Source of the DNA: Pseudidiomarina terrestris
Lineage (GTDB): Bacteria > Pseudomonadota > Gammaproteobacteria > Enterobacterales > Alteromonadaceae
Direction: 5' to 3'
Assembly: GCF_030466405.1 (NCBI RefSeq)
Contig: NZ_JAGGJF010000001.1
Coordinates: 558,001-622,000 of the forward strand
Length of the DNA stretch: 64,000 bases
Below the pieces are notes generated by a model. That model made no database searches. It was not told the origin of the DNA and worked only from the letters and a program-made list of their open reading frames with translations. The position numbers and the translations under genes are program-made. Of the stretch, positions 1-64,000 are shown piece after piece; positions within the stretch are counted from its first letter, which is position 1; every line of letters starts with the position of its first letter.

Positions 1-326
1 TTTGGCTGATCAGCGTTGATCCACGCCGCGATACTCAGCAAAAGCTGGCGGACTACACGACCTATTTTGGTACCGAATTTATGGGCGTACGCGCCGAGCA
101 TAAAAACCTTTACCCCTTCGTCAACGGTCTTGGTTTGATGTACTCTATTCCCGGCGAGGAAGAAGTGGATTACTTAGTGAACCACAGCTCTGCCATTGTC
201 CTTGTTAATCCAGACGGCAACCGGCATGCCATCTTTAAAGCCAGTCACACGCCTGGCACGCTGCCGACGGTCGATATGGAGCAGATGGTTCAGGATTTCC
301 AGCTCATCACCCAGCAATATCAGTAA
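1..326 (+). CDS. SCO1/SenC family copper chaperone, C-terminal part (5' end outside window)
   Basis: The reading frame is open from the window edge (first whole codon at base 3) to a TAA at 324-326. The visible 107 residues start with a SVDPRRDT stretch, typical of the thioredoxin-fold SCO/SenC family that delivers copper to the CuA centre of cytochrome oxidase at the periplasmic face of the membrane. The VNHSS motif carries the histidine that, with an upstream CxxxC pair, binds copper; the CxxxC lies outside the window. The following LVNPDG strand is also typical. The N-terminal membrane anchor cannot be seen. Family assignment is firm, the exact oxidase partner unknown. Confidence 0.85.
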   Translation, partial: WLISVDPRRDTQQKLADYTTYFGTEFMGVRAEHKNLYPFVNGLGLMYSIPGEEEVDYLVNHSSAIVLVNPDGNRHAIFKASHTPGTLPTVDMEQMVQDFQLITQQYQ

Positions 327-328
327 GC

Positions 329-1420
329 TTAGTCTGGCCAGCGCCCCTCTGCATTGGGGCGCACCAGCGGCACCGAGTGCCAGTAAAAACGTCCCTGCTG
401 TGAGCGACTGGGTACCGTGCAATTCACCCGTGAACGTCCCAAAGGCGGATTTTTGAGATGCAGCGTTAACTGCCAGCCATCACCGAGCTGGTGCTCAAGC
501 TTGCGCCACTGTGGTTTGAGTTGCTCACCCTGATAAAAGCAGTTCAGCAGGGAAGTATCAAAGTCATTGCTGCTAGCCACGTCGACCTTGACCTCCACCT
601 TTTTACTACCGTCCTCCAGCACCATGTTACGTGGCGCTGTCGTCACTGCTGGCAATGGCAAACTGAGTAATTTCGTGCGTAATGTTTTCAGGTCAGCGTA
701 TTGAGCTGATGCAGGAAACCGTGGGATCTGAGTTGTTGGCGTCGCAGGTCCCCAAGGGCCCGAATGCTGACCAAAGGCAATATATCCTTCCTCGGCCAAC
801 ATCGCTTCCAGCTGCGGGTTAAATTCCCCGTAAGGATAGGCAAACTGACGTGGCTGTTCGCCGGGCAGCGCCTTCTGTAACATCTGCTGCGCTTCAACAA
901 CATCCCGGCGCTGCCGCGCCAGCCATTGTTGTTCACTTTCTCCTTGCTGACGCCAGGTCATGTGGCCGTGACTGTTGGAGTGATTGGCAATGGTCGCACC
1001 GTAACTCTGGAGTTCGGTTAACTGCTCCCAACTCATATACAGGTGCGGAGTCTCCTCCATGAGCTTCGGATTGATAAAAATCGTGAACGGAAATTCAAAT
1101 TCTTTAAAGATATGTATCCCGTTGTCGTAAACATTACGCCAGCCGTCATCGAAGGTAATCGCCACCGCTTTGTTTGGCATAGGGTCCGGGCTTTCCAGCA
1201 ACCGCTGCGCTTCCGTCAGCGACACCACGGTAAAATCATTGTCCTCAAGAAACTGGAAATGTTCCTCCAGTTCTGCGGCTGTCACTGAGGTCACCCGCGG
1301 TGTATCATCACCGATATGATGATATTGCAAAATCACCACACCATGCTCGGCCGCATGGCTAGCGCCAGCGCTGAAAGGGAACAGGATGAGCCAAATCACG
1401 CCTAATAACACACCACGCAT
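329..1420 (-). CDS. Secreted polysaccharide deacetylase (NodB-fold)
   Basis: 363 residues. An N-terminal hydrophobic stretch (about 4-24) followed by SHAAEHG looks like a cleavable signal peptide, so the enzyme should act in the periplasm. NodB-homology motifs are visible: TFDDGW with the catalytic/metal Asp pair at 91-92 and the metal-binding HSNSH motif at 147-151, then an AYPYGEFN segment. This family removes N-acetyl groups from GlcNAc-type polymers; PgaB is a relative, but the natural substrate cannot be read here. The C-terminal 100 residues are not part of the NodB domain. A GGAG ribosome site lies 7 bases before the ATG. Its 5' end overlaps the divergent MATE gene. Confidence 0.85.
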   Translation of the reverse strand: MRGVLLGVIWLILFPFSAGASHAAEHGVVILQYHHIGDDTPRVTSVTAAELEEHFQFLEDNDFTVVSLTEAQRLLESPDPMPNKAVAITFDDGWRNVYDNGIHIFKEFEFPFTIFINPKLMEETPHLYMSWEQLTELQSYGATIANHSNSHGHMTWRQQGESEQQWLARQRRDVVEAQQMLQKALPGEQPRQFAYPYGEFNPQLEAMLAEEGYIAFGQHSGPWGPATPTTQIPRFPASAQYADLKTLRTKLLSLPLPAVTTAPRNMVLEDGSKKVEVKVDVASSNDFDTSLLNCFYQGEQLKPQWRKLEHQLGDGWQLTLHLKNPPLGRSRVNCTVPSRSQQGRFYWHSVPLVRPNAEGRWPD

Positions 1421-2762
1421 TGTCGATCTCCAAAAGTTTTGGGGGTCGTGGCCAGCTCACCGAAAAATTTTTGCCATCGCGTTGCCGATGATCATTTCCA
1501 ATATTGCTGCGCCACTTTTAGGTCTTGTCGATACTGCCATAATAGGCCATCTACCTGATGCGATCTACCTGAGTGGAGTGGCATTAGGCGCCATGGTAGT
1601 TAGTTTTATTTTCCTGCTGGCTATTTTCCTGCGAATGACAACGACGGGAGAAATCGCCCGCGCTTTCGGCCGCGAGGTTCTCGCTGAGCAGCGTCAGATA
1701 GGACTCCATGCACTGGCCTTCGCCGTGATACTGGGCGTCGGTCTGCTGCTGCTGACACCCTTGATTCTCGAGCTGGCGTGGTGGTTGATTGCGCCAAGCC
1801 CGGAACTGCAAGAGTATGCCACTCGTTACATTGAGATTCGCATGTGGGCGGCGCCCGCGGCGCTCATTAATCTGGTGGTTCTTGGCGTGCTGTTAGGGCG
1901 TCAGCAAAGCCGAAGGGCCATGATCCTGGTGATTTTTACCAACGCCGTGAATGTGATTGCCGATATCATTTTGATTATTGGTCTGGATATGAACGTCGCT
2001 GGTGCCGCGTGGGCGTCAGTTACTGCTGAGGTGAGCACCGCATTGCTCGGCCTGTACCTGATACGGAACGTGCTGCAGTTAGGCCAAAGCTGGCACTTAC
2101 AACGTCAGTATTTCAGTCGTTTTTTTGGCATGAACCGTGATGTCTTTCTACGCTCTTTGCTGCTGCAGCTGTGTATGGCCACAATGACCGGTTATGCCGC
2201 TCGATTTGGCGATATTTACGTGGCGGTGAATGCGGTATTGATGCAATTTTTGATGCTTATTTCGCTGGGACTTGATGGTATCGCTTACGCCGTTGAAGCC
2301 TTAGCGGGTGCCGCGGTTGGCCGGCAGCGCCGGGATGAGGTCAAGTATTGGCTACGTCTCACGCTACTCTGGTCGATGCTCTTTGCCATCGCTTATAGCT
2401 TTTTGTTCTGGCTTGCTGGCGATTCTGTCGTACGCTTGCTGACGGATCTACCAGAGGTCATCGCGACGGCGCAACACTACCTGCCATGGATTTATGTGCT
2501 GCCGCTGCTCGGCCATTGGAGTTACTATTTTGATGGTGTTTTTATTGGGCTTGGCTACACCCGCGCCATGCGCGATACCATGGCGGTCAGCGCGCTACTG
2601 GTGTTTGTCCCGCTGTGGCAGTTGGCGGCAGTCTGGTTCAGTAATGAAAATGCCAACCACGGACTGTGGTTGGCATTAAGTGCTTTTTTGCTGGCCCGTG
2701 GCGCAAGTCAGTGGTTGTACTTACGCTACTGGGCGAAACCTGTGCCGCAGTTCACTACATAG
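1386..2762 (+). CDS. MATE family multidrug/DinF-type exporter
   Basis: 458 residues of highly hydrophobic sequence with about twelve membrane spans. The segment LPMIISNIAAPLLGLVDTAI near residue 34 is the first helix signature of the DinF branch of MATE transporters, which export cationic drugs or metabolites using Na+ or H+ gradients. The ATG at 1386 is preceded by only a weak AGG and makes the first 35 bases overlap the divergent deacetylase start; no good in-frame ATG or GTG lies between it and the first helix, so this start is kept with reservation. Substrate unknown. Confidence 0.85.
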   Translation: MSQITPNNTPRIVDLQKFWGSWPAHRKIFAIALPMIISNIAAPLLGLVDTAIIGHLPDAIYLSGVALGAMVVSFIFLLAIFLRMTTTGEIARAFGREVLAEQRQIGLHALAFAVILGVGLLLLTPLILELAWWLIAPSPELQEYATRYIEIRMWAAPAALINLVVLGVLLGRQQSRRAMILVIFTNAVNVIADIILIIGLDMNVAGAAWASVTAEVSTALLGLYLIRNVLQLGQSWHLQRQYFSRFFGMNRDVFLRSLLLQLCMATMTGYAARFGDIYVAVNAVLMQFLMLISLGLDGIAYAVEALAGAAVGRQRRDEVKYWLRLTLLWSMLFAIAYSFLFWLAGDSVVRLLTDLPEVIATAQHYLPWIYVLPLLGHWSYYFDGVFIGLGYTRAMRDTMAVSALLVFVPLWQLAAVWFSNENANHGLWLALSAFLLARGASQWLYLRYWAKPVPQFTT

Positions 2763-4152
2763 CCGGCGCAAGATCATCCAGTAATAGCAGTTGTGGGGGC
2801 AGCCCACCGCCAGTCGCATCGACCGCTGCAGCTGTGTAAATACCGCCGCCTTCGAGCGTCAGATTGACCGGGCCAATAGCGGGAGTAGTGGTTCCCGCAG
2901 CGGTTACAGTAACTACATAATCACCGGGCGGTAAGGATACATACCCGGTCGACACCAGGGCCGTTGCAGCAAAGGGGACGTCTGCAAACGCGGGTGTTGC
3001 GTCGGTTAAATCCTCAGTCGTTGTTACGTAGATATCGACGTTGCCCGCACTTGGCGAGGCATGAACCAGCTGAATCTGTGCTTCAGTGGCAATCCGACGC
3101 TGCATGTCGCTTATCACCGCCAGTGTCAGTGAGCTATCGCTCAGAGCACCTACGGCATAAACGCTGAGCTGATCGCTCGTTGCTAACGTCAGGGGAACAT
3201 CATCCAGCACCAAAGGGTCGCCCCCCGCTGCAGCTACATCGAAAAGATAATCACCGGCCGGTAAGTTAATAAAGTCGGTTGCCGAAAGAAACTGCAGTCC
3301 CGGAATTGCCGGCTCCGCTGCATTATTTACCGTAACATCCACAGCGGGTGCATCAGCACTGGCATGAACAACCCGGATGTCTGCACCGGCGTCAACATCT
3401 GGCACCAGCACCGCACCTTCGCCATCAGCTACTTGCAGCATCACCGGTGAATCACCCGTCATGGTGTTGGCGACCGCAGCTACAACCAGATCTGCACCGT
3501 CGGCTAATGTCAGCGTGCCGCTGTCGTAAACTACGCTCGCTGGCTCACCGGCCACAGTAATACGGACCTGATAATCACCTGCAGGGACTTCAACCTGACC
3601 CGAGTTGTCGCTAAATGCCAGCGTAGTTACCGCTGATTCCGCGCTCAGATCGGCCCCGGGTGTCGTCACGTAAACGTCGACTGGCGGTGCATCTGGCGCT
3701 GCGTGCACAACTTCAACCCGGGTGTTGCCCGAACTGACCGCGGTATAGTCGTTGGCGAAAATAAGGGGCGCAATCGATTCATCACCCACTTTGCCCACGG
3801 CAAATACTTCGTAACGCATGTCGGCGTTAAGCTCAACATCCGCCGGACCGATGACAGTGGCGGTCGTTTCGTCGGCAAGAATGCCATCCACCTGAATACT
3901 GTAGGTGGCTTCTTCCAGCTCAATTACCCCGGAAGATGCACCGAAGGGGACTGCCTCTAATGCAATTTCTCCATCGAGCAGGACATTGACATCAGGAGCA
4001 TCAGCAACACTGTGATGAACACGCACATAGGTCGATGCTGGAGGTGGTGGAGGTGGCTCAACAACTGGAGCTGCGTCGTCATTGTCACTATCACAGGCGG
4101 CTAGCATTAACACCGCCAGGACAGGTATACTGTACTTAGTGATCCCATTCAT
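2755..4152 (-). CDS. Lipoprotein with four DUF4397 repeats
   Basis: 465 residues from the ATG at 4152, chosen because a GAGG ribosome site sits just upstream and the protein then begins with a short lipoprotein signal ending in LAAC (Cys20). A low-complexity acidic and six-proline linker follows. Four related beta-rich repeats of about 105 residues begin near 42, 145, 260 and 360, each opening with a variant of V-H-[AS]-[SAV]-x-[DS]-A-x-x-V-[DN]-[VI]. This is the DUF4397 module, found in cell-surface proteins of unknown function. The stop overlaps the MATE gene tail by 8 bases. A structural or binding role at the outer membrane is inference only. Confidence 0.8.
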   Translation of the reverse strand: MNGITKYSIPVLAVLMLAACDSDNDDAAPVVEPPPPPPASTYVRVHHSVADAPDVNVLLDGEIALEAVPFGASSGVIELEEATYSIQVDGILADETTATVIGPADVELNADMRYEVFAVGKVGDESIAPLIFANDYTAVSSGNTRVEVVHAAPDAPPVDVYVTTPGADLSAESAVTTLAFSDNSGQVEVPAGDYQVRITVAGEPASVVYDSGTLTLADGADLVVAAVANTMTGDSPVMLQVADGEGAVLVPDVDAGADIRVVHASADAPAVDVTVNNAAEPAIPGLQFLSATDFINLPAGDYLFDVAAAGGDPLVLDDVPLTLATSDQLSVYAVGALSDSSLTLAVISDMQRRIATEAQIQLVHASPSAGNVDIYVTTTEDLTDATPAFADVPFAATALVSTGYVSLPPGDYVVTVTAAGTTTPAIGPVNLTLEGGGIYTAAAVDATGGGLPPQLLLLDDLAPAM

Positions 4153-4221
4153 TGTTAAATCCTCGTTGTGATATAGGCAAATACCATTACGCAGGATGAA
4201 AATGTTTGGGATCACTTTCTG

Positions 4222-4800
4222 TTAGTAGTAGGAATGCTCGCCGGGTTGATGCTCGGTCACATCCTTGACGCCCTTGAGCTCTTCAGGGAAGCGCTGCAGT
4301 AGCTCTTTTTCGATGCCTTCTTTGAGCGTGACATCGACCATGCTACAGCCATTGCAACCGCCACCAAACTGCAGCACCGCAAAACCGTCATCGGTAATTT
4401 GATTGATAGCAACACGGCCACCATGGCTGGCTAGCTGTGGGTTGATTTCCGCCTGAATCACGTACTCAACACGTTCAATTAAGGGCGCATCATCATCGAC
4501 CTTACGCGCTTTCGCGTTAGGTGCTTTTAATGTCAGTTGCGAGCCGAGTTCCTGCTCTTCAAAGTCGATCACGGCATCTTGCAAAAATGGCGCACTACCC
4601 GAGTCAACGACGGCATCAAAGCCTGAAAATGGCAAGGTCTCGTCATCCGGCTCTACGGAGTCTGGCGGACAATAGGAAACGCCGCACTCGGCTGATGCAG
4701 TACCCGGGTTCACCACAAACACACGGATATTGGTGTTATCCGGCTGTTCGGCAAGCAATTTGCGAAAATGCGCCTGGGCGCTTTCTGTAATACGAATCAT
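4222..4800 (-). CDS. nfuA: Fe-S biogenesis protein NfuA
   Basis: 192 residues, the usual NfuA length. Residues 1-95 form a degenerate A-type carrier domain and residues 105-192 the Nfu domain with GGGCNGCS, whose Cys149 and Cys152 bridge a 4Fe-4S cluster at the dimer interface. NfuA carries and delivers clusters to apoproteins such as aconitase and lipoyl synthase, especially under oxidative or iron stress. In Escherichia coli nfuA follows the bioH/gntX (ComF-like) region; here bioH and the ComF-like gene lie 3 kb away with an M14 peptidase in between. Confidence 0.95.
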
Positions 4801-4944
4801 GGGCTTACCACCTCACTGCTATACTTGAGTATTTTAGTAGGGTATATCTTATCGCAAAAATCGGTCATTGCATAGTAAGGAGCTTGGGGTTCTACCGGTA
4901 TTTTGCTAGCTTAAGCTGATGTTTCATTGGCTTAGGAAGTTGTT

Positions 4945-7563
4945 ATGCGTTATCTAAAACTAGTCGCTCTGGCGCTGTTGTTGGTAAGCACCAGTGCTTT
5001 CAGCGCGACGCTAAAAGATTATCTCCCGCAAGATGTCACCTATGACCCAAGTATTCCTACACCAGAATCCGTGTTGGGCTATCAGGTCGGTGAGTGGCAC
5101 GTACGTCACGATCAGCTCGTCCGTTACATGGAAGTGCTTGCTGAAAACAGTGACCGATTCCAACTTGAATACACCGGTCGTACTCACGAAGACCGCCCTT
5201 TGTTACTGATTACCGTAACAACTCCTGAGAACCATCAAAATATTGATGCCTTGCGAGACGCCCACATGGCAGTTGCCGACCCGGCGCGCAAAGGCGACCC
5301 TGAGACTGCTCCTTTGGTGCTCTACATGGGCTATAGCATCCACGGTGACGAGCCTAGTGGAAGTAACGCAGCGCTGTTATATGCGTACTATCTCGCCGCA
5401 GCCCAAGGTGAAAAAATCGAAGCTGTGTTGCGCGATTCGATTATTTTACTCGACCCAAGCCTGAACCCTGACGGCTTAGCACGTTTTGCCCAGTGGGCCA
5501 ATCAGCACCGCAGCCAGAACCTGGTTGCAGATCCGCAGCATCGCGAGCATGTCCAGGGGACTCCACGTGGCCGCGTCAACCATTACTGGTTCGACTTGAA
5601 TCGTGACTGGTTGTTGCTGCAACACCCTGAGTCACGGGCACGTGTGGTGAACTTCCAGAAATGGAAGCCTAACGTCCTGACTGATTTCCACGAAATGGGT
5701 ACTGACAGTACATTTTTCTTCCAGCCGGGCATTCCAACCCGCCGTAATCCGAACACCCCGGAAGAGAACGTAACACTTACTGCCAAGTTAGCCGAAGGCC
5801 ATGCTGCCGCGCTCGATGAGCAAGGTCGTTTGTACTTTACAGAAGAAGCATTTGACGACTTTTATGTCGGTAAAGGTTCAACCTACCCTGACGTACAAGG
5901 CGCAATTGGTATCTTGTTCGAGCAAGCCTCAAGCCGCGGTCACGCACAAGATTCAATTAATGGTGTAGTTGAATTCCCCTTCACCATCCAGAATCAGTTC
6001 ACCACTTCGTTGACCACCATGTACGGTGCTCACGCAAATAAGACTGCATTTCTTGATTACCAGCAGCGTTTCTTCGACAGCGCGTTGGAATTAGCTGACG
6101 ACGCCGATTTCCGTGGCTACCTGTTTGGCGATGAGACCGACCCGGCCCGGGTAGAGGGATTACTTAAGCTGTTAGCGCAACATGAAGTGCAGGTGTATCC
6201 GGTCACGCGCGACATTGAAGACAATGGTGTGACCTTTAAAGCGGGCAGTAGCTACTATGTACCTTTACAGCAGCCACAGTACCGCTTGATCCGTGCCATG
6301 TTCAGCACGCGCCAGGACTTCCGCGACAATACCTTCTACGATGTTTCTGGCTGGACCTTGCCACTGGCATTTAACCTCAAATTCACCCGTACCGATGAGC
6401 GGGTTCGTCACAGCGATACCGCATGGCAGGCAGCTCCGGAAGCGCCGGCTGCGACCGCACTAAGTGCCGATGCCTATGCGTATGGTTTCGACTGGCATAA
6501 TTACTTCGCACCACGTGCGTTGCAGGAATTGCTGGAAGCCGGCGTACACGTTCGTCAGGCCGACCTCGACTTTACTGCCAAGGTAACCGATGGCACACAC
6601 GCATTTGATGCCGGTGCAGTCGTGATCACCCAGGCTTATCAGGACAAGCCATGGGCCGAAGTTCAGCAACTGGTGCAGACCATTACTGCACGCAATGGCC
6701 TCAACGTGCACAGCATCACCACCGGGCTGACGCCGTCGGGCATGGATCTGGGCAGTCGCAATCTGCGTCCGGTTGAACCTGTTAAGGTCATGATGCTGGT
6801 CGGCGACGGTGCCAATATGTACGAAAACGGTGAAGCATGGTATTACCTCGATCGCCACGTTGGCATTCCGTTATCGATGATTGATACCGACCGCTTTAAC
6901 CGCATTGACCTGCAACGTTACACCCATATCCTGATGGTCGACGGTAGCTACCGCAACCTCAACGACGCTAGTGTTTCGCGTCTGCAGGACTGGGTGCGCA
7001 AAGGCGGTGTGGTTGTCGGTCAGCAAGGCGGTGCCAAGTGGCTTTCTGAAAACGAAATCCTGGCCGCCAAGTTTGTTGAAGATGAAGCTTTCGATGAAAA
7101 ATTTGATAGCTCTGCGCTCAGCTACAGCGACCGTGACAGCTATTATGGCAAGCGTCGCGTTGCCGGTGCGATCTTCGGCGTTGAACTTGATTTGAGTCAT
7201 CCGCTAACCTTCGGCTTCCCGCGTCAACAGCTACCTGTTTTCAAAGACAGCCTGAACGCTATGACGGTTCCGAAATCACCGTTCATCACTGTTGGCCGTT
7301 ACCTGGATGAGCCACTACTTAGCGGTTATGCCGCCAAAGAAAACCGTGAAGTTATCGCTGATAAAGCAGCTCTGGTCGCGCACCGTCTTGGTGGTGGCCG
7401 CGTGATTGCCTTTGCCGACGACGTCAACTTCCGTGCGTTCTTCTGGGGCAGCGCGAAATTATTGAGCAATGCCATCTTTATGGCGCCTGCCATCGACGCT
7501 TATGCCAGCGAAGATAAAGACGCCGCAGCTGCGGCAGCAGAAGCTGAGGAAGCAGCGCACTAA
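4945..7563 (+). CDS. Large secreted M14 family zinc carboxypeptidase
   Basis: 872 residues with a signal peptide (hydrophobic 4-20, AFSA cleavage region). The M14 zinc site is complete: H133-GD-E136 and H249 in TDFHEMG, with substrate-binding motifs NPDG (about 174) and DLNRDW (about 217). Members cut C-terminal residues or act as broad peptidases; this long secreted form occurs in protein-degrading marine gammaproteobacteria. The region after about residue 400 is a separate fold, with a glutamine-amidotransferase-like flavour near 630-720, and the tail is rich in Ala and Glu. The stop overlaps the convergent ComF-like gene by 4 bases. Confidence 0.88.
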   Translation: MRYLKLVALALLLVSTSAFSATLKDYLPQDVTYDPSIPTPESVLGYQVGEWHVRHDQLVRYMEVLAENSDRFQLEYTGRTHEDRPLLLITVTTPENHQNIDALRDAHMAVADPARKGDPETAPLVLYMGYSIHGDEPSGSNAALLYAYYLAAAQGEKIEAVLRDSIILLDPSLNPDGLARFAQWANQHRSQNLVADPQHREHVQGTPRGRVNHYWFDLNRDWLLLQHPESRARVVNFQKWKPNVLTDFHEMGTDSTFFFQPGIPTRRNPNTPEENVTLTAKLAEGHAAALDEQGRLYFTEEAFDDFYVGKGSTYPDVQGAIGILFEQASSRGHAQDSINGVVEFPFTIQNQFTTSLTTMYGAHANKTAFLDYQQRFFDSALELADDADFRGYLFGDETDPARVEGLLKLLAQHEVQVYPVTRDIEDNGVTFKAGSSYYVPLQQPQYRLIRAMFSTRQDFRDNTFYDVSGWTLPLAFNLKFTRTDERVRHSDTAWQAAPEAPAATALSADAYAYGFDWHNYFAPRALQELLEAGVHVRQADLDFTAKVTDGTHAFDAGAVVITQAYQDKPWAEVQQLVQTITARNGLNVHSITTGLTPSGMDLGSRNLRPVEPVKVMMLVGDGANMYENGEAWYYLDRHVGIPLSMIDTDRFNRIDLQRYTHILMVDGSYRNLNDASVSRLQDWVRKGGVVVGQQGGAKWLSENEILAAKFVEDEAFDEKFDSSALSYSDRDSYYGKRRVAGAIFGVELDLSHPLTFGFPRQQLPVFKDSLNAMTVPKSPFITVGRYLDEPLLSGYAAKENREVIADKAALVAHRLGGGRVIAFADDVNFRAFFWGSAKLLSNAIFMAPAIDAYASEDKDAAAAAAEAEEAAH

Positions 7564-8258
7564 AGAACTCCCGCCCGATGCGGTTCGGTGTAGCACAATG
7601 CCCACACATCGACCGCTTTTGCTCCCCGCCGTTGCAGTGCTGCAGCGGCGGCGGTTACTGAAGCCCCCGTAGTGACCACATCATCGACTAATGCCACCGT
7701 TAGACCCTTAAGCGAACGGGTACAGTGCATGGCCTTCGCCATGGCCTGCCAACGTTGCTGACGGTTTAACCGATGCTGTTGCCCTTCATCATGCAGCCGT
7801 CGCAGTAATCCCGTGGCAAACGGCAGTTGTACCAAAGCCCCAACCTCACGGGCTAACAATGCCGCCTGGTTAAAGCCTCTTTTGCGCCAGCGTTTACCTG
7901 TCATCGGCATCGCCACTATCAGATCTGGCCAGCTTTCCGGCTGTCCCCGGTAGCAGGCGTAGACGTGCGCCGCCAGCAACGGTGCCAGACTGTTGACCAG
8001 CTCAGGGCAACGTTGGAACTTGTACCTTTTCACCAGCTGCTGACTTTCAGCTTGCCAGGCTAACGCCGCAAACCAGTGCCGCCCATAGCCCGTCGCTTCA
8101 GGCGGTCCACGCCAACGCAACGAGTTTGGTGGCAAGCGCGGTAGGTCGTGATAACAGGCTCGGCAAAAGCCATAGGATTCATCACGATGCAACGACTGCA
8201 GACACAGCCAGCAGCAGCCGCCGGGTAACTTGGCAAGCAACGATTGCAGGGGTACCAT
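7560..8258 (-). CDS. ComF/GntX family phosphoribosyltransferase-like protein
   Basis: 232 residues. The N-terminus has CWLC and CRAC pairs (about 16-34) that form the zinc-binding double ribbon usual for ComF/GntX proteins. The C-terminal domain carries the PRPP-binding signature ALVDDVVTTGAS. ComF is needed for DNA uptake in naturally competent bacteria; GntX in enterics sits beside bioH as here. The exact reaction of the family is not established. It is divergent from bioH with a 32-base gap. Together with comM in this window it allows, but does not show, competence. Confidence 0.88.
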   Translation of the reverse strand: MVPLQSLLAKLPGGCCWLCLQSLHRDESYGFCRACYHDLPRLPPNSLRWRGPPEATGYGRHWFAALAWQAESQQLVKRYKFQRCPELVNSLAPLLAAHVYACYRGQPESWPDLIVAMPMTGKRWRKRGFNQAALLAREVGALVQLPFATGLLRRLHDEGQQHRLNRQQRWQAMAKAMHCTRSLKGLTVALVDDVVTTGASVTAAAAALQRRGAKAVDVWALCYTEPHRAGVL

Positions 8259-8290
8259 AAGCTCCTCCGTGAGCGGTAACAGGAATAACT

Positions 8291-9073
8291 ATGGTAGCCA
8301 AGGTTTGGTCAGACGTCAGTGGCACAGGAGAGGATATCGTTGTCCTCCATGGCTGGGGTTTAAATGGTGCAATCTGGACACCGGTGCAGGACGAGCTCGC
8401 CCGCCTCGGCCGCTTAACCCGGCTCGATCTGCCAGGGTATGGCGAGTCACCATGGCCCCCTGAGCGTCCGCTCAACTTCACCCAACTCTGTGAGCTAACC
8501 CTCGACGCGCTACCTGCGCGCTGCCACCTGATCGGCTGGTCGTTAGGCGGGCTGGTGGCTACGCAGCTGGCACTGCAGGCACCAGCACGGGTTGCCAGTT
8601 TGACTACGGTCGCCTCCTCGCCCTACTTTCCGGCAGAGCCGCCGGCCTGGCCCGGCATTGAGCCGAGCATCCTGAGCCAGTTCGGCAAACAACTGAGCAA
8701 AGACTTCCGCCGCACTGTGGAGCGGTTTCTAGCCCTGCAGTCGTTGGGCAGCCCCCATGCAAAACAAGATGTGAAAGCGATTAAAGAATGGTTGTTTAGC
8801 AAGCCCATGGCGAGCGTTGAGGTGCTGGATGCCGGTCTGGATATGCTCGCCGAGGTTGACCTGCGTGAGCAACTGCAGCAACTTACCTTGCCGTTCCTAC
8901 GTATCTATGGCCGCCTCGATGCGCTGGTTCCCAGCACTGTTGCGGAGCAGGTGGACCGATTGGCTCCGCACAGCGAGCGCTTCATTGCGCCGCAATGCAG
9001 TCATGCGCCGTTCATCAGCGCCCCCGAAACCTTCTGTGAAGTATGGCGTGAGTTCTTCCTGCGCGTGCGCTAG
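8291..9073 (+). CDS. bioH: Pimeloyl-ACP methyl ester carboxylesterase BioH
   Basis: 260 residues, alpha/beta hydrolase fold. The nucleophile elbow GWSLGG places the catalytic Ser at 84, with Asp210 in YGRLD and His238 in QCSHAP completing the triad; LHGWGLNG near residue 19 forms the oxyanion region. BioH cleaves pimeloyl-ACP methyl ester, ending the pimelate branch of biotin synthesis in the cytoplasm. An AGGA site lies 6 bases before the ATG. The neighbouring ComF-like gene is the usual bioH companion in gammaproteobacteria. It overlaps the convergent mutM by 4 bases. Confidence 0.92.
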
Positions 9074-9885
9074 CGCTGGCAACGTTTACAATACACGGTG
9101 CTACGCTGACCCAGGCGAATTTCCGTGAGCTCCTGTTTGCAGACCATACACTGCTTGCCGCCGCGGCCATAAACATTCAGATGCTGCTTAAAGTAACCAG
9201 GCTGGCCATCGGCCTGGGTAAAATCCTGCAAAGTGGTACCGCCTTGTGCAATGGCTTCGGTCAGGGTTTGCTTGATAATAGGCACCAGGCGCTGCAAGCG
9301 CGCCAGACTGACCTTACCCGCCGCACGTTTAGGGTGAATACCCGCTTTAAACAGTGCTTCATTGGCATAAATGTTGCCAACCCCTACCACCACATGGTTA
9401 TCCATAATAAAGGTCTTGATGGCTTGCTGGCGGCCCTTGGCCCGCTGATGCAAGTAGCCTGCGGTAAACGCCTCAGTCAGCGGTTCGGGTCCCAGATCTT
9501 TAAGCAGGGGGTGGTCCAGACCAGGATGCTGCTCACTCAGCAATACACAGCCGAACCGACGTGGATCGTTGAACCTTAAACATTGACCGCTGCTGAGCTG
9601 AATATCGACATGATCATGTTTCACCACCAGGCTATCCTTGGGCACCACGCGCAATTTGCCTGACATGCCCAGATGAATGATAAGGTAGCCTTTATCAGTG
9701 TGCAGAATGAGGTATTTGGCGCGCCGCTCGACCCGCGCAATTTCCGCTCCTGCAAGCGCCGTCACGCCCTCGGGGATCGGCCACCGTAAACGTCGATCGC
9801 GCACCACTACCGAAGTGATGGTTTGTCCTTCAAGATGCGGGGCGATGCCCATTCTGCTGACTTCAACTTCTGGTAATTCTGGCAT
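9070..9885 (-). CDS. mutM: Formamidopyrimidine-DNA glycosylase (Fpg/MutM)
   Basis: 271 residues beginning MPELPEVE, where Pro2 is the catalytic N-terminal nucleophile and Glu3 the acid. The helix-two-turn-helix with NIYANEALF and the C-terminal zinc finger (CMVCKQEL ... YCKRC) are both present. The enzyme excises 8-oxoguanine and ring-opened purines and nicks the abasic site. In many gammaproteobacteria mutM directly follows rpmBG; here a gene for an oxygenase on the opposite strand separates them. Confidence 0.97.
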
Positions 9886-9995
9886 CTGCTTTCTCTTGTG
9901 CTGAGGGCCTATGTTTAGTGCTTGTCTTTACAGCTTGTCTTTAACTACGCTGTAAACTATATTTCGCGCCGACGATAAAGGAGAGCCTCCACCTG

Positions 9996-10652
9996 ATGAC
10001 CACTGCCCCACCAGTACTAACGGTTGCTGATTTTGCCACCGAGTCGATCGCTGTCGACCAGCTGGCACAGGCTGGCTATGTCATTGTACCTAACTTTCTT
10101 GCCCGCGAACATTGCCAGCAACTTTACGACTATGCCCTTGGTTTGCCAGCGCAAGGATGGCAGCAGGCAGGCATTGGCCGGGCTGACAATTACACCACCA
10201 ACAGCGCGGTGAGGCAGGATAAAATCCGCTGGTTACGGGCGGACTACCATTACGAAAACGCCTACCTGAGGATGATGGATCAGTTACGCCTGGAGCTCAA
10301 TCGTGAACTCTTTATGGGGCTGTTCGATTATGAATGTCACCTCGCTCACTACCCACCCGGCGCCTTTTACCGTAAACATCTAGATGCCTTCAAGGGCCGC
10401 AGCAATCGCATTCTGACCACGGTGTTCTATCTGAATCCTGATTGGCAGGAACAGGATGGCGGTCAACTGGTGATTTATGGGGAACGGGGCGAGGTGCTTG
10501 AGACCGTGTTGCCCGAAGCTGGCAAGTTGGTCGTGTTTTTAAGTGACGTGTTCGTGCACGAGGTGCTACCCGGCGCCCGTGATCGATTCAGCATTACCGG
10601 CTGGTATCGCCTTAACGCGAGTATTGGCGGCGTGGTCGATCCGACCCGTTAA
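9996..10652 (+). CDS. 2OG-Fe(II) oxygenase family protein
   Basis: 218 residues. The double-stranded beta-helix iron site is visible: H-x-D in YRKHLDAF (about 129-131), a distal His in FVHEVLPG (about 188) and the 2-oxoglutarate-binding Arg in RDRFSITGW. The pattern matches SM-20/PHD-like prolyl hydroxylase relatives; in Pseudomonas a relative hydroxylates elongation factor Tu, while other family members modify ribosomal proteins or small molecules. Target here is unknown. The gene lies between mutM and the ribosomal protein genes on the opposite strand and shares a bidirectional terminator with rpmG. Confidence 0.82.
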   Translation: MTTAPPVLTVADFATESIAVDQLAQAGYVIVPNFLAREHCQQLYDYALGLPAQGWQQAGIGRADNYTTNSAVRQDKIRWLRADYHYENAYLRMMDQLRLELNRELFMGLFDYECHLAHYPPGAFYRKHLDAFKGRSNRILTTVFYLNPDWQEQDGGQLVIYGERGEVLETVLPEAGKLVVFLSDVFVHEVLPGARDRFSITGWYRLNASIGGVVDPTR

Positions 10653-10659
10653 AACAAAA

Positions 10660-10684
10660 AACCCGACACGAGGTCGGGTTTTTC
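10660..10684. terminator. Bidirectional intrinsic terminator between oxygenase gene and rpmG
   Basis: An 8-base stem AACCCGAC/GTCGGGTT encloses the loop ACGAG, with a run of A on the left and of T on the right, so it can end transcription of the oxygenase gene on the plus strand and of rpmBG on the minus strand. Confidence 0.85.
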
Positions 10685-10704
10685 AGAACATGCTGGAACG
10701 AAGC

Positions 10705-10860
10705 TTACTTAATTTTAGCTTCTTTGAACATCACGTGTTTACGAACCACAGGATCGAACTTTTTGATTTCCATCTTTTCTGGCATGTTACGCTTGTTCTT
10801 GTCGGTAGTGTAGAAATAACCAGTACCGGCAGAAGATACTAAACGAATCTTATCGCGCAT
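10705..10860 (-). CDS. rpmG: 50S ribosomal protein L33
   Basis: 51 residues, [10 protein letters not shown] to FKEAKIK, the normal length and sequence of bacterial L33 in its zinc-free form (no CxxC pairs). It lies 11 bases downstream of rpmB on the same strand, so both are one operon. L33 sits near the E site of the large ribosomal subunit. The terminator 20 bases past the stop ends the operon. Confidence 0.97.
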
Positions 10861-10871
10861 AGTTTAATTCC

Positions 10872-11108
10872 TTACACTTTTTCGCCACGTGCGCGCAGAT
10901 CCGCGAGCACAGAGTCGATACCGTTTTTATCAATAATACGCATACCTTTAGTGGTAATACGCAGCTTCACCCAACGCTTTTCTGATTCAACCCAGAAGCG
11001 GTGTGATTGTAGGTTTGGCAGGAAACGACGCTTGGTCGCGTTGCGCGCGTGTGAACGGTTGTTTCCGCTAACCGGACGCTTTCCTGTAACTTGACATACT
11101 CGTGACAT
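10872..11108 (-). CDS. rpmB: 50S ribosomal protein L28
   Basis: 78 residues beginning [12 protein letters not shown], diagnostic of L28, a component of the large ribosomal subunit. It is the first gene of the rpmBG operon and has a strong sigma70-type promoter upstream at 11183-11211. The zinc-binding cysteines of the C+ form are absent, as usual in proteobacteria. Confidence 0.97.
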
Positions 11109-11182
11109 CGTTTTTTACTCCAAAAATTGCTTCAAGCTCGCCTGTCGCCCATCGCGGCCTTGCCTTGAATCCGAGGGCGCAT

Positions 11183-11211
11183 TTTATACAGTAATCCGAC
11201 TCGGTAATCAA
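11183..11211 (-). promoter_or_regulatory. Predicted sigma70 promoter of rpmBG
   Basis: On the minus strand TTGATT (-35, 11206-11211) is separated by 17 bases from TATAAA (-10, 11183-11188). The bases just after the -10 are GC-rich (TGCGCC), a discriminator type common at stringently controlled ribosomal promoters. The start site would lie about 70 bases before the rpmB ATG. Confidence 0.65.
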
Positions 11212-11267
11212 GTGATCGACGCGTTTTTTTGATCTTTTCTGATCGTCTTGATGGTGGCGCTACTCTA

Positions 11268-11945
11268 CTACAATAGCCCGCGCTCGGCAAACGAAACTGG
11301 CTCCCCGCTCCCAATCACAAAGTGATCCAGCAATGCCACATCGATCATTGTCAGCGCATTTTTAAGACGATCCGTGACCCGCTGATCCGCCTGACTGGGT
11401 TCGGCCACGCCCGAGGGGTGATTGTGCGCTAAAATCACCGCCGCGGCATTATGTTGCATCACCAGTTTAATGATTTCACGCGGGTATACCGGCGCCGCGT
11501 TAATGGTCCCATGAAACAACTCCACGTATTTTAGTAAGCGGTGCTGGCTGTCTAATAGCAACACCACGAACACCTCCCTTTGCTGATGGCGTAACTGAGC
11601 GGTTAAATAGTCACGGACCATGGCAGGTTGGGTAAAACCTTCGTCACGCCGCAACTGCCAGGCCAGATAACGTCGCGAAATTTCCATGACCACTTGCAAC
11701 TGCATCACCCGCGCCGGTCCCAGTCCCGGCTGTTGCAGCAACTCTTTGGTCGAGGCGGCCAGCATGCCGCCAATGCCCTCAAACGCGTGCAGCAGTTCGC
11801 GCGCATAAGTGACCACATCCTTGCCCCGTACCCCGGTGCCCAGTAATATTGCCAGTAATTCGGCATCACTTAAGGCGCTCACGCCCAGCTCCGCCATCTT
11901 CTCTCGCGGACGCTCCTGGGCTGGCCAGTTTTTGACTGTACTCAT
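11268..11945 (-). CDS. radC: RadC family JAB-domain protein
   Basis: 225 residues. The N-terminal helix-hairpin-helix region (ALSDAELLAILLGTG, LLQQPGLGPARV) precedes a JAMM/MPN metalloprotease-like domain with the motif HNHPSGVAEPSQAD. The name RadC comes from an Escherichia coli allele later traced to recG, and the biochemical activity of the family is still not established. It lies upstream of rpmB on the same strand, the same order as in enterics. Confidence 0.93.
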   Translation of the reverse strand: MSTVKNWPAQERPREKMAELGVSALSDAELLAILLGTGVRGKDVVTYARELLHAFEGIGGMLAASTKELLQQPGLGPARVMQLQVVMEISRRYLAWQLRRDEGFTQPAMVRDYLTAQLRHQQREVFVVLLLDSQHRLLKYVELFHGTINAAPVYPREIIKLVMQHNAAAVILAHNHPSGVAEPSQADQRVTDRLKNALTMIDVALLDHFVIGSGEPVSFAERGLL

Positions 11946-12124
11946 TGTTCCTCCATGAACCTCTTCGCTGTCTCAATTCCAATGTCAGATTACCAGTGAA
12001 CGACGTCTGGATTCGGGGGCGATGATGAAAAGTTGGTCGCTTCGCTCATCAACTGCATGTTAAAAGTTCCGTAAAGACAGTATCTCGTGCTAGGCTAACA
12101 GACCTGGATTGGTGAGGACTTACT

Positions 12125-13360
12125 ATGACGGAAACCCCTATCAAATCGTTATCTGGACGCCATGTTCTGGTTGCTGTCAGTGGCGGTATTGCAGCCTATA
12201 AAAGCCCCGACCTGGTGCGTCGCTTACGTGATGTGGGCGCCATCGTACGGGTGGTTATGACCAAAGGCGCACATGCTTTTATTACCCCGCTGACACTACA
12301 AGCCGTATCTGGCCATAGCGTCCACGATGACCTGCTGGATCCGGCGGCGGAGGCGGCCATGGGCCACATCGAACTCGCCAAATGGGCCGATGTGATCCTG
12401 ATTGCACCGGCCAGTGCCAACACTCTTGCCCGCCTCGCCCATGGCTTTGCCGACGATCTGTTAAGCACCCTGTGTTTAGCAACCACGGCACCTGTCATGC
12501 TGGCGCCGGCGATGAATCAACAAATGTGGTCGGCCAGTTCGGTGCAGCGCAATATGCGCGAACTTGAGGATCTTGGCTTTCATATCATCGAACCCGCCAG
12601 TGGCTCGCAAGCCTGTGGTGACGTCGGTGCTGGGCGCATGCCTGAACCCATTGCATTGCGCGATGCCGTGGTTGAGCTGTTAGCTCCGGGCAAGGTTGCT
12701 TTTGCCGGAAAACATATCGTAATTACCGCTGGTCCGACGCGCGAAGCCATCGATCCGGTTCGCTACCTGAGTAATCATAGTTCCGGCAAGATGGGCTATG
12801 CACTGGCGACACAAGCCCTGCGCGCAGGCGCGCAGGTGACCTTAGTGACCGGCCCGACGCAATTAACACCCCCAAAAGGGGCAAAATTGGTCGCGGTAGA
12901 GAGCGCCGAAGAGATGTTGGCTGCCGTTGAAGAAGCCGTGTCTGCGGATGATATTTTCATCGCGTGTGCGGCCGTTGCCGACTACCGCCTGGCCCGCGTG
13001 GCGGAGCAAAAAATCAAGAAACAGGACGGCGCAACCCAGCTTGAACTGGTGCGGACTCCGGATATTCTTTCGACCATCGCGCATCGTGCAAAGCCTCCCG
13101 TATGTGTAGGTTTTGCCGCAGAAACTCAGGATGTTGCACGCTACGCTGCCGATAAGCTCAAACGCAAAAAGCTCACTCTCATTGCGGCTAACGACGTCAG
13201 CGATAAAAGTATCGGCTTTAACAGTGATGATAACGCCATGACCCTGTTCTGGCATGACGCAGACGGTGAGTTGCAGCGACGCGATCTCGGCCGCGCGCCA
13301 AAAGCGCAAATTGCCGACGCAATTTTGACCCAACTACACGAATTACAGACTTCACGCTGA
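12125..13360 (+). CDS. coaBC: Bifunctional phosphopantothenoylcysteine decarboxylase / phosphopantothenate-cysteine ligase
   Basis: 411 residues. The N-terminal CoaC flavoprotein domain (1-190) shows VAVSGGIAAYKSPDLVR, the active-site His in MGHIE, PAMNQQMW and the reactive Cys in GSQACGDVG. The C-terminal CoaB domain begins near ITAGPTREAIDPVRYLSNHSSGKMG. Together they join cysteine to 4'-phosphopantothenate and decarboxylate the product in coenzyme A synthesis. The usual downstream neighbour dut is absent and slmA follows after 42 bases. Confidence 0.97.
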   Translation: MTETPIKSLSGRHVLVAVSGGIAAYKSPDLVRRLRDVGAIVRVVMTKGAHAFITPLTLQAVSGHSVHDDLLDPAAEAAMGHIELAKWADVILIAPASANTLARLAHGFADDLLSTLCLATTAPVMLAPAMNQQMWSASSVQRNMRELEDLGFHIIEPASGSQACGDVGAGRMPEPIALRDAVVELLAPGKVAFAGKHIVITAGPTREAIDPVRYLSNHSSGKMGYALATQALRAGAQVTLVTGPTQLTPPKGAKLVAVESAEEMLAAVEEAVSADDIFIACAAVADYRLARVAEQKIKKQDGATQLELVRTPDILSTIAHRAKPPVCVGFAAETQDVARYAADKLKRKKLTLIAANDVSDKSIGFNSDDNAMTLFWHDADGELQRRDLGRAPKAQIADAILTQLHELQTSR

Positions 13361-13402
13361 TGTAACTGCGTGCCCCATAAGAATAAAGAGAGAACGTTAA
13401 CG

Positions 13403-13990
13403 ATGACGACGAGTAAGAAACCGAATCGTAAAGAGCAAATTTTAGGGACGCTGGCCGCCATGCTGGAAACCAGCCCGGGTCAACGGATCACGACCAAGAA
13501 CCTGGCTGCTGAACTGGGCGTCTCTGAGGCAGCTCTATACCGCCATTTTCCGTCCAAAGCACGGATGTTTGAGGGGCTCATTGAGTTCACCGAAGAAGCT
13601 GTATTAAGTCGCATCAATCAGGTCATGGAAGTCGAGAAAGACACCCTCATTCGTTGCGAAATGATGTTGCGAGTGGTCCTTACCTTTGTCGAACGCAATC
13701 CGGGTATTACCCGTATTTTGACCGGTGATGCCTTGATGGGTGAACATGATCGTCTGCGCTCGCGGGTGCAGAATCTGTTCGCTAAAATTGAGTCGAACCT
13801 GAAGCAGGCGCTGCGGGAACGTCGCCTGCGGGAAAACGTACAAAGCCGTCTTGATGAAGCCGTACTGGCTAACCTGTTGATGGCTTATGCGGATGGCAAA
13901 ATTGCGCAGTTTGTACGCTCAGAGTTTAAACAGACCCCGACCACCGAGTTTGATGCGCAATGGCAAACCATTGCCCACCAATTACTCTGA
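13403..13990 (+). CDS. slmA: Nucleoid occlusion factor SlmA (TetR family)
   Basis: 195 residues from the ATG at 13403, which follows a GAGAGAA purine stretch; an upstream in-frame ATG at 13370 would add 11 unconserved residues. The N-terminal helix-turn-helix contains [23 protein letters not shown]. SlmA binds specific sites across the chromosome and blocks FtsZ ring assembly over unsegregated DNA. Neighbourhood with coaBC matches enterics except that dut is missing. Its tail overlaps gpsA by 9 bases. Confidence 0.93.
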
Positions 13991-14983
13991 AGTCCGCGCC
14001 CGGCTCAGCAGGTTGATTGCCGCCTGCTGAGGCGTGGTATCGCCGTAGAGAACATCATAAATCTGTTCACAAATCGGCATTTCTACGCCGTGCCGTCGGG
14101 CCAGCATCACCACTTCCTTAGTGTTACGATAGCCTTCGATGGCCTGACCAATATCGCTCATCGCCTGTTCAACAGACTTGCCCTGTCCCAGCGCGAGACC
14201 GAAGCGTCGATTGCGCGACTGATTATCGGTACAGGTTAAAATCAGGTCGCCCAAGCCCGCCATGCCAGTAAAGGTTTCCGGTTTAGCGCCGAGTTCCAGT
14301 CCCAGTCGGGTCAGTTCGGCCAGACCGCGAGTGATCAGTGCGGTGCGCGCATTGGCGCCGAAGCCAATACCATCGGCCATACCGGCACCTATAGCGATCA
14401 CGTTTTTCACCACGCCACCAAGCTGAACACCAATAAAGTCATCGTTAGTGTAGACCCGGAAGCTGCGATTACAGTGCAATAACTCCGAGAGCTCGTGGAC
14501 AAAGTCAGGGTCCGTTGACGACATGGAAATTGCCGTCGGCAGACCTTTTGCCATTTCCATCGCAAAAGTAGGTCCGGATAACACTGCCAGTGCATGTTCG
14601 TTGCCCAGAATTTCTTCAGCAACCTCAAACAGCAGACGGCCGGTGTCGGGCTCCAGGCCCTTGGTCGCCCACGCCACGCGGGCGTCACTGCGGATCAATG
14701 GCTTGATATCATGCAGCACCTGGGCAAAACCACTACTGGGCACGACCACCACGATGTTACGGGCGTCGGCAACAGCTTCAGCCAGATCGCTGGTGACCGT
14801 TAATGCATCAGGAAGAGGGATACCTGGCAAGTAGCGTTTATTTTCCCGCTGCTCGGCCATAGAAGAGGTTTGCTCTGCGTCGCGGCCCCAAAGACAAATT
14901 GGATTTCCCTTGCGCGCAAAACAAAGTGCCAGGGCGGTTCCATAAGAACCGGCTCCTAGCACTGTCACTTGAGTATCACGCAT
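13982..14983 (-). CDS. gpsA: Glycerol-3-phosphate dehydrogenase [NAD(P)+]
   Basis: 333 residues. The Rossmann motif [12 protein letters not shown] opens the protein and the catalytic Lys lies in the [13 protein letters not shown] segment. GpsA reduces dihydroxyacetone phosphate to sn-glycerol 3-phosphate for phospholipid synthesis. It lies 24 bases downstream of secB on the same strand, the classic secB-gpsA operon. Confidence 0.97.
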
Positions 14984-15006
14984 GAGTTAGCGTTATACCT
15001 GATTGC

Positions 15007-15510
15007 TTACGCGTCAGCTTGCTGTTCAGCTTGCTGCTGTTGCTGTTGCATATGCTGTGCGAACACTGCGTCGAAGTTTACTGGCGCAAGGTTCAATTGT
15101 GGGAATGTTGCACGGCTTACTAAGCTCGACAGGCATTCACGTGCATATGGGAACAAGATGTTCGGGCAGAATGCACCCAGCAATTGCGCGCGCTGTGCTT
15201 CTTCAATCGAGTCAGCAATAGTAAAAATACCGGCCTGATGAACTTCAGCTAAAAACGCAACGTCTTCACCCACCTTGTTGGTCGCGGTGATTTTCAGCAC
15301 GACTTCATAGGTGTTGTCTTCCAGCTTGGTGTTTTTCACGTTCAGATCGAGGTTTAACTCAGGCTTCCATTCTTTACGGAAGATCTCTGGTGAATTCGGC
15401 GCTTCGAAAGAAACATCTTTGGTGTAGATACGCTGAATTGCGAATGCTTGTTCTTGTTGTGCTTGCGCTTCGCCTTGAGCGGCGCCGTTTACTTGCTGTT
15501 CATCAGCCAT
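15007..15510 (-). CDS. secB: Protein-export chaperone SecB
   Basis: 167 residues with the SecB core ([19 protein letters not shown], then GIFTI and [11 protein letters not shown]). The tetramer keeps precursor proteins unfolded and hands them to SecA. The C-terminal tail is rich in Gln and Ala, and the N-terminus is a similarly polar extension. It stands between a membrane rhodanese gene and gpsA, as in enterics apart from the absence of grxC. Confidence 0.97.
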
Positions 15511-15545
15511 GGTTATACTTCCTATTAACGATTTGGTTTTACGAG

Positions 15546-15974
15546 TTATTTGTTAACGAGCGGAAAACTTGCGCCTTTCCAGGCTGAAATTCCACCTTGT
15601 AATAAGGCAACGTTTTCATAGCCCGCTTTAGTCAATTCTTGCGACACTGATTTTGCGGTCATGCCAGTTGCACATACCACAACGATGGGGGCAGATTTGT
15701 ATTTCTCAAGTGCCGCAGTGTCATTTTTTCGGATCCGCTCAGCAGGTAAATTGACTGAGCCATGGATATGCCCTTTGCGAAATTCATCAACCGAGCGGGT
15801 ATCGACAAATACGCCATCGTTGCGGTTGACCTCCAGCGTCGCCTGCTGCGGGGTAAGCGCTTTAACATTGGACGTTGCGGCCTGCACATAAGAAACGATG
15901 AGGGCGATTAGCAACACTACCCATAAGATACTCATCAAATAGTGGTCGGCTGCGAAGGCTAGGATTTGCTCCAT
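15546..15974 (-). CDS. Membrane-anchored rhodanese-domain protein (YibN-like)
   Basis: 142 residues. One N-terminal membrane helix (about 13-32) is followed by a single rhodanese domain with the active-site loop VVCATGMT, Cys101 being the persulfide-forming residue. [13 protein letters not shown] is the other domain hallmark. YibN occupies the same place upstream of secB in Escherichia coli. Sulfur transfer is the family activity; the acceptor is not known. Confidence 0.88.
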
Positions 15975-16147
15975 GATTGCTCACTACTCCTACTGAAAAA
16001 ATCAAGCACCAGAGTATACCTGCTGAAACGCCAGTTACCAGTAAAATTTGGGGGCATTTCGACCGACAGCGGGTGCGTTGCGACGTAAAATCGCATAAAC
16101 TAAAGATCAATCAAGAACTACCCACAACAACCAAGTGAGGATGTGCA

Positions 16148-17683
16148 ATGGCGAAGCCACATACCCCCCTAGCGCTGTTGATTTTAGACGGCTGGGGTCA
16201 CCGCGAAGCAACCGATGACAATGCCATAGCGGCGGCAAATACGCCCAACATGGACAAGTTATGGGCAGAATGCCCGCATACACTCGTTGACGGTTCTGGC
16301 ATGTCGGTGGGTCTTCCCGACGGTCAGATGGGCAATTCCGAAGTTGGCCATGTCAATCTGGGCGCCGGCCGCGTTGTTTACCAGGACTTTACCCGGGTCA
16401 GCAAGGCCATCCATGATGGCGAGTTCTTTGCTAATCCCGCGCTCACTGAGGCCGTCGATAAAGCGGTAGCGAATGAACGCGCAGTGCATATTATGGGGTT
16501 GTTATCTCCGGGTGGCGTACATAGTCACGAACGGCACCTGCTGGCAATGGTCGAGATGGCCGCTCAGCGCGGCGCGAAGCAGGTTTATGTGCACGGCTTT
16601 CTGGACGGTCGCGATACTCCACCGCGCTCGGCTAAACCAAGCCTTGAACGCTTTGAACAGCTGTTCAGCAAGCTCGGTGTTGGCCGTTTTGCCAGCCTGT
16701 GCGGCCGCTATTATGCGATGGATCGGGATAAACGCTGGGACCGTATCGAACAAGCCTGGCAACTCCTGGTCGATGGTAGCGCTCCCTTCGCTGCGCCCAG
16801 CGCGGGCGAGGCCCTGGCGCAAGCCTACGAGCGCGGTGAAAATGACGAGTTTGTGAAGCCTACCCGCGTGGCTGACGCCGCGCCCATGCAGGACGGCGAT
16901 AGTGTTATTTTCATGAACTTCCGGGCCGATCGCGCCCGCCAGCTTAGCCATGCTTTTGTAAGCGAAGATTTTAACGGCTTCGAGATCACCCGCCGGCCAA
17001 ACCTGGCAAGCTTTGTCTCGCTGACCGAATATGCGAAAGATATCCACAGCACAGTAGCTTTTCCTCCAGAAAGCCTGGATAACGTGCTTGGCGAATGGCT
17101 AAGTAAAGAAGGTTATACCCAGTTACGCATCTCAGAAACTGAGAAATATGCGCATGTGACTTTCTTTTTTAGCGGCGGCAGAGAGCAGGAATTCGAAGGC
17201 GAAACCCGTGTACTGGTGCCTTCCCCGCAAGTAGCAACCTATGATCTGCAACCAGAAATGAGCAGTGTCGAACTGACCGATAAGCTGGTTGCGGCGATTA
17301 AGAGTGGCGCGCACGATGTCATTGTCTGCAATTACCCAAATGGCGATATGGTCGGTCACACCGGCGACTTTGCCGCGGCAGTCAAAGCGATTGAAGCCGT
17401 GGATGCCGCGGTGGGTCGAGTGGTAGCCGCGTTGCGCGAAGTGGGCGGCGAATGCGTAATCACCGCCGATCATGGCAACGCCGAGCAGATGGAAGATCAT
17501 TCGACCGGGCAGTCGCACACCGCCCATACCAGTGAGCTGGTACCCTTCATTTACGTTGGCCGCGCGGGCTCTGCCCGGGATGGCGGGATCCTTTCCGATG
17601 TGGCGCCGACGCTGCTGCATCTACTTGGACTGCCGCAGCCCGAGGAAATGACCGGCAAATCCATTATTACGCTTGACTCATGA
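16148..17683 (+). CDS. gpmI: 2,3-bisphosphoglycerate-independent phosphoglycerate mutase
   Basis: 511 residues, normal length. Metal and catalytic motifs of the alkaline-phosphatase superfamily are present: [11 protein letters not shown] at the start, [11 protein letters not shown] with the phosphorylated Ser64, [12 protein letters not shown], and ADHGNAEQM near the end. The enzyme interconverts 3- and 2-phosphoglycerate with two Mn2+ ions. A GAGG site precedes the ATG. It is followed by envC, the conserved gpmI-envC-yibQ order. Confidence 0.97.
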
Positions 17684-17693
17684 AGCGACCGCA

Positions 17694-18845
17694 ATGAGGC
17701 GTAATCTGGCGTTTCTGTTCCTGGCATCCCTGCTGTTGGCGAGTTCTGCGTCGACAGCAGCGGGCTGGCAGCAAGCACGCCCGGAGGATGCCGCTGAGAC
17801 TCAGGCGCGGATTGATGCCATCAGCCGGGAGCTGGAGCGGCGGCAATCGGCAATGGAGCAGCGCTCAAAACAAATGAGCTTAACCGAGCGTGAGCTGCAG
17901 CAGCTGGAAATGCAAATCAGCACGGTCGCCAATGAACTGGCGCAAACAACGGCCAGACTGGCACAAACCAATCAGCGTATTGGCGCGCTGGAACAGCAAC
18001 AGTCCACCCTCGAGTCAGAACAACGGCAACAGGCCAAATGGCTGGCAAAGCAGCTCAATATGGCCTATCGCATTGGTGAACACGACTTTTTGAAACTGGT
18101 TCTGAATCAGGAGAATCCCGCCGATTTTGAACGATTGCACGGCTACTACGGTTACTTTAACCGGGCCCGCTTAGAAAAGCTCGATGAACTCAAGGCAACT
18201 CAGGCACAGCTAGCCCAGGTGATGGCTGATCTCGCAGCCGCACGCAACGACATTGCCGCGCAACAGCAAGAGCAAAAACGCCAACAGGGCGTGCTGCGTG
18301 AACAGCAAAAAGAGCAACAACAACTCATCGGCCGTTTGCAGCAACAGCAACAACAGGATCAGTCGCGGGTCGCCCAGCTGCAGCAGGATCAGGAAGAGCT
18401 TGAGCAAGTGCTGGCCGCAATTATCGCCGCGCTACGCGACGAGCCTCAGTTGGATGGCCTGGCTAAGCTAAAGGGCGACCTGAACTGGCCAGCGCAAGGT
18501 AAAGTACAGAATCTGTTTGGCCGCACCCGTAGTGGTGGGGTCAAGTGGAAAGGTACCTTAATTGACGCAGCGGCTGGCAGTCCGGTGCGCGCTATTGCCG
18601 ATGGCCGAGTCATTTTCGCCAACTGGATGCGTGGCTACGGTCTGCTGCTGGTACTTGATCATGGTGACGGTTATATGAGCCTTTACGGTCATAATCAGAC
18701 GATTTTGCCCAATGTTGGTGAAGTGGTTCGGCGCGGCGAGGAAATTGGTCTGGTGGGACAAAGCGGCGGGCGTGAATCCCCTGCGCTTTATCTTGAGATT
18801 CGAGTCAAGGGCGAGGCGGTGAACCCCGCGCAGTGGTGCCGCTGA
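17694..18845 (+). CDS. envC: Murein hydrolase activator EnvC
   Basis: 383 residues from the ATG at 17694, which directly precedes a signal peptide (about 1-25). Residues 35-260 are a long Gln/Glu-rich coiled coil with many QQQ runs; the C-terminal 120 residues are a degenerate LytM (peptidase M23) domain (GRTRSGGVKWKGTLI, DHGDGYMSLYGHNQ). LytM factors of this kind lack zinc ligands and activate the amidases AmiA/AmiB at the division site, under FtsEX control. FtsEX is also encoded in this window. Confidence 0.93.
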   Translation: MRRNLAFLFLASLLLASSASTAAGWQQARPEDAAETQARIDAISRELERRQSAMEQRSKQMSLTERELQQLEMQISTVANELAQTTARLAQTNQRIGALEQQQSTLESEQRQQAKWLAKQLNMAYRIGEHDFLKLVLNQENPADFERLHGYYGYFNRARLEKLDELKATQAQLAQVMADLAAARNDIAAQQQEQKRQQGVLREQQKEQQQLIGRLQQQQQQDQSRVAQLQQDQEELEQVLAAIIAALRDEPQLDGLAKLKGDLNWPAQGKVQNLFGRTRSGGVKWKGTLIDAAAGSPVRAIADGRVIFANWMRGYGLLLVLDHGDGYMSLYGHNQTILPNVGEVVRRGEEIGLVGQSGGRESPALYLEIRVKGEAVNPAQWCR

Positions 18846-19609
18846 TGGCGCTTGTGACTTCGCTCAAATTGGCTGTTGTATTACTCTCGGCCATGATCTT
18901 GCCCCCTGTTCTGGCCCTTCCCCTGCAAGGCGAGCCGCCAGTGCAGCCGCGAATTGCCATCGTCATCGACGACCTGGGTCATCATCAGAATCATTTCGAC
19001 TTTGTCGAGCTCTCCTTTCCTGTCACTCTGGCGATCATGCCATTTACCCCCAAAGCTGAAGCGCTGGCAACGAGCGCAACCCGTCAAGGGCATGAGGTGA
19101 TCATTCATATGCCCATGCAGGCAGAGCACCGTGATGAACAACGTCAGGGGGAACTCGATCGCTTCGATACGCCGGCGCAGTTTCTTGCGACCTTAAACGC
19201 CGCATTTTCCCGCCTGCCCCAGGCTAAAGGTCTTAACAATCATCAGGGCAGTCGATTGACTGCTGAAGTTGCGCCGATGCAGCTGTTAATGAAGGAACTG
19301 ACCGCGCGCCAGCTTTACTTTCTTGATAGCCGGACGACCACTGCGACACAAGCAGAGGAGCTTGCCCGGACAGCAGGTATCCCCGCATTAAGGCGCCACG
19401 TTTTCCTGGATAATGAGCCGCATCTGGAGGCTATCAAGAAGGAGTGGTCGCGGCTGCTTGATATCGCCGCAGAACAGGGCTTCGCTGTGGCTATCGGGCA
19501 TCCCTACCCAGCGACTCTGGAGTTCCTGCAACAGCATTTACCGCAGCTTGCCGAACAGGGACAGGTCGAGCTGGTGTACTTGTCTGAGCTCCTGCCAACA
19601 CCCCGGTAA
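18845..19609 (+). CDS. Divergent polysaccharide deacetylase family protein (YibQ-like)
   Basis: 254 residues from the ATG at 18845, which overlaps the envC stop as TGATG and implies translational coupling; a GTG 12 bases upstream is an alternative. A signal peptide (about 5-24) is followed by RIAIVIDDLGHH, the DUF610/YibQ form of the NodB fold, with IIHMPMQAEH and NNHQGSRLT motifs. The family is always tied to envC and probably acts on periplasmic cell-wall sugars, but its reaction is unproven. Confidence 0.88.
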   Translation: MALVTSLKLAVVLLSAMILPPVLALPLQGEPPVQPRIAIVIDDLGHHQNHFDFVELSFPVTLAIMPFTPKAEALATSATRQGHEVIIHMPMQAEHRDEQRQGELDRFDTPAQFLATLNAAFSRLPQAKGLNNHQGSRLTAEVAPMQLLMKELTARQLYFLDSRTTTATQAEELARTAGIPALRRHVFLDNEPHLEAIKKEWSRLLDIAAEQGFAVAIGHPYPATLEFLQQHLPQLAEQGQVELVYLSELLPTPR

Positions 19610-19613
19610 CGTC

Positions 19614-19865
19614 TCAGGACGTCTCCGCTTCCAGTCGGGTCAGTAAGATCAAGGCTTCATCGCGGTGACTTCCGCAGATCGAAGGTTCGGCGTCAAAATC
19701 CGCGCAGACTTGCGGCCGATCAGGATGACCGAAAATGCCACAGAGATGATTTTCAGTGAGGTGAATACAACGAATGCCAGCTGGTTTCCCGGCTGGCATC
19801 CCTGGTATTGCTGAACTTATTGACGGTGCGATACAACAGGCACCACAGCCGGCGCGGCATTGCAC
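19614..19865 (-). CDS. YkgJ family cysteine cluster protein
   Basis: 83 residues containing a CRAGCGACC start and three further cysteines (CIHL, HLCGI, VCADF). The CxxxCxxCC pattern is the YkgJ family mark and probably binds zinc or an iron-sulfur cluster. No function is established. The gene lies 3 bases after rpoH on the same strand, so it is likely co-transcribed with it. Confidence 0.82.
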   Translation of the reverse strand: MQCRAGCGACCIAPSISSAIPGMPAGKPAGIRCIHLTENHLCGIFGHPDRPQVCADFDAEPSICGSHRDEALILLTRLEAETS

Positions 19866-19868
19866 GCC

Positions 19869-20735
19869 TTAGGCCATCGCCATACGCAGCTTTTTAATCG
19901 CGTTTGCTTCAAGCTGACGGACCCGCTCCGCAGAAACTTCGTATTTGTCGGCAAGCTCTTGCAAAGTGGTTTTATTGTTATCGTCCAGCCAACGGGCACG
20001 AACGATGTCCTGGCTGCGCTCATCAAGCGTGTTAATTGCAGAGAAAAGGCGTTTTTGCGTGTGTGCCTGCCACTCTTCCTGCTCAACTTCTTCAGCGAGA
20101 TCAGAACGTTTGTCTTCTAAATACTGTGCTGGTGAATAGTTGCCGCCTTCACGTGCATCATCATCGTCCGAGCTTAATTCGAACGCCTGGTCATGAGCAC
20201 TCATGCGCGCTTCCATTTCCATCACTTCTTTGGTGCTGACGCCCAAAGTTTCAGCGACTGTGCTTACTTCTTCATGGGTGAACCACCCCAGACGCTTTTT
20301 CATTTTACGCAAGTTGAAGAACAATTTGCGTTGCGCTTTCGTGGTTGCAACCTTAACTACGCGCCAGTTTTTCAGCACGTACTCGTGAATTTCTGCTTTA
20401 ATCCAGTGAACTGCGAATGATACCAGGCGCACACCCACCGATGGGTCGAAGCGACGCACGGCTTTCATCAGACCGATATTACCTTCCTGGATCAGATCTG
20501 CCTGCGGCAAGCCGTAACCGGAATAGCTACGTGCCACATGCACCACAAAGCGCAAGTGCGACATGATCAGCTTACGTGCAGCTTCTAAATCATTTTCTTC
20601 GGTTAATCGAACCGCCAGCTGATTCTCTTCCTCAGCAGTGAGCATTGGAATGCGATTGACCGACTGAATATAGGCCTCAAGGCTTCCGCCGCTTTGCGGG
20701 ACCGCTAGTGCCATATTTGTCATTTCAGTACTCAT
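19869..20735 (-). CDS. rpoH: RNA polymerase sigma-32 factor
   Basis: 288 residues. Region 2 ([19 protein letters not shown], then [11 protein letters not shown]), the RpoH-box QRKLFFNLR that marks heat-shock sigma factors, and region 4 ([20 protein letters not shown]) are all present. It directs transcription of chaperone and protease genes. It follows ftsX on the same strand as in enterics. A good sigma70-type promoter lies in the ftsX-rpoH gap. Confidence 0.97.
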
Positions 20736-20825
20736 TCAACAACATCCTCTTTTGCAGGTAACTGCACCTGTGAATTGATTCTGCAGTCACACAATCAGAC
20801 CTTATACAGCCTGAGAAGTTCCCTC

Positions 20826-20853
20826 ATTCTAGCAAATCTGACGCTGCTGACAA
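20826..20853 (-). promoter_or_regulatory. Predicted sigma70 promoter of rpoH
   Basis: On the minus strand TTGTCA (20848-20853) is separated by 16 bases from TAGAAT (20826-20831), about 90 bases before the rpoH ATG. Escherichia coli rpoH has several promoters in the same gap; only this one is evident here. Confidence 0.5.
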
Positions 20854-20895
20854 TGGGATCCTAATGATCTTCATAAAACTTACATGGGGGATAAA

Positions 20896-21876
20896 TTAGC
20901 GCGGTTCAATAGCACTCACGTGTTTTCTTACCGCAATATACGAACCCACTAACCCCAGTCCGATAGCAATCCCCCAGACCACCGCCATTTCCGTCAGATT
21001 CAGACCAGTTAAACGAAATTCGCTATCATAAAGATCAGCGATATCGCGCACTGCACCACTGAGCCACCACAACAAGGCTCCGGTCGCCAGCCAGGTAATG
21101 ATGCCGCCCACCAGACCATACCAGACGCCGGTGTACAAGAACGGTCGCTGGATATAGGCATCCGTCGCCCCCACCAGCTTCATCACCATGATTTCGTCAC
21201 GTTTGCTACTGATATTCAGGCGAATGGTATTGCCAACAATCAGGATAACAGCGACACAAAGCAACAGCGCCAGGGCCAGAAAACCGTCTCTGACCAGATT
21301 CACAATGGCCTGGAACCGCTGTAACCAGCCAAGATCAAGGCGCGCCTGCTCGACTTCGCGCTGCTCACTGAATTTGCGAACCAATGCTTCGGCGGCAGCT
21401 GGGGTGCGAAAGCCCTCGCGCGGAATCACGATCAGAACATTCGGCAACGGGTTGCTGCTCAGGGTATCTAAGGCCTCGCCGAAGCCAGAACGCTGGCGAA
21501 ATTCGGCCAGTCCCTGCTCTTTGTCAATCAGGCGCACGGCTTCGACCTCTTCAGCCAGTTCGGTACGCTTACTAAAAGTCTGCACTTCCTGCTGGGTGAG
21601 TTGCTGCCGTAAAAACAGGGTGATTTCCGAGGCCTGTTGCCAGTTCGCGCCCACATCATCAGTATTTTTTACGATCACATACAAAGTCGCTGGTAACGTC
21701 AGGCTGAGTCCAAGCACCGCCATCGTCATCAATGATGCGAAAGGATAGCGCGCCAGCTCACCAAGACTGCCGATACATTGCTGAATGTGATGGACCCAGA
21801 ACATGAGAAAGCGTCGCATGCCCGATATTTTGACCTGCTGAGCGCCTTGCTGACGGGAGCGAAACAGCACACTCAT
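20896..21876 (-). CDS. ftsX: Cell division ABC transporter permease FtsX
   Basis: 326 residues with four membrane helices: one near 50-72, an extracytoplasmic loop of about 100 residues, then three near the C-terminus in the FtsX/MacB domain. FtsEX moves no solute; it couples ATP hydrolysis to activation of EnvC and amidases at the septum. The start overlaps the ftsE stop by 4 bases, giving translational coupling. Confidence 0.95.
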   Translation of the reverse strand: MSVLFRSRQQGAQQVKISGMRRFLMFWVHHIQQCIGSLGELARYPFASLMTMAVLGLSLTLPATLYVIVKNTDDVGANWQQASEITLFLRQQLTQQEVQTFSKRTELAEEVEAVRLIDKEQGLAEFRQRSGFGEALDTLSSNPLPNVLIVIPREGFRTPAAAEALVRKFSEQREVEQARLDLGWLQRFQAIVNLVRDGFLALALLLCVAVILIVGNTIRLNISSKRDEIMVMKLVGATDAYIQRPFLYTGVWYGLVGGIITWLATGALLWWLSGAVRDIADLYDSEFRLTGLNLTEMAVVWGIAIGLGLVGSYIAVRKHVSAIEPR

Positions 21877-22546
21877 AACGCTTCCTCCGTCAGGCCGTCG
21901 TTAATCATGCGACCTTCTTTGAGGTTTAAGGTGCGGTAACGTAAACGGGCAATCAAACCCAGATCGTGCGTCGCGATAAGCACTGAAACGCCGACCCGAT
22001 TGAAATCTTCAAACAGCTTGATGATCTCGCCAGAGAGCTTCGGGTCAAGATTACCAGTGGGTTCATCTGCCAACAGCAACGGTGGCTTATTCACCACCGC
22101 CCGGGCAATACCTACCCGCTGTTGTTCGCCGCCCGAGAGCATTTGCGGATAATGCCGGACCTTATCGCCTAGCCCGACTTTCTCAAGTGCGGCTTGCACA
22201 CGCTTGCGCGCCTCGGCGAGACTGTACCCCTCAATCATCAGGGGTAATGCAACATTATCGAATACCGTGCGATCCATCAGCAGCCGGTGGTCCTGAAAGA
22301 TCATGCCGATATCACGTCGTGCATAGGCAATTTGCTTACGCTCAATGCGCTTCAGGTCGTGACCGTTGATCATCACCCGTCCCGCGGTGGGCCGCTCCAT
22401 CATACTAATGAGCTTCAGCACGGTACTTTTGCCTGCACCGGAGTGCCCGGTCAAAAAGGCCATTTCCCCTGGCTCAATGTGAAAACTGACATTTTTCAGA
22501 GCCTGAAAACCACCAGGATAGACTTTGCTGACTTGCTCAAATTTGA

Positions 22547-22550
<4 letters not shown>
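21873..22550 (-). CDS. ftsE: Cell division ATP-binding protein FtsE
   Basis: 225 residues. Walker [10 protein letters not shown], signature LSGGEQQR and Walker [12 protein letters not shown] identify an ABC ATPase of FtsE size. It pairs with FtsX at the divisome. The gene overlaps both ftsY upstream and ftsX downstream by 4 bases, the usual ftsYEX operon. Confidence 0.96.
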
Positions 22551-23833
<1,283 letters not shown>

Positions 23834-23965
23834 GCCTTGTTTACCTTTGGAAGTTCGCTGCGACTCAGTTTACAATGGCGGCAGTTTAACACGTACACTG
23901 GCGGTCGGCATCTTGCCAACGCCAACTCACTGCGCCAAATCAGTCAATCCGAGGGCTACTTTAGC

Positions 23966-24586
23966 ATGGGTCGCACTTCAAACAAGCAGAAAAGCGGCAG
24001 CCGCGGAGCAGCTGGTCAGCTGCGCATCATCGGCGGCCGGTTACGCGGCCGCAAACTTGCTGTTGCTGATCTGCCAGGGCTACGCCCCACCACCGATCGG
24101 GTGCGCGAAACCCTGTTTAACTGGCTGCAATTCGAACTGCCCCAACGCCGTTGTCTGGATCTGTTTGCCGGAACCGGTGCGCTGGGTTTAGAAGCTCTGT
24201 CGCGAGGCGCAAGTGAAGTGACCCTGATCGAACGTAATGCGACGGCTGCAGCTCTGTTAACAGAGCACACCCGCGCTTTGAATGACCAGTGCCATGGCAG
24301 CGCAACTGTGGCCCAGGCCGATGCGTTGCAATGGCTGACGCAAGCCCAAATGCCGCCCTTTGACATCGTCTTTGTCGACCCACCCTTTCACAGCGATCTC
24401 GCAGCACCAGCCTGTGCTTTATTGCAGCAACAGCAGCTGATTCACTCAGGCAGTCTTATTTATCTGGAAACAGAGAAAGAGTGGCCGTTAAAAGTGCCGG
24501 CAAACTGGCGTCTGGAACGGGAAAAATTAGCCGGGCAGGTCTGTTATCGCTTATTCACAGTTGCTGCAGAAGAGGATCTTACATGA
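23966..24586 (+). CDS. rsmD: 16S rRNA (guanine(966)-N(2))-methyltransferase RsmD
   Basis: 206 residues from the ATG at 23966; the frame stays open upstream to 23837 but that part is not family-like. GGRLRGRKL, RPTTDRVRETLFNWL, the SAM-binding LDLFAGTGALGLEALSRGA and the catalytic FVDPPF motif are all typical. It methylates G966 of 16S rRNA in assembled small subunits. Divergent from ftsY, as in enterics. Confidence 0.95.
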   Translation: MGRTSNKQKSGSRGAAGQLRIIGGRLRGRKLAVADLPGLRPTTDRVRETLFNWLQFELPQRRCLDLFAGTGALGLEALSRGASEVTLIERNATAAALLTEHTRALNDQCHGSATVAQADALQWLTQAQMPPFDIVFVDPPFHSDLAAPACALLQQQQLIHSGSLIYLETEKEWPLKVPANWRLEREKLAGQVCYRLFTVAAEEDLT

Positions 24587-24864
24587 GTGCTTTAGTCTGG
24601 GTTGGCCGTAGTGTTTTCGCCATTATTTGGGGTGCTATGCTGGCCAATATCGTCTGGCCTTTTCCCGGTAAAGGCTTTCCGCTGTTTTTAATTTTGTTGT
24701 TTATTCTGGTCACCCTGCACCTGCTCCAGTTGCTGATGTTTGCCACTGTTTATCGGGAGCATATTCAGTGGCGTCGCGGTGACTACTGGCAAATCATTTT
24801 TTTCGGGGTGGTCGGCTGGCTGGCCATCGTCCAGGACCAGCCGCACCGGCAGCAGCGAGACTAA
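24583..24864 (+). CDS. DUF1145 family membrane protein (YhhL-like)
   Basis: 93 residues from the ATG at 24583, which overlaps the rsmD stop as ATGA. Three hydrophobic segments (about 5-24, 32-52, 68-84) make it an inner-membrane protein. The gene after rsmD in Escherichia coli, yhhL, codes for the same family. No function is known. Confidence 0.82.
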   Translation: MSALVWVGRSVFAIIWGAMLANIVWPFPGKGFPLFLILLFILVTLHLLQLLMFATVYREHIQWRRGDYWQIIFFGVVGWLAIVQDQPHRQQRD

Positions 24865-25475
24865 CTCTCGCTGTCACGTTCCATGCCAATATTGGTAATG
24901 CCCTCGGTCACCACCATCTCCTGCAGTTGCCGTACCATCATCTGCGTCGGTGCGTCGGCTGAGCGCTGCATTGCTTCCAGGAAGTCGAGCAGAGCTTGCT
25001 GCACCTCCACTTCATAAACAGCCAGCTCATGCTCACGTACCAGCTCGCGGCGTGCTTCAGCTTCAAGTTCAGCGCCTTCTGTCAGCTCTAGAAACTTGGC
25101 CACACTCGCCTGCGAAACTTTCGCTACACTGACCAGATCGGCCGTTTTTGGATCCAGCAAACTTTCCAGCATGGTACTGATTGCGGTGCAGGCATCCATC
25201 GCCGGATAAACCCCCAGCATGTCATGGCCATATTCACTTGGGGTAACGTCATCGATCTTTTCCTGCCAACGGGCAAAGTTAACCTTCACTTTTTTGCCCT
25301 GCCAGCTCCAGTCCCAGCACGCATTCAAGGCGCCACGCAACGGCTTAGGGTCGCCAAATCCGGTCACCTGATGAAACAGTTCGTAGTTCGGGTACATACG
25401 TTCACACAGATAAAGCGCAGCCAATACCTGAAAATTGAAATTGAGTTCGCGAAAACGTTGGAAAGTATTCAGCAT
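24861..25475 (-). CDS. DUF416 family protein (YjaG-like)
   Basis: 204 residues starting MLNTFQRFRELNFNFQVLAALYLCERMYPNY, with a PLRGALNACWDW segment; the pattern matches YjaG/DUF416, a soluble all-helical family with no known function. It overlaps the convergent DUF1145 gene by 4 bases. Single gene unit. Confidence 0.8.
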   Translation of the reverse strand: MLNTFQRFRELNFNFQVLAALYLCERMYPNYELFHQVTGFGDPKPLRGALNACWDWSWQGKKVKVNFARWQEKIDDVTPSEYGHDMLGVYPAMDACTAISTMLESLLDPKTADLVSVAKVSQASVAKFLELTEGAELEAEARRELVREHELAVYEVEVQQALLDFLEAMQRSADAPTQMMVRQLQEMVVTEGITNIGMERDSES

Positions 25476-25580
25476 GTAACGTCCATTAATCCTTGTCCTG
25501 TGTTGGTCATGGCCACATCATAGCACTCGTGACGAATTCCATGTAATCTGTTCGCAAATACCTAAGTATCAGATAACTGC

Positions 25581-26501
25581 ATGATGACTTTTGAAGCGAT
25601 TGCCGCAGCCGCCGACCGGATCGCCGCCCGCGCACTGCGTACTCCGGTAAAACGGTCGGATGAACTTGATGCCGCGTTGGGCTGTCAAGTGTATTTGAAA
25701 TGTGAAAACCTGCAAAAAAGTGGCGCGTTCAAATTTCGTGGGGCCTGTAATGCCTTATTGCAACTTGCTCCAGAGCAACGCTCCCAGGGGGTCATCACCG
25801 TATCCTCCGGCAATCATGGTGCCGCCCTTGCCTGCGCCGGCAAAATGCTCGGCGTCGAAGTAACCGTTGGCGTCGCCAGCAACGCATCGCCGTTAAAGCG
25901 CAGCAATATGGTGCGTTACGGCGCAAAGATCATACCTATTGAGCCGGGTATGGAGGCGCGCGAGGCCTTTTTAGCAGAACACCGGGCACAAGGTGCCATC
26001 ATTATACCGCCCTACGATCATCCAGACATCATTGCCGGACAGGGTACCGCGGCGTTGGAGTTGCTCGAAGCTTACCCACGCTTATGGGGGCTGGTGGCGC
26101 CGCTTGGCGGCGGCGGTCTGTTAAGTGGCAGTTGCCTGGTTGCGACGCATTTCGACACCTTTTGTTATGGCGTGGAGCCAGAGCTTGCTGCCGATGGCAA
26201 GCAGTCGCTGGAGCGTGGTGAAATTCAACCGGCAATGCCACCGAAAAGTATTTGTGACGGTCTGTTAACCAGCCTGGGCAAACACACCTTTGCGATCTTA
26301 CAGGAGCAAGTCACCGATGTTTTGCTGGTGTCGGATCAGGAAGTGGAAGCCGCTCAGCAGCTCGTTAAGGAATGTACAGGAATGTGGATAGAGCCTTCAT
26401 CAGCGACAACTATTGCTGCACTTAAGCGCTATCCTGAAATCTTTGCAGAAAAACAGGTGGGCGTCATCATTAGCGGCGGCAACGTCCCGCCTCGCGAGTA
26501 A
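25581..26501 (+). CDS. Threonine/serine dehydratase family PLP enzyme
   Basis: 306 residues, fold type II PLP enzyme without a C-terminal regulatory domain. The PLP lysine is Lys51 in SGAFKFRGA; SSGNHGAALA and the glycine-rich LGGGGLLSG bind phosphate. Family members deaminate threonine or serine, or racemise serine; the short form suggests a catabolic dehydratase or serine racemase rather than IlvA. It stands alone between a DUF416 gene and a VOC gene. Confidence 0.82.
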   Translation: MMTFEAIAAAADRIAARALRTPVKRSDELDAALGCQVYLKCENLQKSGAFKFRGACNALLQLAPEQRSQGVITVSSGNHGAALACAGKMLGVEVTVGVASNASPLKRSNMVRYGAKIIPIEPGMEAREAFLAEHRAQGAIIIPPYDHPDIIAGQGTAALELLEAYPRLWGLVAPLGGGGLLSGSCLVATHFDTFCYGVEPELAADGKQSLERGEIQPAMPPKSICDGLLTSLGKHTFAILQEQVTDVLLVSDQEVEAAQQLVKECTGMWIEPSSATTIAALKRYPEIFAEKQVGVIISGGNVPPRE

Positions 26502-26514
26502 CCCACTAGCTGTT

Positions 26515-26949
26515 TCAGGAAGCGAACAGCTGTGACAAGTCTTTGAACGCTTTAAATTCGAGTGCGTTGCCACTGTAATCGTAGAAAAACATGGTCGCCT
26601 GCTCACCGGGCTTGCCAGCGAAGCGCACATGAGGTTCGATGACAAATTGAATGCCCTTCGCGGCAACGCGATCGGCTAATTCACGCCAGGTTTCCATTGT
26701 CAGCACCACGCCAAAGTGCGGCACTGGAACGGCATGCCCATCGACCGGATTATGATGCGCAACACCCGTTTGTTCAGGTGCCAGATGGGTAACCAGCTGA
26801 TGGCCGTAAAAATCCCAGTCCACCCATTCTTCGGCACTGCGGCCTTCACTACAGCCGAGTACGTCGCCATAAAACTCACGCGCACGGGCGATGTTATCGA
26901 CAGGAATGGCGAGATGAAATGGTCGTACTGCAGAATCGACAGAGCTCAT
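26515..26949 (-). CDS. VOC family protein (glyoxalase/bleomycin-resistance fold)
   Basis: 144 residues with paired beta-alpha-beta-beta-beta modules: FHLAIPVDNIARAREFYGDVLG at the start and a C-terminal FFYDYSGNALEFKAF with the metal Glu. VOC proteins include dioxygenases, lyases and resistance proteins; substrate is not evident. The His near the start and the late Glu suggest a metal site is retained. Confidence 0.82.
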   Translation of the reverse strand: MSSVDSAVRPFHLAIPVDNIARAREFYGDVLGCSEGRSAEEWVDWDFYGHQLVTHLAPEQTGVAHHNPVDGHAVPVPHFGVVLTMETWRELADRVAAKGIQFVIEPHVRFAGKPGEQATMFFYDYSGNALEFKAFKDLSQLFAS

Positions 26950-26967
26950 AATGAATCTTTACTCAAG

Positions 26968-27177
26968 CTAATGTTTAACAGTCATCATAGTTGCAGGTCG
27001 ACGCCACATGCGGACGCCAACAGCAACCATCAATAGTGCCCAATTGATCGGTGGAATCATTCCACAAATTAGAACGGCAAGCATACTCCACAACGGCTGG
27101 CGATGGTGTTGACCGACCAGCACATAAAACAACAATGCCGCCACTAAACCTTGTAATAAGAACAGGCTAAGAGGCAT
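26968..27177 (-). CDS. Small membrane protein of unknown function
   Basis: 69 residues with two hydrophobic segments (about 3-20 and 29-56) separated by a polar GQHHRQP loop, ending in a basic tail. No family recognised. It starts with an ATG and follows no clear ribosome site; 18 bases separate it from the VOC gene start. It may be a real small inner-membrane protein, but support is moderate. Confidence 0.5.
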   Translation of the reverse strand: MPLSLFLLQGLVAALLFYVLVGQHHRQPLWSMLAVLICGMIPPINWALLMVAVGVRMWRRPATMMTVKH

Positions 27178-27270
27178 AAGATAACCCTTGTTTTTGTGTT
27201 TCTAATAATTGTTGAGTAAGCCTACCGTAACTTCATTCAATTGTAAAAGAATGTAAATGGACCTGTATTA

Positions 27271-28434
27271 TCAGTCAGTTAGCGCCTGATCCAGATCAGC
27301 AATCAAGTCATCTACGTCTTCAATACCCACCGAAATTCGCACGAAATTATCCAGAATACCGAGTTTCTCGCGGTTCTCTTTTGGAATCGATGCGTGGGTC
27401 ATAATCGCCGGATGTTCAATCAGGCTTTCCACTCCACCCAGACTTTCCGCAAGGGCAAAAATCTCGACTTTCTCGAGGAAAGTGCGTGCTTTTTCGATGT
27501 CGCCTTTTAACAGGATTGAGATCATCCCGCCAAAGCCAGACATCTGCTTTTTCGCCAGCTCATGTTGCGGATGACTCGTCAGGCCCGGATGGATAACTTT
27601 CTCCACCGCTGGGTGTTGCTCAAGCCATTTAGCGATGGTCAACGCTGCTTCATTGTGCTGTTTCATCCGCAAGGCGAGGGTTTTCACACCGCGCAATGCC
27701 AGGTAGCTATCAAAAGGTCCGGCTACCGCGCCCACTGAGTTTTGTAAAAACGCCATTTGCTCAGCCAGCTCTTCATTATCACCCACCACCGCAATGCCAC
27801 CGACCATGTCTGAGTGACCATTGAGGTATTTCGTAGCTGAGTGCATGACAATATCCGCACCCATATCGAGCGGCAGCTGGTTATAAGGTGTCGCAAAGGT
27901 ATTATCGACCACCACAATGATGTTGTGCTGTTTCGCAATCGCTACGATGGCTTCAATATCCACCAGCTTTAACATCGGATTACTTGGTGTCTCGACCCAA
28001 ATCATCCGGGTTTTTTCAGTGATAGCTGCTTTAACTTCGCCCATGTCACTGAGGTCAACATAGGAGAATTCCAAGCCCGCAGAACGTCCGCGCACCTTAT
28101 CAAACAAGCGGAAAGTGCCGCCGTAAAGGTCATCCATCGCCACCACATGATCGCCACTATTAAGGATTTCCATAATGGTCGAAGTAGCAGCCATACCCGA
28201 GCCAAAAGCGAATCCGCGGCTACCATTTTCCAGGCTTGCTACGGCGCGCTCCCAGGCAAATCGTGTTGGATTGTGTGAACGCGAGTACTCAAACCCTTTG
28301 TGCACACCCGGGCTTTCCTGAATATAGGTTGAGCTGGTAAAAATCGGTGGCATCACCGCGCCAGTAGCTGGCTCAGGTGATTGTCCGCCGTGAATACTTT
28401 TGGTTGCAAATTTCATCTTCTTGGCGTCCGCCAT
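27271..28434 (-). CDS. Cystathionine gamma-lyase/synthase family PLP enzyme
   Basis: 387 residues from the ATG at 28434, preceded by GGAGGAGTAAGC; an upstream in-frame start would overlap the previous gene. Cys/Met metabolism PLP family: YSRSHNPTR, the PLP lysine in HSATKYLNGHSD, and a late SLGGVESLIEHPA. The family covers cystathionine gamma-synthase, beta-lyase and gamma-lyase. Pairing with a cystathionine beta-synthase-like gene 2 bases upstream favours cystathionine gamma-lyase, releasing cysteine. Confidence 0.88.
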   Translation of the reverse strand: MADAKKMKFATKSIHGGQSPEPATGAVMPPIFTSSTYIQESPGVHKGFEYSRSHNPTRFAWERAVASLENGSRGFAFGSGMAATSTIMEILNSGDHVVAMDDLYGGTFRLFDKVRGRSAGLEFSYVDLSDMGEVKAAITEKTRMIWVETPSNPMLKLVDIEAIVAIAKQHNIIVVVDNTFATPYNQLPLDMGADIVMHSATKYLNGHSDMVGGIAVVGDNEELAEQMAFLQNSVGAVAGPFDSYLALRGVKTLALRMKQHNEAALTIAKWLEQHPAVEKVIHPGLTSHPQHELAKKQMSGFGGMISILLKGDIEKARTFLEKVEIFALAESLGGVESLIEHPAIMTHASIPKENREKLGILDNFVRISVGIEDVDDLIADLDQALTD

Positions 28435-28436
28435 GC

Positions 28437-29408
28437 TTACTCCTCCAGCAGATTTTGAGCGGCCATCCACTCATCATTGTATAGTTTCGAGAGGTAACGA
28501 TTGCCGGTATCACAGGCTAAAGTTACGACACGTTTCGGTTCGGTTTGGTCGCGGCAATAACGTAGTGCCGCAGTGATCAGCGTGCCACTTGAAGACCCCA
28601 CCATAACGCCCTCTTTGACCAGCAGTTGCCGGGCCGTTTGGAAGGCATCTTTATCGCTTACGGCATAGGCTTTGTTGGCGAGCTTGATTTCACAAATATC
28701 TGGAATAAAGTCTTCGCCAATGCCTTCTACCAACCAGCTTCCGGCTTCTACGGTTTCATCGCGATTGACCAAAGGTTCGAGAATCGAGCCTTCCGGATCC
28801 GCCAGCACCAAATCCACATCCGGGTTTTGTTCACGTAAATAACGACCGACGCCAGTTAAGGTACCACCTGAGCCTACCCCACAAACGAACGCATCAAGAT
28901 TGCCTTCCATCTGATTCCAGATCTCAGGACCTGTGGTCTCATAATGTGCAGTCACATTGGCGTCGTTGGTAAACTGGTTCACGTAGAAGTAGCCGTGCTC
29001 TTTAGCTAAACGCGCAGCGACATCCTGATAATATTCCGGATGCCCTTTTTGCACGTCCGAGCGGGTGCGCAGCACCTCCGCGCCCATAGCTTTAAGGTTA
29101 TTCACTTTCTCAGATGACATTTTATCAGGCATCACGATTTGTAACGGATAGCCTTTACTTGCGGCAACCAAAGCCAGACCTAAACCGGTATTGCCCGCAG
29201 TGGCCTCGATGATCGTCATGCCCGGTTTTAAATCACCAGACTGCTCGGCCGCTTCGATCATACTGACCGCAATTCTGTCTTTAATCGAACCGCCCGGGTT
29301 TAAGTTTTCTAATTTTAAATACAACTCACAGGGGCCGGTATCGATATTGCTGACTTTGACCATTGGCGTGTTGCCAATCATTTCCAATACGTTTTGATAA
29401 ACTCGCAT
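28437..29408 (-). CDS. Cystathionine beta-synthase-like / cysteine synthase family PLP enzyme
   Basis: 323 residues from the ATG at 29408 (GGGA 9 bases upstream). Fold type II PLP enzyme: NPGGSIKDR holds the PLP lysine, TAGNTGLGLA the asparagine loop, GSGGTLTG the phosphate site. The EGIGEDFIP motif is the form seen in cystathionine beta-synthases rather than CysK/CysM. The C-terminal CBS regulatory domains of animals are absent, as in other bacterial forms. With the next gene it would turn homocysteine plus serine into cysteine. Confidence 0.85.
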   Translation of the reverse strand: MRVYQNVLEMIGNTPMVKVSNIDTGPCELYLKLENLNPGGSIKDRIAVSMIEAAEQSGDLKPGMTIIEATAGNTGLGLALVAASKGYPLQIVMPDKMSSEKVNNLKAMGAEVLRTRSDVQKGHPEYYQDVAARLAKEHGYFYVNQFTNDANVTAHYETTGPEIWNQMEGNLDAFVCGVGSGGTLTGVGRYLREQNPDVDLVLADPEGSILEPLVNRDETVEAGSWLVEGIGEDFIPDICEIKLANKAYAVSDKDAFQTARQLLVKEGVMVGSSSGTLITAALRYCRDQTEPKRVVTLACDTGNRYLSKLYNDEWMAAQNLLEE

Positions 29409-29553
29409 GCTGTGATTCCCATTCAATCTTTAAGTTGCGGCATTATCGCACGATGCACACTGATGATGCCAATTTGTGCCTGTTCTTTCATCATGCTTTT
29501 TCGCATAAGTTATGGCACATTATGAGCACACACTCTTAAGTTAGGATAGTTGC

Positions 29554-30147
29554 ATGTCAACTTCATCACAGTTTTTCCGTCCTTTGATTATCCTTGGCAG
29601 CCTGATCGGTATCACCGCGTGTCAGCCCCAGGCTGCGGATCCACAGGACGCCTTTATGGCTAAATTTACCCCCTATTGCGGCAACGCTTACGCCGCTGAA
29701 ATCGTTGCGGATAATCAACCGAGCGAAACCTGGCAGCAGGATCTCGTCGTCCACATCCGTGATTGCGAAGCGAATGTTATCCGTATGCCTTTGCACGTCG
29801 GTGAAGATCGCTCCCGCACCTGGGTGCTGACCCGGACCACCGATGGCATCGACTTCCAGCACATTCATTTACATGAAGATGGCACGCCGGACGCGGTGTC
29901 GCCTTATGGTGGCCAGACCGTGGCCATTGGCAGTCCTGATATGCAGGCCTTCCCGGTGGATGAGGCAAGTAAAGCGTTGTTTATCGAAAATGGTCTTGAT
30001 GTCTCCACCGCCAATACCTGGATCATTTCCTTCGAAGACGAAACCATGTATTACGAGCTTACCCGTCCGGGTCGCGAGTTTGTGGTGGCCGTTGATTTAT
30101 CTCAACCTGTCACCGAGCCGCCTGCGGCTTGGGGCTATGCGAAATAG
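29554..30147 (+). CDS. Putative lipoprotein of unknown function
   Basis: 197 residues. The N-terminus has a hydrophobic segment ending GITAC (Cys23), a lipobox. Two more cysteines (about 43 and 70) could form a disulfide. FQHIHLHEDG (about 105-114) is His-rich and might bind metal. No family recognised. The stop is 9 bases before ltaE on the same strand, so co-transcription is likely. Confidence 0.7.
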   Translation: MSTSSQFFRPLIILGSLIGITACQPQAADPQDAFMAKFTPYCGNAYAAEIVADNQPSETWQQDLVVHIRDCEANVIRMPLHVGEDRSRTWVLTRTTDGIDFQHIHLHEDGTPDAVSPYGGQTVAIGSPDMQAFPVDEASKALFIENGLDVSTANTWIISFEDETMYYELTRPGREFVVAVDLSQPVTEPPAAWGYAK

Positions 30148-30156
30148 GAGCGCAAC

Positions 30157-31170
30157 GTGGTACTCGATTTACGCAGTGATACCGTGACGCAACCGACCGC
30201 CGCCATGCGCGATGCCATGGCGGCCGCGCCGGTTGGGGATGATGTGTTCGGCGACGACCCGACTATTAATGCCTTACAGGAACGTGTTGCCGCAATGACC
30301 GGCAAAGAATCGGCGCTGATTGCCGCCAGCGGCACGCAAACCAACTTACTGGCGCTATTGAGTCACTGCCAGCGCGGTGAGGAGTATCTAGTCGGTCAGG
30401 AATACCATACCTATCGCTACGAAGCCGGCGGTGCTGCCGTGCTTGGTGGCATAGTGCCGCAACCCTTCGAAGTCGAAGCCGACGGTACTTTAGATCTCGC
30501 CAAGGTAGAGCAGCGCATTAAGCCCGACGACCCGCACTTCCCTATCACTCGGCTGCTGGCACTGGAAAACACCCATACCGGAAAGCTTATTCCGCAAGCG
30601 TACATGGAGCGCGCGCGAAAGCTGGTGGAAAAGCACGGTCTGAAACTGCATTTAGATGGTGCGCGTATCGCTAATGCTGCGGTCGCCAGTGGTCTTTCTC
30701 TGGCAGAGTTGGCAGCGCCATTTGATAGCGTTTCAATTTGCTTCTCCAAAGGTCTGGGTACACCGATTGGCTCGGTGCTGGTTGGCGATCGCGCATTTAT
30801 TGCCCGTGCTCACCGGTGGCGTAAAATGCTGGGTGGCGGTATGCGCCAGGCCGGAATTGTAGCCGCTGCTATGGATTATGCCCTCGATCATCATATCGAG
30901 CGTCTCGCCGACGACCACGTCAATGCCGAAAAGCTTGCCGCAGGCCTGAGTCAGCTCGATGGCCTCGATGTTGAGCCGGCGCAAACTAATATGGTCTACG
31001 TCAATTTTGCCTCTGCAGACAGGGCCAAAAAAGTAAGTGAGTACTTACGCAAGCACGACATCATCGTTGGTACAGCGCAACGCATGCGATTGGTGACCCA
31101 CCTTGGTATTCCGGCCACGACCATCGACCAAATCGTCAGCAGCTTCGCTAACGCGTTAAAGGTCCTGTAA
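30157..31170 (+). CDS. ltaE: Low-specificity L-threonine aldolase
   Basis: 337 residues from a GTG start that follows an AGGAG site. VLDLRSDTVTQPT at the N-terminus and GDDVFGDDPT are hallmarks; the PLP lysine is in FSKGLGTPIGS. It splits L-threonine or L-allo-threonine to glycine and acetaldehyde. The tail overlaps the convergent comM by 15 bases. Confidence 0.93.
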   Translation: MVLDLRSDTVTQPTAAMRDAMAAAPVGDDVFGDDPTINALQERVAAMTGKESALIAASGTQTNLLALLSHCQRGEEYLVGQEYHTYRYEAGGAAVLGGIVPQPFEVEADGTLDLAKVEQRIKPDDPHFPITRLLALENTHTGKLIPQAYMERARKLVEKHGLKLHLDGARIANAAVASGLSLAELAAPFDSVSICFSKGLGTPIGSVLVGDRAFIARAHRWRKMLGGGMRQAGIVAAAMDYALDHHIERLADDHVNAEKLAAGLSQLDGLDVEPAQTNMVYVNFASADRAKKVSEYLRKHDIIVGTAQRMRLVTHLGIPATTIDQIVSSFANALKVL

Positions 31171-32700
31171 TTGCTGCAACAGGCGGTCCAGAGCCCGATA
31201 GCTTAAGGCTTCGGCGAGGTGGGTTTTGCTGATGTGCTCAGCGCCCGCCGCATCGGCTATGGTGCGGGCAAGCCTTAACACCCGATGATAAGCTCGGTGC
31301 GATAAGTTAAAGCGTTCGATGGCGGAGACCAAAAAACCGTGGTCTTCGTCACTGAGCCGACAAACATCGGCAAGTTGCGCGGTTTCCAGCTCTGAGTTTA
31401 AGCACTTTTGACGTTTCAACTGCAACCCGCGAACCGCCTCGACCTGTTCGCGCAACAATGGCGTTTGCGGTTCCTGTTGCTGATGCTGTTGTTGCAACAC
31501 AGCGGGTTGCCGGGGAACCGAGACCTGCATATCAATGCGATCTAACAGCGGGCCGGAAAGTTTCCCCAGGTAACGCGTGATCTGATCCGGGCTGGCGCGC
31601 GCACTCGCCAGGGTGCCATCAAAATGTCCGCAGGGAGACGGATTCAACGCACACACTAACTGAAACTGCGCCGGAAACTTGGCTTGATAGCCCGCGCGAC
31701 TAATTGAAACCTGCCCGGACTCCAGGGGCTCACGCAGCGAGTCCAGTACATGCCGGGAAAATTCGGGTAACTCATCTAAGAACAACAAAGCCTTATGAGC
31801 CAATGAAATTTCGCCCGGCTGCGGCGGTGAGCCTCCGCCCACTAAGGCCGCGGCCGAACAGGAATGGTGCGGCGCCCGCATACTTCGTTGCAACCAACTC
31901 TGTGGGGTTGCGGCGCGGTGTTCGTAGCCCGCGACACTGCGTACTGCAGCAACTTCCAGACCTTCCTCGTCGCTTAACGGTGGCAACAATCCGAGCAACC
32001 GTTGGGCCAGCATGGTTTTACCGGTGCCCGGTGGTCCGACAAATAATAAATGATGTCCACCCATCGCAGCCAGTACTAAAGCTCGCTTGGCTTGCTCCTG
32101 ACCGATGACATCGGCAAGATCACCGCCCGGGTAAACATAGCTGGTCTCGGCTACCGGCTTCACCGGTGGCAGTCGATGAGGCCCCGACAAATGTTCGACG
32201 ACATCACGCAGGCTCTCGCCCACCACACATTGTTGCTCCCGAATGACCTGTGCCTCTGCCAGGTTATCCAGTGGAATGACCGCCTCCCGGCCTTCCCGCC
32301 GACACGCCAGTAACGCTGGCAACATGCCCTCTACCCCGCGCAATTCACCATTGAGCGTCAGCTCACCGTAAAACTCCCGCGATACCACCGAACTCTCGCT
32401 TAACTGACCATCGGCAGCGAGAATGCCCATGGCAATAGCCAGATCGTAACGCGCGCCATGCTTAGGTAAATCGGCTGGTGCTAAATTGACGGTGATCTTG
32501 CTGCCCCGGGGAAAGTTAAATTCACTCGCCTGAATAGCTGAGCGCACCCGGTCACGCGCCTCCCTCACTCCCGCCTGCGGCATCCCAACGACCGTAAAGG
32601 CCGGCAACCCCGCCGCCAGGCACACTTCAACCGTCACCAAGGGTGCTTCCATGCCATACAATGCCCGGGTAAACACCCGCGCCAAACTAATCGATCCCAT
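31156..32700 (-). CDS. comM: YifB/ComM family Mg-chelatase-like AAA+ ATPase
   Basis: 514 residues from the ATG at 32700, preceded by GGAG. The N-terminal Lon-protease-like fold (GMPQAGVREARDRVRSA) is followed by an AAA+ domain with Walker A VGPPGTGKTML and Walker B LLFLDELPEF, and the C-terminal Mg_chelatase_C region (RAYHRVLRLARTIAD). ComM is a hexameric helicase that drives branch migration during natural transformation in Vibrio and other gammaproteobacteria. Confidence 0.93.
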   Translation of the reverse strand: MGSISLARVFTRALYGMEAPLVTVEVCLAAGLPAFTVVGMPQAGVREARDRVRSAIQASEFNFPRGSKITVNLAPADLPKHGARYDLAIAMGILAADGQLSESSVVSREFYGELTLNGELRGVEGMLPALLACRREGREAVIPLDNLAEAQVIREQQCVVGESLRDVVEHLSGPHRLPPVKPVAETSYVYPGGDLADVIGQEQAKRALVLAAMGGHHLLFVGPPGTGKTMLAQRLLGLLPPLSDEEGLEVAAVRSVAGYEHRAATPQSWLQRSMRAPHHSCSAAALVGGGSPPQPGEISLAHKALLFLDELPEFSRHVLDSLREPLESGQVSISRAGYQAKFPAQFQLVCALNPSPCGHFDGTLASARASPDQITRYLGKLSGPLLDRIDMQVSVPRQPAVLQQQHQQQEPQTPLLREQVEAVRGLQLKRQKCLNSELETAQLADVCRLSDEDHGFLVSAIERFNLSHRAYHRVLRLARTIADAAGAEHISKTHLAEALSYRALDRLLQQLQDL

Positions 32701-33041
32701 CGTCACTCCTTTGACCGTCGCCCGCAGGCACACTCCATCAAACAAGTATAACGATGTCTCTCGAATGAAACGTCATCAGAGCGACTGATTTAGCTGTACG
32801 CCATCATCGTTTGGTTTGTAAATCGTAAAATCGGGGATTACAACCATTCCACTACAGATACGCAAGAGAACGCTCCTATGCGAAGCTCGCTCAAAAAAAT
32901 GGTCGTCCCATTAAAAGTATCTTTGAAAGTTGACAAATCCACACACCGTTCTTATTTTTTTTAACTTAAATGCTACATTTTTGAAAATCAGCTTTACTAC
33001 CTTTAACGCTTAAATTACATGAGCAATGAGGATTATCCATA
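32701..33041. other. AT-rich spacer at the left border of an accessory island
   Basis: Between comM and the first island gene no coding sequence is convincing. Composition shifts here from moderate GC to AT-rich. It contains one strong promoter-like element (32930-32958) reading to the right; a 28-codon frame from 32878 has no family features. Confidence 0.6.
32930..32958 (+). promoter_or_regulatory. Predicted sigma70 promoter for the secreted protein gene at 33042
   Basis: TTGACA (32930-32935), a perfect -35, lies 17 bases from TATTTT (32953-32958). The start codon of the next gene is 83 bases further on. Confidence 0.55.
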
Positions 33042-33800
33042 ATGAAGTTACCACTTATATCATTATTACTAATTGCATTACTGTCATCACTAGGGACTGT
33101 TCCTGTCAATGCTAAAGAAAGACCAAGACCAGATCCAGGTGCAGAAGTAATGCTCCTTGTGGCATCGACGGTGGGTCTCTCACGAGACGAGCTTAACCGA
33201 GCTTTTAAAGTCATATCAGACTTTCAATCTCGTAAATTTACCCTCTCGGAACTTGATTCACTTTCAGATGATGACGTACTTGCCAAAATTAACTTCGCAA
33301 CAGAGCCTTACGCGAGTCTCGACAGCCAGCAATTAATGTTAGTTGCTAAGCGCTATGAAATTGAAACTGAATTGTTGGCTGATCGAGCTGGTGTTGATGT
33401 TGAGAAGTTTCGCCAGTTTTATCGAACTTTTGATAGGACATTGACGCTCGCTCTGCGTCTAAATCGCTACGTTTCAGCAAAGCAGAATACTATATCCTCG
33501 ACTGATTCCTCACTCAGCTATTTTGATGAGGATGACTTCGACGGCCCGCTTATAGATTGCGACCGTTCTTGCGAGGCGGTTCAAGAGAAAGTTTGGGACG
33601 ATTTCATAGACCAGCTAAATATAGTCGGTGATATGCAGGACTGGGAGAATCAACAAAATGACGAGCAACCAATAGGAACCGTCGCCCGCATTGTTGATAG
33701 TGAATCAGGAAACTTCATTGAAGTCAGAAAGCAGTTTAGTACCGTTTCCTGGGTACCATTAACAGGCGGTTCGGACTGTGGAGCTGCAGCTTGCATTTGA
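33042..33800 (+). CDS. Secreted protein of unknown function (island gene)
   Basis: 252 residues with a clear signal peptide (hydrophobic 5-22, VNAKE cleavage region). The mature part is acidic and helical, with four cysteines in two pairs (DCDRSCEA, and DCGAAACI at the very C-terminus) that may form disulfides. GAGG precedes the ATG by 12 bases. No family recognised. Codon and base use are more AT-rich than in comM, consistent with acquisition. A remnant transposase starts within 40 bases of its stop. Confidence 0.7.
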   Translation: MKLPLISLLLIALLSSLGTVPVNAKERPRPDPGAEVMLLVASTVGLSRDELNRAFKVISDFQSRKFTLSELDSLSDDDVLAKINFATEPYASLDSQQLMLVAKRYEIETELLADRAGVDVEKFRQFYRTFDRTLTLALRLNRYVSAKQNTISSTDSSLSYFDEDDFDGPLIDCDRSCEAVQEKVWDDFIDQLNIVGDMQDWENQQNDEQPIGTVARIVDSESGNFIEVRKQFSTVSWVPLTGGSDCGAAACI

Positions 33801-33836
33801 ATCTTAGCTAGTCGAGTACTCATTTTTCAATCGAGC

Positions 33837-33950
33837 AAAACTAAAGGCGTTCGCTTGAGCTTCATTCAGCCAGGGAAGCCGACACAGAATGTGTTTGTGG
33901 AAAGCCTGAACGGCAAATTCAGGAACGAGTGTCTGAGCCAACACTGGTGT
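33837..33950 (+). mobile_element. IS3-family transposase (orfB) remnant
   Basis: About 38 codons in one frame encode SFIQPGKPTQNVFVESLNGKFRNECLSQHW split over the fragment, the highly conserved end of the DDE integrase domain of IS3-family OrfB (the Glu in VESLNGKFR is the last catalytic residue). Neither the rest of the transposase nor terminal repeats are visible, and similarity stops abruptly at about 33950 where the truncated toxin gene begins on the other strand. Confidence 0.85.
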
Positions 33951-34167
33951 CAACAACAAGGTCAAAGACGACATCCCGCACGGCTCCTACTTCAGGCGCT
34001 TGCGTGACCGGTGTGCCAAGGTGTGGAAAGCTTTTTAGTAAACTCAGCTTTTCGATAAGTTGCGCTGCAGTCTCTGCTGCTGCATGAGGGTTATGGACTG
34101 CAATGAATGCTTCTAAGCGCTGTAAATCCTGAATGGCCACGTCCGTGTAAACCAAGTTCATTTTCAT
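33919..34167 (-). pseudogene. RelE/ParE-type toxin, C-terminus truncated by IS3 remnant
   Basis: The frame encodes 82 residues. Residues 1-68 (MNLVYTD, LEAFIAVHNPHAA, FPHLGTPV, GAVRDVVF) match ParE/RelE-superfamily toxins, which poison gyrase or cleave mRNA. After RDVVF the sequence runs into the transposase remnant and the last 14 residues are read antisense to it. The C-terminal beta strand with catalytic or binding residues is therefore missing, and the toxin is probably dead. The start overlaps the antitoxin stop as ATGA. Confidence 0.8.
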
Positions 34168-34436
34168 TCAAGCGGTCCTTTTTTATCTTCCTCTCCTTCA
34201 GTGCCCCAGCTTGCCAACCAATCGTGGACTGTATCACCGGGAACAACATTCCCTTGCGCGGCAAATTCCATCGCTTGCAACGTCTCGTTCCACCGTTGCT
34301 GTTCTAGTTTCCGCTTTTCAATGAATTCAGATAGCGCCTGTTTGATCACCCATCCCTTGGAGCGATGCAGTTTATCAGCGATAGCCTGAACCTCTTGTTC
34401 AATATCGTCTTGTAAACGCACGGTAGTTACACCCAT
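34164..34436 (-). CDS. Ribbon-helix-helix antitoxin (CopG/RelB-like)
   Basis: 90 residues. The N-terminal TTVRLQDDIEQEVQAIADKL is the beta strand and first helix of a ribbon-helix-helix DNA-binding domain, followed by SKGWVIKQALSEFIEKRK. The C-terminal third would wrap the toxin. Antitoxins of this type repress their own promoter; a matching palindrome lies 22 bases upstream at 34458-34474. It appears intact although its toxin is truncated. Confidence 0.85.
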   Translation of the reverse strand: MGVTTVRLQDDIEQEVQAIADKLHRSKGWVIKQALSEFIEKRKLEQQRWNETLQAMEFAAQGNVVPGDTVHDWLASWGTEGEEDKKGPLE

Positions 34437-34457
34437 AAGTCCGACCTACTTTTGACT

Positions 34458-34474
34458 ACAATGTTATACATTGT
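34458..34474. promoter_or_regulatory. Predicted toxin-antitoxin operator palindrome
   Basis: A perfect inverted repeat ACAATG-TTATA-CATTGT sits just upstream of the antitoxin start. On the minus strand its centre contains TATAAC, a possible -10 box, so binding of the ribbon-helix-helix protein would block the promoter. Confidence 0.6.
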
Positions 34475-34499
34475 GGTGGAATAGAGTTTAATCGCCAGA

Positions 34500-34779
34500 G
34501 CTGGTGTCCACTTTTGTCGTTAAACGGTCTCTCAAAGTACGAAAATTTTTAGGAAAGTCTTAACAGCAACACCTTTAAGCCGTGGCTAAACCTAGCTTTA
34601 ACGGTTTACCACAGTACCCATGACTGCCGTTTTGGACATACGAGCATGCCCGAAGGACGGAAGGCAGGATGCCAGTTCTGCCATGTGGCGCGTTCGCTGT
34701 TCCAATACTGGCCTGAACAAACATGTCTGTAACATATTTGAACATCGCTTGCGATGGCCGGAGGGACGAGAAAAGCTCG
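34500..34779. other. Non-coding, hairpin-rich stretch, possible repeat-element relic
   Basis: No credible gene. Several short inverted repeats occur: CATCGC-TT-GCGATG near 34743-34756, ACGAG-AAAAG-CTCGT near 34766-34780, and GGCAG/CTGCC around 34660-34682, together with repeated GAAGGACGG/GGAGGGACG phrases. The style resembles REP- or MITE-type extragenic elements, but whether copies exist elsewhere cannot be judged from one window. Confidence 0.35.
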
Positions 34780-35208
34780 TTACATCGCTTTTTCATCCTT
34801 GGCATTTATAAAACTACTCAAATCACTTATTTGTAAACGCTTAGGACAGAGCTCAAGCTGCCCCTCTGGGTGATAGGCGATATCGATCTCAACACGATAA
34901 TCCTGATTTAACGGTAAACAACCGACGGAAAGATAGCGTTGCTCCCACAATTCAACACTTAGCTTTGATACCGCAACAAGTTTATCTTGGGCCGTCGAGT
35001 ATATGGAAACCGTAGAAATTACATTGCTTAATAACTTTCCGTCTCGCTTAAAAGCTGGGGTTTCAATTTCCACAATTGAACACATCGCTCGATAGTTTTC
35101 GCCCAAAGCTTCGACGCGCACCTCCACACCTTCAAGATGAGTCTGCGCTGGTAAAACGGGTGACATCGAGATCAAGCATAGCGCCGAAACAGGCAATAAT
35201 ATTTTCAA
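34780..35208 (-). CDS. Small secreted protein of unknown function (island gene)
   Basis: 142 residues with a signal peptide (about 1-21, LPAQT). The mature part is beta-rich with three cysteines (CSIVE, VGCLPL, LCPKR). No family recognised. It is the last gene of the minus-strand group that includes an Rhs fragment and two other unknown genes. Confidence 0.6.
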   Translation of the reverse strand: MKILLPVSALCLISMSPVLPAQTHLEGVEVRVEALGENYRAMCSIVEIETPAFKRDGKLLSNVISTVSIYSTAQDKLVAVSKLSVELWEQRYLSVGCLPLNQDYRVEIDIAYHPEGQLELCPKRLQISDLSSFINAKDEKAM

Positions 35209-35388
35209 TTAGTGTCCTCCATTCTGAGGCCTAAATGTCACCCAACGCCCCATTTTGCAGTCCTTGCCAACCATTTTAATTTACCAGATAAGGGACTGAG
35301 GGAGCCGTAACAGGTTGATTTAACGGGTTTGCTAATTTTTGTCCAAATGAGCTCGTCCCTTTTGAACCCGTCTCGCAAGAGTAAAGCT

Positions 35389-35529
35389 TTACAGGTTGTT
35401 TACGATCGCTAACTCGCCTTCGAGCCAAATATAGCTTTTCACATGCGAGCCGTCTTTGGTTTCACTCAGCAGTTCGCCGCTTTGGCCATACAAAAAGTGG
35501 CACTCCGCGGTCAGCGATCCCACGATAAG
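35389..35529 (-). pseudogene. Rhs/YD-repeat protein fragment
   Basis: On the minus strand a frame ending at the stop 35389-35391 encodes FLYGQSGELLSETKDG and then SYIWLEGELAIVNN. The F-x-YGxxGELLxE and YIWLxGE motifs are the consensus of Rhs-family YD repeats, large shell proteins that deliver toxins. Only about 45 residues remain; neither the N-terminal shell nor the HNDHLGTP core end is present. It starts within the tail of the neighbouring membrane-protein gene in another frame, a scar of deletion or recombination. Confidence 0.7.
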
Positions 35530-35530
35530 C

Positions 35531-36238
35531 TCAATATGCAAGACGGCATTGCTTTTTTAGCAAACTAATAAACAGTTCTCTGTGGGCCATATCTTTTAGC
35601 AAGCGAATACGGTATTCCTGCTCGTCACCCGCCTCATCTTTGGCTAGTATACAAAGTATATCGCCATGCGAATCCAACTCAATAACACCGACCCAACTGC
35701 GCTTTTGTTCAACTTTCAGCAGACTCTGAAAAGGCACTACTACCTTTCCTGTTTGCACACCATCAAGCTCGACCGTTTCATCTCTAAATTCAGCAGAATT
35801 AAAGATTGCTGGGATCAACGTAGCGAAGTAGATATAGAAAACAAGAAGGATAGGTATCGGCAGTAGTAGTAACGGCGATGGTTCCTTCACAGAATAAAGC
35901 ATCAACAGGTATATCGGTGTTGCGAGAGAACAAACCATCATGCCTTGAATAAGCCGATTACGTCTGGCTTTGGGGGTCATAGACACGAACTTAGTCGCGA
36001 CCACTTTTGTTCTTGCTGGCTCGTTCAGCACCAGCTTTCGGGATAATTGTGAGACAATGAACACTGCCGCGAGTATTGCTAACAGGAATCCTGTACTGGG
36101 TATGTTCGCGTAGGGCGCGTCGTTGGATGGACCTTTGAGCATCGGCGGTAACATAACAAGGCCAACTATCACCACCGCTGCGCCAACAATTATTCGATAA
36201 ATTACCTTCCTAGTGGCAGGATTCTTTAAACTAAACAT
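35531..36238 (-). CDS. Four-helix membrane protein of unknown function (island gene)
   Basis: 235 residues from the ATG at 36238, chosen for its AAGGA site; the frame is open further upstream into the previous gene. Four membrane helices lie near 10-32, 47-64, 100-118 and 125-148, followed by a soluble C-terminal domain of about 85 residues (VELDGVQTGKVVVPFQSLLKV...). No family recognised. It lies 13 bases after the secreted 311-residue gene and its 3' end runs into the Rhs fragment. Confidence 0.65.
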   Translation of the reverse strand: MFSLKNPATRKVIYRIIVGAAVVIVGLVMLPPMLKGPSNDAPYANIPSTGFLLAILAAVFIVSQLSRKLVLNEPARTKVVATKFVSMTPKARRNRLIQGMMVCSLATPIYLLMLYSVKEPSPLLLLPIPILLVFYIYFATLIPAIFNSAEFRDETVELDGVQTGKVVVPFQSLLKVEQKRSWVGVIELDSHGDILCILAKDEAGDEQEYRIRLLKDMAHRELFISLLKKQCRLAY

Positions 36239-36251
36239 AAAAGTATTTCCT

Positions 36252-37187
36252 TTAAATCGGAAAACAAATAACGTGGGAAGTGGGGTCTGAGAATGGGCTA
36301 CTAGTGGTTGCTGTTCTGCAACGATATAGCTGGTCCCATGCAAGATCAACTAGGGGATTACTGTCAGGAGTCGTTACAGTTCCCGGTGCTACACTGCCGC
36401 CACCCTGGTTTTGGTCGTCGTCATTACGCTCCAACTCACACGCTTCTAGCTCAAACTGGGTTTGGTTAAATGACGCAAGGCACACATCTATTCTTGATCG
36501 AAAGCTGTTGTGAGACGCAGCAACTGCGCTCATTCCAACAGCGCAGGTCGCCCCGCCTGTAAGAGCGCATCCAGCGATAGCGGCCATAAACGTAGCTAAA
36601 TCTGTATAACGTTCACTTCTTGAGCATTGCTCAAGGGTTGCTGAGCCATCATAGGGATAAGCGCTACGAGCTCCTACAACAGAACAAAAAGCAGAAGTTT
36701 GCGTAGTCAAAGTCTGCTCAAATGAATCTATACCTATATGTGGAGGACACGGCATTCCTGGACGAACTTCTACATGGCAGAATGGGTCTGTCGGGGCTTC
36801 TGTCTGAGAAATATACGGATGATGATTGGCGTAACTTGAGAGAACATTGGTTGCATCTTCTGTCATGTTGAATTGCGACGGGACTCCAAACATTCCAGGT
36901 TGGATACTATTGGTCTCGGGATTGAAGTACACGATGTCATCTGTGGATTGATTTAAAACAAAGAAACTTCCGTCGTCAAACGTAACCGTGATCAGCTCAT
37001 TCGCGTAATCAAGATTCACGATAAAAGAACTAGCTTCTTCATCCACGTTAATGAACCTAAATTGACCATGATGATCGATATATGAAAAGCCGTGCGGTGA
37101 CGTATCCATAGTATCCTGAAACGCCTCAGCCTTACCGACAAGTAGAGCATAAGCAATAGTCAACATTAGAAGAAAAAACAACCTCAT
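36252..37187 (-). CDS. Secreted protein of unknown function (island gene)
   Basis: 311 residues with a signal peptide (about 1-22, KAEAF). A beta-rich N-terminal domain (FSYIDHHGQFRFINVDEE, ITVTFDDGSFFVLN) is followed by a Cys-containing region, a hydrophobic Gly/Ala segment (AAIAGCALTGGATCAVGMSAVAA, given here only as landmark near 205-227), a low-complexity GGGSVAPGTVTT linker and a C-terminal RCRTATTSS stretch. An AGGAG ribosome site precedes the ATG. No family recognised. Confidence 0.62.
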   Translation of the reverse strand: MRLFFLLMLTIAYALLVGKAEAFQDTMDTSPHGFSYIDHHGQFRFINVDEEASSFIVNLDYANELITVTFDDGSFFVLNQSTDDIVYFNPETNSIQPGMFGVPSQFNMTEDATNVLSSYANHHPYISQTEAPTDPFCHVEVRPGMPCPPHIGIDSFEQTLTTQTSAFCSVVGARSAYPYDGSATLEQCSRSERYTDLATFMAAIAGCALTGGATCAVGMSAVAASHNSFRSRIDVCLASFNQTQFELEACELERNDDDQNQGGGSVAPGTVTTPDSNPLVDLAWDQLYRCRTATTSSPFSDPTSHVICFPI

Positions 37188-37526
37188 AGCGAATTAACTC
37201 CTACCCCAAGAAAAAGTGCGATAGTAATAATTTAAAATTAATTAAACTTTTTATACATTTTACAAACAAAACACTCAAGCTTTAATTAATAATATTTATA
37301 CAATTCCCTGAGTACCAGCGTGAAGGATGTTCAATATTCTGTGTCAACGAAGTTTTCATAAGTCGATGTAGTCATCCAGTCGATCTTAGAAGTGGGTGGG
37401 CGGCTGGATTCGTAGCTCATATTTGGATGACGTGGTTGTGGCTGCAAGCTCGTTGCTCGCCAGTCAAGCGAGCTATATTGTCGCCTTAGCAACTGTTGAC
37501 GATAGCTTGGCTAAACGCGATGTGGC
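37188..37526. other. AT-rich spacer at the right border of the accessory island
   Basis: The left half is strongly AT-rich and probably holds the promoter of the minus-strand island genes, although no clean box pair stands out. The right half returns to core composition. I see no convincing gene; a short open frame at the right end is discussed under rejected items. Confidence 0.5.
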
Positions 37527-38270
37527 TTACCAGTAATGTTCCACAGTCACGTTGCCCGGCTTGCGACGCAGGTTTTTTGGCAGGCCTTTGTCGGCGAGTA
37601 CTTGCTTGGCGTCGCGGATCATCTCGGGGTTGCCACATAACATGACCTGCGCGTTTTCGTTGAGCTCATCGCCCAGAGCAGCTTCCAGCTGGCCGTCGAC
37701 AATAAGGGATGGAATTCGACCACGCAGCGCGCCGGTGGCGTCTTCGCGGCTTACCACAGGCTGATAATGAAGTTGCCCGGGATGGGCAGCAACCCAATCC
37801 AGTATTTGTTGCTGATAGGCTAAGTCAGCCTCGTATCGCACCGCATGAATCAGATGGATCCGCGCAAAACGTTCGTATGGAATCGTGGTCGTCAGCATAG
37901 ACAGATAAGGGCCAATGCCGGTACCCGTAGAAATCAGCCACAAGCTCTCGCCTTCCGGCACTTCATTCAGGGTAAAGAAGCCAGTTGGAGGCTGACTGAC
38001 TTCGATCGACTGGCCGGCGCGTAAATCATGCAGCCGCGGTGAGAAATCGCCGTCATGCACACGGTTCACCAGAAAATCGAGGATCGGATCATCGGGACCA
38101 TTGACCAGTGAATACGCACGCTGAATGCGCTGCTCCTCAGTGTGCAAGCCTAAGCGCACAAACTGCCCGGCGATAAACTCAAACGGCTTAGGTACCCGCA
38201 CCCGTAAGCTGAATAACTCATTGTTCCACGCATGATTCTCAATCACTTCGCCAGTCATCCACTGTGCCAT
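37527..38270 (-). CDS. fpr: Ferredoxin--NADP+ reductase
   Basis: 247 residues from the ATG at 38270 (GGTGG site); a GTG 9 bases upstream is possible. FAD motif RAYSLVNGPDD, NADP motif STGTGIGPYLSML and the aromatic C-terminus VEHYW, which stacks on the flavin, identify the Fpr family. It exchanges electrons between NADPH and ferredoxin or flavodoxin, feeding Fe-S assembly and oxidative-stress repair. Confidence 0.9.
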   Translation of the reverse strand: MAQWMTGEVIENHAWNNELFSLRVRVPKPFEFIAGQFVRLGLHTEEQRIQRAYSLVNGPDDPILDFLVNRVHDGDFSPRLHDLRAGQSIEVSQPPTGFFTLNEVPEGESLWLISTGTGIGPYLSMLTTTIPYERFARIHLIHAVRYEADLAYQQQILDWVAAHPGQLHYQPVVSREDATGALRGRIPSLIVDGQLEAALGDELNENAQVMLCGNPEMIRDAKQVLADKGLPKNLRRKPGNVTVEHYW

Positions 38271-38362
38271 GGGTACCACCTTTCAAATTAATAAATTGAC
38301 GTCACTAACCTTATGCTAGCATTACTGGTAGAGTACGCGTTTCTTAACTACAGGGCTAGGTT

Positions 38363-39040
38363 ATGGTCAGCAAATTCTACTTTTTGGCGTTCGTCTTTCT
38401 GCTTGCTGTGGCAGGTTGCAGTGATGCCTCTGATAACCAGCAACCGCAAGAGCCTGTGCTGCGTTACAGCCAGCTGAAAGTTTGTGAGTTTGCCGAAAAT
38501 CTAGCTCAGCTTGATGTCTCAGCGCCAAGTGCAAAACAGCTTCGTTTCCTGAATGAACAGTGGCGCACGCTGCAACAGGATAATGCATTACGCCCCGCCG
38601 AAGCTGAACACCTGCAACACGTCATGAGCGCCCTCAATTACCATTTAGCTCGGGACTCGTTAGCACGAATTCAAGAGGTGCTCGCTCATACTGAGCGAAC
38701 CTATGAACAAATCGAAGGATTGCGCCGCTTTAGTTCGAATCCGAAAGAAATGAAAGTGCCCGACTCGATTATCCGTAATCTGCGCAATGCTGTGCAGGAT
38801 TGCTGTGCAGACGCGTTAAGCCGTAACGCCAGCGCACTGCTGCGCGAAGATGAAGAATCTGCGCGGTACGCGATTGGCCGCCGTGCCTATTTTATCCAAC
38901 GCGACGTGAATCGTATTCTCAATAATGAGCTGACGTTCACTGCCTATCGTGAACGCCTGCAACAAGCAGCTGCGGAGCTTCCTGACGCACCGGCGCCGAT
39001 CGATGTCTCCGCATCCTGGGTAACGTGCCGCTCGACTTAA
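38363..39040 (+). CDS. Putative lipoprotein of unknown function
   Basis: 225 residues. The signal ends AVAGC (Cys19), a lipobox. The mature part is helical and Arg/Gln-rich with a CC pair (DCCADAL) and further single cysteines. It resembles uncharacterised helical lipoproteins of Alteromonadales (possibly DUF3080-like), but I cannot assign it. The tail overlaps the convergent ubiK by 4 bases. Confidence 0.65.
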   Translation: MVSKFYFLAFVFLLAVAGCSDASDNQQPQEPVLRYSQLKVCEFAENLAQLDVSAPSAKQLRFLNEQWRTLQQDNALRPAEAEHLQHVMSALNYHLARDSLARIQEVLAHTERTYEQIEGLRRFSSNPKEMKVPDSIIRNLRNAVQDCCADALSRNASALLREDEESARYAIGRRAYFIQRDVNRILNNELTFTAYRERLQQAAAELPDAPAPIDVSASWVTCRST

Positions 39041-39282
39041 AGCTCTTTATCTTGCTGCAATGCCTGCACTTGTTTTTCCAGCTCTTCAACACGCTGGCGT
39101 AAGCGCAATAACAGTTGTTGCTGGATATCCAGCTCTTCATGAGTGACAACGTCCAGCTTACTCAGCTGCTGTTGCAGGATTTGTTTGGTTCGCTGCTCCA
39201 TGCTTCCGGCAAAATCCTTCATGCCAGCTGGGATGCTGTCATTGATTTGCTTGGCGATATCTTCAATTTTCTTCGCGTCCAT
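39037..39282 (-). CDS. ubiK: Ubiquinone biosynthesis accessory factor UbiK
   Basis: 81 residues. The BMFP/YqiC family pattern is clear: an amphipathic N-terminal helix (KKIEDIAKQINDSIPAG) and a long C-terminal coiled coil (LRQRVEELEKQVQALQ). UbiK forms trimers with UbiJ and helps aerobic ubiquinone synthesis in the Ubi metabolon. Confidence 0.92.
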   Translation of the reverse strand: MDAKKIEDIAKQINDSIPAGMKDFAGSMEQRTKQILQQQLSKLDVVTHEELDIQQQLLLRLRQRVEELEKQVQALQQDKEL

Positions 39283-39399
39283 CTCAAACTCCTTGGGCGA
39301 ATTAGGGAATAGTCTTTTAGCTTAGCAGGAGTTTACGGTAAAATCTGCTCTTCAGTTCGCTGCTACAGCGCCATTTTCCCTCACTTTAACAGGACAATC

Positions 39400-41409
39400 A
39401 TGCAGTTAAATCCTCGCCAACAAGAAGCAGTCGAAGCCATCGGTGGTCCGGTGCTGGTACTCGCTGGCGCGGGCAGTGGCAAAACGCGCGTGATTACCGA
39501 GAAAATTGCTTACCTGATCACCCGCTGTCAGTATCAGGCTCGTCATATAGCCGCCGTGACCTTTACCAATAAAGCCGCACGCGAAATGAAAGAGCGCATC
39601 GGTAAGACGCTGGGGCGCCATCAGATCCGTGGTTTAACCGTATCGACGTTTCATACCCTGGGGCTGAGTATTATCCGCAAAGAGGTCAAACATCTTGGTC
39701 TCAAGTCTGGTTTTTCACTGTTTGACGACCAGGACAGCTTTGCCTTACTTAAAGCCCTTACCGAACCTGAACTGGACGGCGATAAAGACACTCTGAAACG
39801 GCTGCAGAGCCAAATTGGTAACTGGAAAAATGCCATGTGGACACCACAACAAGCGCTGTCCCATGCAAAGACACCAGATGAAGAAGAATTTGCCGAGTTT
39901 TACCGTCGCTACCAGCAAAATATGCGCGCCTGCAATGCCTTAGATTTTGATGATCTTATCTTGCTGCCGACGCAACTGCTGGCCAGCGACCCGGCCGTCC
40001 GCGAACGTTGGCAGAAGAAGTTCCAATACTTATTGGTTGATGAATATCAGGATACCAATACCTCGCAGTATCAGCTGGTAAAGTTACTGGTTGGCGAGCG
40101 TGCGCGCTTCACTGTGGTAGGCGATGACGATCAGTCCATCTATTCCTGGCGCGGCGCGCAACCGCAGAACCTGGCACTTTTGCAACAAGACTTTCCCCAG
40201 CTGCAGGTGATTAAGCTTGAGCAAAATTATCGCTCCCATGGTCGTATTCTTAAGTCAGCGAATATTCTGATTGAGAACAATCCTCACGTATTTGAGAAAA
40301 AGCTGTTCTCAGAAATGGAGTACGGGGTGCCGCTGCGGGTGATTTATGGCCGTAATGAAGAGCATGAGGCAGAGCGTGTGGTTGCTGAAATTGTACGGCG
40401 CCGCTTTTTAGAGCGCACCCCCTACTCCCATTTTGCGGTGCTGTACCGCGGCAACCACCAGTCCCGCATTTTTGAAAAAGCCTTGCTGACCAACCGAATT
40501 CCGTACCGCATGACCGGTGGCCAAAGCTTTTTTGCCCGGGCCGAAGTCAAAGACATCATGGCCTACCTGCGCTTGCTCATGAACCCGACCGATGACACGG
40601 CCTTTATTCGGGTCGTCAATGTCCCTAAGCGAGGTATTGGTCCGCATACGGTGGAGCGCATCGGCGAACTGGCCCACGAGTTACACACCAGTTTGCTGGA
40701 AGCCGCACAGCATCAAGCGTTAAAAACACGGTTAGGAAGCCGCGAGTATCAATCGGTACAGCTGTTTACTCACCTGATCAGCCAAACCGCACGGCGTTGC
40801 GATCATAGTCCCGAGGTGATGCCAGCACTTTACCATCTGATCAAAGAAATCGGCTATGAGGAATGGCTGTACGAAGCCAGCCCCAGCCAGAGCGCGGCGG
40901 AAATGCGTTACAAGAACATCAGTGAACTGCTGCGCTGGGTCGGGGAAATGCTCAAGGGTGACGACGACCACGAACCGTTAAACTTTGAACAAGCCGTCGC
41001 CAAGTTATGTTTACGCGACTTAATGTCGCGTCATGAAGAAGAAGAGTTTGGCGACCAGGTGCAACTGATGACCCTGCACGCCTCCAAAGGTCTGGAATTT
41101 CCGCATGTTTTTCTGGTGGGCATGGAAGAAGGCTTATTACCTCACCAATCGAGCATCGACGACAATATGGTCGAGGAAGAACGCCGGCTGGCTTATGTCG
41201 GTATTACCCGCGCCCAGCAGTCATTAATCTTTACCATGGCGAAAGAACGCCGCCAATATGGTGATGTACTCAGACCGGAGCCGAGCCGTTTCTTGTTTGA
41301 GTTACCGCAAGATGACCTGGAATGGGAAGGTAAAACGCCAATTACGCCTGAACGGGAAGAAGAATCACGCAACGATGGCTTGTCGATGTTGCGGAATGCG
41401 CTTAAATAG
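39400..41409 (+). CDS. rep: ATP-dependent DNA helicase Rep
   Basis: 669 residues, the normal Rep length. UvrD-like superfamily 1 motifs: LNPRQQEAVEAI (Q motif), Walker A AGAGSGKTRV (about 22-31), VDEYQDTN, GDDDQSIYSWRGA, and VTLHASKGLEFPHVF (read as LMTLHASKGLEF). Rep unwinds 3'-5' and removes protein roadblocks before the replisome. Convergent with the GGDEF protein; tails overlap by 8 bases. Confidence 0.95.
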   Translation: MQLNPRQQEAVEAIGGPVLVLAGAGSGKTRVITEKIAYLITRCQYQARHIAAVTFTNKAAREMKERIGKTLGRHQIRGLTVSTFHTLGLSIIRKEVKHLGLKSGFSLFDDQDSFALLKALTEPELDGDKDTLKRLQSQIGNWKNAMWTPQQALSHAKTPDEEEFAEFYRRYQQNMRACNALDFDDLILLPTQLLASDPAVRERWQKKFQYLLVDEYQDTNTSQYQLVKLLVGERARFTVVGDDDQSIYSWRGAQPQNLALLQQDFPQLQVIKLEQNYRSHGRILKSANILIENNPHVFEKKLFSEMEYGVPLRVIYGRNEEHEAERVVAEIVRRRFLERTPYSHFAVLYRGNHQSRIFEKALLTNRIPYRMTGGQSFFARAEVKDIMAYLRLLMNPTDDTAFIRVVNVPKRGIGPHTVERIGELAHELHTSLLEAAQHQALKTRLGSREYQSVQLFTHLISQTARRCDHSPEVMPALYHLIKEIGYEEWLYEASPSQSAAEMRYKNISELLRWVGEMLKGDDDHEPLNFEQAVAKLCLRDLMSRHEEEEFGDQVQLMTLHASKGLEFPHVFLVGMEEGLLPHQSSIDDNMVEEERRLAYVGITRAQQSLIFTMAKERRQYGDVLRPEPSRFLFELPQDDLEWEGKTPITPEREEESRNDGLSMLRNALK

Positions 41410-43978
41410 CCTCTTGCTTTTGTTTTGTTTCAACCCACACGGGTTCACCCAGTTGCTTGCCAACGCCAATCTGTACCCCTGCGTCCCTTAACGCCTGCAA
41501 CTGTTCTTTGCTATCAATCCCGGCAGCTGCAATGGTGATCGACAGTTCGTTACACAGGTTGACGACGTTTCTGACCATCACTCCCGCGCGTTCGCTATTT
41601 GCCGTTTCTTCGACAAAGCGGGGATCCAGTTTCACGTGGGTGAACGGATAATTCAGCAAGTACTGTAAAGCTCCTGAGCTACGGCCGAATTCATTCAGGG
41701 CTAGCCCAACACCGGCATCAGCCAGGGTTTTGAGGGCAGTAAGCTGACGTTTTGAATTATCGCTCAGCTCCGTCTCGCTGAACTCGAAGACCAGTTGCTT
41801 AGGCGATACGCCGGCGCTTTTGATAATGCCCAGCAGAGCTTTGACATCGGCCAACTTGTACAGGTGTTTGGTAGATAGACTTACATAAATGGGGACGTTG
41901 CTCTTGCCCTCACAGAGTATTTCGCAGCAACGGGTCAGCATCCAGTGATCGAGCGACAAAATCATGCCGGTCTTTTCGGCCACGTTCAGGAAACTTTGTG
42001 CCGTCAGCAACTGATCACCGCGCTGCCAGCGCACCAGCACCTCACGCGCCTTGGGCTTACCGTCGACTAACGAAACAAGGTCGAACTGCTGGAGCAGGAA
42101 GTCCTGATCAAACTGCGCATGCCGTAGCTCGCTCTCACGATGTAACGACGCCACCAGATCTTTATGGATACTCTCGTCGAACACTACGAAGCGGCCACGG
42201 CCCATGCCTTTGGCCTGATACATAGCCGCATCAGCGTCCCGCAATAAGCGTTCTGCTGAATCATTGCGCGATTTGCATTCTGCGATACCCACACTGGCAC
42301 CGGAATAGTGTTCAGTCTCACCAAACTCAAAAGGTTGACGCATATGCTCGATGATCCGCGAAGCAACATCTTTGGCATCATCTATGTGGTGAATAAGATT
42401 CAGTAAAATAACGAATTCATCTCCACCTAAGCGCGCCACAGTATCATTGTCACGCACGCACTCACCGATACGCCGGCTGGCCTCAAGCAAAAATTCATCG
42501 CCCGCCGAGTGGCCCAACGAGTCATTGATATCCTTAAAGCGATCGAGATCGACAAACAACACGGCAAAGTTATGGCTGGGGAAACGGCGCTTTTGATTGA
42601 GTGCCTGCTGCAAACGCTCGGTAAACATAGAGCGGTTCGGAAGGCCTGTTAACGCATCATGATGCGCATCGTAGAAAAGTTTTTCTTCGATCTTCTTACG
42701 GCGCTCGATTTCGTTGACCAGCTCTTCGGTGCGCTCGGCAACCTTTTTCTCGAGGAAGGCATTCACCCGGCGCACTTCATCAGCATTACGGCGTCGCTCA
42801 ATCGCTACAGCGACGTGCTGAGAAACAAAGTTCAGCAGTTCAAGGTCGTCTTGTTTGTAGCTCACATCGCCATTATAGGTCTGTACTGAGAGTACGCCGA
42901 TAACCTCATCGTCCACTAACAGAGGTGATCCTAGCCATTGTTTTGGTCGGGTTCCATAATATCTGATGGGGCCCTCGACCTTGCCTGCTGCGACGAGTTG
43001 TTCATAAGCCTGCTCATCAATAAAGACCGCTTTCCGGGTCGAAATGACATACTCCGTCATACCTTTGCCCAAGGGCCGTCGATCGACTAACTGGCTGTCA
43101 CGTTCATCCACGTAATAGGGAAACCGGATATGTTTGCGGTCGTCATCGAGCAAGGCGACGAAAAAGTTGTCATTGTTCATCAGCAAGCCAATTTGCCGAT
43201 GTAACTGAGTAAAGAAGTTGTCCATGCTCTCGGAGGTATTGGTCAGCTCAGAAATACCGTACAGCACAGCAGAGAGTTTTTCGGCGCGTTTGCGCTCAGC
43301 GACCTGCTCTTCAAGATTTGCATTTATGTCGCGCAGATTAGCCGTTTGCCGATCGATTTCCTCGCGCATAAACTCACGCTGACGAATCCGCTCCAGGGCG
43401 TTAACGATGTGCTGAGAAACGAACATGAAGAGCTCTTTATCGGCACGCGTATAGCCCTCACCGTCGGTGTAGCTTTGCACCACCATCGCCCCGATAACAC
43501 GCTCGCCGCTACAAAGTGGCACCCCTAGCCAATCGATCGGTGGCGAGCCTAGATCAGAGACTTCGCCTGACTCGACCAAGGCACTGAAATTTTCTTCATT
43601 GAGCAAAAAGGGTTGGGCTTTACGAATCACATAACCTGTCAGACCTTTTCGCAAGACTTCCGCGGGAAATTGCTCGTTACTTGGCACATCGTCATATTCA
43701 TCGGCGAAGTACACAAATTTTACGGTGTCTTGTTGTTGGTCGAACAAGCAGACGAAAAAGTTTCTGGCCACCATAAGTTCATCGATAATGGCATGCAGGG
43801 CAGGATAAAACTCTGACATATCGCGTGCGGATGAGGCAAGTTCAGAGATTCGGAAGAGTGCTTTTTGGACAACTTCGGACTGCCGGTACTTTAGAGCAAT
43901 GCTTTTCAGACGTACTACTGCCTTGCGCAAGCGCGCAATGTCGCGAGAATCTGTAGACAACTGATGTTGGTTTGGCAT
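41402..43978 (-). CDS. GAF-GAF-GGDEF-EAL protein with degenerate EAL domain
   Basis: 858 residues, soluble. Two GAF domains (about 35-195 and 240-395) each followed by a coiled coil, then a GGDEF domain with intact GGDEF at 518-522, then an EAL-like domain from about 600. In the EAL domain the signature is E646-V-L instead of EAL, the metal-binding Asn region reads YVSLSTKHL, and the DDFG loop is N762-E-F-G. It is therefore probably a cyclic-di-GMP synthase with a non-catalytic EAL domain used for sensing or binding. The ligand of the GAF domains is unknown. Confidence 0.88.
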   Translation of the reverse strand: MPNQHQLSTDSRDIARLRKAVVRLKSIALKYRQSEVVQKALFRISELASSARDMSEFYPALHAIIDELMVARNFFVCLFDQQQDTVKFVYFADEYDDVPSNEQFPAEVLRKGLTGYVIRKAQPFLLNEENFSALVESGEVSDLGSPPIDWLGVPLCSGERVIGAMVVQSYTDGEGYTRADKELFMFVSQHIVNALERIRQREFMREEIDRQTANLRDINANLEEQVAERKRAEKLSAVLYGISELTNTSESMDNFFTQLHRQIGLLMNNDNFFVALLDDDRKHIRFPYYVDERDSQLVDRRPLGKGMTEYVISTRKAVFIDEQAYEQLVAAGKVEGPIRYYGTRPKQWLGSPLLVDDEVIGVLSVQTYNGDVSYKQDDLELLNFVSQHVAVAIERRRNADEVRRVNAFLEKKVAERTEELVNEIERRKKIEEKLFYDAHHDALTGLPNRSMFTERLQQALNQKRRFPSHNFAVLFVDLDRFKDINDSLGHSAGDEFLLEASRRIGECVRDNDTVARLGGDEFVILLNLIHHIDDAKDVASRIIEHMRQPFEFGETEHYSGASVGIAECKSRNDSAERLLRDADAAMYQAKGMGRGRFVVFDESIHKDLVASLHRESELRHAQFDQDFLLQQFDLVSLVDGKPKAREVLVRWQRGDQLLTAQSFLNVAEKTGMILSLDHWMLTRCCEILCEGKSNVPIYVSLSTKHLYKLADVKALLGIIKSAGVSPKQLVFEFSETELSDNSKRQLTALKTLADAGVGLALNEFGRSSGALQYLLNYPFTHVKLDPRFVEETANSERAGVMVRNVVNLCNELSITIAAAGIDSKEQLQALRDAGVQIGVGKQLGEPVWVETKQKQEAI

Positions 43979-44129
43979 CGGCTTTGAAAAGCTCTAATTG
44001 GTTATTTTTTCGTCGTATATTGAGTTTTTGTATGCTTTTTTGTGAACGAACTTGCAATCGATTATATCTTTACATTCCTGTACAAGAAAGGCTTTTGCTG
44101 GATTTTTCAGCTATTTTTAGGCAAAAAAA

Positions 44130-44150
44130 AACCGCCGAAGCGGTTTTTAT
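44130..44150. terminator. Intrinsic terminator downstream of cytochrome c5 gene
   Basis: A stem AACCGC/GCGGTT with CGAA tetraloop is flanked by a run of A on the left and T on the right. It would end minus-strand transcription from the cytochrome gene 25 bases after its stop. Confidence 0.8.
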
Positions 44151-44174
44151 CATTTAAATCAGTTGTTTCATCAC

Positions 44175-44624
44175 TTAAATGTCAGCGATCATGTAATCGA
44201 TTGCTGCTTGAATCTCATCATCGCTACAATCGCCACAGGTCCCTTTCGGTGGCATCGCGTTGTAACCTTCAATCGCGTGCTTTAACACTGTGTCCATACC
44301 CTGAGCCAAACGTGGCTCCCAATCTGCCTCGTTATTGAGCTTCGGTGCGCCTAATACACCGCCGGTGTGGCAAGCTGCACAAAACTGGTTGTAAACCGCT
44401 TCACCTGAGCGTGCTGCAGTACTACCGGAATCACCACCTGGGGCTGCATCCGCACTACCTGTGCGCACTTGACCGATAGGCGCAATACGCTTAGCAATAT
44501 CTTCATTCTTGTCTTGTGGCAACATTGTCGCGCCAGCGCTACCGACCACGAAGGCCAAAGCGGCGGCAAACAAACGACCCGATTTTACAGCTTTCAATAC
44601 GTTCACAGTGGACTCCTGTTTCAT
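44175..44624 (-). CDS. Cytochrome c5 family protein
   Basis: 149 residues. An N-terminal hydrophobic segment (about 18-33) exports or anchors it; a Gly/Ser linker leads to a single c-type haem domain with CAACH (about 93-97), a distal Met in AMPPKG, and a CGDC pair typical of cytochrome c5. It carries electrons in the periplasm, probably to terminal oxidases. Confidence 0.92.
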   Translation of the reverse strand: MKQESTVNVLKAVKSGRLFAAALAFVVGSAGATMLPQDKNEDIAKRIAPIGQVRTGSADAAPGGDSGSTAARSGEAVYNQFCAACHTGGVLGAPKLNNEADWEPRLAQGMDTVLKHAIEGYNAMPPKGTCGDCSDDEIQAAIDYMIADI

Positions 44625-44698
44625 TGAGTTGAGCTTGCACGCTCACTTAGTTGTTGCGATTATAGCCAGATTCCGTCCAAGGTTAAACATTTCGTTTT

Positions 44699-45781
44699 AT
44701 GTCCCAGCAATCGACCTTTAATACGCGCAAAATTGCGCTTCTGGATCTTGATGCCTTCTTCGCCAGCGCCGAAGTCTTGCGTGATCCGAGCCTGCGCGAT
44801 CGGCCGTTTGCCGTCGGTGGCGGCAGCGAACGTGGCGTAGTAGCGACCGCGAACTACCTGGCCCGTCAATTCGGTGTTCGCAGCGCAATGTCCGGTGCCC
44901 ACGCCCGGCGTCTGTGTCCCCACTTGCACTTCGTTAGCCCTGATCATCGCTATTACCGTGAGCTTTCCAGACAGGTACTGGCCGTCTTGCAGCAGGTAAC
45001 GGATCAGGTCGAACCCGCTTCGATCGACGAATTCTACCTCGACCTGACGGAAAATAAGGATTATCACGGCAGCGCCTCGTTAACCATGGAAGCCATACGC
45101 GGGGAGTTGCGTAAACTTGGCTTGACAGCATCTGCCGGTATTAGTTGTCAAAAAATGGTCGCCAAAATCGCTAGTGAGGAACAAAAACCTGATGGTCAGT
45201 TTGTCGTACCTCCGGATCAGGTGGTGCCCTACATCGCCCAACTGAGCCTGAAACGCATCCCGGGGGTCGGACCGAAGAGCCTTGAGCGGTTGCAACATGC
45301 CGGGTTTTACACCGGCCTTGATATTCAGGCCGCCAAACTGGAGCGCTTGCAGCGCTTATTAGGCGAAAAAGCCGGCTGGTTATTACAGCAACGTTGCAAT
45401 GGTATCGACCAACGCCCGGTCGTTACCGAACGCACCCGCAAAAGCGTCGGCTGCGAGGAAACCTTGCGGCATGACTTTCAACAGTTGCGCCAGCTGGAGA
45501 AGTTTCTTGATGAAGTTTTGCTGCCCCAACTGCAAAAACGCCTGGGACAAAGCCGTTGGCAGGACACCCACATCAAAAGCCAGACAGTAAAACTTAAGTT
45601 TAGTGACTTCCAGCAAACCACGGTGTCCCGCACCGCGAAAACCGCTTCACCCAGTTTGTTTTACCAGTTACTGCGCGAGGCCTGGGATCGTCGTGACCAA
45701 CGCGGCGTGCGCCTGGTCGGCCTCAGTGTGGCGTTGCCTGACCCAGATGAACAGTTGCAGCTGGAATTGGATCTGGACTAG
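44699..45781 (+). CDS. dinB: DNA polymerase IV (DinB)
   Basis: 360 residues. Y-family motifs: LLDLDAFFASAE with the first catalytic Asp, ARQFGVRSAMSG, SIDEFYLDLT with the second acidic pair, and the helix-hairpin-helix IPGVGPKSLERL. The C-terminus QLQLELDL is a beta-clamp-binding type tail. It performs translesion synthesis. No LexA box is evident in the short upstream gap. Overlaps the convergent PepSY gene by 4 bases. Confidence 0.95.
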   Translation: MSQQSTFNTRKIALLDLDAFFASAEVLRDPSLRDRPFAVGGGSERGVVATANYLARQFGVRSAMSGAHARRLCPHLHFVSPDHRYYRELSRQVLAVLQQVTDQVEPASIDEFYLDLTENKDYHGSASLTMEAIRGELRKLGLTASAGISCQKMVAKIASEEQKPDGQFVVPPDQVVPYIAQLSLKRIPGVGPKSLERLQHAGFYTGLDIQAAKLERLQRLLGEKAGWLLQQRCNGIDQRPVVTERTRKSVGCEETLRHDFQQLRQLEKFLDEVLLPQLQKRLGQSRWQDTHIKSQTVKLKFSDFQQTTVSRTAKTASPSLFYQLLREAWDRRDQRGVRLVGLSVALPDPDEQLQLELDLD

Positions 45782-46818
45782 TGCGCCCGCTGCCGGCGCT
45801 TTACCCAAAACCAGACGCCAGTTACTGGCAATAGCATCAGTACCAGACCGCCCAGCAAAGTTACCAGCAACCAGATGATGCCACCCACCGCAGCGACATG
45901 CAGCGGATAAATAAGCTGCGACAACTGAAACCCTAAAGCTTTATTGCGTACATCGTCGGCACTGATGAGTGGCCCTTGTGCGGCAAAGGTCAGGTAACTG
46001 CGGCCGTTTGGATGCCACTCGTCGCTATACTTTAAGCGCATCCGATACGCGCCTTCCGCATTAGCTTGTAAGTACACCAGCCGTGGCTTTTGATCGGGCC
46101 AGAAGCGCTCAGCAATGGCAAACCGTTGCTGCCAGTTCGTCGCACTCGCGGTGGGTAGTTCCGCGGTTGGCCGTGTTTGGGTTTGCGGGAACATCGCGGT
46201 CAATGTGGAATTTACCGTCGCTGCATACATGATGGCAGTACCCGTCAGCAACAGCACCGCAACCGGCACCAGCGCCAGCACCCCCGAGGTGCGATGCAGT
46301 TGCCAGAGCGTTGCCCGAAACTGCCGCGAACGCGGCCCATGCCAGCGCACGCTGAAAACACGCCAGCTCCAGTTTCGTGGCCACCAGCGGACCATGCCGG
46401 CAATGACCAGCAACAGGCTTAGCAATCCGAATATGCCCATCAGATCTTTACCCAGCTCGTCCAGCAGCAGGTGATGATGAAACTCAACAAACCAGGAAAT
46501 CCAGTCGCCAAGGTGGGGTCGCGCCAGTACCGCAGAGCCAGCGGCATCGAAATAATGGGTCACACCCTCAGCATCGACGACCTCGATCCAGGGCTTATCT
46601 GCCCGCGGCAGATAGGCGTAGCCCGCCTGGAACCGATCAAAAACCCTGGCAGCATCGGCAGTTGACGGGACTTCAGCCAGCCGTAGTTCGGGGTACTGCA
46701 GTTGCAGCAGTTCAGTCTTATACAAAAGCAGAGTGCCCGTTAACGAAACGAGCACCACCCAAAGACTTAATGTAAGGCCGAGCCACTTATGGACCCGGCC
46801 AAACCCATGTCGCCACAT
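45778..46818 (-). CDS. PepSY-associated TM helix protein (putative iron reductase/uptake accessory)
   Basis: 346 residues with four membrane helices (about 13-34, 128-146, 178-200, 305-330) and two periplasmic PepSY-like regions. Such PiuB-type proteins accompany TonB receptors and are thought to help release iron from siderophores in the periplasm, though few have been tested. Its ATG overlaps the TonB receptor stop as TGATG, so the two are translationally coupled. Confidence 0.87.
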   Translation of the reverse strand: MWRHGFGRVHKWLGLTLSLWVVLVSLTGTLLLYKTELLQLQYPELRLAEVPSTADAARVFDRFQAGYAYLPRADKPWIEVVDAEGVTHYFDAAGSAVLARPHLGDWISWFVEFHHHLLLDELGKDLMGIFGLLSLLLVIAGMVRWWPRNWSWRVFSVRWHGPRSRQFRATLWQLHRTSGVLALVPVAVLLLTGTAIMYAATVNSTLTAMFPQTQTRPTAELPTASATNWQQRFAIAERFWPDQKPRLVYLQANAEGAYRMRLKYSDEWHPNGRSYLTFAAQGPLISADDVRNKALGFQLSQLIYPLHVAAVGGIIWLLVTLLGGLVLMLLPVTGVWFWVKRRQRAH

Positions 46819-48923
46819 CAGAAGCTATAGTTCCAGTTCAGGCTTAAGGTACGACCGCGACCAGTGAAGTTACGTGAGTCCGAACCTGCCGTCTGCGCAT
46901 AGTAAGTGAAGTAGTACTCATCCAATAAGTTCTCAACACCGACGGTGAACTGGCCATAATCCATGGTCTCGATAAGGACCTGCAGATCCAGAGTCTGGTA
47001 ACCATCAAAGTTATTAATGGCTTGTGCGCCACTGTAAATGTCGCGATCAAACAGCATGTTGTACTGCAAACGGCTGCTGACTAATGCGCCCCACTGCTGC
47101 TCCCAGTAGAGATTGGCACGCTCGGGAGCGATGTTACGACCGCCCAGTTCGCTATCCACCCGGTCGTCGCCGTCGCTGTCGTATTCACCATCGGTTTTGG
47201 CGTAGTTCATGCCAAAGCTGGTGTAGGCCGACCAGGCATAGTTCGCGCTCAGTTCGACACCACTGATTTCCGTGCGCTCACGTTTGACGCTGTAGAAACC
47301 GTCGGCGTCGGCTTGTAAGCGGGCACCAAGGTCAGAGTCTGAGGTGAAGTAGCTGGCACTCAGATTCAGTGCGTTACCGCGGTACTCAATGCCAATTTCC
47401 TGATTGTCAGCAATCACTGGCTGCAAATCCAGGAAGCTGGCTACGCTCAAGTTGGGCTGGCTGATGCCGCGCAGTACGCGCCCTACATCAGGCATACTGA
47501 AGCCTTCCGAGTAGCTGGCAAAGACACGCCAGTCTCTGGTCAATTCGTAAACCGCGCCGACATTTGGCAATAGCTCGTTAAACGACGGTTCACCGCCTTC
47601 CACGAAAACGCTGCCGTAGCTGGCCAGCGTGGTGAAATCGTCCACGTTCAGCTTGCCGTATTCGTAGCGCACGCCGCCACTTAAGGTCAGCCCCTGGTTG
47701 CGGTAGCGCACTTGCGCAAACGGCGCCCAGTTGTCAAAAGTGGTTTCCGGTACCCATTTACGCCCGGTTTGTGCCAGTTCCTGAAAAGTACTGTCGCGCA
47801 AATAATCGACCCCGCTGCTCACGGCAATGGGTAAGTCCGCCACTTTGTTCCAGTTCATGGTTAAGCGTGAGCCGTATTTCTGTGAATCGTTACGCGACTG
47901 ATCAAAGATGTTGTCGCCGTACGCCGGATCTTGGAACGTGGCATAGGTGCCACCCCCGTAAAGGGCCGAAAAGTCCTGTGAGAACAGCTGCCAGTTTAAG
48001 TCGGCGCCTAATACATCAGTGTTACGGTAAGTGACTGTTGTAGTCGTCACCTTATTGCGCGGTGCTTCACCTGCGGCAGGCTCTTCCACTGAGAGGGTCG
48101 GCTCACCTGTACTGCGATCGCCACCCACGGACGAGTAGTCGCCGTTACCTTCCATATCGAAATGGTTCAGCATAACCTCAAGGCTTTGGTTGGCATCGAT
48201 GCGATATCCCAGCTTGGCAAACACATCGTAGCTTTCCGAATCCATGGTATCGCCTTGCGCCATATCAACACCGATCAGCTGACCGTTGCCGTCCACATAC
48301 ATGCCGGTGCTACGCAGTTGCACACCCGCTACCGCAGAGACATCACCAGAAGCGCCACGGAACAGATAGCCGGTGCGGTAACTCAAACCTTCACTGGTTT
48401 CGCTGGTCGGCGCGGTGATGCCTGCGTTGACTTCATGGCTGGCACCCTGCTCGGCAGACTTAGTGACGATATTAATGATACCGCCGCTGGCGCCCATGCC
48501 CTGGATGGCGCTGGCACCGTGAATAATTTCAACCCGCTCAATCATTAGTGGATCGATGGTATAAGACGCCCGCGCGCCGTTACGCAACGGATTGGACTGC
48601 GGCACGCCATCAATCAGATACAGTGGCTCACGACCGCGCAGGGTCTCACCGGAACTGGTTAGCTTCTGCCGCGAAGGGGAAAACGCCGGGACTAAATTGC
48701 CAAGTACATCAGACAGCGTGTCGGCGCTGGCCAGTTGCTGGCGCAGGTCGGCACCATCAATCACCGTCACTGTCGCGGGAATAGTTGCGGTGGTTTGTTC
48801 GGTACGGCTTGCCGTGATTTTAATGCGTTCGTCAGCTTTAACGACCTGACTGTCTTGTTCCTGTGCGACAGCAGGTGTCGCGATAAGAGTGGCAATACTC
48901 AAACTCAGCATGGTTTTTTTCAT
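46818..48923 (-). CDS. TonB-dependent outer-membrane receptor, siderophore type
   Basis: 701 residues. Signal peptide (about 1-20, TPAVAQ), TonB-box-like region (ERIKITASRTEQT), plug domain (23-160) and a 22-strand barrel ending in an aromatic residue (LNWNYSF), the outer-membrane insertion signal. The FTYYAQTAG and GRGRTLSLNW end and the plug sequence fit catecholate or citrate-hydroxamate siderophore receptors; the ligand cannot be told. A Fur-like box precedes it, and a PepSY membrane protein follows in the same operon. Confidence 0.92.
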   Translation of the reverse strand: MKKTMLSLSIATLIATPAVAQEQDSQVVKADERIKITASRTEQTTATIPATVTVIDGADLRQQLASADTLSDVLGNLVPAFSPSRQKLTSSGETLRGREPLYLIDGVPQSNPLRNGARASYTIDPLMIERVEIIHGASAIQGMGASGGIINIVTKSAEQGASHEVNAGITAPTSETSEGLSYRTGYLFRGASGDVSAVAGVQLRSTGMYVDGNGQLIGVDMAQGDTMDSESYDVFAKLGYRIDANQSLEVMLNHFDMEGNGDYSSVGGDRSTGEPTLSVEEPAAGEAPRNKVTTTTVTYRNTDVLGADLNWQLFSQDFSALYGGGTYATFQDPAYGDNIFDQSRNDSQKYGSRLTMNWNKVADLPIAVSSGVDYLRDSTFQELAQTGRKWVPETTFDNWAPFAQVRYRNQGLTLSGGVRYEYGKLNVDDFTTLASYGSVFVEGGEPSFNELLPNVGAVYELTRDWRVFASYSEGFSMPDVGRVLRGISQPNLSVASFLDLQPVIADNQEIGIEYRGNALNLSASYFTSDSDLGARLQADADGFYSVKRERTEISGVELSANYAWSAYTSFGMNYAKTDGEYDSDGDDRVDSELGGRNIAPERANLYWEQQWGALVSSRLQYNMLFDRDIYSGAQAINNFDGYQTLDLQVLIETMDYGQFTVGVENLLDEYYFTYYAQTAGSDSRNFTGRGRTLSLNWNYSF

Positions 48924-48962
48924 AACTACGAATCCTATGTGCGCGATGTCTAAAAAATTTGC

Positions 48963-48981
48963 GCTAATGATAACGATTCGT
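48963..48981. promoter_or_regulatory. Predicted Fur box upstream of TonB receptor
   Basis: GCTAATGATAACGATTCGT matches 13 of 19 positions of the consensus GATAATGATAATCATTATC, with the left two-thirds nearly perfect. It lies 40 bases upstream of the receptor start codon, a normal position for iron repression. Confidence 0.6.
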
Positions 48982-49014
48982 ATTTAAGATTCAATACCTA
49001 AATGGGAATAGTTT

Positions 49015-49860
49015 TCATTTGGTATCTAACAGATTGTGCGAATTCATACTTTCTTCGATTAAACTATCGACTTTCAGGGTTTGGCACAGCTGCACATAGA
49101 GCATATGGCACAAGTGCTGCATCCCTAACTGCATCAGCACACTGTCCATGCGCATATGGGTATCGCCGCCCAACGCAAATAAGCTGATATCGGCCAGCAC
49201 ACTGGTTGGATTATTACCATAGCGGGTCAGTGAGATGACCTTCGCACCTTTGCTTTTTGCCTGCCGCACAATCTTCAGTACATCGCTGTTCTGGCCGCCG
49301 TCGCTTATGGCAAACAGTACGCTGCCCTCACTGAGGGTCGTCGCCATCTGTACCTGCAACGCCGGATCAGTGCTGCTTAAGGTCACTTTACCCATCTGCA
49401 TTAAGCGCAGCACAAAATCTTTCGCCACGATCGCTGATTTGCCAAAGCCCATTACCTGTATGGTTTCGGCAGCGGTGAGCACGCGCAACGCCTGCTGCAG
49501 TTTTTCGACTTCGTTAATGTCAGCTACACCCTGCATGACGGCATAGTTTGCATCGCGCAACTCGGCAAAAGTTGCAGCGATGGAACGCTCCTGAGAAGGA
49601 TGGCTGGCTTGCGTTCGCGACTGACTGGTAGCAGACACTACCGCTTCGTTGACGGCAAACTTCAGATCCGGGTAGCCACGATAGCCAAGCTTTTGACTGA
49701 ACTTGACCACACTGGACTGGCTCACGCCGATGGCATCAGCCAGCTGCTGTGAGGAGTAATCGCGCAACAGATGGGTATTCTCAAGAATAAAATCCGCCAG
49801 CTTGCGCTCGATTAACGACATATCTTCGCGCATTGCGCGTATTTTTAATAAACAGGACAT
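49015..49860 (-). CDS. MurR/RpiR family transcriptional regulator
   Basis: 281 residues. The N-terminal HTH_6 domain (SSQQLADAIGVSQSSVVKFS, about 40-60) is followed by a SIS sugar-phosphate-binding domain (VMGFGKSAIVAKDF, then FAISDGGQNSDVL and VISLTRYGNNP). Relatives sense MurNAc-6-phosphate, glucosamine-6-phosphate or KDPG. It is divergent from the transporter gene of the putative cell-wall-peptide operon, with a palindrome in the gap, so it is the likely local regulator. The effector is not known. Confidence 0.88.
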   Translation of the reverse strand: MSCLLKIRAMREDMSLIERKLADFILENTHLLRDYSSQQLADAIGVSQSSVVKFSQKLGYRGYPDLKFAVNEAVVSATSQSRTQASHPSQERSIAATFAELRDANYAVMQGVADINEVEKLQQALRVLTAAETIQVMGFGKSAIVAKDFVLRLMQMGKVTLSSTDPALQVQMATTLSEGSVLFAISDGGQNSDVLKIVRQAKSKGAKVISLTRYGNNPTSVLADISLFALGGDTHMRMDSVLMQLGMQHLCHMLYVQLCQTLKVDSLIEESMNSHNLLDTK

Positions 49861-49874
49861 AGGTGCTGTCTTTC

Positions 49875-49889
49875 TTCATAATCTATGAA
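49875..49889. promoter_or_regulatory. Predicted RpiR-type operator in divergent gap
   Basis: Perfect inverted repeat TTCATA-ATC-TATGAA. It lies just outside the regulator start codon and 2 bases upstream of the -35 box of the transporter promoter, where a bound dimer could act on both directions. Confidence 0.5.
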
Positions 49890-49891
49890 AG

Positions 49892-49920
49892 TTGGACTCC
49901 CATATTGAATAATTTATTAC
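49892..49920 (+). promoter_or_regulatory. Predicted promoter of the transporter/cell-wall-peptide operon
   Basis: TTGGAC (49892-49897) is separated by 17 bases from TATTAC (49915-49920). The transcript would start near 49927, which leaves only about 5 bases before the ATG at 49932 but a normal leader with an AAGG site for the ATG at 49980. An 8-base inverted repeat CCATATTG/CAATATGG (49900-49907, 49928-49935) flanks the -10. Confidence 0.5.
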
Positions 49921-49979
49921 TGATTGGCAATATGGACGTCAAAAATCCGCCACCAACTATTCAAAACAAGGTCTCATTT

Positions 49980-51353
49980 ATGAGCTGGATGTCCGTACTA
50001 CCGCCGCTAGTGGCCATTATTGTGGTGTTCTGGCGCAAGGAAGTTATTGTTGCCCTGCTCCTTGCCATCGTTACTTCAGAACTTCTGCTTACCTGGCAAG
50101 GTGGTGAACCACTGGTCTACACCTTCGTGGCGACCATTGAACGCATTATTTCTGTATTCGGCTCGCCTGGCAACACGCGAATCCTTATTTTTAGCCTGAT
50201 GGTGGGTTCGCTGCTGGCCTACATCCGCGAATCCGGCGGGGTCGCGGCAACCGTCGAAGCCCTGCTTGCGCGCGGCCTCGGTTCCACCAAGCGCAGCGCC
50301 AGTCTGATGACCGTCTTTACCGGTATCTTCGTGTTTATCGAGTCTAACTTAAGCGTACTCACCGCCGGTATACTTTCACGTGGCCTATTCGAGAAACTGG
50401 GCATGAGCCGCGCGCGTCTGGCCTATCTGATCGATAGTACCAGCGCACCCATTTGTATTCTGATCCTGCTAAACGGCTGGGGCGCCTACGTGCTCGGAAT
50501 GCTCGATCAGCAGGACTTACCCGGCTCCAGTGTCAGCACCTTATGGAGCACTATCCCGTTTAACTTCTACGCACTGGTCACCCTGAGTATCGTTTTTTAT
50601 ACCGCCATCACCGGTCGCGTGTTTGGTCCGATGAAAAAAGTTGAAGAGCGACCGGTCGAGCATAAAGACATACCTGAACATGTACCAAGCAACAGTAAAG
50701 CACGCTATATGTTAGTGCCACTGACCGTCATGGTTGTCGGTATGGTTGCCTTTATGTTTGGTACCGGTGGTGGCGACATCACCCAGGGTGACGGCTCCAA
50801 GTCGGTACTTTACGCGACTGTTCTGGCCTGTGTCGTCGCTTACTTCATGCTCATTATCAGCCGTCGTAAAACCCACCAGCAGCTTGTGAATCTGGGATTT
50901 AAGGGAATGGGCGAGCTGCTACCGCTGGTCAGTATCGTGTTGCTTTCACTTGCCTTAGGCAGCAGTTTGCGCGAGCTGGGCACCGGAATTTTCCTAGCCG
51001 GACTGGTCGGTGAGTTCCTGCCACTGTTCCTGATCGCCCCGATGCTGTTTATCGCCGGTGCTTTAATTTCTTTTACCACGGGTACTTCGTGGGGCACCTT
51101 CGCGATTTTGATTCCGATCGCCGCGCCGATGATTATCGCGCTTGATCTGCCCGCGCCATTATTACTGGCCGCGGTGTTAGGGGGTGGCGTCTTCGGCGAT
51201 CACTGCTCGCCTATTTCAGATACCACTGCGGTGTCAGCACTGGCATCCGGCTGTGATCTGCTCGAGCACGTGCGCACACAGCTCCCTTATGCCCTGACAG
51301 GTGGTGCCATCACTCTGGTACTCTATGTCATCGCTAGTCTGATCATGATTTAA
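49980..51353 (+). CDS. NhaC-family Na+/H+ antiporter-like transporter
   Basis: 457 residues from the ATG at 49980, chosen for its AAGG site and because the predicted promoter starts too close to the upstream ATG at 49932. About eleven membrane helices; ISFTTGTSWGTFAI and FGDHCSPISDTTAVSA are NhaC-family signatures. Family members exchange Na+ for H+ or carry organic acids and amino acids with Na+. As first gene of a cluster of peptide- and D-amino-acid enzymes, a substrate-carrying role is plausible but unproven. Confidence 0.85.
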   Translation: MSWMSVLPPLVAIIVVFWRKEVIVALLLAIVTSELLLTWQGGEPLVYTFVATIERIISVFGSPGNTRILIFSLMVGSLLAYIRESGGVAATVEALLARGLGSTKRSASLMTVFTGIFVFIESNLSVLTAGILSRGLFEKLGMSRARLAYLIDSTSAPICILILLNGWGAYVLGMLDQQDLPGSSVSTLWSTIPFNFYALVTLSIVFYTAITGRVFGPMKKVEERPVEHKDIPEHVPSNSKARYMLVPLTVMVVGMVAFMFGTGGGDITQGDGSKSVLYATVLACVVAYFMLIISRRKTHQQLVNLGFKGMGELLPLVSIVLLSLALGSSLRELGTGIFLAGLVGEFLPLFLIAPMLFIAGALISFTTGTSWGTFAILIPIAAPMIIALDLPAPLLLAAVLGGGVFGDHCSPISDTTAVSALASGCDLLEHVRTQLPYALTGGAITLVLYVIASLIMI

Positions 51354-51371
51354 CCGACGAGACTAAGAACC

Positions 51372-52961
51372 ATGATGCATAACTTAAAATTACTGACCCG
51401 GCCTGCTGTCGCCTTAGCCGCCGCCGTGAGCGTGGGCTTAAGTGCTACAGCTCAGGCAGAGCCAAGCAAAATCAGCAGCGACAAGCTCAATTCAACCGTC
51501 CAGGAAGTGATGTCGGTCTACGCCGTGCCCGGTATGGCCATCGCTATTGTCGAGGGTGACCAGGTGGCGTTCGAAAAGGGCTACGGCGTGCAGGAGATCG
51601 GTGAACCGCGCCAGGTTTCGCAACGAACACTATTTAAAATTGCCTCGGTGACTAAAAACTTCACCACCGCGGCGCTGGCTCTGCTGGTGGATCAGGGCAA
51701 GATCAGCTGGGATGACCCGGTCATTGACTACATTCCCGAATTTCGGGTGCAGGACCCCTGGATCACGCGCAACTTCACGGTGCGTGACTTGCTGATCCAT
51801 AAAAGCGGCCTGAACCTGGGCGCGGGCGATCTGATGTTCTGGCCCACGCCGAATGATTTTACCCGAAAAGATATCCTCCATGGTCTGCAGTACTTGCCTA
51901 TGACAGGTGGCTTTCGCACGCAATATGCGTACGACAATATCCTTTATGTGATCGCCGGTGAGCTGACCGAGCGGGTCACCGGGCAACGCTGGGAAACCTT
52001 TGTTGAAGAGAACCTTATGCGGCCGCTGGGGATGGAGTATTGCTTTGCCGGTCCAGTGCCCGAGGCTTACAAGCAGTACCTTGCGCAGCCACATGGGTTC
52101 TTAGATGAGCAACCGACGGTGGTACGCCGTGACTTTGCCGCGGACTACCTGACTTCGGCCCCGGCGGGCGGCATTCGTTGCAGTATTCAGGCCATGACCA
52201 AGTGGATGAAAATGCACATCGCCCGCGGTGCCTATACCACCGCCGAAGGTGAACAAAAACAATTGATCAGTGCCCGCCAACATGCGGAGATGTGGTCACC
52301 ACAAACCATCATGAACGTCGGCTCCCGCGCCTCTGACTGGGACAACACGCACTTCGCTGCCTACGGTCTTGGCTGGCGTATGCACGATGTCGATGGCTTA
52401 TTACGGGTACACCACACGGGTACCTTACATGGCATGAACGCTTACTTGTCATTCTTTCCCGAGCTTGATGTCGGCTTCATGGTACTGATGAACCGCGCGC
52501 ACAGCGATGCCCGCACCGCCATGATGCAAACCATGATCAAAGCCTACACCGACAGCCCCGACCGCGACTGGATTATGGCCGTGCAAAAATGGCGCGAGCA
52601 GGCCAGCGCCAGCCGTCAGGCAGCGTTTTCAGAGCCTGAGACGCATCCCGTCACTGCGGCAGTGGCCGCGCGTGTAACAGGTGAATATGTCGACCCCTGG
52701 TTCGGCAAAGTCACTGTCAGCTGGCAGGATGGCGAGTTGCGCTGGCGCTCGCACAGGTCTGAGCGGATGGTAGGCGAGCTGTTTCATATTAAAGGCGACA
52801 CCTTTGCCGCGCGCTGGGACGACCGGACCCATCATGCGGATGCCTACGTGCGTTTTACCACCACCATGCAGGGCGATATTCTGGGCATGCAACTGGCCCC
52901 GATTGACCCTGCCGCTGACTGGAGCTTCGACTTTGAAGACCTTAATTTTACTAAGCAGTAA
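51372..52961 (+). CDS. Periplasmic serine hydrolase (class C beta-lactamase-like fold)
   Basis: 529 residues with a signal peptide (about 1-29, TAQAE). The S-x-x-K motif is S92-V-T-K95, the Y-x-N motif lies in YAYDNILY (near 188), and HTG is present in VHHTGTLHG. The C-terminal 100 residues form a separate beta-rich domain like DUF3471. The fold includes D,D-peptidases, D-aminopeptidases, esterases and beta-lactamases. Context with alanine racemase and an NlpC/P60 enzyme favours a peptidase acting on D-residue peptides. It starts 18 bases after the transporter stop. Confidence 0.87.
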   Translation: MMHNLKLLTRPAVALAAAVSVGLSATAQAEPSKISSDKLNSTVQEVMSVYAVPGMAIAIVEGDQVAFEKGYGVQEIGEPRQVSQRTLFKIASVTKNFTTAALALLVDQGKISWDDPVIDYIPEFRVQDPWITRNFTVRDLLIHKSGLNLGAGDLMFWPTPNDFTRKDILHGLQYLPMTGGFRTQYAYDNILYVIAGELTERVTGQRWETFVEENLMRPLGMEYCFAGPVPEAYKQYLAQPHGFLDEQPTVVRRDFAADYLTSAPAGGIRCSIQAMTKWMKMHIARGAYTTAEGEQKQLISARQHAEMWSPQTIMNVGSRASDWDNTHFAAYGLGWRMHDVDGLLRVHHTGTLHGMNAYLSFFPELDVGFMVLMNRAHSDARTAMMQTMIKAYTDSPDRDWIMAVQKWREQASASRQAAFSEPETHPVTAAVAARVTGEYVDPWFGKVTVSWQDGELRWRSHRSERMVGELFHIKGDTFAARWDDRTHHADAYVRFTTTMQGDILGMQLAPIDPAADWSFDFEDLNFTKQ

Positions 52962-52964
52962 CCG

Positions 52965-54068
52965 ATGAACAACGGCTTACATTTTCGTCCAACCCGTGCC
53001 GAAATTTCGATGACTGCGCTGCAACACAACGCCGAGGTCGCCCGCCGCGAGGCCGGCGACTGTAAACTGTTAGGCGTGATTAAGGCAGACGGCTATGGTC
53101 ATGGTGCTATTGCCGTGGCACGCGCCATCAATGGCGCCGTAGATGCTTATGCCGTGGCCTTCATTGATGAGGCGCTGCAACTGCGCGAGGCGGGTTTCAC
53201 CCAGCCCATAGTGCTGCTGGAAGGCTGTTTTAGTGAGGCAGAACTCCCCGTGTGTGCACATTACAATCTGCAGCCGGTGGTTCACCATCAGGGGCAAATT
53301 GATGCCATCGCCGGCGCGCGCCTGGTGAAACCCCTTGCGGTCTGGCTGAAAACCGATACCGGCATGCACCGCTTAGGGTTTGCCCCGGCCGCCGTCGAAG
53401 CTGCCAGTCGTGAGCTGGCCAGCCTGAAGCAAGTGGCAAGTGTCACCCTCATGACCCACTTTGCCAATGCCGATCGTGCCGATCACGACCTCAATACGCT
53501 GCAACAGGAACGCTTCACCGAGCTCTGCGCGTCAACCTCGCCTACCGCCGCGATTAGCAGCGCCAACACCGCAGCTTTGATCAGTAGTGCCATTGATTTA
53601 GGTACCGACACCAATCAGTGGTGTCGCACGGGAATTTTGTTGTACGGAGTCAATCCCACCACCACGGCGCAAACAGAGCAGCTTCAGGCCGCCATGCGCT
53701 TAACCGCGCCGGTCATGGCGTTGCGCGAGATTGCCCCGGGTGAGGCCGTCGGTTATGGCAGTCGCTGGCATGCAGAACGAGCCAGTCGTATTGCAACTCT
53801 GGCCATTGGTTACGCAGATGGTTACCCGCGCCATGCCCCTGACGGTACGCCTGTCTGGCTGAATGGCCAACAGGTGCCACTGGCCGGGACAGTGTCCATG
53901 GATATGATCACCGTGGATGTCACCGGGTTAAAGGAAGTGGCCATAGGTGATGAAGCGGAGCTTTGGGGCCCGAATTTGCCGGTGACCACAGTCGCTGATG
54001 CAGTAGGTTCTATCAGTTATGAGCTGTTGTGTCGTGTCAGCCCGCGTGTACCCAGGCATTACAAATAA
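52965..54068 (+). CDS. alr: Alanine racemase
   Basis: 367 residues. Lys40 in VIKADGYGHGA holds PLP and Tyr264 in VGYGSRW is the second catalytic base; TDTGMHRLGF and TVSMDMITVD are further family marks. It interconverts L- and D-alanine. It starts 3 bases after the serine hydrolase stop, in a putative murein-peptide operon, which suggests a catabolic (DadX-like) role for D-Ala release; a biosynthetic copy may exist elsewhere. Confidence 0.93.
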   Translation: MNNGLHFRPTRAEISMTALQHNAEVARREAGDCKLLGVIKADGYGHGAIAVARAINGAVDAYAVAFIDEALQLREAGFTQPIVLLEGCFSEAELPVCAHYNLQPVVHHQGQIDAIAGARLVKPLAVWLKTDTGMHRLGFAPAAVEAASRELASLKQVASVTLMTHFANADRADHDLNTLQQERFTELCASTSPTAAISSANTAALISSAIDLGTDTNQWCRTGILLYGVNPTTTAQTEQLQAAMRLTAPVMALREIAPGEAVGYGSRWHAERASRIATLAIGYADGYPRHAPDGTPVWLNGQQVPLAGTVSMDMITVDVTGLKEVAIGDEAELWGPNLPVTTVADAVGSISYELLCRVSPRVPRHYK

Positions 54069-54091
54069 TTTATGCCTAAAAAACTTGTTGT

Positions 54092-54108
54092 TTGGAATAT
54101 TATTCCAA
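54092..54108. promoter_or_regulatory. 17-base palindrome upstream of NlpC/P60 gene
   Basis: Perfect inverted repeat TTGGAAT-ATT-ATTCCAA in the 96-base gap after alr. It has the same arm-spacer-arm layout (3-base AT spacer) as the palindrome at the regulator, but different arm bases, so it may bind the same or another dimeric factor. It is too short and AT-poor in stem to be a terminator with T run. Confidence 0.45.
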
Positions 54109-54164
54109 TTTAAGATGGAGACCAGGTACATCCACAAACTTCATCAGCCCACTAGGGAGAAAGC

Positions 54165-55583
54165 GTGAAATATATTGCGTTAGCTATTAGCCTCGCGACC
54201 TTAGCCGGCTGCCAGCCGGCACCAACAGAGGCACCTGAAACCACCACTGCCGTTGCCTATCAGTCGTTACCTGGTTACCAGCACGATGTCATTGGCATGC
54301 AGGAACAGTATCTGGAGCCTGAGTTCTGGGTACAGCGTCTGCAACAACCGCACGCAGCGGTGCTCACTCCTGCCCAGATCACAGCCTTTAATCAGCGCTC
54401 TTATGCAGTGCAGGACGAAATGGTGCTGCTTGACGAGTATCCAACCGAGTTCCGTGCGGCAGAGCTGATTGATAAAATCAACTCGATCAGCAGCCTGCCC
54501 GGTTATCCGCGCTTTTATGCCACCGGTGAGCAAGCAACCACGGCCCAGTTAGAGGGCTACCGGAGTGCTGCTAACCTTGCCGCGGTCGAGGCGGTTAACG
54601 CCGTTCGCTTCGGACTAGTGGTGAAACGCTCTTCGATGCGAACCTTCCCGACATTGGATAAGCTCTACAGTGACGACCTTGATCTCGACATTGACCGCTT
54701 TCAGGAAACCGGAGTCTTTCCAGGTACGCCATTAGCGATCCTGCACACCAGCACAGATGGTAAGTGGTACCTGGCGCAATCCTACCATTACCTGGCCTGG
54801 ATCCAGGCCAGCGATGTTGCCATAGGTCCGCGCGATGAAGTGCTTGCCTTCGCTGACAAAAAACCTTTTGCCGTCGTCACTGAAGCCAAAGTCGAAACTA
54901 ACTATACCCCGAGCTTCGCCCCGGTCTCCGCAGTACAACTGGATATGAGTACCCGTCTACCGTTGTTAAGTGCAGCCGATACCGGGCATGATGTGCATGG
55001 TCAGAATCCGTTTGCCAGCTACACGGTGCAACTGCCGATTCGCGACGCTGAAGGTGCACTGGCCTTCTCGCCAGCGTTAATTGCGCGTCATCACGACGTG
55101 CATGTCGGTTACCTTCCTTATACTGAGGCTAATGTGATTCGACAGGCATTTAAGTTCCTGGGCGAACGCTATGGCTGGGGTCACGATTACAACGCGCGCG
55201 ACTGCACTGGCTTTGTGCTGGAAGTGTATCGGAGTATGGGCATCGATATGCCACGTAACTCCAGCCAGCAAGGTTATGGCGAGTACGGTGACACTGTCGT
55301 GTACGATGAAAACAGCAGTAACGCAGAGAAACTTGCACGCTTAGCCAACGCTAAAGTTGGCGATTTGATTTATTTACCCGGCCACGTGGTCATGTATATT
55401 GGCGACATCGAGGGGCAGCCCTACGTCATTCACGACGTTCACGGACTGAATTACCGCGATGCGGAAGACCAGCACTACCAAGGCACTTTAAATGGTGTCT
55501 CGGTAACGCCGCTGATTGACCTTGGCTTTAGTGCCAATGACACTTACCTGGATCGCATCTATGCGATCAAATCGGTACGCTAA
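54165..55583 (+). CDS. Lipoprotein NlpC/P60 endopeptidase with SH3 domains
   Basis: 472 residues from a GTG start with AGGGAGAA upstream. Lipobox LAGC at Cys16. Residues about 140-290 contain two SH3b-like domains (VVKRSSMRTFP, WIQASDVAI). The C-terminal NlpC/P60 domain has catalytic Cys347 in RDCTGFV, His407 in GHVVMYIG and a third polar residue near VIHDVHG. This layout (signal, SH3, NlpC/P60) matches gamma-D-glutamyl-L-diamino acid endopeptidases such as YkfC, which free L-Ala-D-Glu from murein tripeptide. It stands 12 bases before the epimerase gene. Confidence 0.9.
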   Translation: MKYIALAISLATLAGCQPAPTEAPETTTAVAYQSLPGYQHDVIGMQEQYLEPEFWVQRLQQPHAAVLTPAQITAFNQRSYAVQDEMVLLDEYPTEFRAAELIDKINSISSLPGYPRFYATGEQATTAQLEGYRSAANLAAVEAVNAVRFGLVVKRSSMRTFPTLDKLYSDDLDLDIDRFQETGVFPGTPLAILHTSTDGKWYLAQSYHYLAWIQASDVAIGPRDEVLAFADKKPFAVVTEAKVETNYTPSFAPVSAVQLDMSTRLPLLSAADTGHDVHGQNPFASYTVQLPIRDAEGALAFSPALIARHHDVHVGYLPYTEANVIRQAFKFLGERYGWGHDYNARDCTGFVLEVYRSMGIDMPRNSSQQGYGEYGDTVVYDENSSNAEKLARLANAKVGDLIYLPGHVVMYIGDIEGQPYVIHDVHGLNYRDAEDQHYQGTLNGVSVTPLIDLGFSANDTYLDRIYAIKSVR

Positions 55584-55595
55584 ACAGGAACTGAT

Positions 55596-56696
55596 ATGAA
55601 AATTACTGACATCAAATTCGCTATGCTCCGCGTACCGTTAAAAACACCATTTAAAACGGCGCTGCGTACGGTCGAATCGATAGAAGATATCGTCATTATG
55701 GTGCATACGGATACCGGTCACGTCGGCTATGGCGAAGCGCCAGCGACCGCCGTCATTACCGGTGACACCCATGGCTCGATCATCGAAGCTATCGATCGCA
55801 TCATGAAGCCGAAGCTGGTGGGTCAGGACGTCTCTGATCTGAACCACCTTATCGGTATTATTCAAAACGGTATCATCCGCAACTACAGTGCTAAAGCTGC
55901 TGTGGAAATGGCGGTTTATGATCTGTGGGGACAACTTTACGACGCCCCGCTTTACAAAATGCTTGGTGGCGGCGTGCCGACCATATCGACGGACATCACC
56001 ATCAGCGTCGATTATATTGACAAAATGGTGGCCGACTCACTCGAAGCCATCGACCGCGGTTTTGAAACCCTGAAAATCAAAGTTGGTAAAGATATCGGCG
56101 TGGATATTGAGCGAGTTAAAGCTATCTACGCGGCGGTGGAGGGCAAAGCCCTGCTGCGCCTTGACGCCAATCAGGGGTGGACGCCAAAAGAAGCCGTCTA
56201 TGCGCTGCATAAACTCGAAGGTGCCGGTGTGCGTCTGGAGCTGGTGGAGCAGCCGGTAAAAGCCCGCGACATCGATGGCATGAAGTACATCACCGAACGC
56301 GTGCATACGCCGGTCATGGCCGATGAGAGCAGCTTTGGCCCACGGGAAGTGATCGAGCTGATTAAGATGCGCGCCGCCGACATCATTAACATCAAGCTGA
56401 TGAAGACCGGCGGTATCTCCAACGCAATTAAAATCGCAGATATCTGTTCGGTGTACGATATGCAGTGCATGATCGGCTGTATGCTGGAGTCCAGCATCAG
56501 TGTCTCAGCCGCGGTGCATCTGGCGGTGGCAAAGTCCAACGTGATTACTAAGATAGACCTGGATGGTCCGTCGCTGTGTGCCTTTGATCCCGTTGAAGGT
56601 AGCGTCCGCTTTAACGATGCGGAGATTTCAATTAATGATTCACCGGGGCTCGGTATTAAGTCCGTGGCCGGACTGGAAGAAATTAAGCCGCGTTAA
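55596..56696 (+). CDS. Dipeptide epimerase, L-Ala-D/L-Glu type (enolase superfamily)
   Basis: 366 residues. All muconate-lactonising subgroup residues are there: K160-x-K162, metal ligands D190, E218 and D243, and K267 in NIKLMKTGG. The positions almost coincide with Bacillus YkfB (366 residues). Enzymes of this type epimerise L-Ala-D-Glu to L-Ala-L-Glu so that ordinary peptidases can finish it. Specificity between Ala-Glu and other dipeptides cannot be settled from motifs alone. It closes the plus-strand run. Confidence 0.9.
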   Translation: MKITDIKFAMLRVPLKTPFKTALRTVESIEDIVIMVHTDTGHVGYGEAPATAVITGDTHGSIIEAIDRIMKPKLVGQDVSDLNHLIGIIQNGIIRNYSAKAAVEMAVYDLWGQLYDAPLYKMLGGGVPTISTDITISVDYIDKMVADSLEAIDRGFETLKIKVGKDIGVDIERVKAIYAAVEGKALLRLDANQGWTPKEAVYALHKLEGAGVRLELVEQPVKARDIDGMKYITERVHTPVMADESSFGPREVIELIKMRAADIINIKLMKTGGISNAIKIADICSVYDMQCMIGCMLESSISVSAAVHLAVAKSNVITKIDLDGPSLCAFDPVEGSVRFNDAEISINDSPGLGIKSVAGLEEIKPR

Positions 56697-56712
56697 ACTG
56701 CGCGACGTTGAG

Positions 56713-57147
56713 CTAATCGAGGATGGGTGCAAACCACATCTGCAGCAGACCTAAAAGCAGGGCATAACGCCCTGCTTTACTGATCCAGACAATCACTAAG
56801 AACTCCCAAAAACGCAATCTCAGCATACCTGCAATAAAGGTTAGTGCGTCGCCAATGAACGGCGCCCAGGCCAGCAACAACGACCACTTACCGTAGCGCT
56901 CAAACCACCAATGCCCGCGTTCTAACGACTTTCCTTTAAAGGGAAACCAGCGACGGTGCTGGTACTGCAACAGAAAACGCCCTAAGACATAGTTCACGAC
57001 ACTCCCCAGGGTATTGCCAAGAGAAGCACTCAACCAGATCAACCAGACGTTGTAGCCCATTTGCTGGGCGCTGACCACCAGCACTTCAGACTGTGCTGGT
57101 AGCAGCGTCGCCGCCAGGAAGGCGACCAGAAACAGGCTAAGGTACAC
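56713..57147 (-). CDS. YqaA-type SNARE-associated (DedA-like) membrane protein
   Basis: 144 residues with about four hydrophobic segments and the SASLGNTLGSVVNYVLGRF motif of the YqaA branch of the DedA/SNARE-associated superfamily. DedA proteins are lipid or undecaprenyl-phosphate transporters; YqaA itself is untested. It ends the minus-strand pair with the S9 peptidase, whose stop is 3 bases upstream of its start. Confidence 0.85.
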   Translation of the reverse strand: MYLSLFLVAFLAATLLPAQSEVLVVSAQQMGYNVWLIWLSASLGNTLGSVVNYVLGRFLLQYQHRRWFPFKGKSLERGHWWFERYGKWSLLLAWAPFIGDALTFIAGMLRLRFWEFLVIVWISKAGRYALLLGLLQMWFAPILD

Positions 57148-57149
57148 GC

Positions 57150-59228
57150 TTACTCTTTATGGTAGCGTTTGAACCAGGCCAGAGCATGCTCAACTTTCGC
57201 CACGATCCGCGACGGCTTAGCGGTGACCCCATGATAGGCATCTGGCACGCGGACCATGACCGTGTCGACATTGCGCAACTGCAGCGCCTGGTAAAATTGC
57301 TCAGTTTCCGCCATCGGTGTACGGCGGTCCAACTCACCGGTGAACAATAACGTTGGCGTTTTCACGTTACCGACCAACGAAAGTGGTGAGCGTTTCCAGT
57401 AGTGCGCTAAATCTTCCCACGGCATTGCCGGGAACTGGTTCTGGATCTGGCCTACCGAACTGTCTGCCGTCAGCGTCTTGCTGACCCAGTTGATCACCGG
57501 GTTAGTCGCGGCGGCTGCATTAAACCGATCCGTCAGGCCCACCGCATAAGCGGTAGCGATACCACCGGCAGAACCACCGGCAATATAGAGGTTGTTGGCA
57601 TCGGTAATACCCATGTCAATCAGCTTATCAAGACCGGACATATGGTCGGCGAAATCCCGCTCTGAGGAATAAAAGCCATCCAGCAAGTTGGCGAACTCCT
57701 TCCCGTAAGAGGTGCTGCCCCGGTAGTTGACGTAAAGCACAACATAGCCTTCCGCTGCGTAGCGCTGATGCTCGATACCAAACACCGGCCCATAAGACGC
57801 ATGCGGGCCACCGTGAATTTCAACGATAGTCGGGTAGGACTTACCGGCTTCATAGCTTGGCGGCAAAATATACCAACCCTGGATTTCGGTACCGTCGAAA
57901 GACGATTCATAAGTAATTTCACGAACTTCGCCAAGCTCGCGATAGCCAAGCACGTCACTGTTAAGATCCGTGTACTGATGCGTAGCACCGTCCACATTTA
58001 CCGCAACATTGGCAAGGTCATAAGCACTGGCATGGGTATAGGCAACCGCGCCCGTTGCCGGGGCAACTGAATACATACCACTGGTGTAAGGTCGGCTGAC
58101 GTAGGTACCACCAAGACTGCTGACACGATCCTTCATTTCACCGTTGAGGTTCACTTCAGCGACCTTGGTTAAACCACGATCCGTGTACTGAACGGTCAAG
58201 CGCTGATTATCAATCCACAGCGGTTGCTCCAGTGAACGGTCGAGATCGGTTTTGACTTCACTCAGGGCACCACTTTCCATATTTAAACGATGCAAGGTGG
58301 CATTGCGATAAGGAACCGGCGCATTGTCGCCGTGCAAGAACGCCAGCTGCTCGCCGTTCGGAGACAGGCTTGCACTGTATTCATCACCGGGCAGATCCGT
58401 CAGTTGCTCCAGGCTGTTATCGGCAAGTGTTACGGCCCACAGATCGCTTTCGCGGGTCTGGTATTCCCAGTCTTTGGTACGGTTGCCAGAGAACACAATC
58501 CGTTGATCATCCTCAGCCCAGACCAGCGGCCCACGATGTTGGAAAGGCCCATCGGTGATCTGGCGCGCGCTGCCGCCATGACTTGGCACGACAAAGACCT
58601 GATTGTAGGCTGACTTCACTACCCCACGGCCATCACGCTGATAAAGGGTGCGTTCTACAATAAGCGGAGTTTTTCCCCACTTTGCTTTTTCCGGTTTACT
58701 CGGCGTGTGGACGCTCTTGGCAAAATCAGACTTCGGTTCTTCTACTGACATCATAAATGCCAGTTGCTCGCCATCACGGGACCACGCCATTTGACTCGGA
58801 CTATGCGCCACTTCAGTAACGGGCGCGACGCGCTGCTCTTCAACCCAGAACACATGGATCTGGTTGCGCCCGGAGCGATTCGAGGTAAACGCCAGACGCT
58901 TACCATCCGGCGACCAGGTCGGGTTGCCGTAGCTGTGCTGATCGGCAAATAGCGGCGTGTGCTGCCCGGTGCTGGTGTTGATGACCCAAAGCGCTTTGCG
59001 GGTGCCATCGGTCATGATGTCAAAGCTGTTACGGACGTATGCAATGTGGCGACCATCAGGAGAGATCTGCACATCATTGGCATACTCAAGAGCAAATACA
59101 TCCGCCGCTTGCAACGGCATTTTCAACTTCGGTGTGGGTTGCTCATCCTGTGCCATAGCAGGCGCCAGGAAAAGCGCCGAAGCAAGGCATAGGCTTACAG
59201 CTGTAGGTGTTAATTTTTGCATTGTCAT
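57150..59228 (-). CDS. Secreted S9 family prolyl oligopeptidase-like peptidase
   Basis: 692 residues with a signal peptide (about 1-26, APAMAQ). An N-terminal seven-bladed beta-propeller (TolB-like WSPDGKRLAFTS repeats) covers the active site; the C-terminal alpha/beta hydrolase has the nucleophile in GGSAGG, an Asp in GELDRRTP and a His in DAYHGV. S9 enzymes cut short peptides, often after Pro or as dipeptidyl or acylaminoacyl peptidases. Convergent with the epimerase operon, it could help process peptides imported or released there. Confidence 0.9.
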   Translation of the reverse strand: MTMQKLTPTAVSLCLASALFLAPAMAQDEQPTPKLKMPLQAADVFALEYANDVQISPDGRHIAYVRNSFDIMTDGTRKALWVINTSTGQHTPLFADQHSYGNPTWSPDGKRLAFTSNRSGRNQIHVFWVEEQRVAPVTEVAHSPSQMAWSRDGEQLAFMMSVEEPKSDFAKSVHTPSKPEKAKWGKTPLIVERTLYQRDGRGVVKSAYNQVFVVPSHGGSARQITDGPFQHRGPLVWAEDDQRIVFSGNRTKDWEYQTRESDLWAVTLADNSLEQLTDLPGDEYSASLSPNGEQLAFLHGDNAPVPYRNATLHRLNMESGALSEVKTDLDRSLEQPLWIDNQRLTVQYTDRGLTKVAEVNLNGEMKDRVSSLGGTYVSRPYTSGMYSVAPATGAVAYTHASAYDLANVAVNVDGATHQYTDLNSDVLGYRELGEVREITYESSFDGTEIQGWYILPPSYEAGKSYPTIVEIHGGPHASYGPVFGIEHQRYAAEGYVVLYVNYRGSTSYGKEFANLLDGFYSSERDFADHMSGLDKLIDMGITDANNLYIAGGSAGGIATAYAVGLTDRFNAAAATNPVINWVSKTLTADSSVGQIQNQFPAMPWEDLAHYWKRSPLSLVGNVKTPTLLFTGELDRRTPMAETEQFYQALQLRNVDTVMVRVPDAYHGVTAKPSRIVAKVEHALAWFKRYHKE

Positions 59229-59331
59229 TGGGCTTCTCGTTGGTCTGTGAGTTTTACTCTAGTACCAACGAGACTACCCAAAGGCAAGGGGGAATAGCAA
59301 CTTAACTAGACCAAACTCTCAGTTTTAGAGA

Positions 59332-59832
59332 TTAATCGTTGCCGCTTTTACGGGTCAGTTTATCAAGGTAGCCCATGGCAAAGGCCGAACCGACAAAGGT
59401 CAGGTGAATAAGCACGTACCATTTAATCTTATCGATACTAATATTTTCCGCATTCATGAACACTTTCAATAAGTGAATCGACGAGATGGCAACAATCGAG
59501 GCGGCGACTTTATTCTTTAAGCCCCCTGAATCAATCTTACCCAGCCAGGCCAGCTTTTCAGTGTCACCACTGATATTAAGCGTGGAAACGAAGTTTTCAT
59601 AACCGCTTAGCATCACCATCACCAGCAGACCGCCAACCAGCGCGATATCAATCAGCGTCAGGGTCAACAAAATCAAGTCGACTTCGGCCATGGTAAAAAT
59701 CAGTGGGATGGCGTGGAACAGCTCCTGAAAGAATTTCACTCCCAGCAGCATCACAGCGATACTCAGGCCAAGATAGATCGGCGCCAGCAACCATCGCAAG
59801 CTATACATTAAGTTTTCAACGATACGTTCCAT
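59332..59832 (-). CDS. UPF0114/TIGR00645 family membrane protein (YqhA-like)
   Basis: 166 residues with helices near 12-32, 58-78 and 108-128 and the signatures [18 protein letters not shown] and [20 protein letters not shown]. The family is broadly conserved without known function. Single gene; upstream lies the regulatory gap of cydAB, transcribed away from it. Confidence 0.9.
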
Positions 59833-59895
59833 GATGGGTCCTGTCTGTCATCTTCAGTCTGCAAGTTTAACGCGGGCAAGCAGGACTTGCCATAC

Positions 59896-59909
59896 TTGAG
59901 GTAGGTCAA
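59896..59909. promoter_or_regulatory. Predicted FNR/Anr-type site upstream of cydAB
   Basis: TTGA-GGTAGG-TCAA has the two outer half-sites of the FNR/CRP-fold consensus TTGAT-N4-ATCAA with correct six-base spacing; the inner T and A are not conserved. Its centre lies about 107 bases before the cydA start codon. Confidence 0.5.
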
Positions 59910-60009
59910 TCGATAAATAATCGTCTTACAAAATTCATGGTTTTAGCCTGTCAATTCCTCTGAGACTACCTACAATTAAGTAGATCCTAAAATAACTGGA
60001 GAGTCTGGC

Positions 60010-61413
60010 ATGATTGAAAGTCTTTTCTCCGATGCGGATGCACTCCTGTTGGCGCGTATTCAGTTCGCGTTCACTGTTGCTTTTCACATCATTTTCCCAG
60101 CGTTTACCATTGGTATCGCCAGCTACTTAGCGGTGCTTGAAGGGTTGTTTTTAAAGACTCGTAACCCCGTTTACCAGAAGCTGTTCCGTTTCTGGCTGAA
60201 AATATTTGCCGTTGCATTTGGTATGGGCGTGGTCTCTGGCATCGTTATGAGCTATCAGTTTGGTACCAACTGGGCTGTATTCTCAGACAAGGCCGGCCCG
60301 GTGATTGGCCCGCTAATGGGTTACGAAGTACTGACTGCATTCTTCCTTGAAGCAGGCTTCCTCGGTGTCATGCTGTTTGGTATGAACCGTGTGGGCGAGC
60401 GCTTACACTACTTCGCCACCCTTATGGTGGCGATTGGTACTGCCATCAGTGCCTTCTGGATACTCTCCGTCAACAGCTGGATGCAAACCCCCGCAGGCTT
60501 TGCCATGAATGATGTGGGTCAGTACGTCGTCGAAGACTGGCTGACGGTCATCTTCAATCCCAGCTTTCCCTATCGCCTTGCCCACATGCTGCTGGCAGCC
60601 TACCTGACAACCGCCTTTGTGGTGGGTGGTGTTGGTGCCTGGCACCTCTTGCGTGACCGCAGTAATGCTGCCGCGCGCAAAATGTTTTCCATGGCCATGT
60701 GGATGGCACTGCTGGTGGCTCCGCTACAGGTTTTCGTTGGTGATTTACACGGCTTAAATACTCAAGAACATCAACCGGCCAAGGTGGCGGCGATGGAAGG
60801 CCATTTCCAATCGGAAGCACGCGCCCCGCTGTATTTATTTGGCCTGCCGAACGAGGAGACCGCCGAGGTGGATTACGCACTTAAGATTCCCGGACTCGCC
60901 AGCGTCATCCTCAAGCACGATATCAATGCCGAAGTCACCGGCCTGGACGCCTTTCCGCGCGACGAATGGCCGCCGGTCACGATAGTGTTCTGGGCCTTTC
61001 GGATCATGGTCGGACTAGGCCTGCTTATGGTGGTGATTGGCCTCTGGGCTGGCATTCAGCGCGCCCGCGGTAAACTCTATCAAAGTTCATGGCTGCATAA
61101 ATCGGCTCTGCTGATGGCGCCATCGGGTTTTGTTGCGGTCATCGCCGGCTGGATTGTCACAGAGGTTGGCCGCCAACCCTGGGTTATTTATGGCTTGTTG
61201 CGCACCAGTGATGCGGCGTCGCCAATTGCCGCCGAAGGCGTGGGCGGCAGCTTACTGGCCTTTATCGTTGTGTATTTTCTGGTGTTCGGTGCAGGTACTG
61301 TGTACATCCTCAGGAAAATGGCAAGCGACCCTGAGCAGGTTCACATTCCCGACTACGCCAAGCCTAAAGCGGCGGGTATGGCGGCTGAACGACTCATGCA
61401 CGAGGAGGACTAA
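60010..61413 (+). CDS. cydA: Cytochrome bd-type quinol oxidase subunit I (short Q-loop, CIO type)
   Basis: 467 residues with about nine helices. LARIQFAFTVAFHIIFPAF at the start carries a haem-ligand His, and SYQFGTNW, EVLTAFFLEAGFLG and GREPWVIYG-like GRQPWVIYG are family marks. It is some 55 residues shorter than Escherichia coli CydA, missing the long Q-loop insertion, so it belongs to the cyanide-insensitive/short-loop type (cioA). It oxidises quinol and reduces O2 without proton pumping. AGGA-like site (TGGAGAG) upstream. Confidence 0.93.
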   Translation: MIESLFSDADALLLARIQFAFTVAFHIIFPAFTIGIASYLAVLEGLFLKTRNPVYQKLFRFWLKIFAVAFGMGVVSGIVMSYQFGTNWAVFSDKAGPVIGPLMGYEVLTAFFLEAGFLGVMLFGMNRVGERLHYFATLMVAIGTAISAFWILSVNSWMQTPAGFAMNDVGQYVVEDWLTVIFNPSFPYRLAHMLLAAYLTTAFVVGGVGAWHLLRDRSNAAARKMFSMAMWMALLVAPLQVFVGDLHGLNTQEHQPAKVAAMEGHFQSEARAPLYLFGLPNEETAEVDYALKIPGLASVILKHDINAEVTGLDAFPRDEWPPVTIVFWAFRIMVGLGLLMVVIGLWAGIQRARGKLYQSSWLHKSALLMAPSGFVAVIAGWIVTEVGRQPWVIYGLLRTSDAASPIAAEGVGGSLLAFIVVYFLVFGAGTVYILRKMASDPEQVHIPDYAKPKAAGMAAERLMHEED

Positions 61414-61415
61414 CC

Positions 61416-62417
61416 ATGGATTATGCACTCATTTGGGCAATTCTTATCGCGGTGGCGGTATTTGCCTACGTCGCTCTCGATGGTTTTGATCTTGGCGTGG
61501 CGATGCTTTTCCCCTGGTTTAAAAAGGAAGAAGATCGCGACATCATGATGAACACAGTGGCGCCGGTCTGGGATGGCAATGAAACCTGGCTGGTGCTCGG
61601 TGGCGGCGGCTTGCTGGCGGTGTTCCCGCTGGCTTATGCGGTGCTCATGCCAGCCCTGTACATGCCAGTCATTGCCATGTTGCTGGGCTTGATCTTCCGT
61701 GGCGTCGCCTTTGAATACCGCTTTAAGACCAAAACCAGCAAGCATCTGTGGGATCTGTCTTTTATTCTGGGCTCACTGGTTGCCGCCCTTAGCCAGGGCA
61801 TTATGCTGGGTGCCATGTTGCAGGGTATTAAAGTCGTTGACCGCTCCTATGCCGGTGGCTGGTTTGACTGGCTAAGCTGGTTTTCAGTGTTCTGCGGCGT
61901 TGCGGTGGTCATCGGTTATGCCCTGCTCGGCTCCACCTGGCTGGTCATGAAAACTGAGGGCCAGCTGCAACAGAAAAGCTATCAATTAGCTTTTCGCTTC
62001 GCGCTGGGTTTAGTCGCCTGTATTGCCTTCGTCAGTCTATATCTGCCATGGCGCGACGCGGCTATCGCCGATCGCTGGTTCAGCTTCCCTGCCTCCCTCT
62101 GGTTATGGATATTGCCGGTGGTGTTGGGGTTGGTAACCTTTGGCCTTTTGCGCGCCTTGAAAAAAGAGCGGCATGTCAGCCCTTACCTCTGGTCGCTTGG
62201 CCTTTTTCTGGTGGCGTTTCTCGGGTTCGCCGTCAGTATCTTCCCTTATCTGGTGCCGCGTGCAATTACCTTATGGGAGGCCGCCGCGCCCGACAATAGT
62301 TTAATATTCCTGCTGGTCGGTGCTGTCATCCTGTTGCCCATTATCTTTGCGTACACTGGCTACACCTATTGGGTCTTTCGTGGCAAAACCCGCGCTGATG
62401 CAGGGTATCACGACTGA
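61416..62417 (+). CDS. cydB: Cytochrome bd-type quinol oxidase subunit II
   Basis: 333 residues starting MDYALIWAILIAVAVFAYVALDGFDLG, the CydB signature, with about eight helices. GNETWLVLGGG and FPYLVP are also typical. It starts 2 bases after cydA, and its stop overlaps the start of a 35-residue gene as TGATG. CydB forms the oxidase heterodimer with CydA. Confidence 0.95.
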   Translation: MDYALIWAILIAVAVFAYVALDGFDLGVAMLFPWFKKEEDRDIMMNTVAPVWDGNETWLVLGGGGLLAVFPLAYAVLMPALYMPVIAMLLGLIFRGVAFEYRFKTKTSKHLWDLSFILGSLVAALSQGIMLGAMLQGIKVVDRSYAGGWFDWLSWFSVFCGVAVVIGYALLGSTWLVMKTEGQLQQKSYQLAFRFALGLVACIAFVSLYLPWRDAAIADRWFSFPASLWLWILPVVLGLVTFGLLRALKKERHVSPYLWSLGLFLVAFLGFAVSIFPYLVPRAITLWEAAAPDNSLIFLLVGAVILLPIIFAYTGYTYWVFRGKTRADAGYHD

Positions 62418-62524
62418 TGCAAAGGCAAAGCTGGCAACGCCTGGGCTGGTTCATACTGCTGTGGTGCCTCGGCGTGGTCGCCGTCACCGCGGTTGGACTG
62501 CTGATCCGATGGGCGCTGCTCTAA
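62417..62524 (+). CDS. DUF2474/CydX-like small oxidase subunit
   Basis: 35 residues: a basic Gln/Arg start (MQRQSWQRLGWF), one membrane helix and a short tail IRWALL. The RLGWFxLLW pattern is that of DUF2474, a family of single-helix proteins encoded after short-loop cydAB, comparable to CydX of Escherichia coli which stabilises the oxidase haems. The ATG overlaps the cydB stop (TGATG), which strongly supports expression. Its stop overlaps the convergent pheA by 4 bases. Confidence 0.85.
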   Translation: MQRQSWQRLGWFILLWCLGVVAVTAVGLLIRWALL

Positions 62525-63354
62525 GCGGCGCCCGCATCCGGATAACTGCCCAACACCATAACTTTATTGCGCAGCTGGATCAGGGTCAGCGCTGCGCGAA
62601 TGGCACTGTCGTCGCGATGCCCTTCACATTCAATATAGAAGTGGTACTGGCCAAACTTCTGCCCAGTAGGCCGTGAAACAAGTGAGGTCAGGTTCACCCG
62701 ATAGGCCGCGAAGACCTGCAAATGTTCCACCAGAAGACCCGGATGATCGGTATCGTCAATAATTAATAATGAGGTTTTGTAGGTCACCTGCGGCTGCCGC
62801 AAGCTCTCCTGCAGTCCCGGCATGCGTACGGCAACAAAACGGGTTTCATTATGGGCGTAGTCGGTAATGTCATGTTCAACATGGACAAAGCTATGTTCGC
62901 CCAGACAATGCTCCGGCACCACTGCCGCAGCCGGTTCACGGCTTTGCTCCAGCAACTGTAAGGATTCGCTGTTACTGGCGGTATTCATAATGGGTACGTT
63001 GTAACGACTCAGACACTCGCTGCACTGACCCTGCGCAACAAACTGGGCGTAAATTTTGGTGGGCATATCGTGATTGGCGACGAGGGAAAAGCGCACCGGA
63101 ATACTCAGCTCATCGATGATCTCCAGCGGCCGCTTAACGAAGGTATCAATCACCGGCGACACCATCCCCTCCACGATATTTTCAATCGGCACCACCGCAA
63201 TATCCGCTTCATCAGGCAGCGCCTTTAGCACCCGGCCCAGGGCAGGATAGTACTGCAGAGTGTAGTTGGGTAACTGCTGCGCATACTCAAGGGCTGCCAG
63301 TTCCGAAAAAGTACCTGTGGGGCCAAGGGTTGCGATTCGTGTTGCGGTTTTCAT
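62521..63354 (-). CDS. pheA: Prephenate dehydratase (monofunctional, with ACT domain)
   Basis: 277 residues. LGPTGTFSELAALEY opens the periplasmic-binding-like catalytic domain; the NETRF stretch (about 168-172) contains the catalytic Thr of the TRF motif. The C-terminal ACT domain (SLLIIDDTDHPGLLVEHLQVF, cut here to landmarks; ESRP-like region reads VSRPTG) normally binds Phe for feedback control. No chorismate mutase domain is fused, unlike enteric PheA. The enzyme makes phenylpyruvate. Confidence 0.9.
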   Translation of the reverse strand: MKTATRIATLGPTGTFSELAALEYAQQLPNYTLQYYPALGRVLKALPDEADIAVVPIENIVEGMVSPVIDTFVKRPLEIIDELSIPVRFSLVANHDMPTKIYAQFVAQGQCSECLSRYNVPIMNTASNSESLQLLEQSREPAAAVVPEHCLGEHSFVHVEHDITDYAHNETRFVAVRMPGLQESLRQPQVTYKTSLLIIDDTDHPGLLVEHLQVFAAYRVNLTSLVSRPTGQKFGQYHFYIECEGHRDDSAIRAALTLIQLRNKVMVLGSYPDAGAA

Positions 63355-63498
63355 AGTGAGCGGTGTCCTCCTGATTTCACTTGTTAAGGTAAACAGGAAT
63401 GGCCACCTTTACTAGTGCTTCGTGGCAAAAGCATGAATAATTGGTGACCAGCGGTTTATGTAATATGCTGAACGAAACCACTTAGGTAAGGACCCATC

Positions 63499-64000
63499 AT
63501 GTTGCGCATGTACAAAACGTTACTGCTTAGCTTTAGTCTGTTGCTGTTGGGCTGTTCCCAAGCGGCTGATGTCGCCCAGTCACAGCCGGCGAATGGACAG
63601 TCGTCAGTGCCTCCAGATACGCTCGTGACCAATGTGCAGGCGGTGATCTGGCAGGAACAACAGGCACAACTCCTGCGCAACGCCAGTATTGCGATTAAAG
63701 ACGGTGTCATTGTCGATGTCACTAGCCAGCCCGACCCGATGTTGACCGGTGCCGCTACAGAGATAATTGATGGTAAGGGTGCCTATGCCCTCGCCGGCTT
63801 TACCGAAATGCATGGCCATGTACCTGCTGCAGTCAATTTTGGCGGTATGCCCGAAACGTACGCCGACGACATGTTGTTCCTGTACATTGCCAATGGCGTT
63901 ACCACGGTGCGCGGCATGTTGGGCTACACCCGGCAATTACAGCTAAAAAAAGATATCGCTTCCGGCCAACGCATCGGTCCTAACTTATTTCTCGCCGGAC
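63499..64000 (+). CDS. Amidohydrolase family lipoprotein, N-terminal part (3' end outside window)
   Basis: 167 codons are visible. The start ATG follows TAAGGA; a second ATG 9 bases on is possible. A lipobox ends LLLGC (Cys19). The mature part has TNVQAVIW and IKDGVIVDV strands, then AGFTEMHGHV in which H-G-H is the metal-binding HxH of amidohydrolases, and NGVTTVRGM. Such secreted imidazolonepropionase-like or dipeptidase-like enzymes are frequent in this kind of bacterium. The catalytic half lies past the window edge. Confidence 0.85.
   Translation, partial: MLRMYKTLLLSFSLLLLGCSQAADVAQSQPANGQSSVPPDTLVTNVQAVIWQEQQAQLLRNASIAIKDGVIVDVTSQPDPMLTGAATEIIDGKGAYALAGFTEMHGHVPAAVNFGGMPETYADDMLFLYIANGVTTVRGMLGYTRQLQLKKDIASGQRIGPNLFLAG

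Follow-up and report, generated by a model that had tools for sequence, protein, structure and literature searches.

Gene content of the locus

The window (the whole 64,000-nucleotide stretch of Pseudidiomarina terrestris DNA analysed here) contains six open reading frames at the coordinates and on the strands given in the initial annotation. A regulator (RpiR1; 49015..49860, - strand) is divergent from five + strand genes: an NhaC/PF03553-family secondary carrier of 457 aa (49980..51353), a predicted secreted beta-lactamase-fold serine hydrolase with DUF3471 (51372..52961), an alanine racemase (Alr; 52965..54068), an SH3-NlpC/P60 lipoprotein (54165..55583) and an L-Ala-D/L-Glu dipeptide epimerase of the enolase superfamily, without a leader (55596..56696). 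Pfam and NCBIfam scans, together with matches to solved structures, upheld the family calls for the RpiR/SIS regulator, the SxxK hydrolase, Alr, the SH3-NlpC/P60 protein and the epimerase. The + strand spacings are 18, 3, 96 and 12 bases, in agreement with the 3 to 96 bases first reported. The close spacing of most genes (3 to 18 bases) points to co-transcription.

The NhaC start was set at the ATG at 49980 because relatives start there, which gives a divergent RpiR-NhaC gap of 119 bases. This gap contains a candidate operator, TGAATAATTTATTA (49906..49919, + strand), with the palindromic core AATAA-T-TTATT, 60 bases upstream of the NhaC ATG, and a second inverted repeat, TTCAT-aatct-ATGAA (49875..49889). 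Scans of 48900-57000 gave no excess of promoter consensus (6 versus 7.0 in shuffles) or terminator consensus (10 versus 8.1), and transcript ends were therefore left uncalled.

Predicted peptide-degrading enzymes

The serine hydrolase (Pfam Beta-lactamase, 213 bits) carries SVTK at 92, YDN at 187 and HTG at 348, in keeping with the SxxK, YxN and [KH]TG motifs, and a Sec-type leader was recognised by eye; it scored 104 with the AmpH model, against a cut-off of 266. It had been proposed to stand in place of an LD-carboxypeptidase. However, an S66 LD-carboxypeptidase gene is present in the genome, on a different contig from the operon, its product showing a Tat-like leader by eye, and therefore the serine hydrolase replaces none. 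Within the genus, S66 occurs in 11 of the 12 genomes that carry the epimerase and in 0 of the remaining 14.

A single SH3_6 and an NLPC_P60 domain are found by Pfam in the NlpC/P60 protein, which also shows a lipobox-like LAGC (by eye). Its catalytic Cys347, His407 and His423 are kept in 8/8 aligned sequences, and its best solved relatives are DvLysin and PnpA (3m1u, 95 bits; 6sqx, 54 bits). Asn365 aligns with the Asp of Arg-Asp-Ser in 3h41, the position of BcYkfC Asp256, and for this reason the YkfC (free-L-Ala) subfamily, to which the protein had been likened, was rejected. By sequence, it appears nearest to the DvLysin/PnpA-type gamma-D-Glu-mDAP endopeptidases.

For the epimerase (MR_MLE), the best solved match was the B. 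subtilis L-Ala-D/L-Glu epimerase 1jpm (346 bits, residues 1-360), with matching KTALRTV, KIK, DANQ, EQP, ADES, KLMK and DxD stretches that include the catalytic Lys, Asp and Glu. Arg24 and Asp321-x-Asp323, which we take to be the dipeptide-specific residues, are present and aligned with 1jpm. Scores fell under the NCBIfam equivalog cut-offs (NF041118, 261 versus 500 bits; PRK15129, 109 versus 343), and the protein can be regarded as AEE-like by its match to 1jpm, with no equivalog status claimed. An importer for L-Ala-D-Glu was not identified. DUF819, which precedes NlpC-AEE in one locus (L040), was considered for this role and rejected, since it is present in 26/26 genus genomes and thus does not track the epimerase.

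Conservation and the neighbouring murein locus

The six-gene block is kept in 9 of the 26 genus genomes (the own genome and L024-L031); its right-hand flank is the same in all nine, and eight of them share the TonB receptor at the left. The proposal of a murein-peptide operon under an RpiR/SIS regulator is thus borne out among relatives; the neighbourhood is conserved within the genus, but across the wider order the operon is seldom seen, the epimerase being detected at E <= 1e-60 in 8 of 197 genomes. The six-gene arrangement is not due to chance. The NlpC/P60 gene adjoins the epimerase gene at 19 of 20 inspected loci with an epimerase at least 48% identical to that of the window (12 in the genus, 7 in the wider order); at the remaining locus, L102, an S66 gene falls in the 2.4 kb that separate them.

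A MurNAc/murein locus begins 8 kb downstream, just beyond the window edge, and lies within about 35 kb. It contains genes for an amidase/beta-lactamase-fold fusion with a lipobox-like leader (by eye), a TonB receptor, GH3, NamZ, MurQ, an SSF symporter and a second RpiR (RpiR2), in an order kept in 9/9 genomes. This MurQ/NamZ/SSF locus is 8-26 kb from the operon. The initial annotation reported no murQ nearby, which is right for the window but wrong for the genome, where murQ is found 23.5 kb beyond the epimerase; its restriction of the system to peptides only does not stand, given this locus with MurQ, NamZ, SSF and amidase, which carries the same candidate operator.

Of the 26 genus genomes, all 12 that have the epimerase also have MurQ, the long amidase and RpiR2, and the other 14 have none of these three. 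This co-occurrence comes from two clades, of 9 and 3 genomes, and therefore represents few independent events. Mpl and a short amidase are present in 26/26. Among order-level relatives, 4/7 have SSF, MurQ, a BadF kinase and an RpiR within the locus retrieved around NlpC-AEE.

Regulators and operator-like sites

RpiR1 contains HTH_6 (77 bits) and SIS (56 bits) domains by Pfam. The earlier MurR/RpiR-type call holds for these domains, but the MurR equivalog model NF012026 gave 129 bits against a cut-off of 408, and by these scores RpiR1 is classed as a MurR-like regulator of the RpiR family and not as a MurR equivalog. It is found at an identity of at least 84% in exactly the nine genomes carrying the six-gene block. 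In genome G208 the operator-like site and RpiR2 are present and RpiR1 is absent.

The 14-base site [TG][AG]AATAATTTATT[AT], whose first base was broadened from T to [TG] after the own-genome sites had been inspected, lies upstream of the operon in 9/9 genomes, each of which also has two copies of a related 14-base site between the TonB receptor and GH3. In the own genome, the operator-like sites are 57-70 bases upstream of predicted starts. The site within the window alone is not significant (11/100 shuffles match at <=1 mismatch). Across the nine murein loci, 22 operator-like sites were counted in 166 kb, versus 0 in 60 shuffles; there were 0 in 273 kb from 17 NhaC/Alr loci without the epimerase, and the site was missing from the promoters of 16 NhaC loci without it. 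Through this common site, the peptide operon and the murein locus look like one regulon.

The repeat TTCAT-aatct-ATGAA is intact in 6/9 loci and altered in 3/9, and at <=2 mismatches it is unique to this spot in the sequences scanned (the window, L033-L035, L037-L040 and L072-L074); it is possibly an RpiR autoregulation site. The inverted repeat TTCATAATCTATGAA was dropped as a common operator because it was present solely at the operon among the loci scanned.

The carrier and the alanine racemase

The carrier scored 149 bits with PF03553 (cut-off 23) and 46 bits with the NhaC equivalog TIGR00931 (cut-off 370); on these scores it is a PF03553 member and is not classed as an NhaC Na+/H+ antiporter. 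A search of solved-structure sequences, with the carrier alone and with a 27-row profile, gave no match, and fold comparison pointed to a broad carrier superfamily only, with no substrate indicated. The initial annotation took it as a stand-in for a peptide importer. However, it adjoins Alr in 13/13 relatives that have the carrier without an orthologous epimerase; these genomes are also without S66 and MurQ, although a 37% epimerase paralogue is present in one of them, G197. A substrate of the alanine type, possibly D-alanine, would fit better than a peptide.

Alr passed the TIGR00492 cut-off (335 versus 168 bits), with DadX 1rcq as best solved match (306 bits). It is the single Alr found in the genome at E <= 1e-20, which argues against the dedicated catabolic enzyme first suggested. 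The NhaC tree is compatible with vertical descent. For Alr, both vertical descent alongside NhaC (p 0.219) and grouping with the Alr copy found in the G208 clade (p 0.289) were left unrejected by the tree and the AU tests. Tentatively, and less likely than not, the NhaC-like protein could found a transporter subfamily dedicated to wall-derived D-alanine (or alanine of either hand), ancestrally paired with Alr and drawn into the murein regulon once its promoter had gained an RpiR operator. No NhaC-alanine racemase pair was found among the matches listed in a literature search, mostly of titles and abstract starts.

Proposed mechanism and alternative explanations

With gene identity, synteny, co-occurrence and a common operator-like sequence established, it is quite probable that the operon handles the stem peptides within a regulon for feeding on foreign or released peptidoglycan. 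Of the earlier interpretation, murein scavenging is retained; the peptides-only scope, the LD-carboxypeptidase replacement, the catabolic Alr, the carrier role and the YkfC type are not. We infer each enzymatic step as follows. In the periplasm, MurNAc and stem peptides would be released by the amidase/beta-lactamase-fold lipoprotein and by glycosidases, all encoded in the neighbouring locus, D-Ala would be trimmed by the exported S66 carboxypeptidase and probably also by the SxxK hydrolase, and the NlpC/P60 lipoprotein would cut gamma-D-Glu-mDAP. L-Ala-D-Glu would then enter the cytosol to be converted by the epimerase into the ordinary dipeptide L-Ala-L-Glu, and D-Ala would be imported, perhaps through the NhaC-like carrier, and passed to alanine racemase. 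An RpiR-type regulator at TGAATAATTTATTA-type operators may co-control the operon and the TonB receptor/GH3 promoters, and in some species also the SSF promoters; a sugar phosphate derived from MurNAc would probably lift this control.

A self-contained operon that scavenges peptides only, with NhaC importing murein peptides and the serine hydrolase replacing an LD-carboxypeptidase, would account for an operon holding only peptide enzymes with NhaC as its first gene, and for murein markers in 14/27 non-genus loci with a carrier at least 50% identical, versus 3/48 with more distant carriers. It is unlikely in view of the MurQ/NamZ/SSF locus with the same operator-like site, the S66 gene and the 13 genomes that keep the carrier beside Alr without an orthologous epimerase, S66 or MurQ. 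Those 13 relatives, with NhaC-Alr at this same neighbourhood and no murein genes, would also suit an alanine/D-alanine housekeeping unit that took in murein genes without any functional coupling to them, as would an NhaC tree that fits vertical descent and the lone Alr. Such uncoupling is quite unlikely, however, with RpiR1 and the operator-like site confined to genomes with murein genes, the site common to operon and murein locus, and spacings that suggest co-transcription.

The secreted wall hydrolases could instead be weapons against competitors' walls, as proposed for Photobacterium PnpA. The NlpC/P60 protein is closer to PnpA/DvLysin than to YkfC, and PnpA is described as active on Vibrio peptidoglycan (PMC7860986), but the lipobox-like leaders seen on NlpC and on the amidase fusion point to proteins kept within the cell envelope, and linkage with MurQ, the epimerase and SSF indicates catabolism. 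A weapon in place of feeding is thus very unlikely, although both roles could coexist.

Comparison with known systems and significance

The proposed feeding regulon resembles Bacillus ykfABC(D) in having a dipeptide epimerase beside an SH3-NlpC/P60 gamma-D-Glu endopeptidase, and the B. cereus arrangement of an exported NlpC/P60 with a cytosolic epimerase, as described in PMC2954226, is the closest model. In contrast to ykfABC(D), the LD-carboxypeptidase is non-adjacent, the NlpC/P60 is closer to DvLysin/PnpA (Asn for Asp256), an NhaC carrier and Alr are found instead of Dpp/Opp, and there is an RpiR regulator with a linked MurQ/NamZ/SSF locus. The chemical steps proposed are those of E. coli MpaA-YcjG, reported as gamma-D-Glu-mDAP cleavage followed by L-Ala-D-Glu epimerisation (PMC9928106); here, however, the peptidase belongs to another family and is predicted to be a lipoprotein of the envelope, and the distribution of the genes follows that of a catabolic set, with Mpl additionally kept throughout the genus. 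The grouping of an RpiR/SIS regulator, MurQ, NamZ and a glycosidase recalls the MurR/MurQ systems for MurNAc utilisation, which use a PTS permease, whereas an SSF symporter is found here and the site is common to a separate peptide operon. An SH3 domain followed by NlpC/P60 with catalytic Cys-His is shared with the DvLysin/PnpA/EcgA endopeptidases, but here the gene encodes a lipoprotein and nearly always adjoins the epimerase.

No report of such a regulon in Alteromonadales was found among the matches listed in the same literature search. Peptidoglycan is termed a refractory part of marine organic matter in one source (PMC9602339). The gene set, the operator-like site and the candidate D-alanine carrier together outline a pathway, open to experimental test, through which peptidoglycan could be consumed whole by a marine gammaproteobacterium, sugars and peptides included, and the epimerase-free sister genomes with the same chromosomal neighbourhood provide natural controls for the assembly of the regulon.

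Gene content of the murein-peptide operon

The murein-peptide operon is real and conserved, and appears to be part of a wider catabolic regulon, in which each enzymatic activity is predicted from sequence and we infer both the pairing of regulators with sites and the transport substrate of the operon's carrier. The six ORFs named in the initial annotation of this part of the 2.63 Mb genome (contig C6, 558001-622000) are present, with families confirmed by profile scans. The start of the NhaC-like gene is most likely at 49980, since its relatives begin there. The epimerase has no leader, and its top solved relative is the B. subtilis L-Ala-D/L-Glu epimerase (1jpm, 346 bits). The serine hydrolase contains SVTK, YDN and HTG motifs and, by eye, a Sec-type leader. 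The alanine racemase, Alr (TIGR00492, 335 bits), was the sole match in the genome at E <= 1e-20, and thus presumably also serves wall synthesis. In the relative G217 (86% complete), the sole Alr found sits in the murein block, suggesting that it took over the housekeeping role. At another G217 locus (L084, contig C22, about 8829-8896), UPF0114 directly follows NhaC, with no Alr there.

The NlpC/P60 enzyme has a lipobox-like leader by eye, and its top solved relatives are DvLysin (3m1u) and PnpA (6sqx). PnpA cleaves the gamma-D-Glu-mDAP bond of tri-, tetra- and pentapeptides that are attached to MurNAc (PMC7860986). The YkfC enzymes recognise a free L-Ala via Asp256 and Tyr118 (PMC2954226). Asn365 occupies the Asp256 position in the window enzyme, and the name YkfC was therefore rejected.

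Distribution of the operon and the adjoining murein locus

Among 26 genomes of the genus, an epimerase-like match was found in 13 (E <= 1e-40), and 12 of these, our own included, carry a copy ~60% identical or more; three places with 36-37% identity (G197, G204 and G218) were excluded from the count as paralogues. Conservation of the neighbourhood in relatives, for which the initial annotation had called for a search, was borne out: the complete six-gene block is kept in 9 of the 26 genomes (our own and L024-L031), that is, 9 of the 12 with the epimerase. In the remaining three (L032-L034) the hydrolase-Alr-NlpC-epimerase genes form part of the murein locus, with the amidase fusion, TonB receptor and GH3 as neighbours; two of the three also show S66 and M14, and L032 ends at a contig edge. 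Eight of 197 wider-order genomes gave an epimerase match (E <= 1e-60), so the system is uncommon there. NlpC adjoins the epimerase in all seven non-own loci of that set (L035-L041), four of which (L037-L040) hold MurQ and SSF within the same fetched locus; in L102 epimerase and NlpC are 2.4 kb apart.

In our genome the murein locus lies just past the window (C6:622896-640658) and encodes an amidase_2 and beta-lactamase-fold fusion, a tryptophan-halogenase-family protein, TonB receptor, GH3, M14, FAD/Fe-S oxidase, RpiR2, NamZ, MurQ (23.5 kb past the epimerase) and SSF. All eight of the clade's relatives (L175-L182) retain this gene order. Of the 26 genus genomes, those with MurQ are precisely the 12 with the epimerase, and the same holds for the long amidase and for RpiR2; this co-occurrence comes from two clades and independent events are therefore few. 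S66 was found in 11 of these 12, the sole exception being G215, which is 77% complete; the other 14 genus genomes gave no S66. Ordinary recycling looks separate from the murein-catabolic set, since Mpl and the short amidase occur in all 26.

A shared operator-like site

The candidate operator TGAATAATTTATTA, at 49906, is present inside a conserved block in 9/9 loci. In 1.38 Mb of loci (two of which, L025 and L092, are from the same genome) there are 17 instances of the exact pattern TRAATAATTTATTW, and from gene positions all 17 precede NhaC, NlpC or the murein TonB receptor. The own-genome sites lie 57-70 bases upstream of predicted starts. With the first base widened to T or G, a change made after the own-genome sites had been inspected, the nine murein loci (166 kb in total) yielded 22 sites. 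Every one of the nine genomes has two of these in the interval from TonB receptor to GH3, and in 4/9 another site precedes SSF. This widened pattern gave no sites in 60 shuffles, nor in 273 kb of 17 loci (L075-L091), which come from the 14 genomes without the orthologous epimerase and from G208, G215 and G217, whose NhaC locus is a separate one. The own-genome locus L072 has two matches, a number reached in 0/200 shuffles.

Other results weaken the pattern: the window by itself has a single, non-significant match (11/100 shuffles also match), and with one mismatch allowed there is a site within a coding gene of L081, one other in L073, and 18 in 955 kb of distant loci. In L080, which lacks the epimerase, flanking promoter-like sequence is kept by eye and the second half of the palindrome is absent, which suggests that the operator may have arisen within a pre-existing promoter.

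Other genes near MurQ and the epimerase paralogues

MurQ releases D-lactate, and the FAD-oxidase_C and Fe-S protein near it (L072:11295-14078) may therefore be a matching D-lactate dehydrogenase. Adjoining the murein locus (L073:2240-6528) are BadF-type kinase, SIS, NagA-like and MFS-like genes, judged by eye from N-termini, which resemble a GlcNAc operon and may be the source of the MurNAc/GlcNAc kinase. Elsewhere, L039:15141-16994 encodes a single 617-aa protein fusing a BadF-type kinase with a MurQ-like SIS domain.

At L042 (G218:C2), L043 (G197:C5) and G204:C2, a second DUF819 gene comes after the 36-37% epimerase paralogue, an arrangement that we take to resemble the DgcN/DgcA D-glutamate catabolic locus. 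The L042 paralogue lacks the Arg24 motif by eye, and L042 also holds a DUF1611-looking gene. In a Sulfurimonas MAG (L152:10001-20293), a span of ~10 kb contains a 39% epimerase homologue and a DUF819 gene together with a distantly related NhaC-like carrier.
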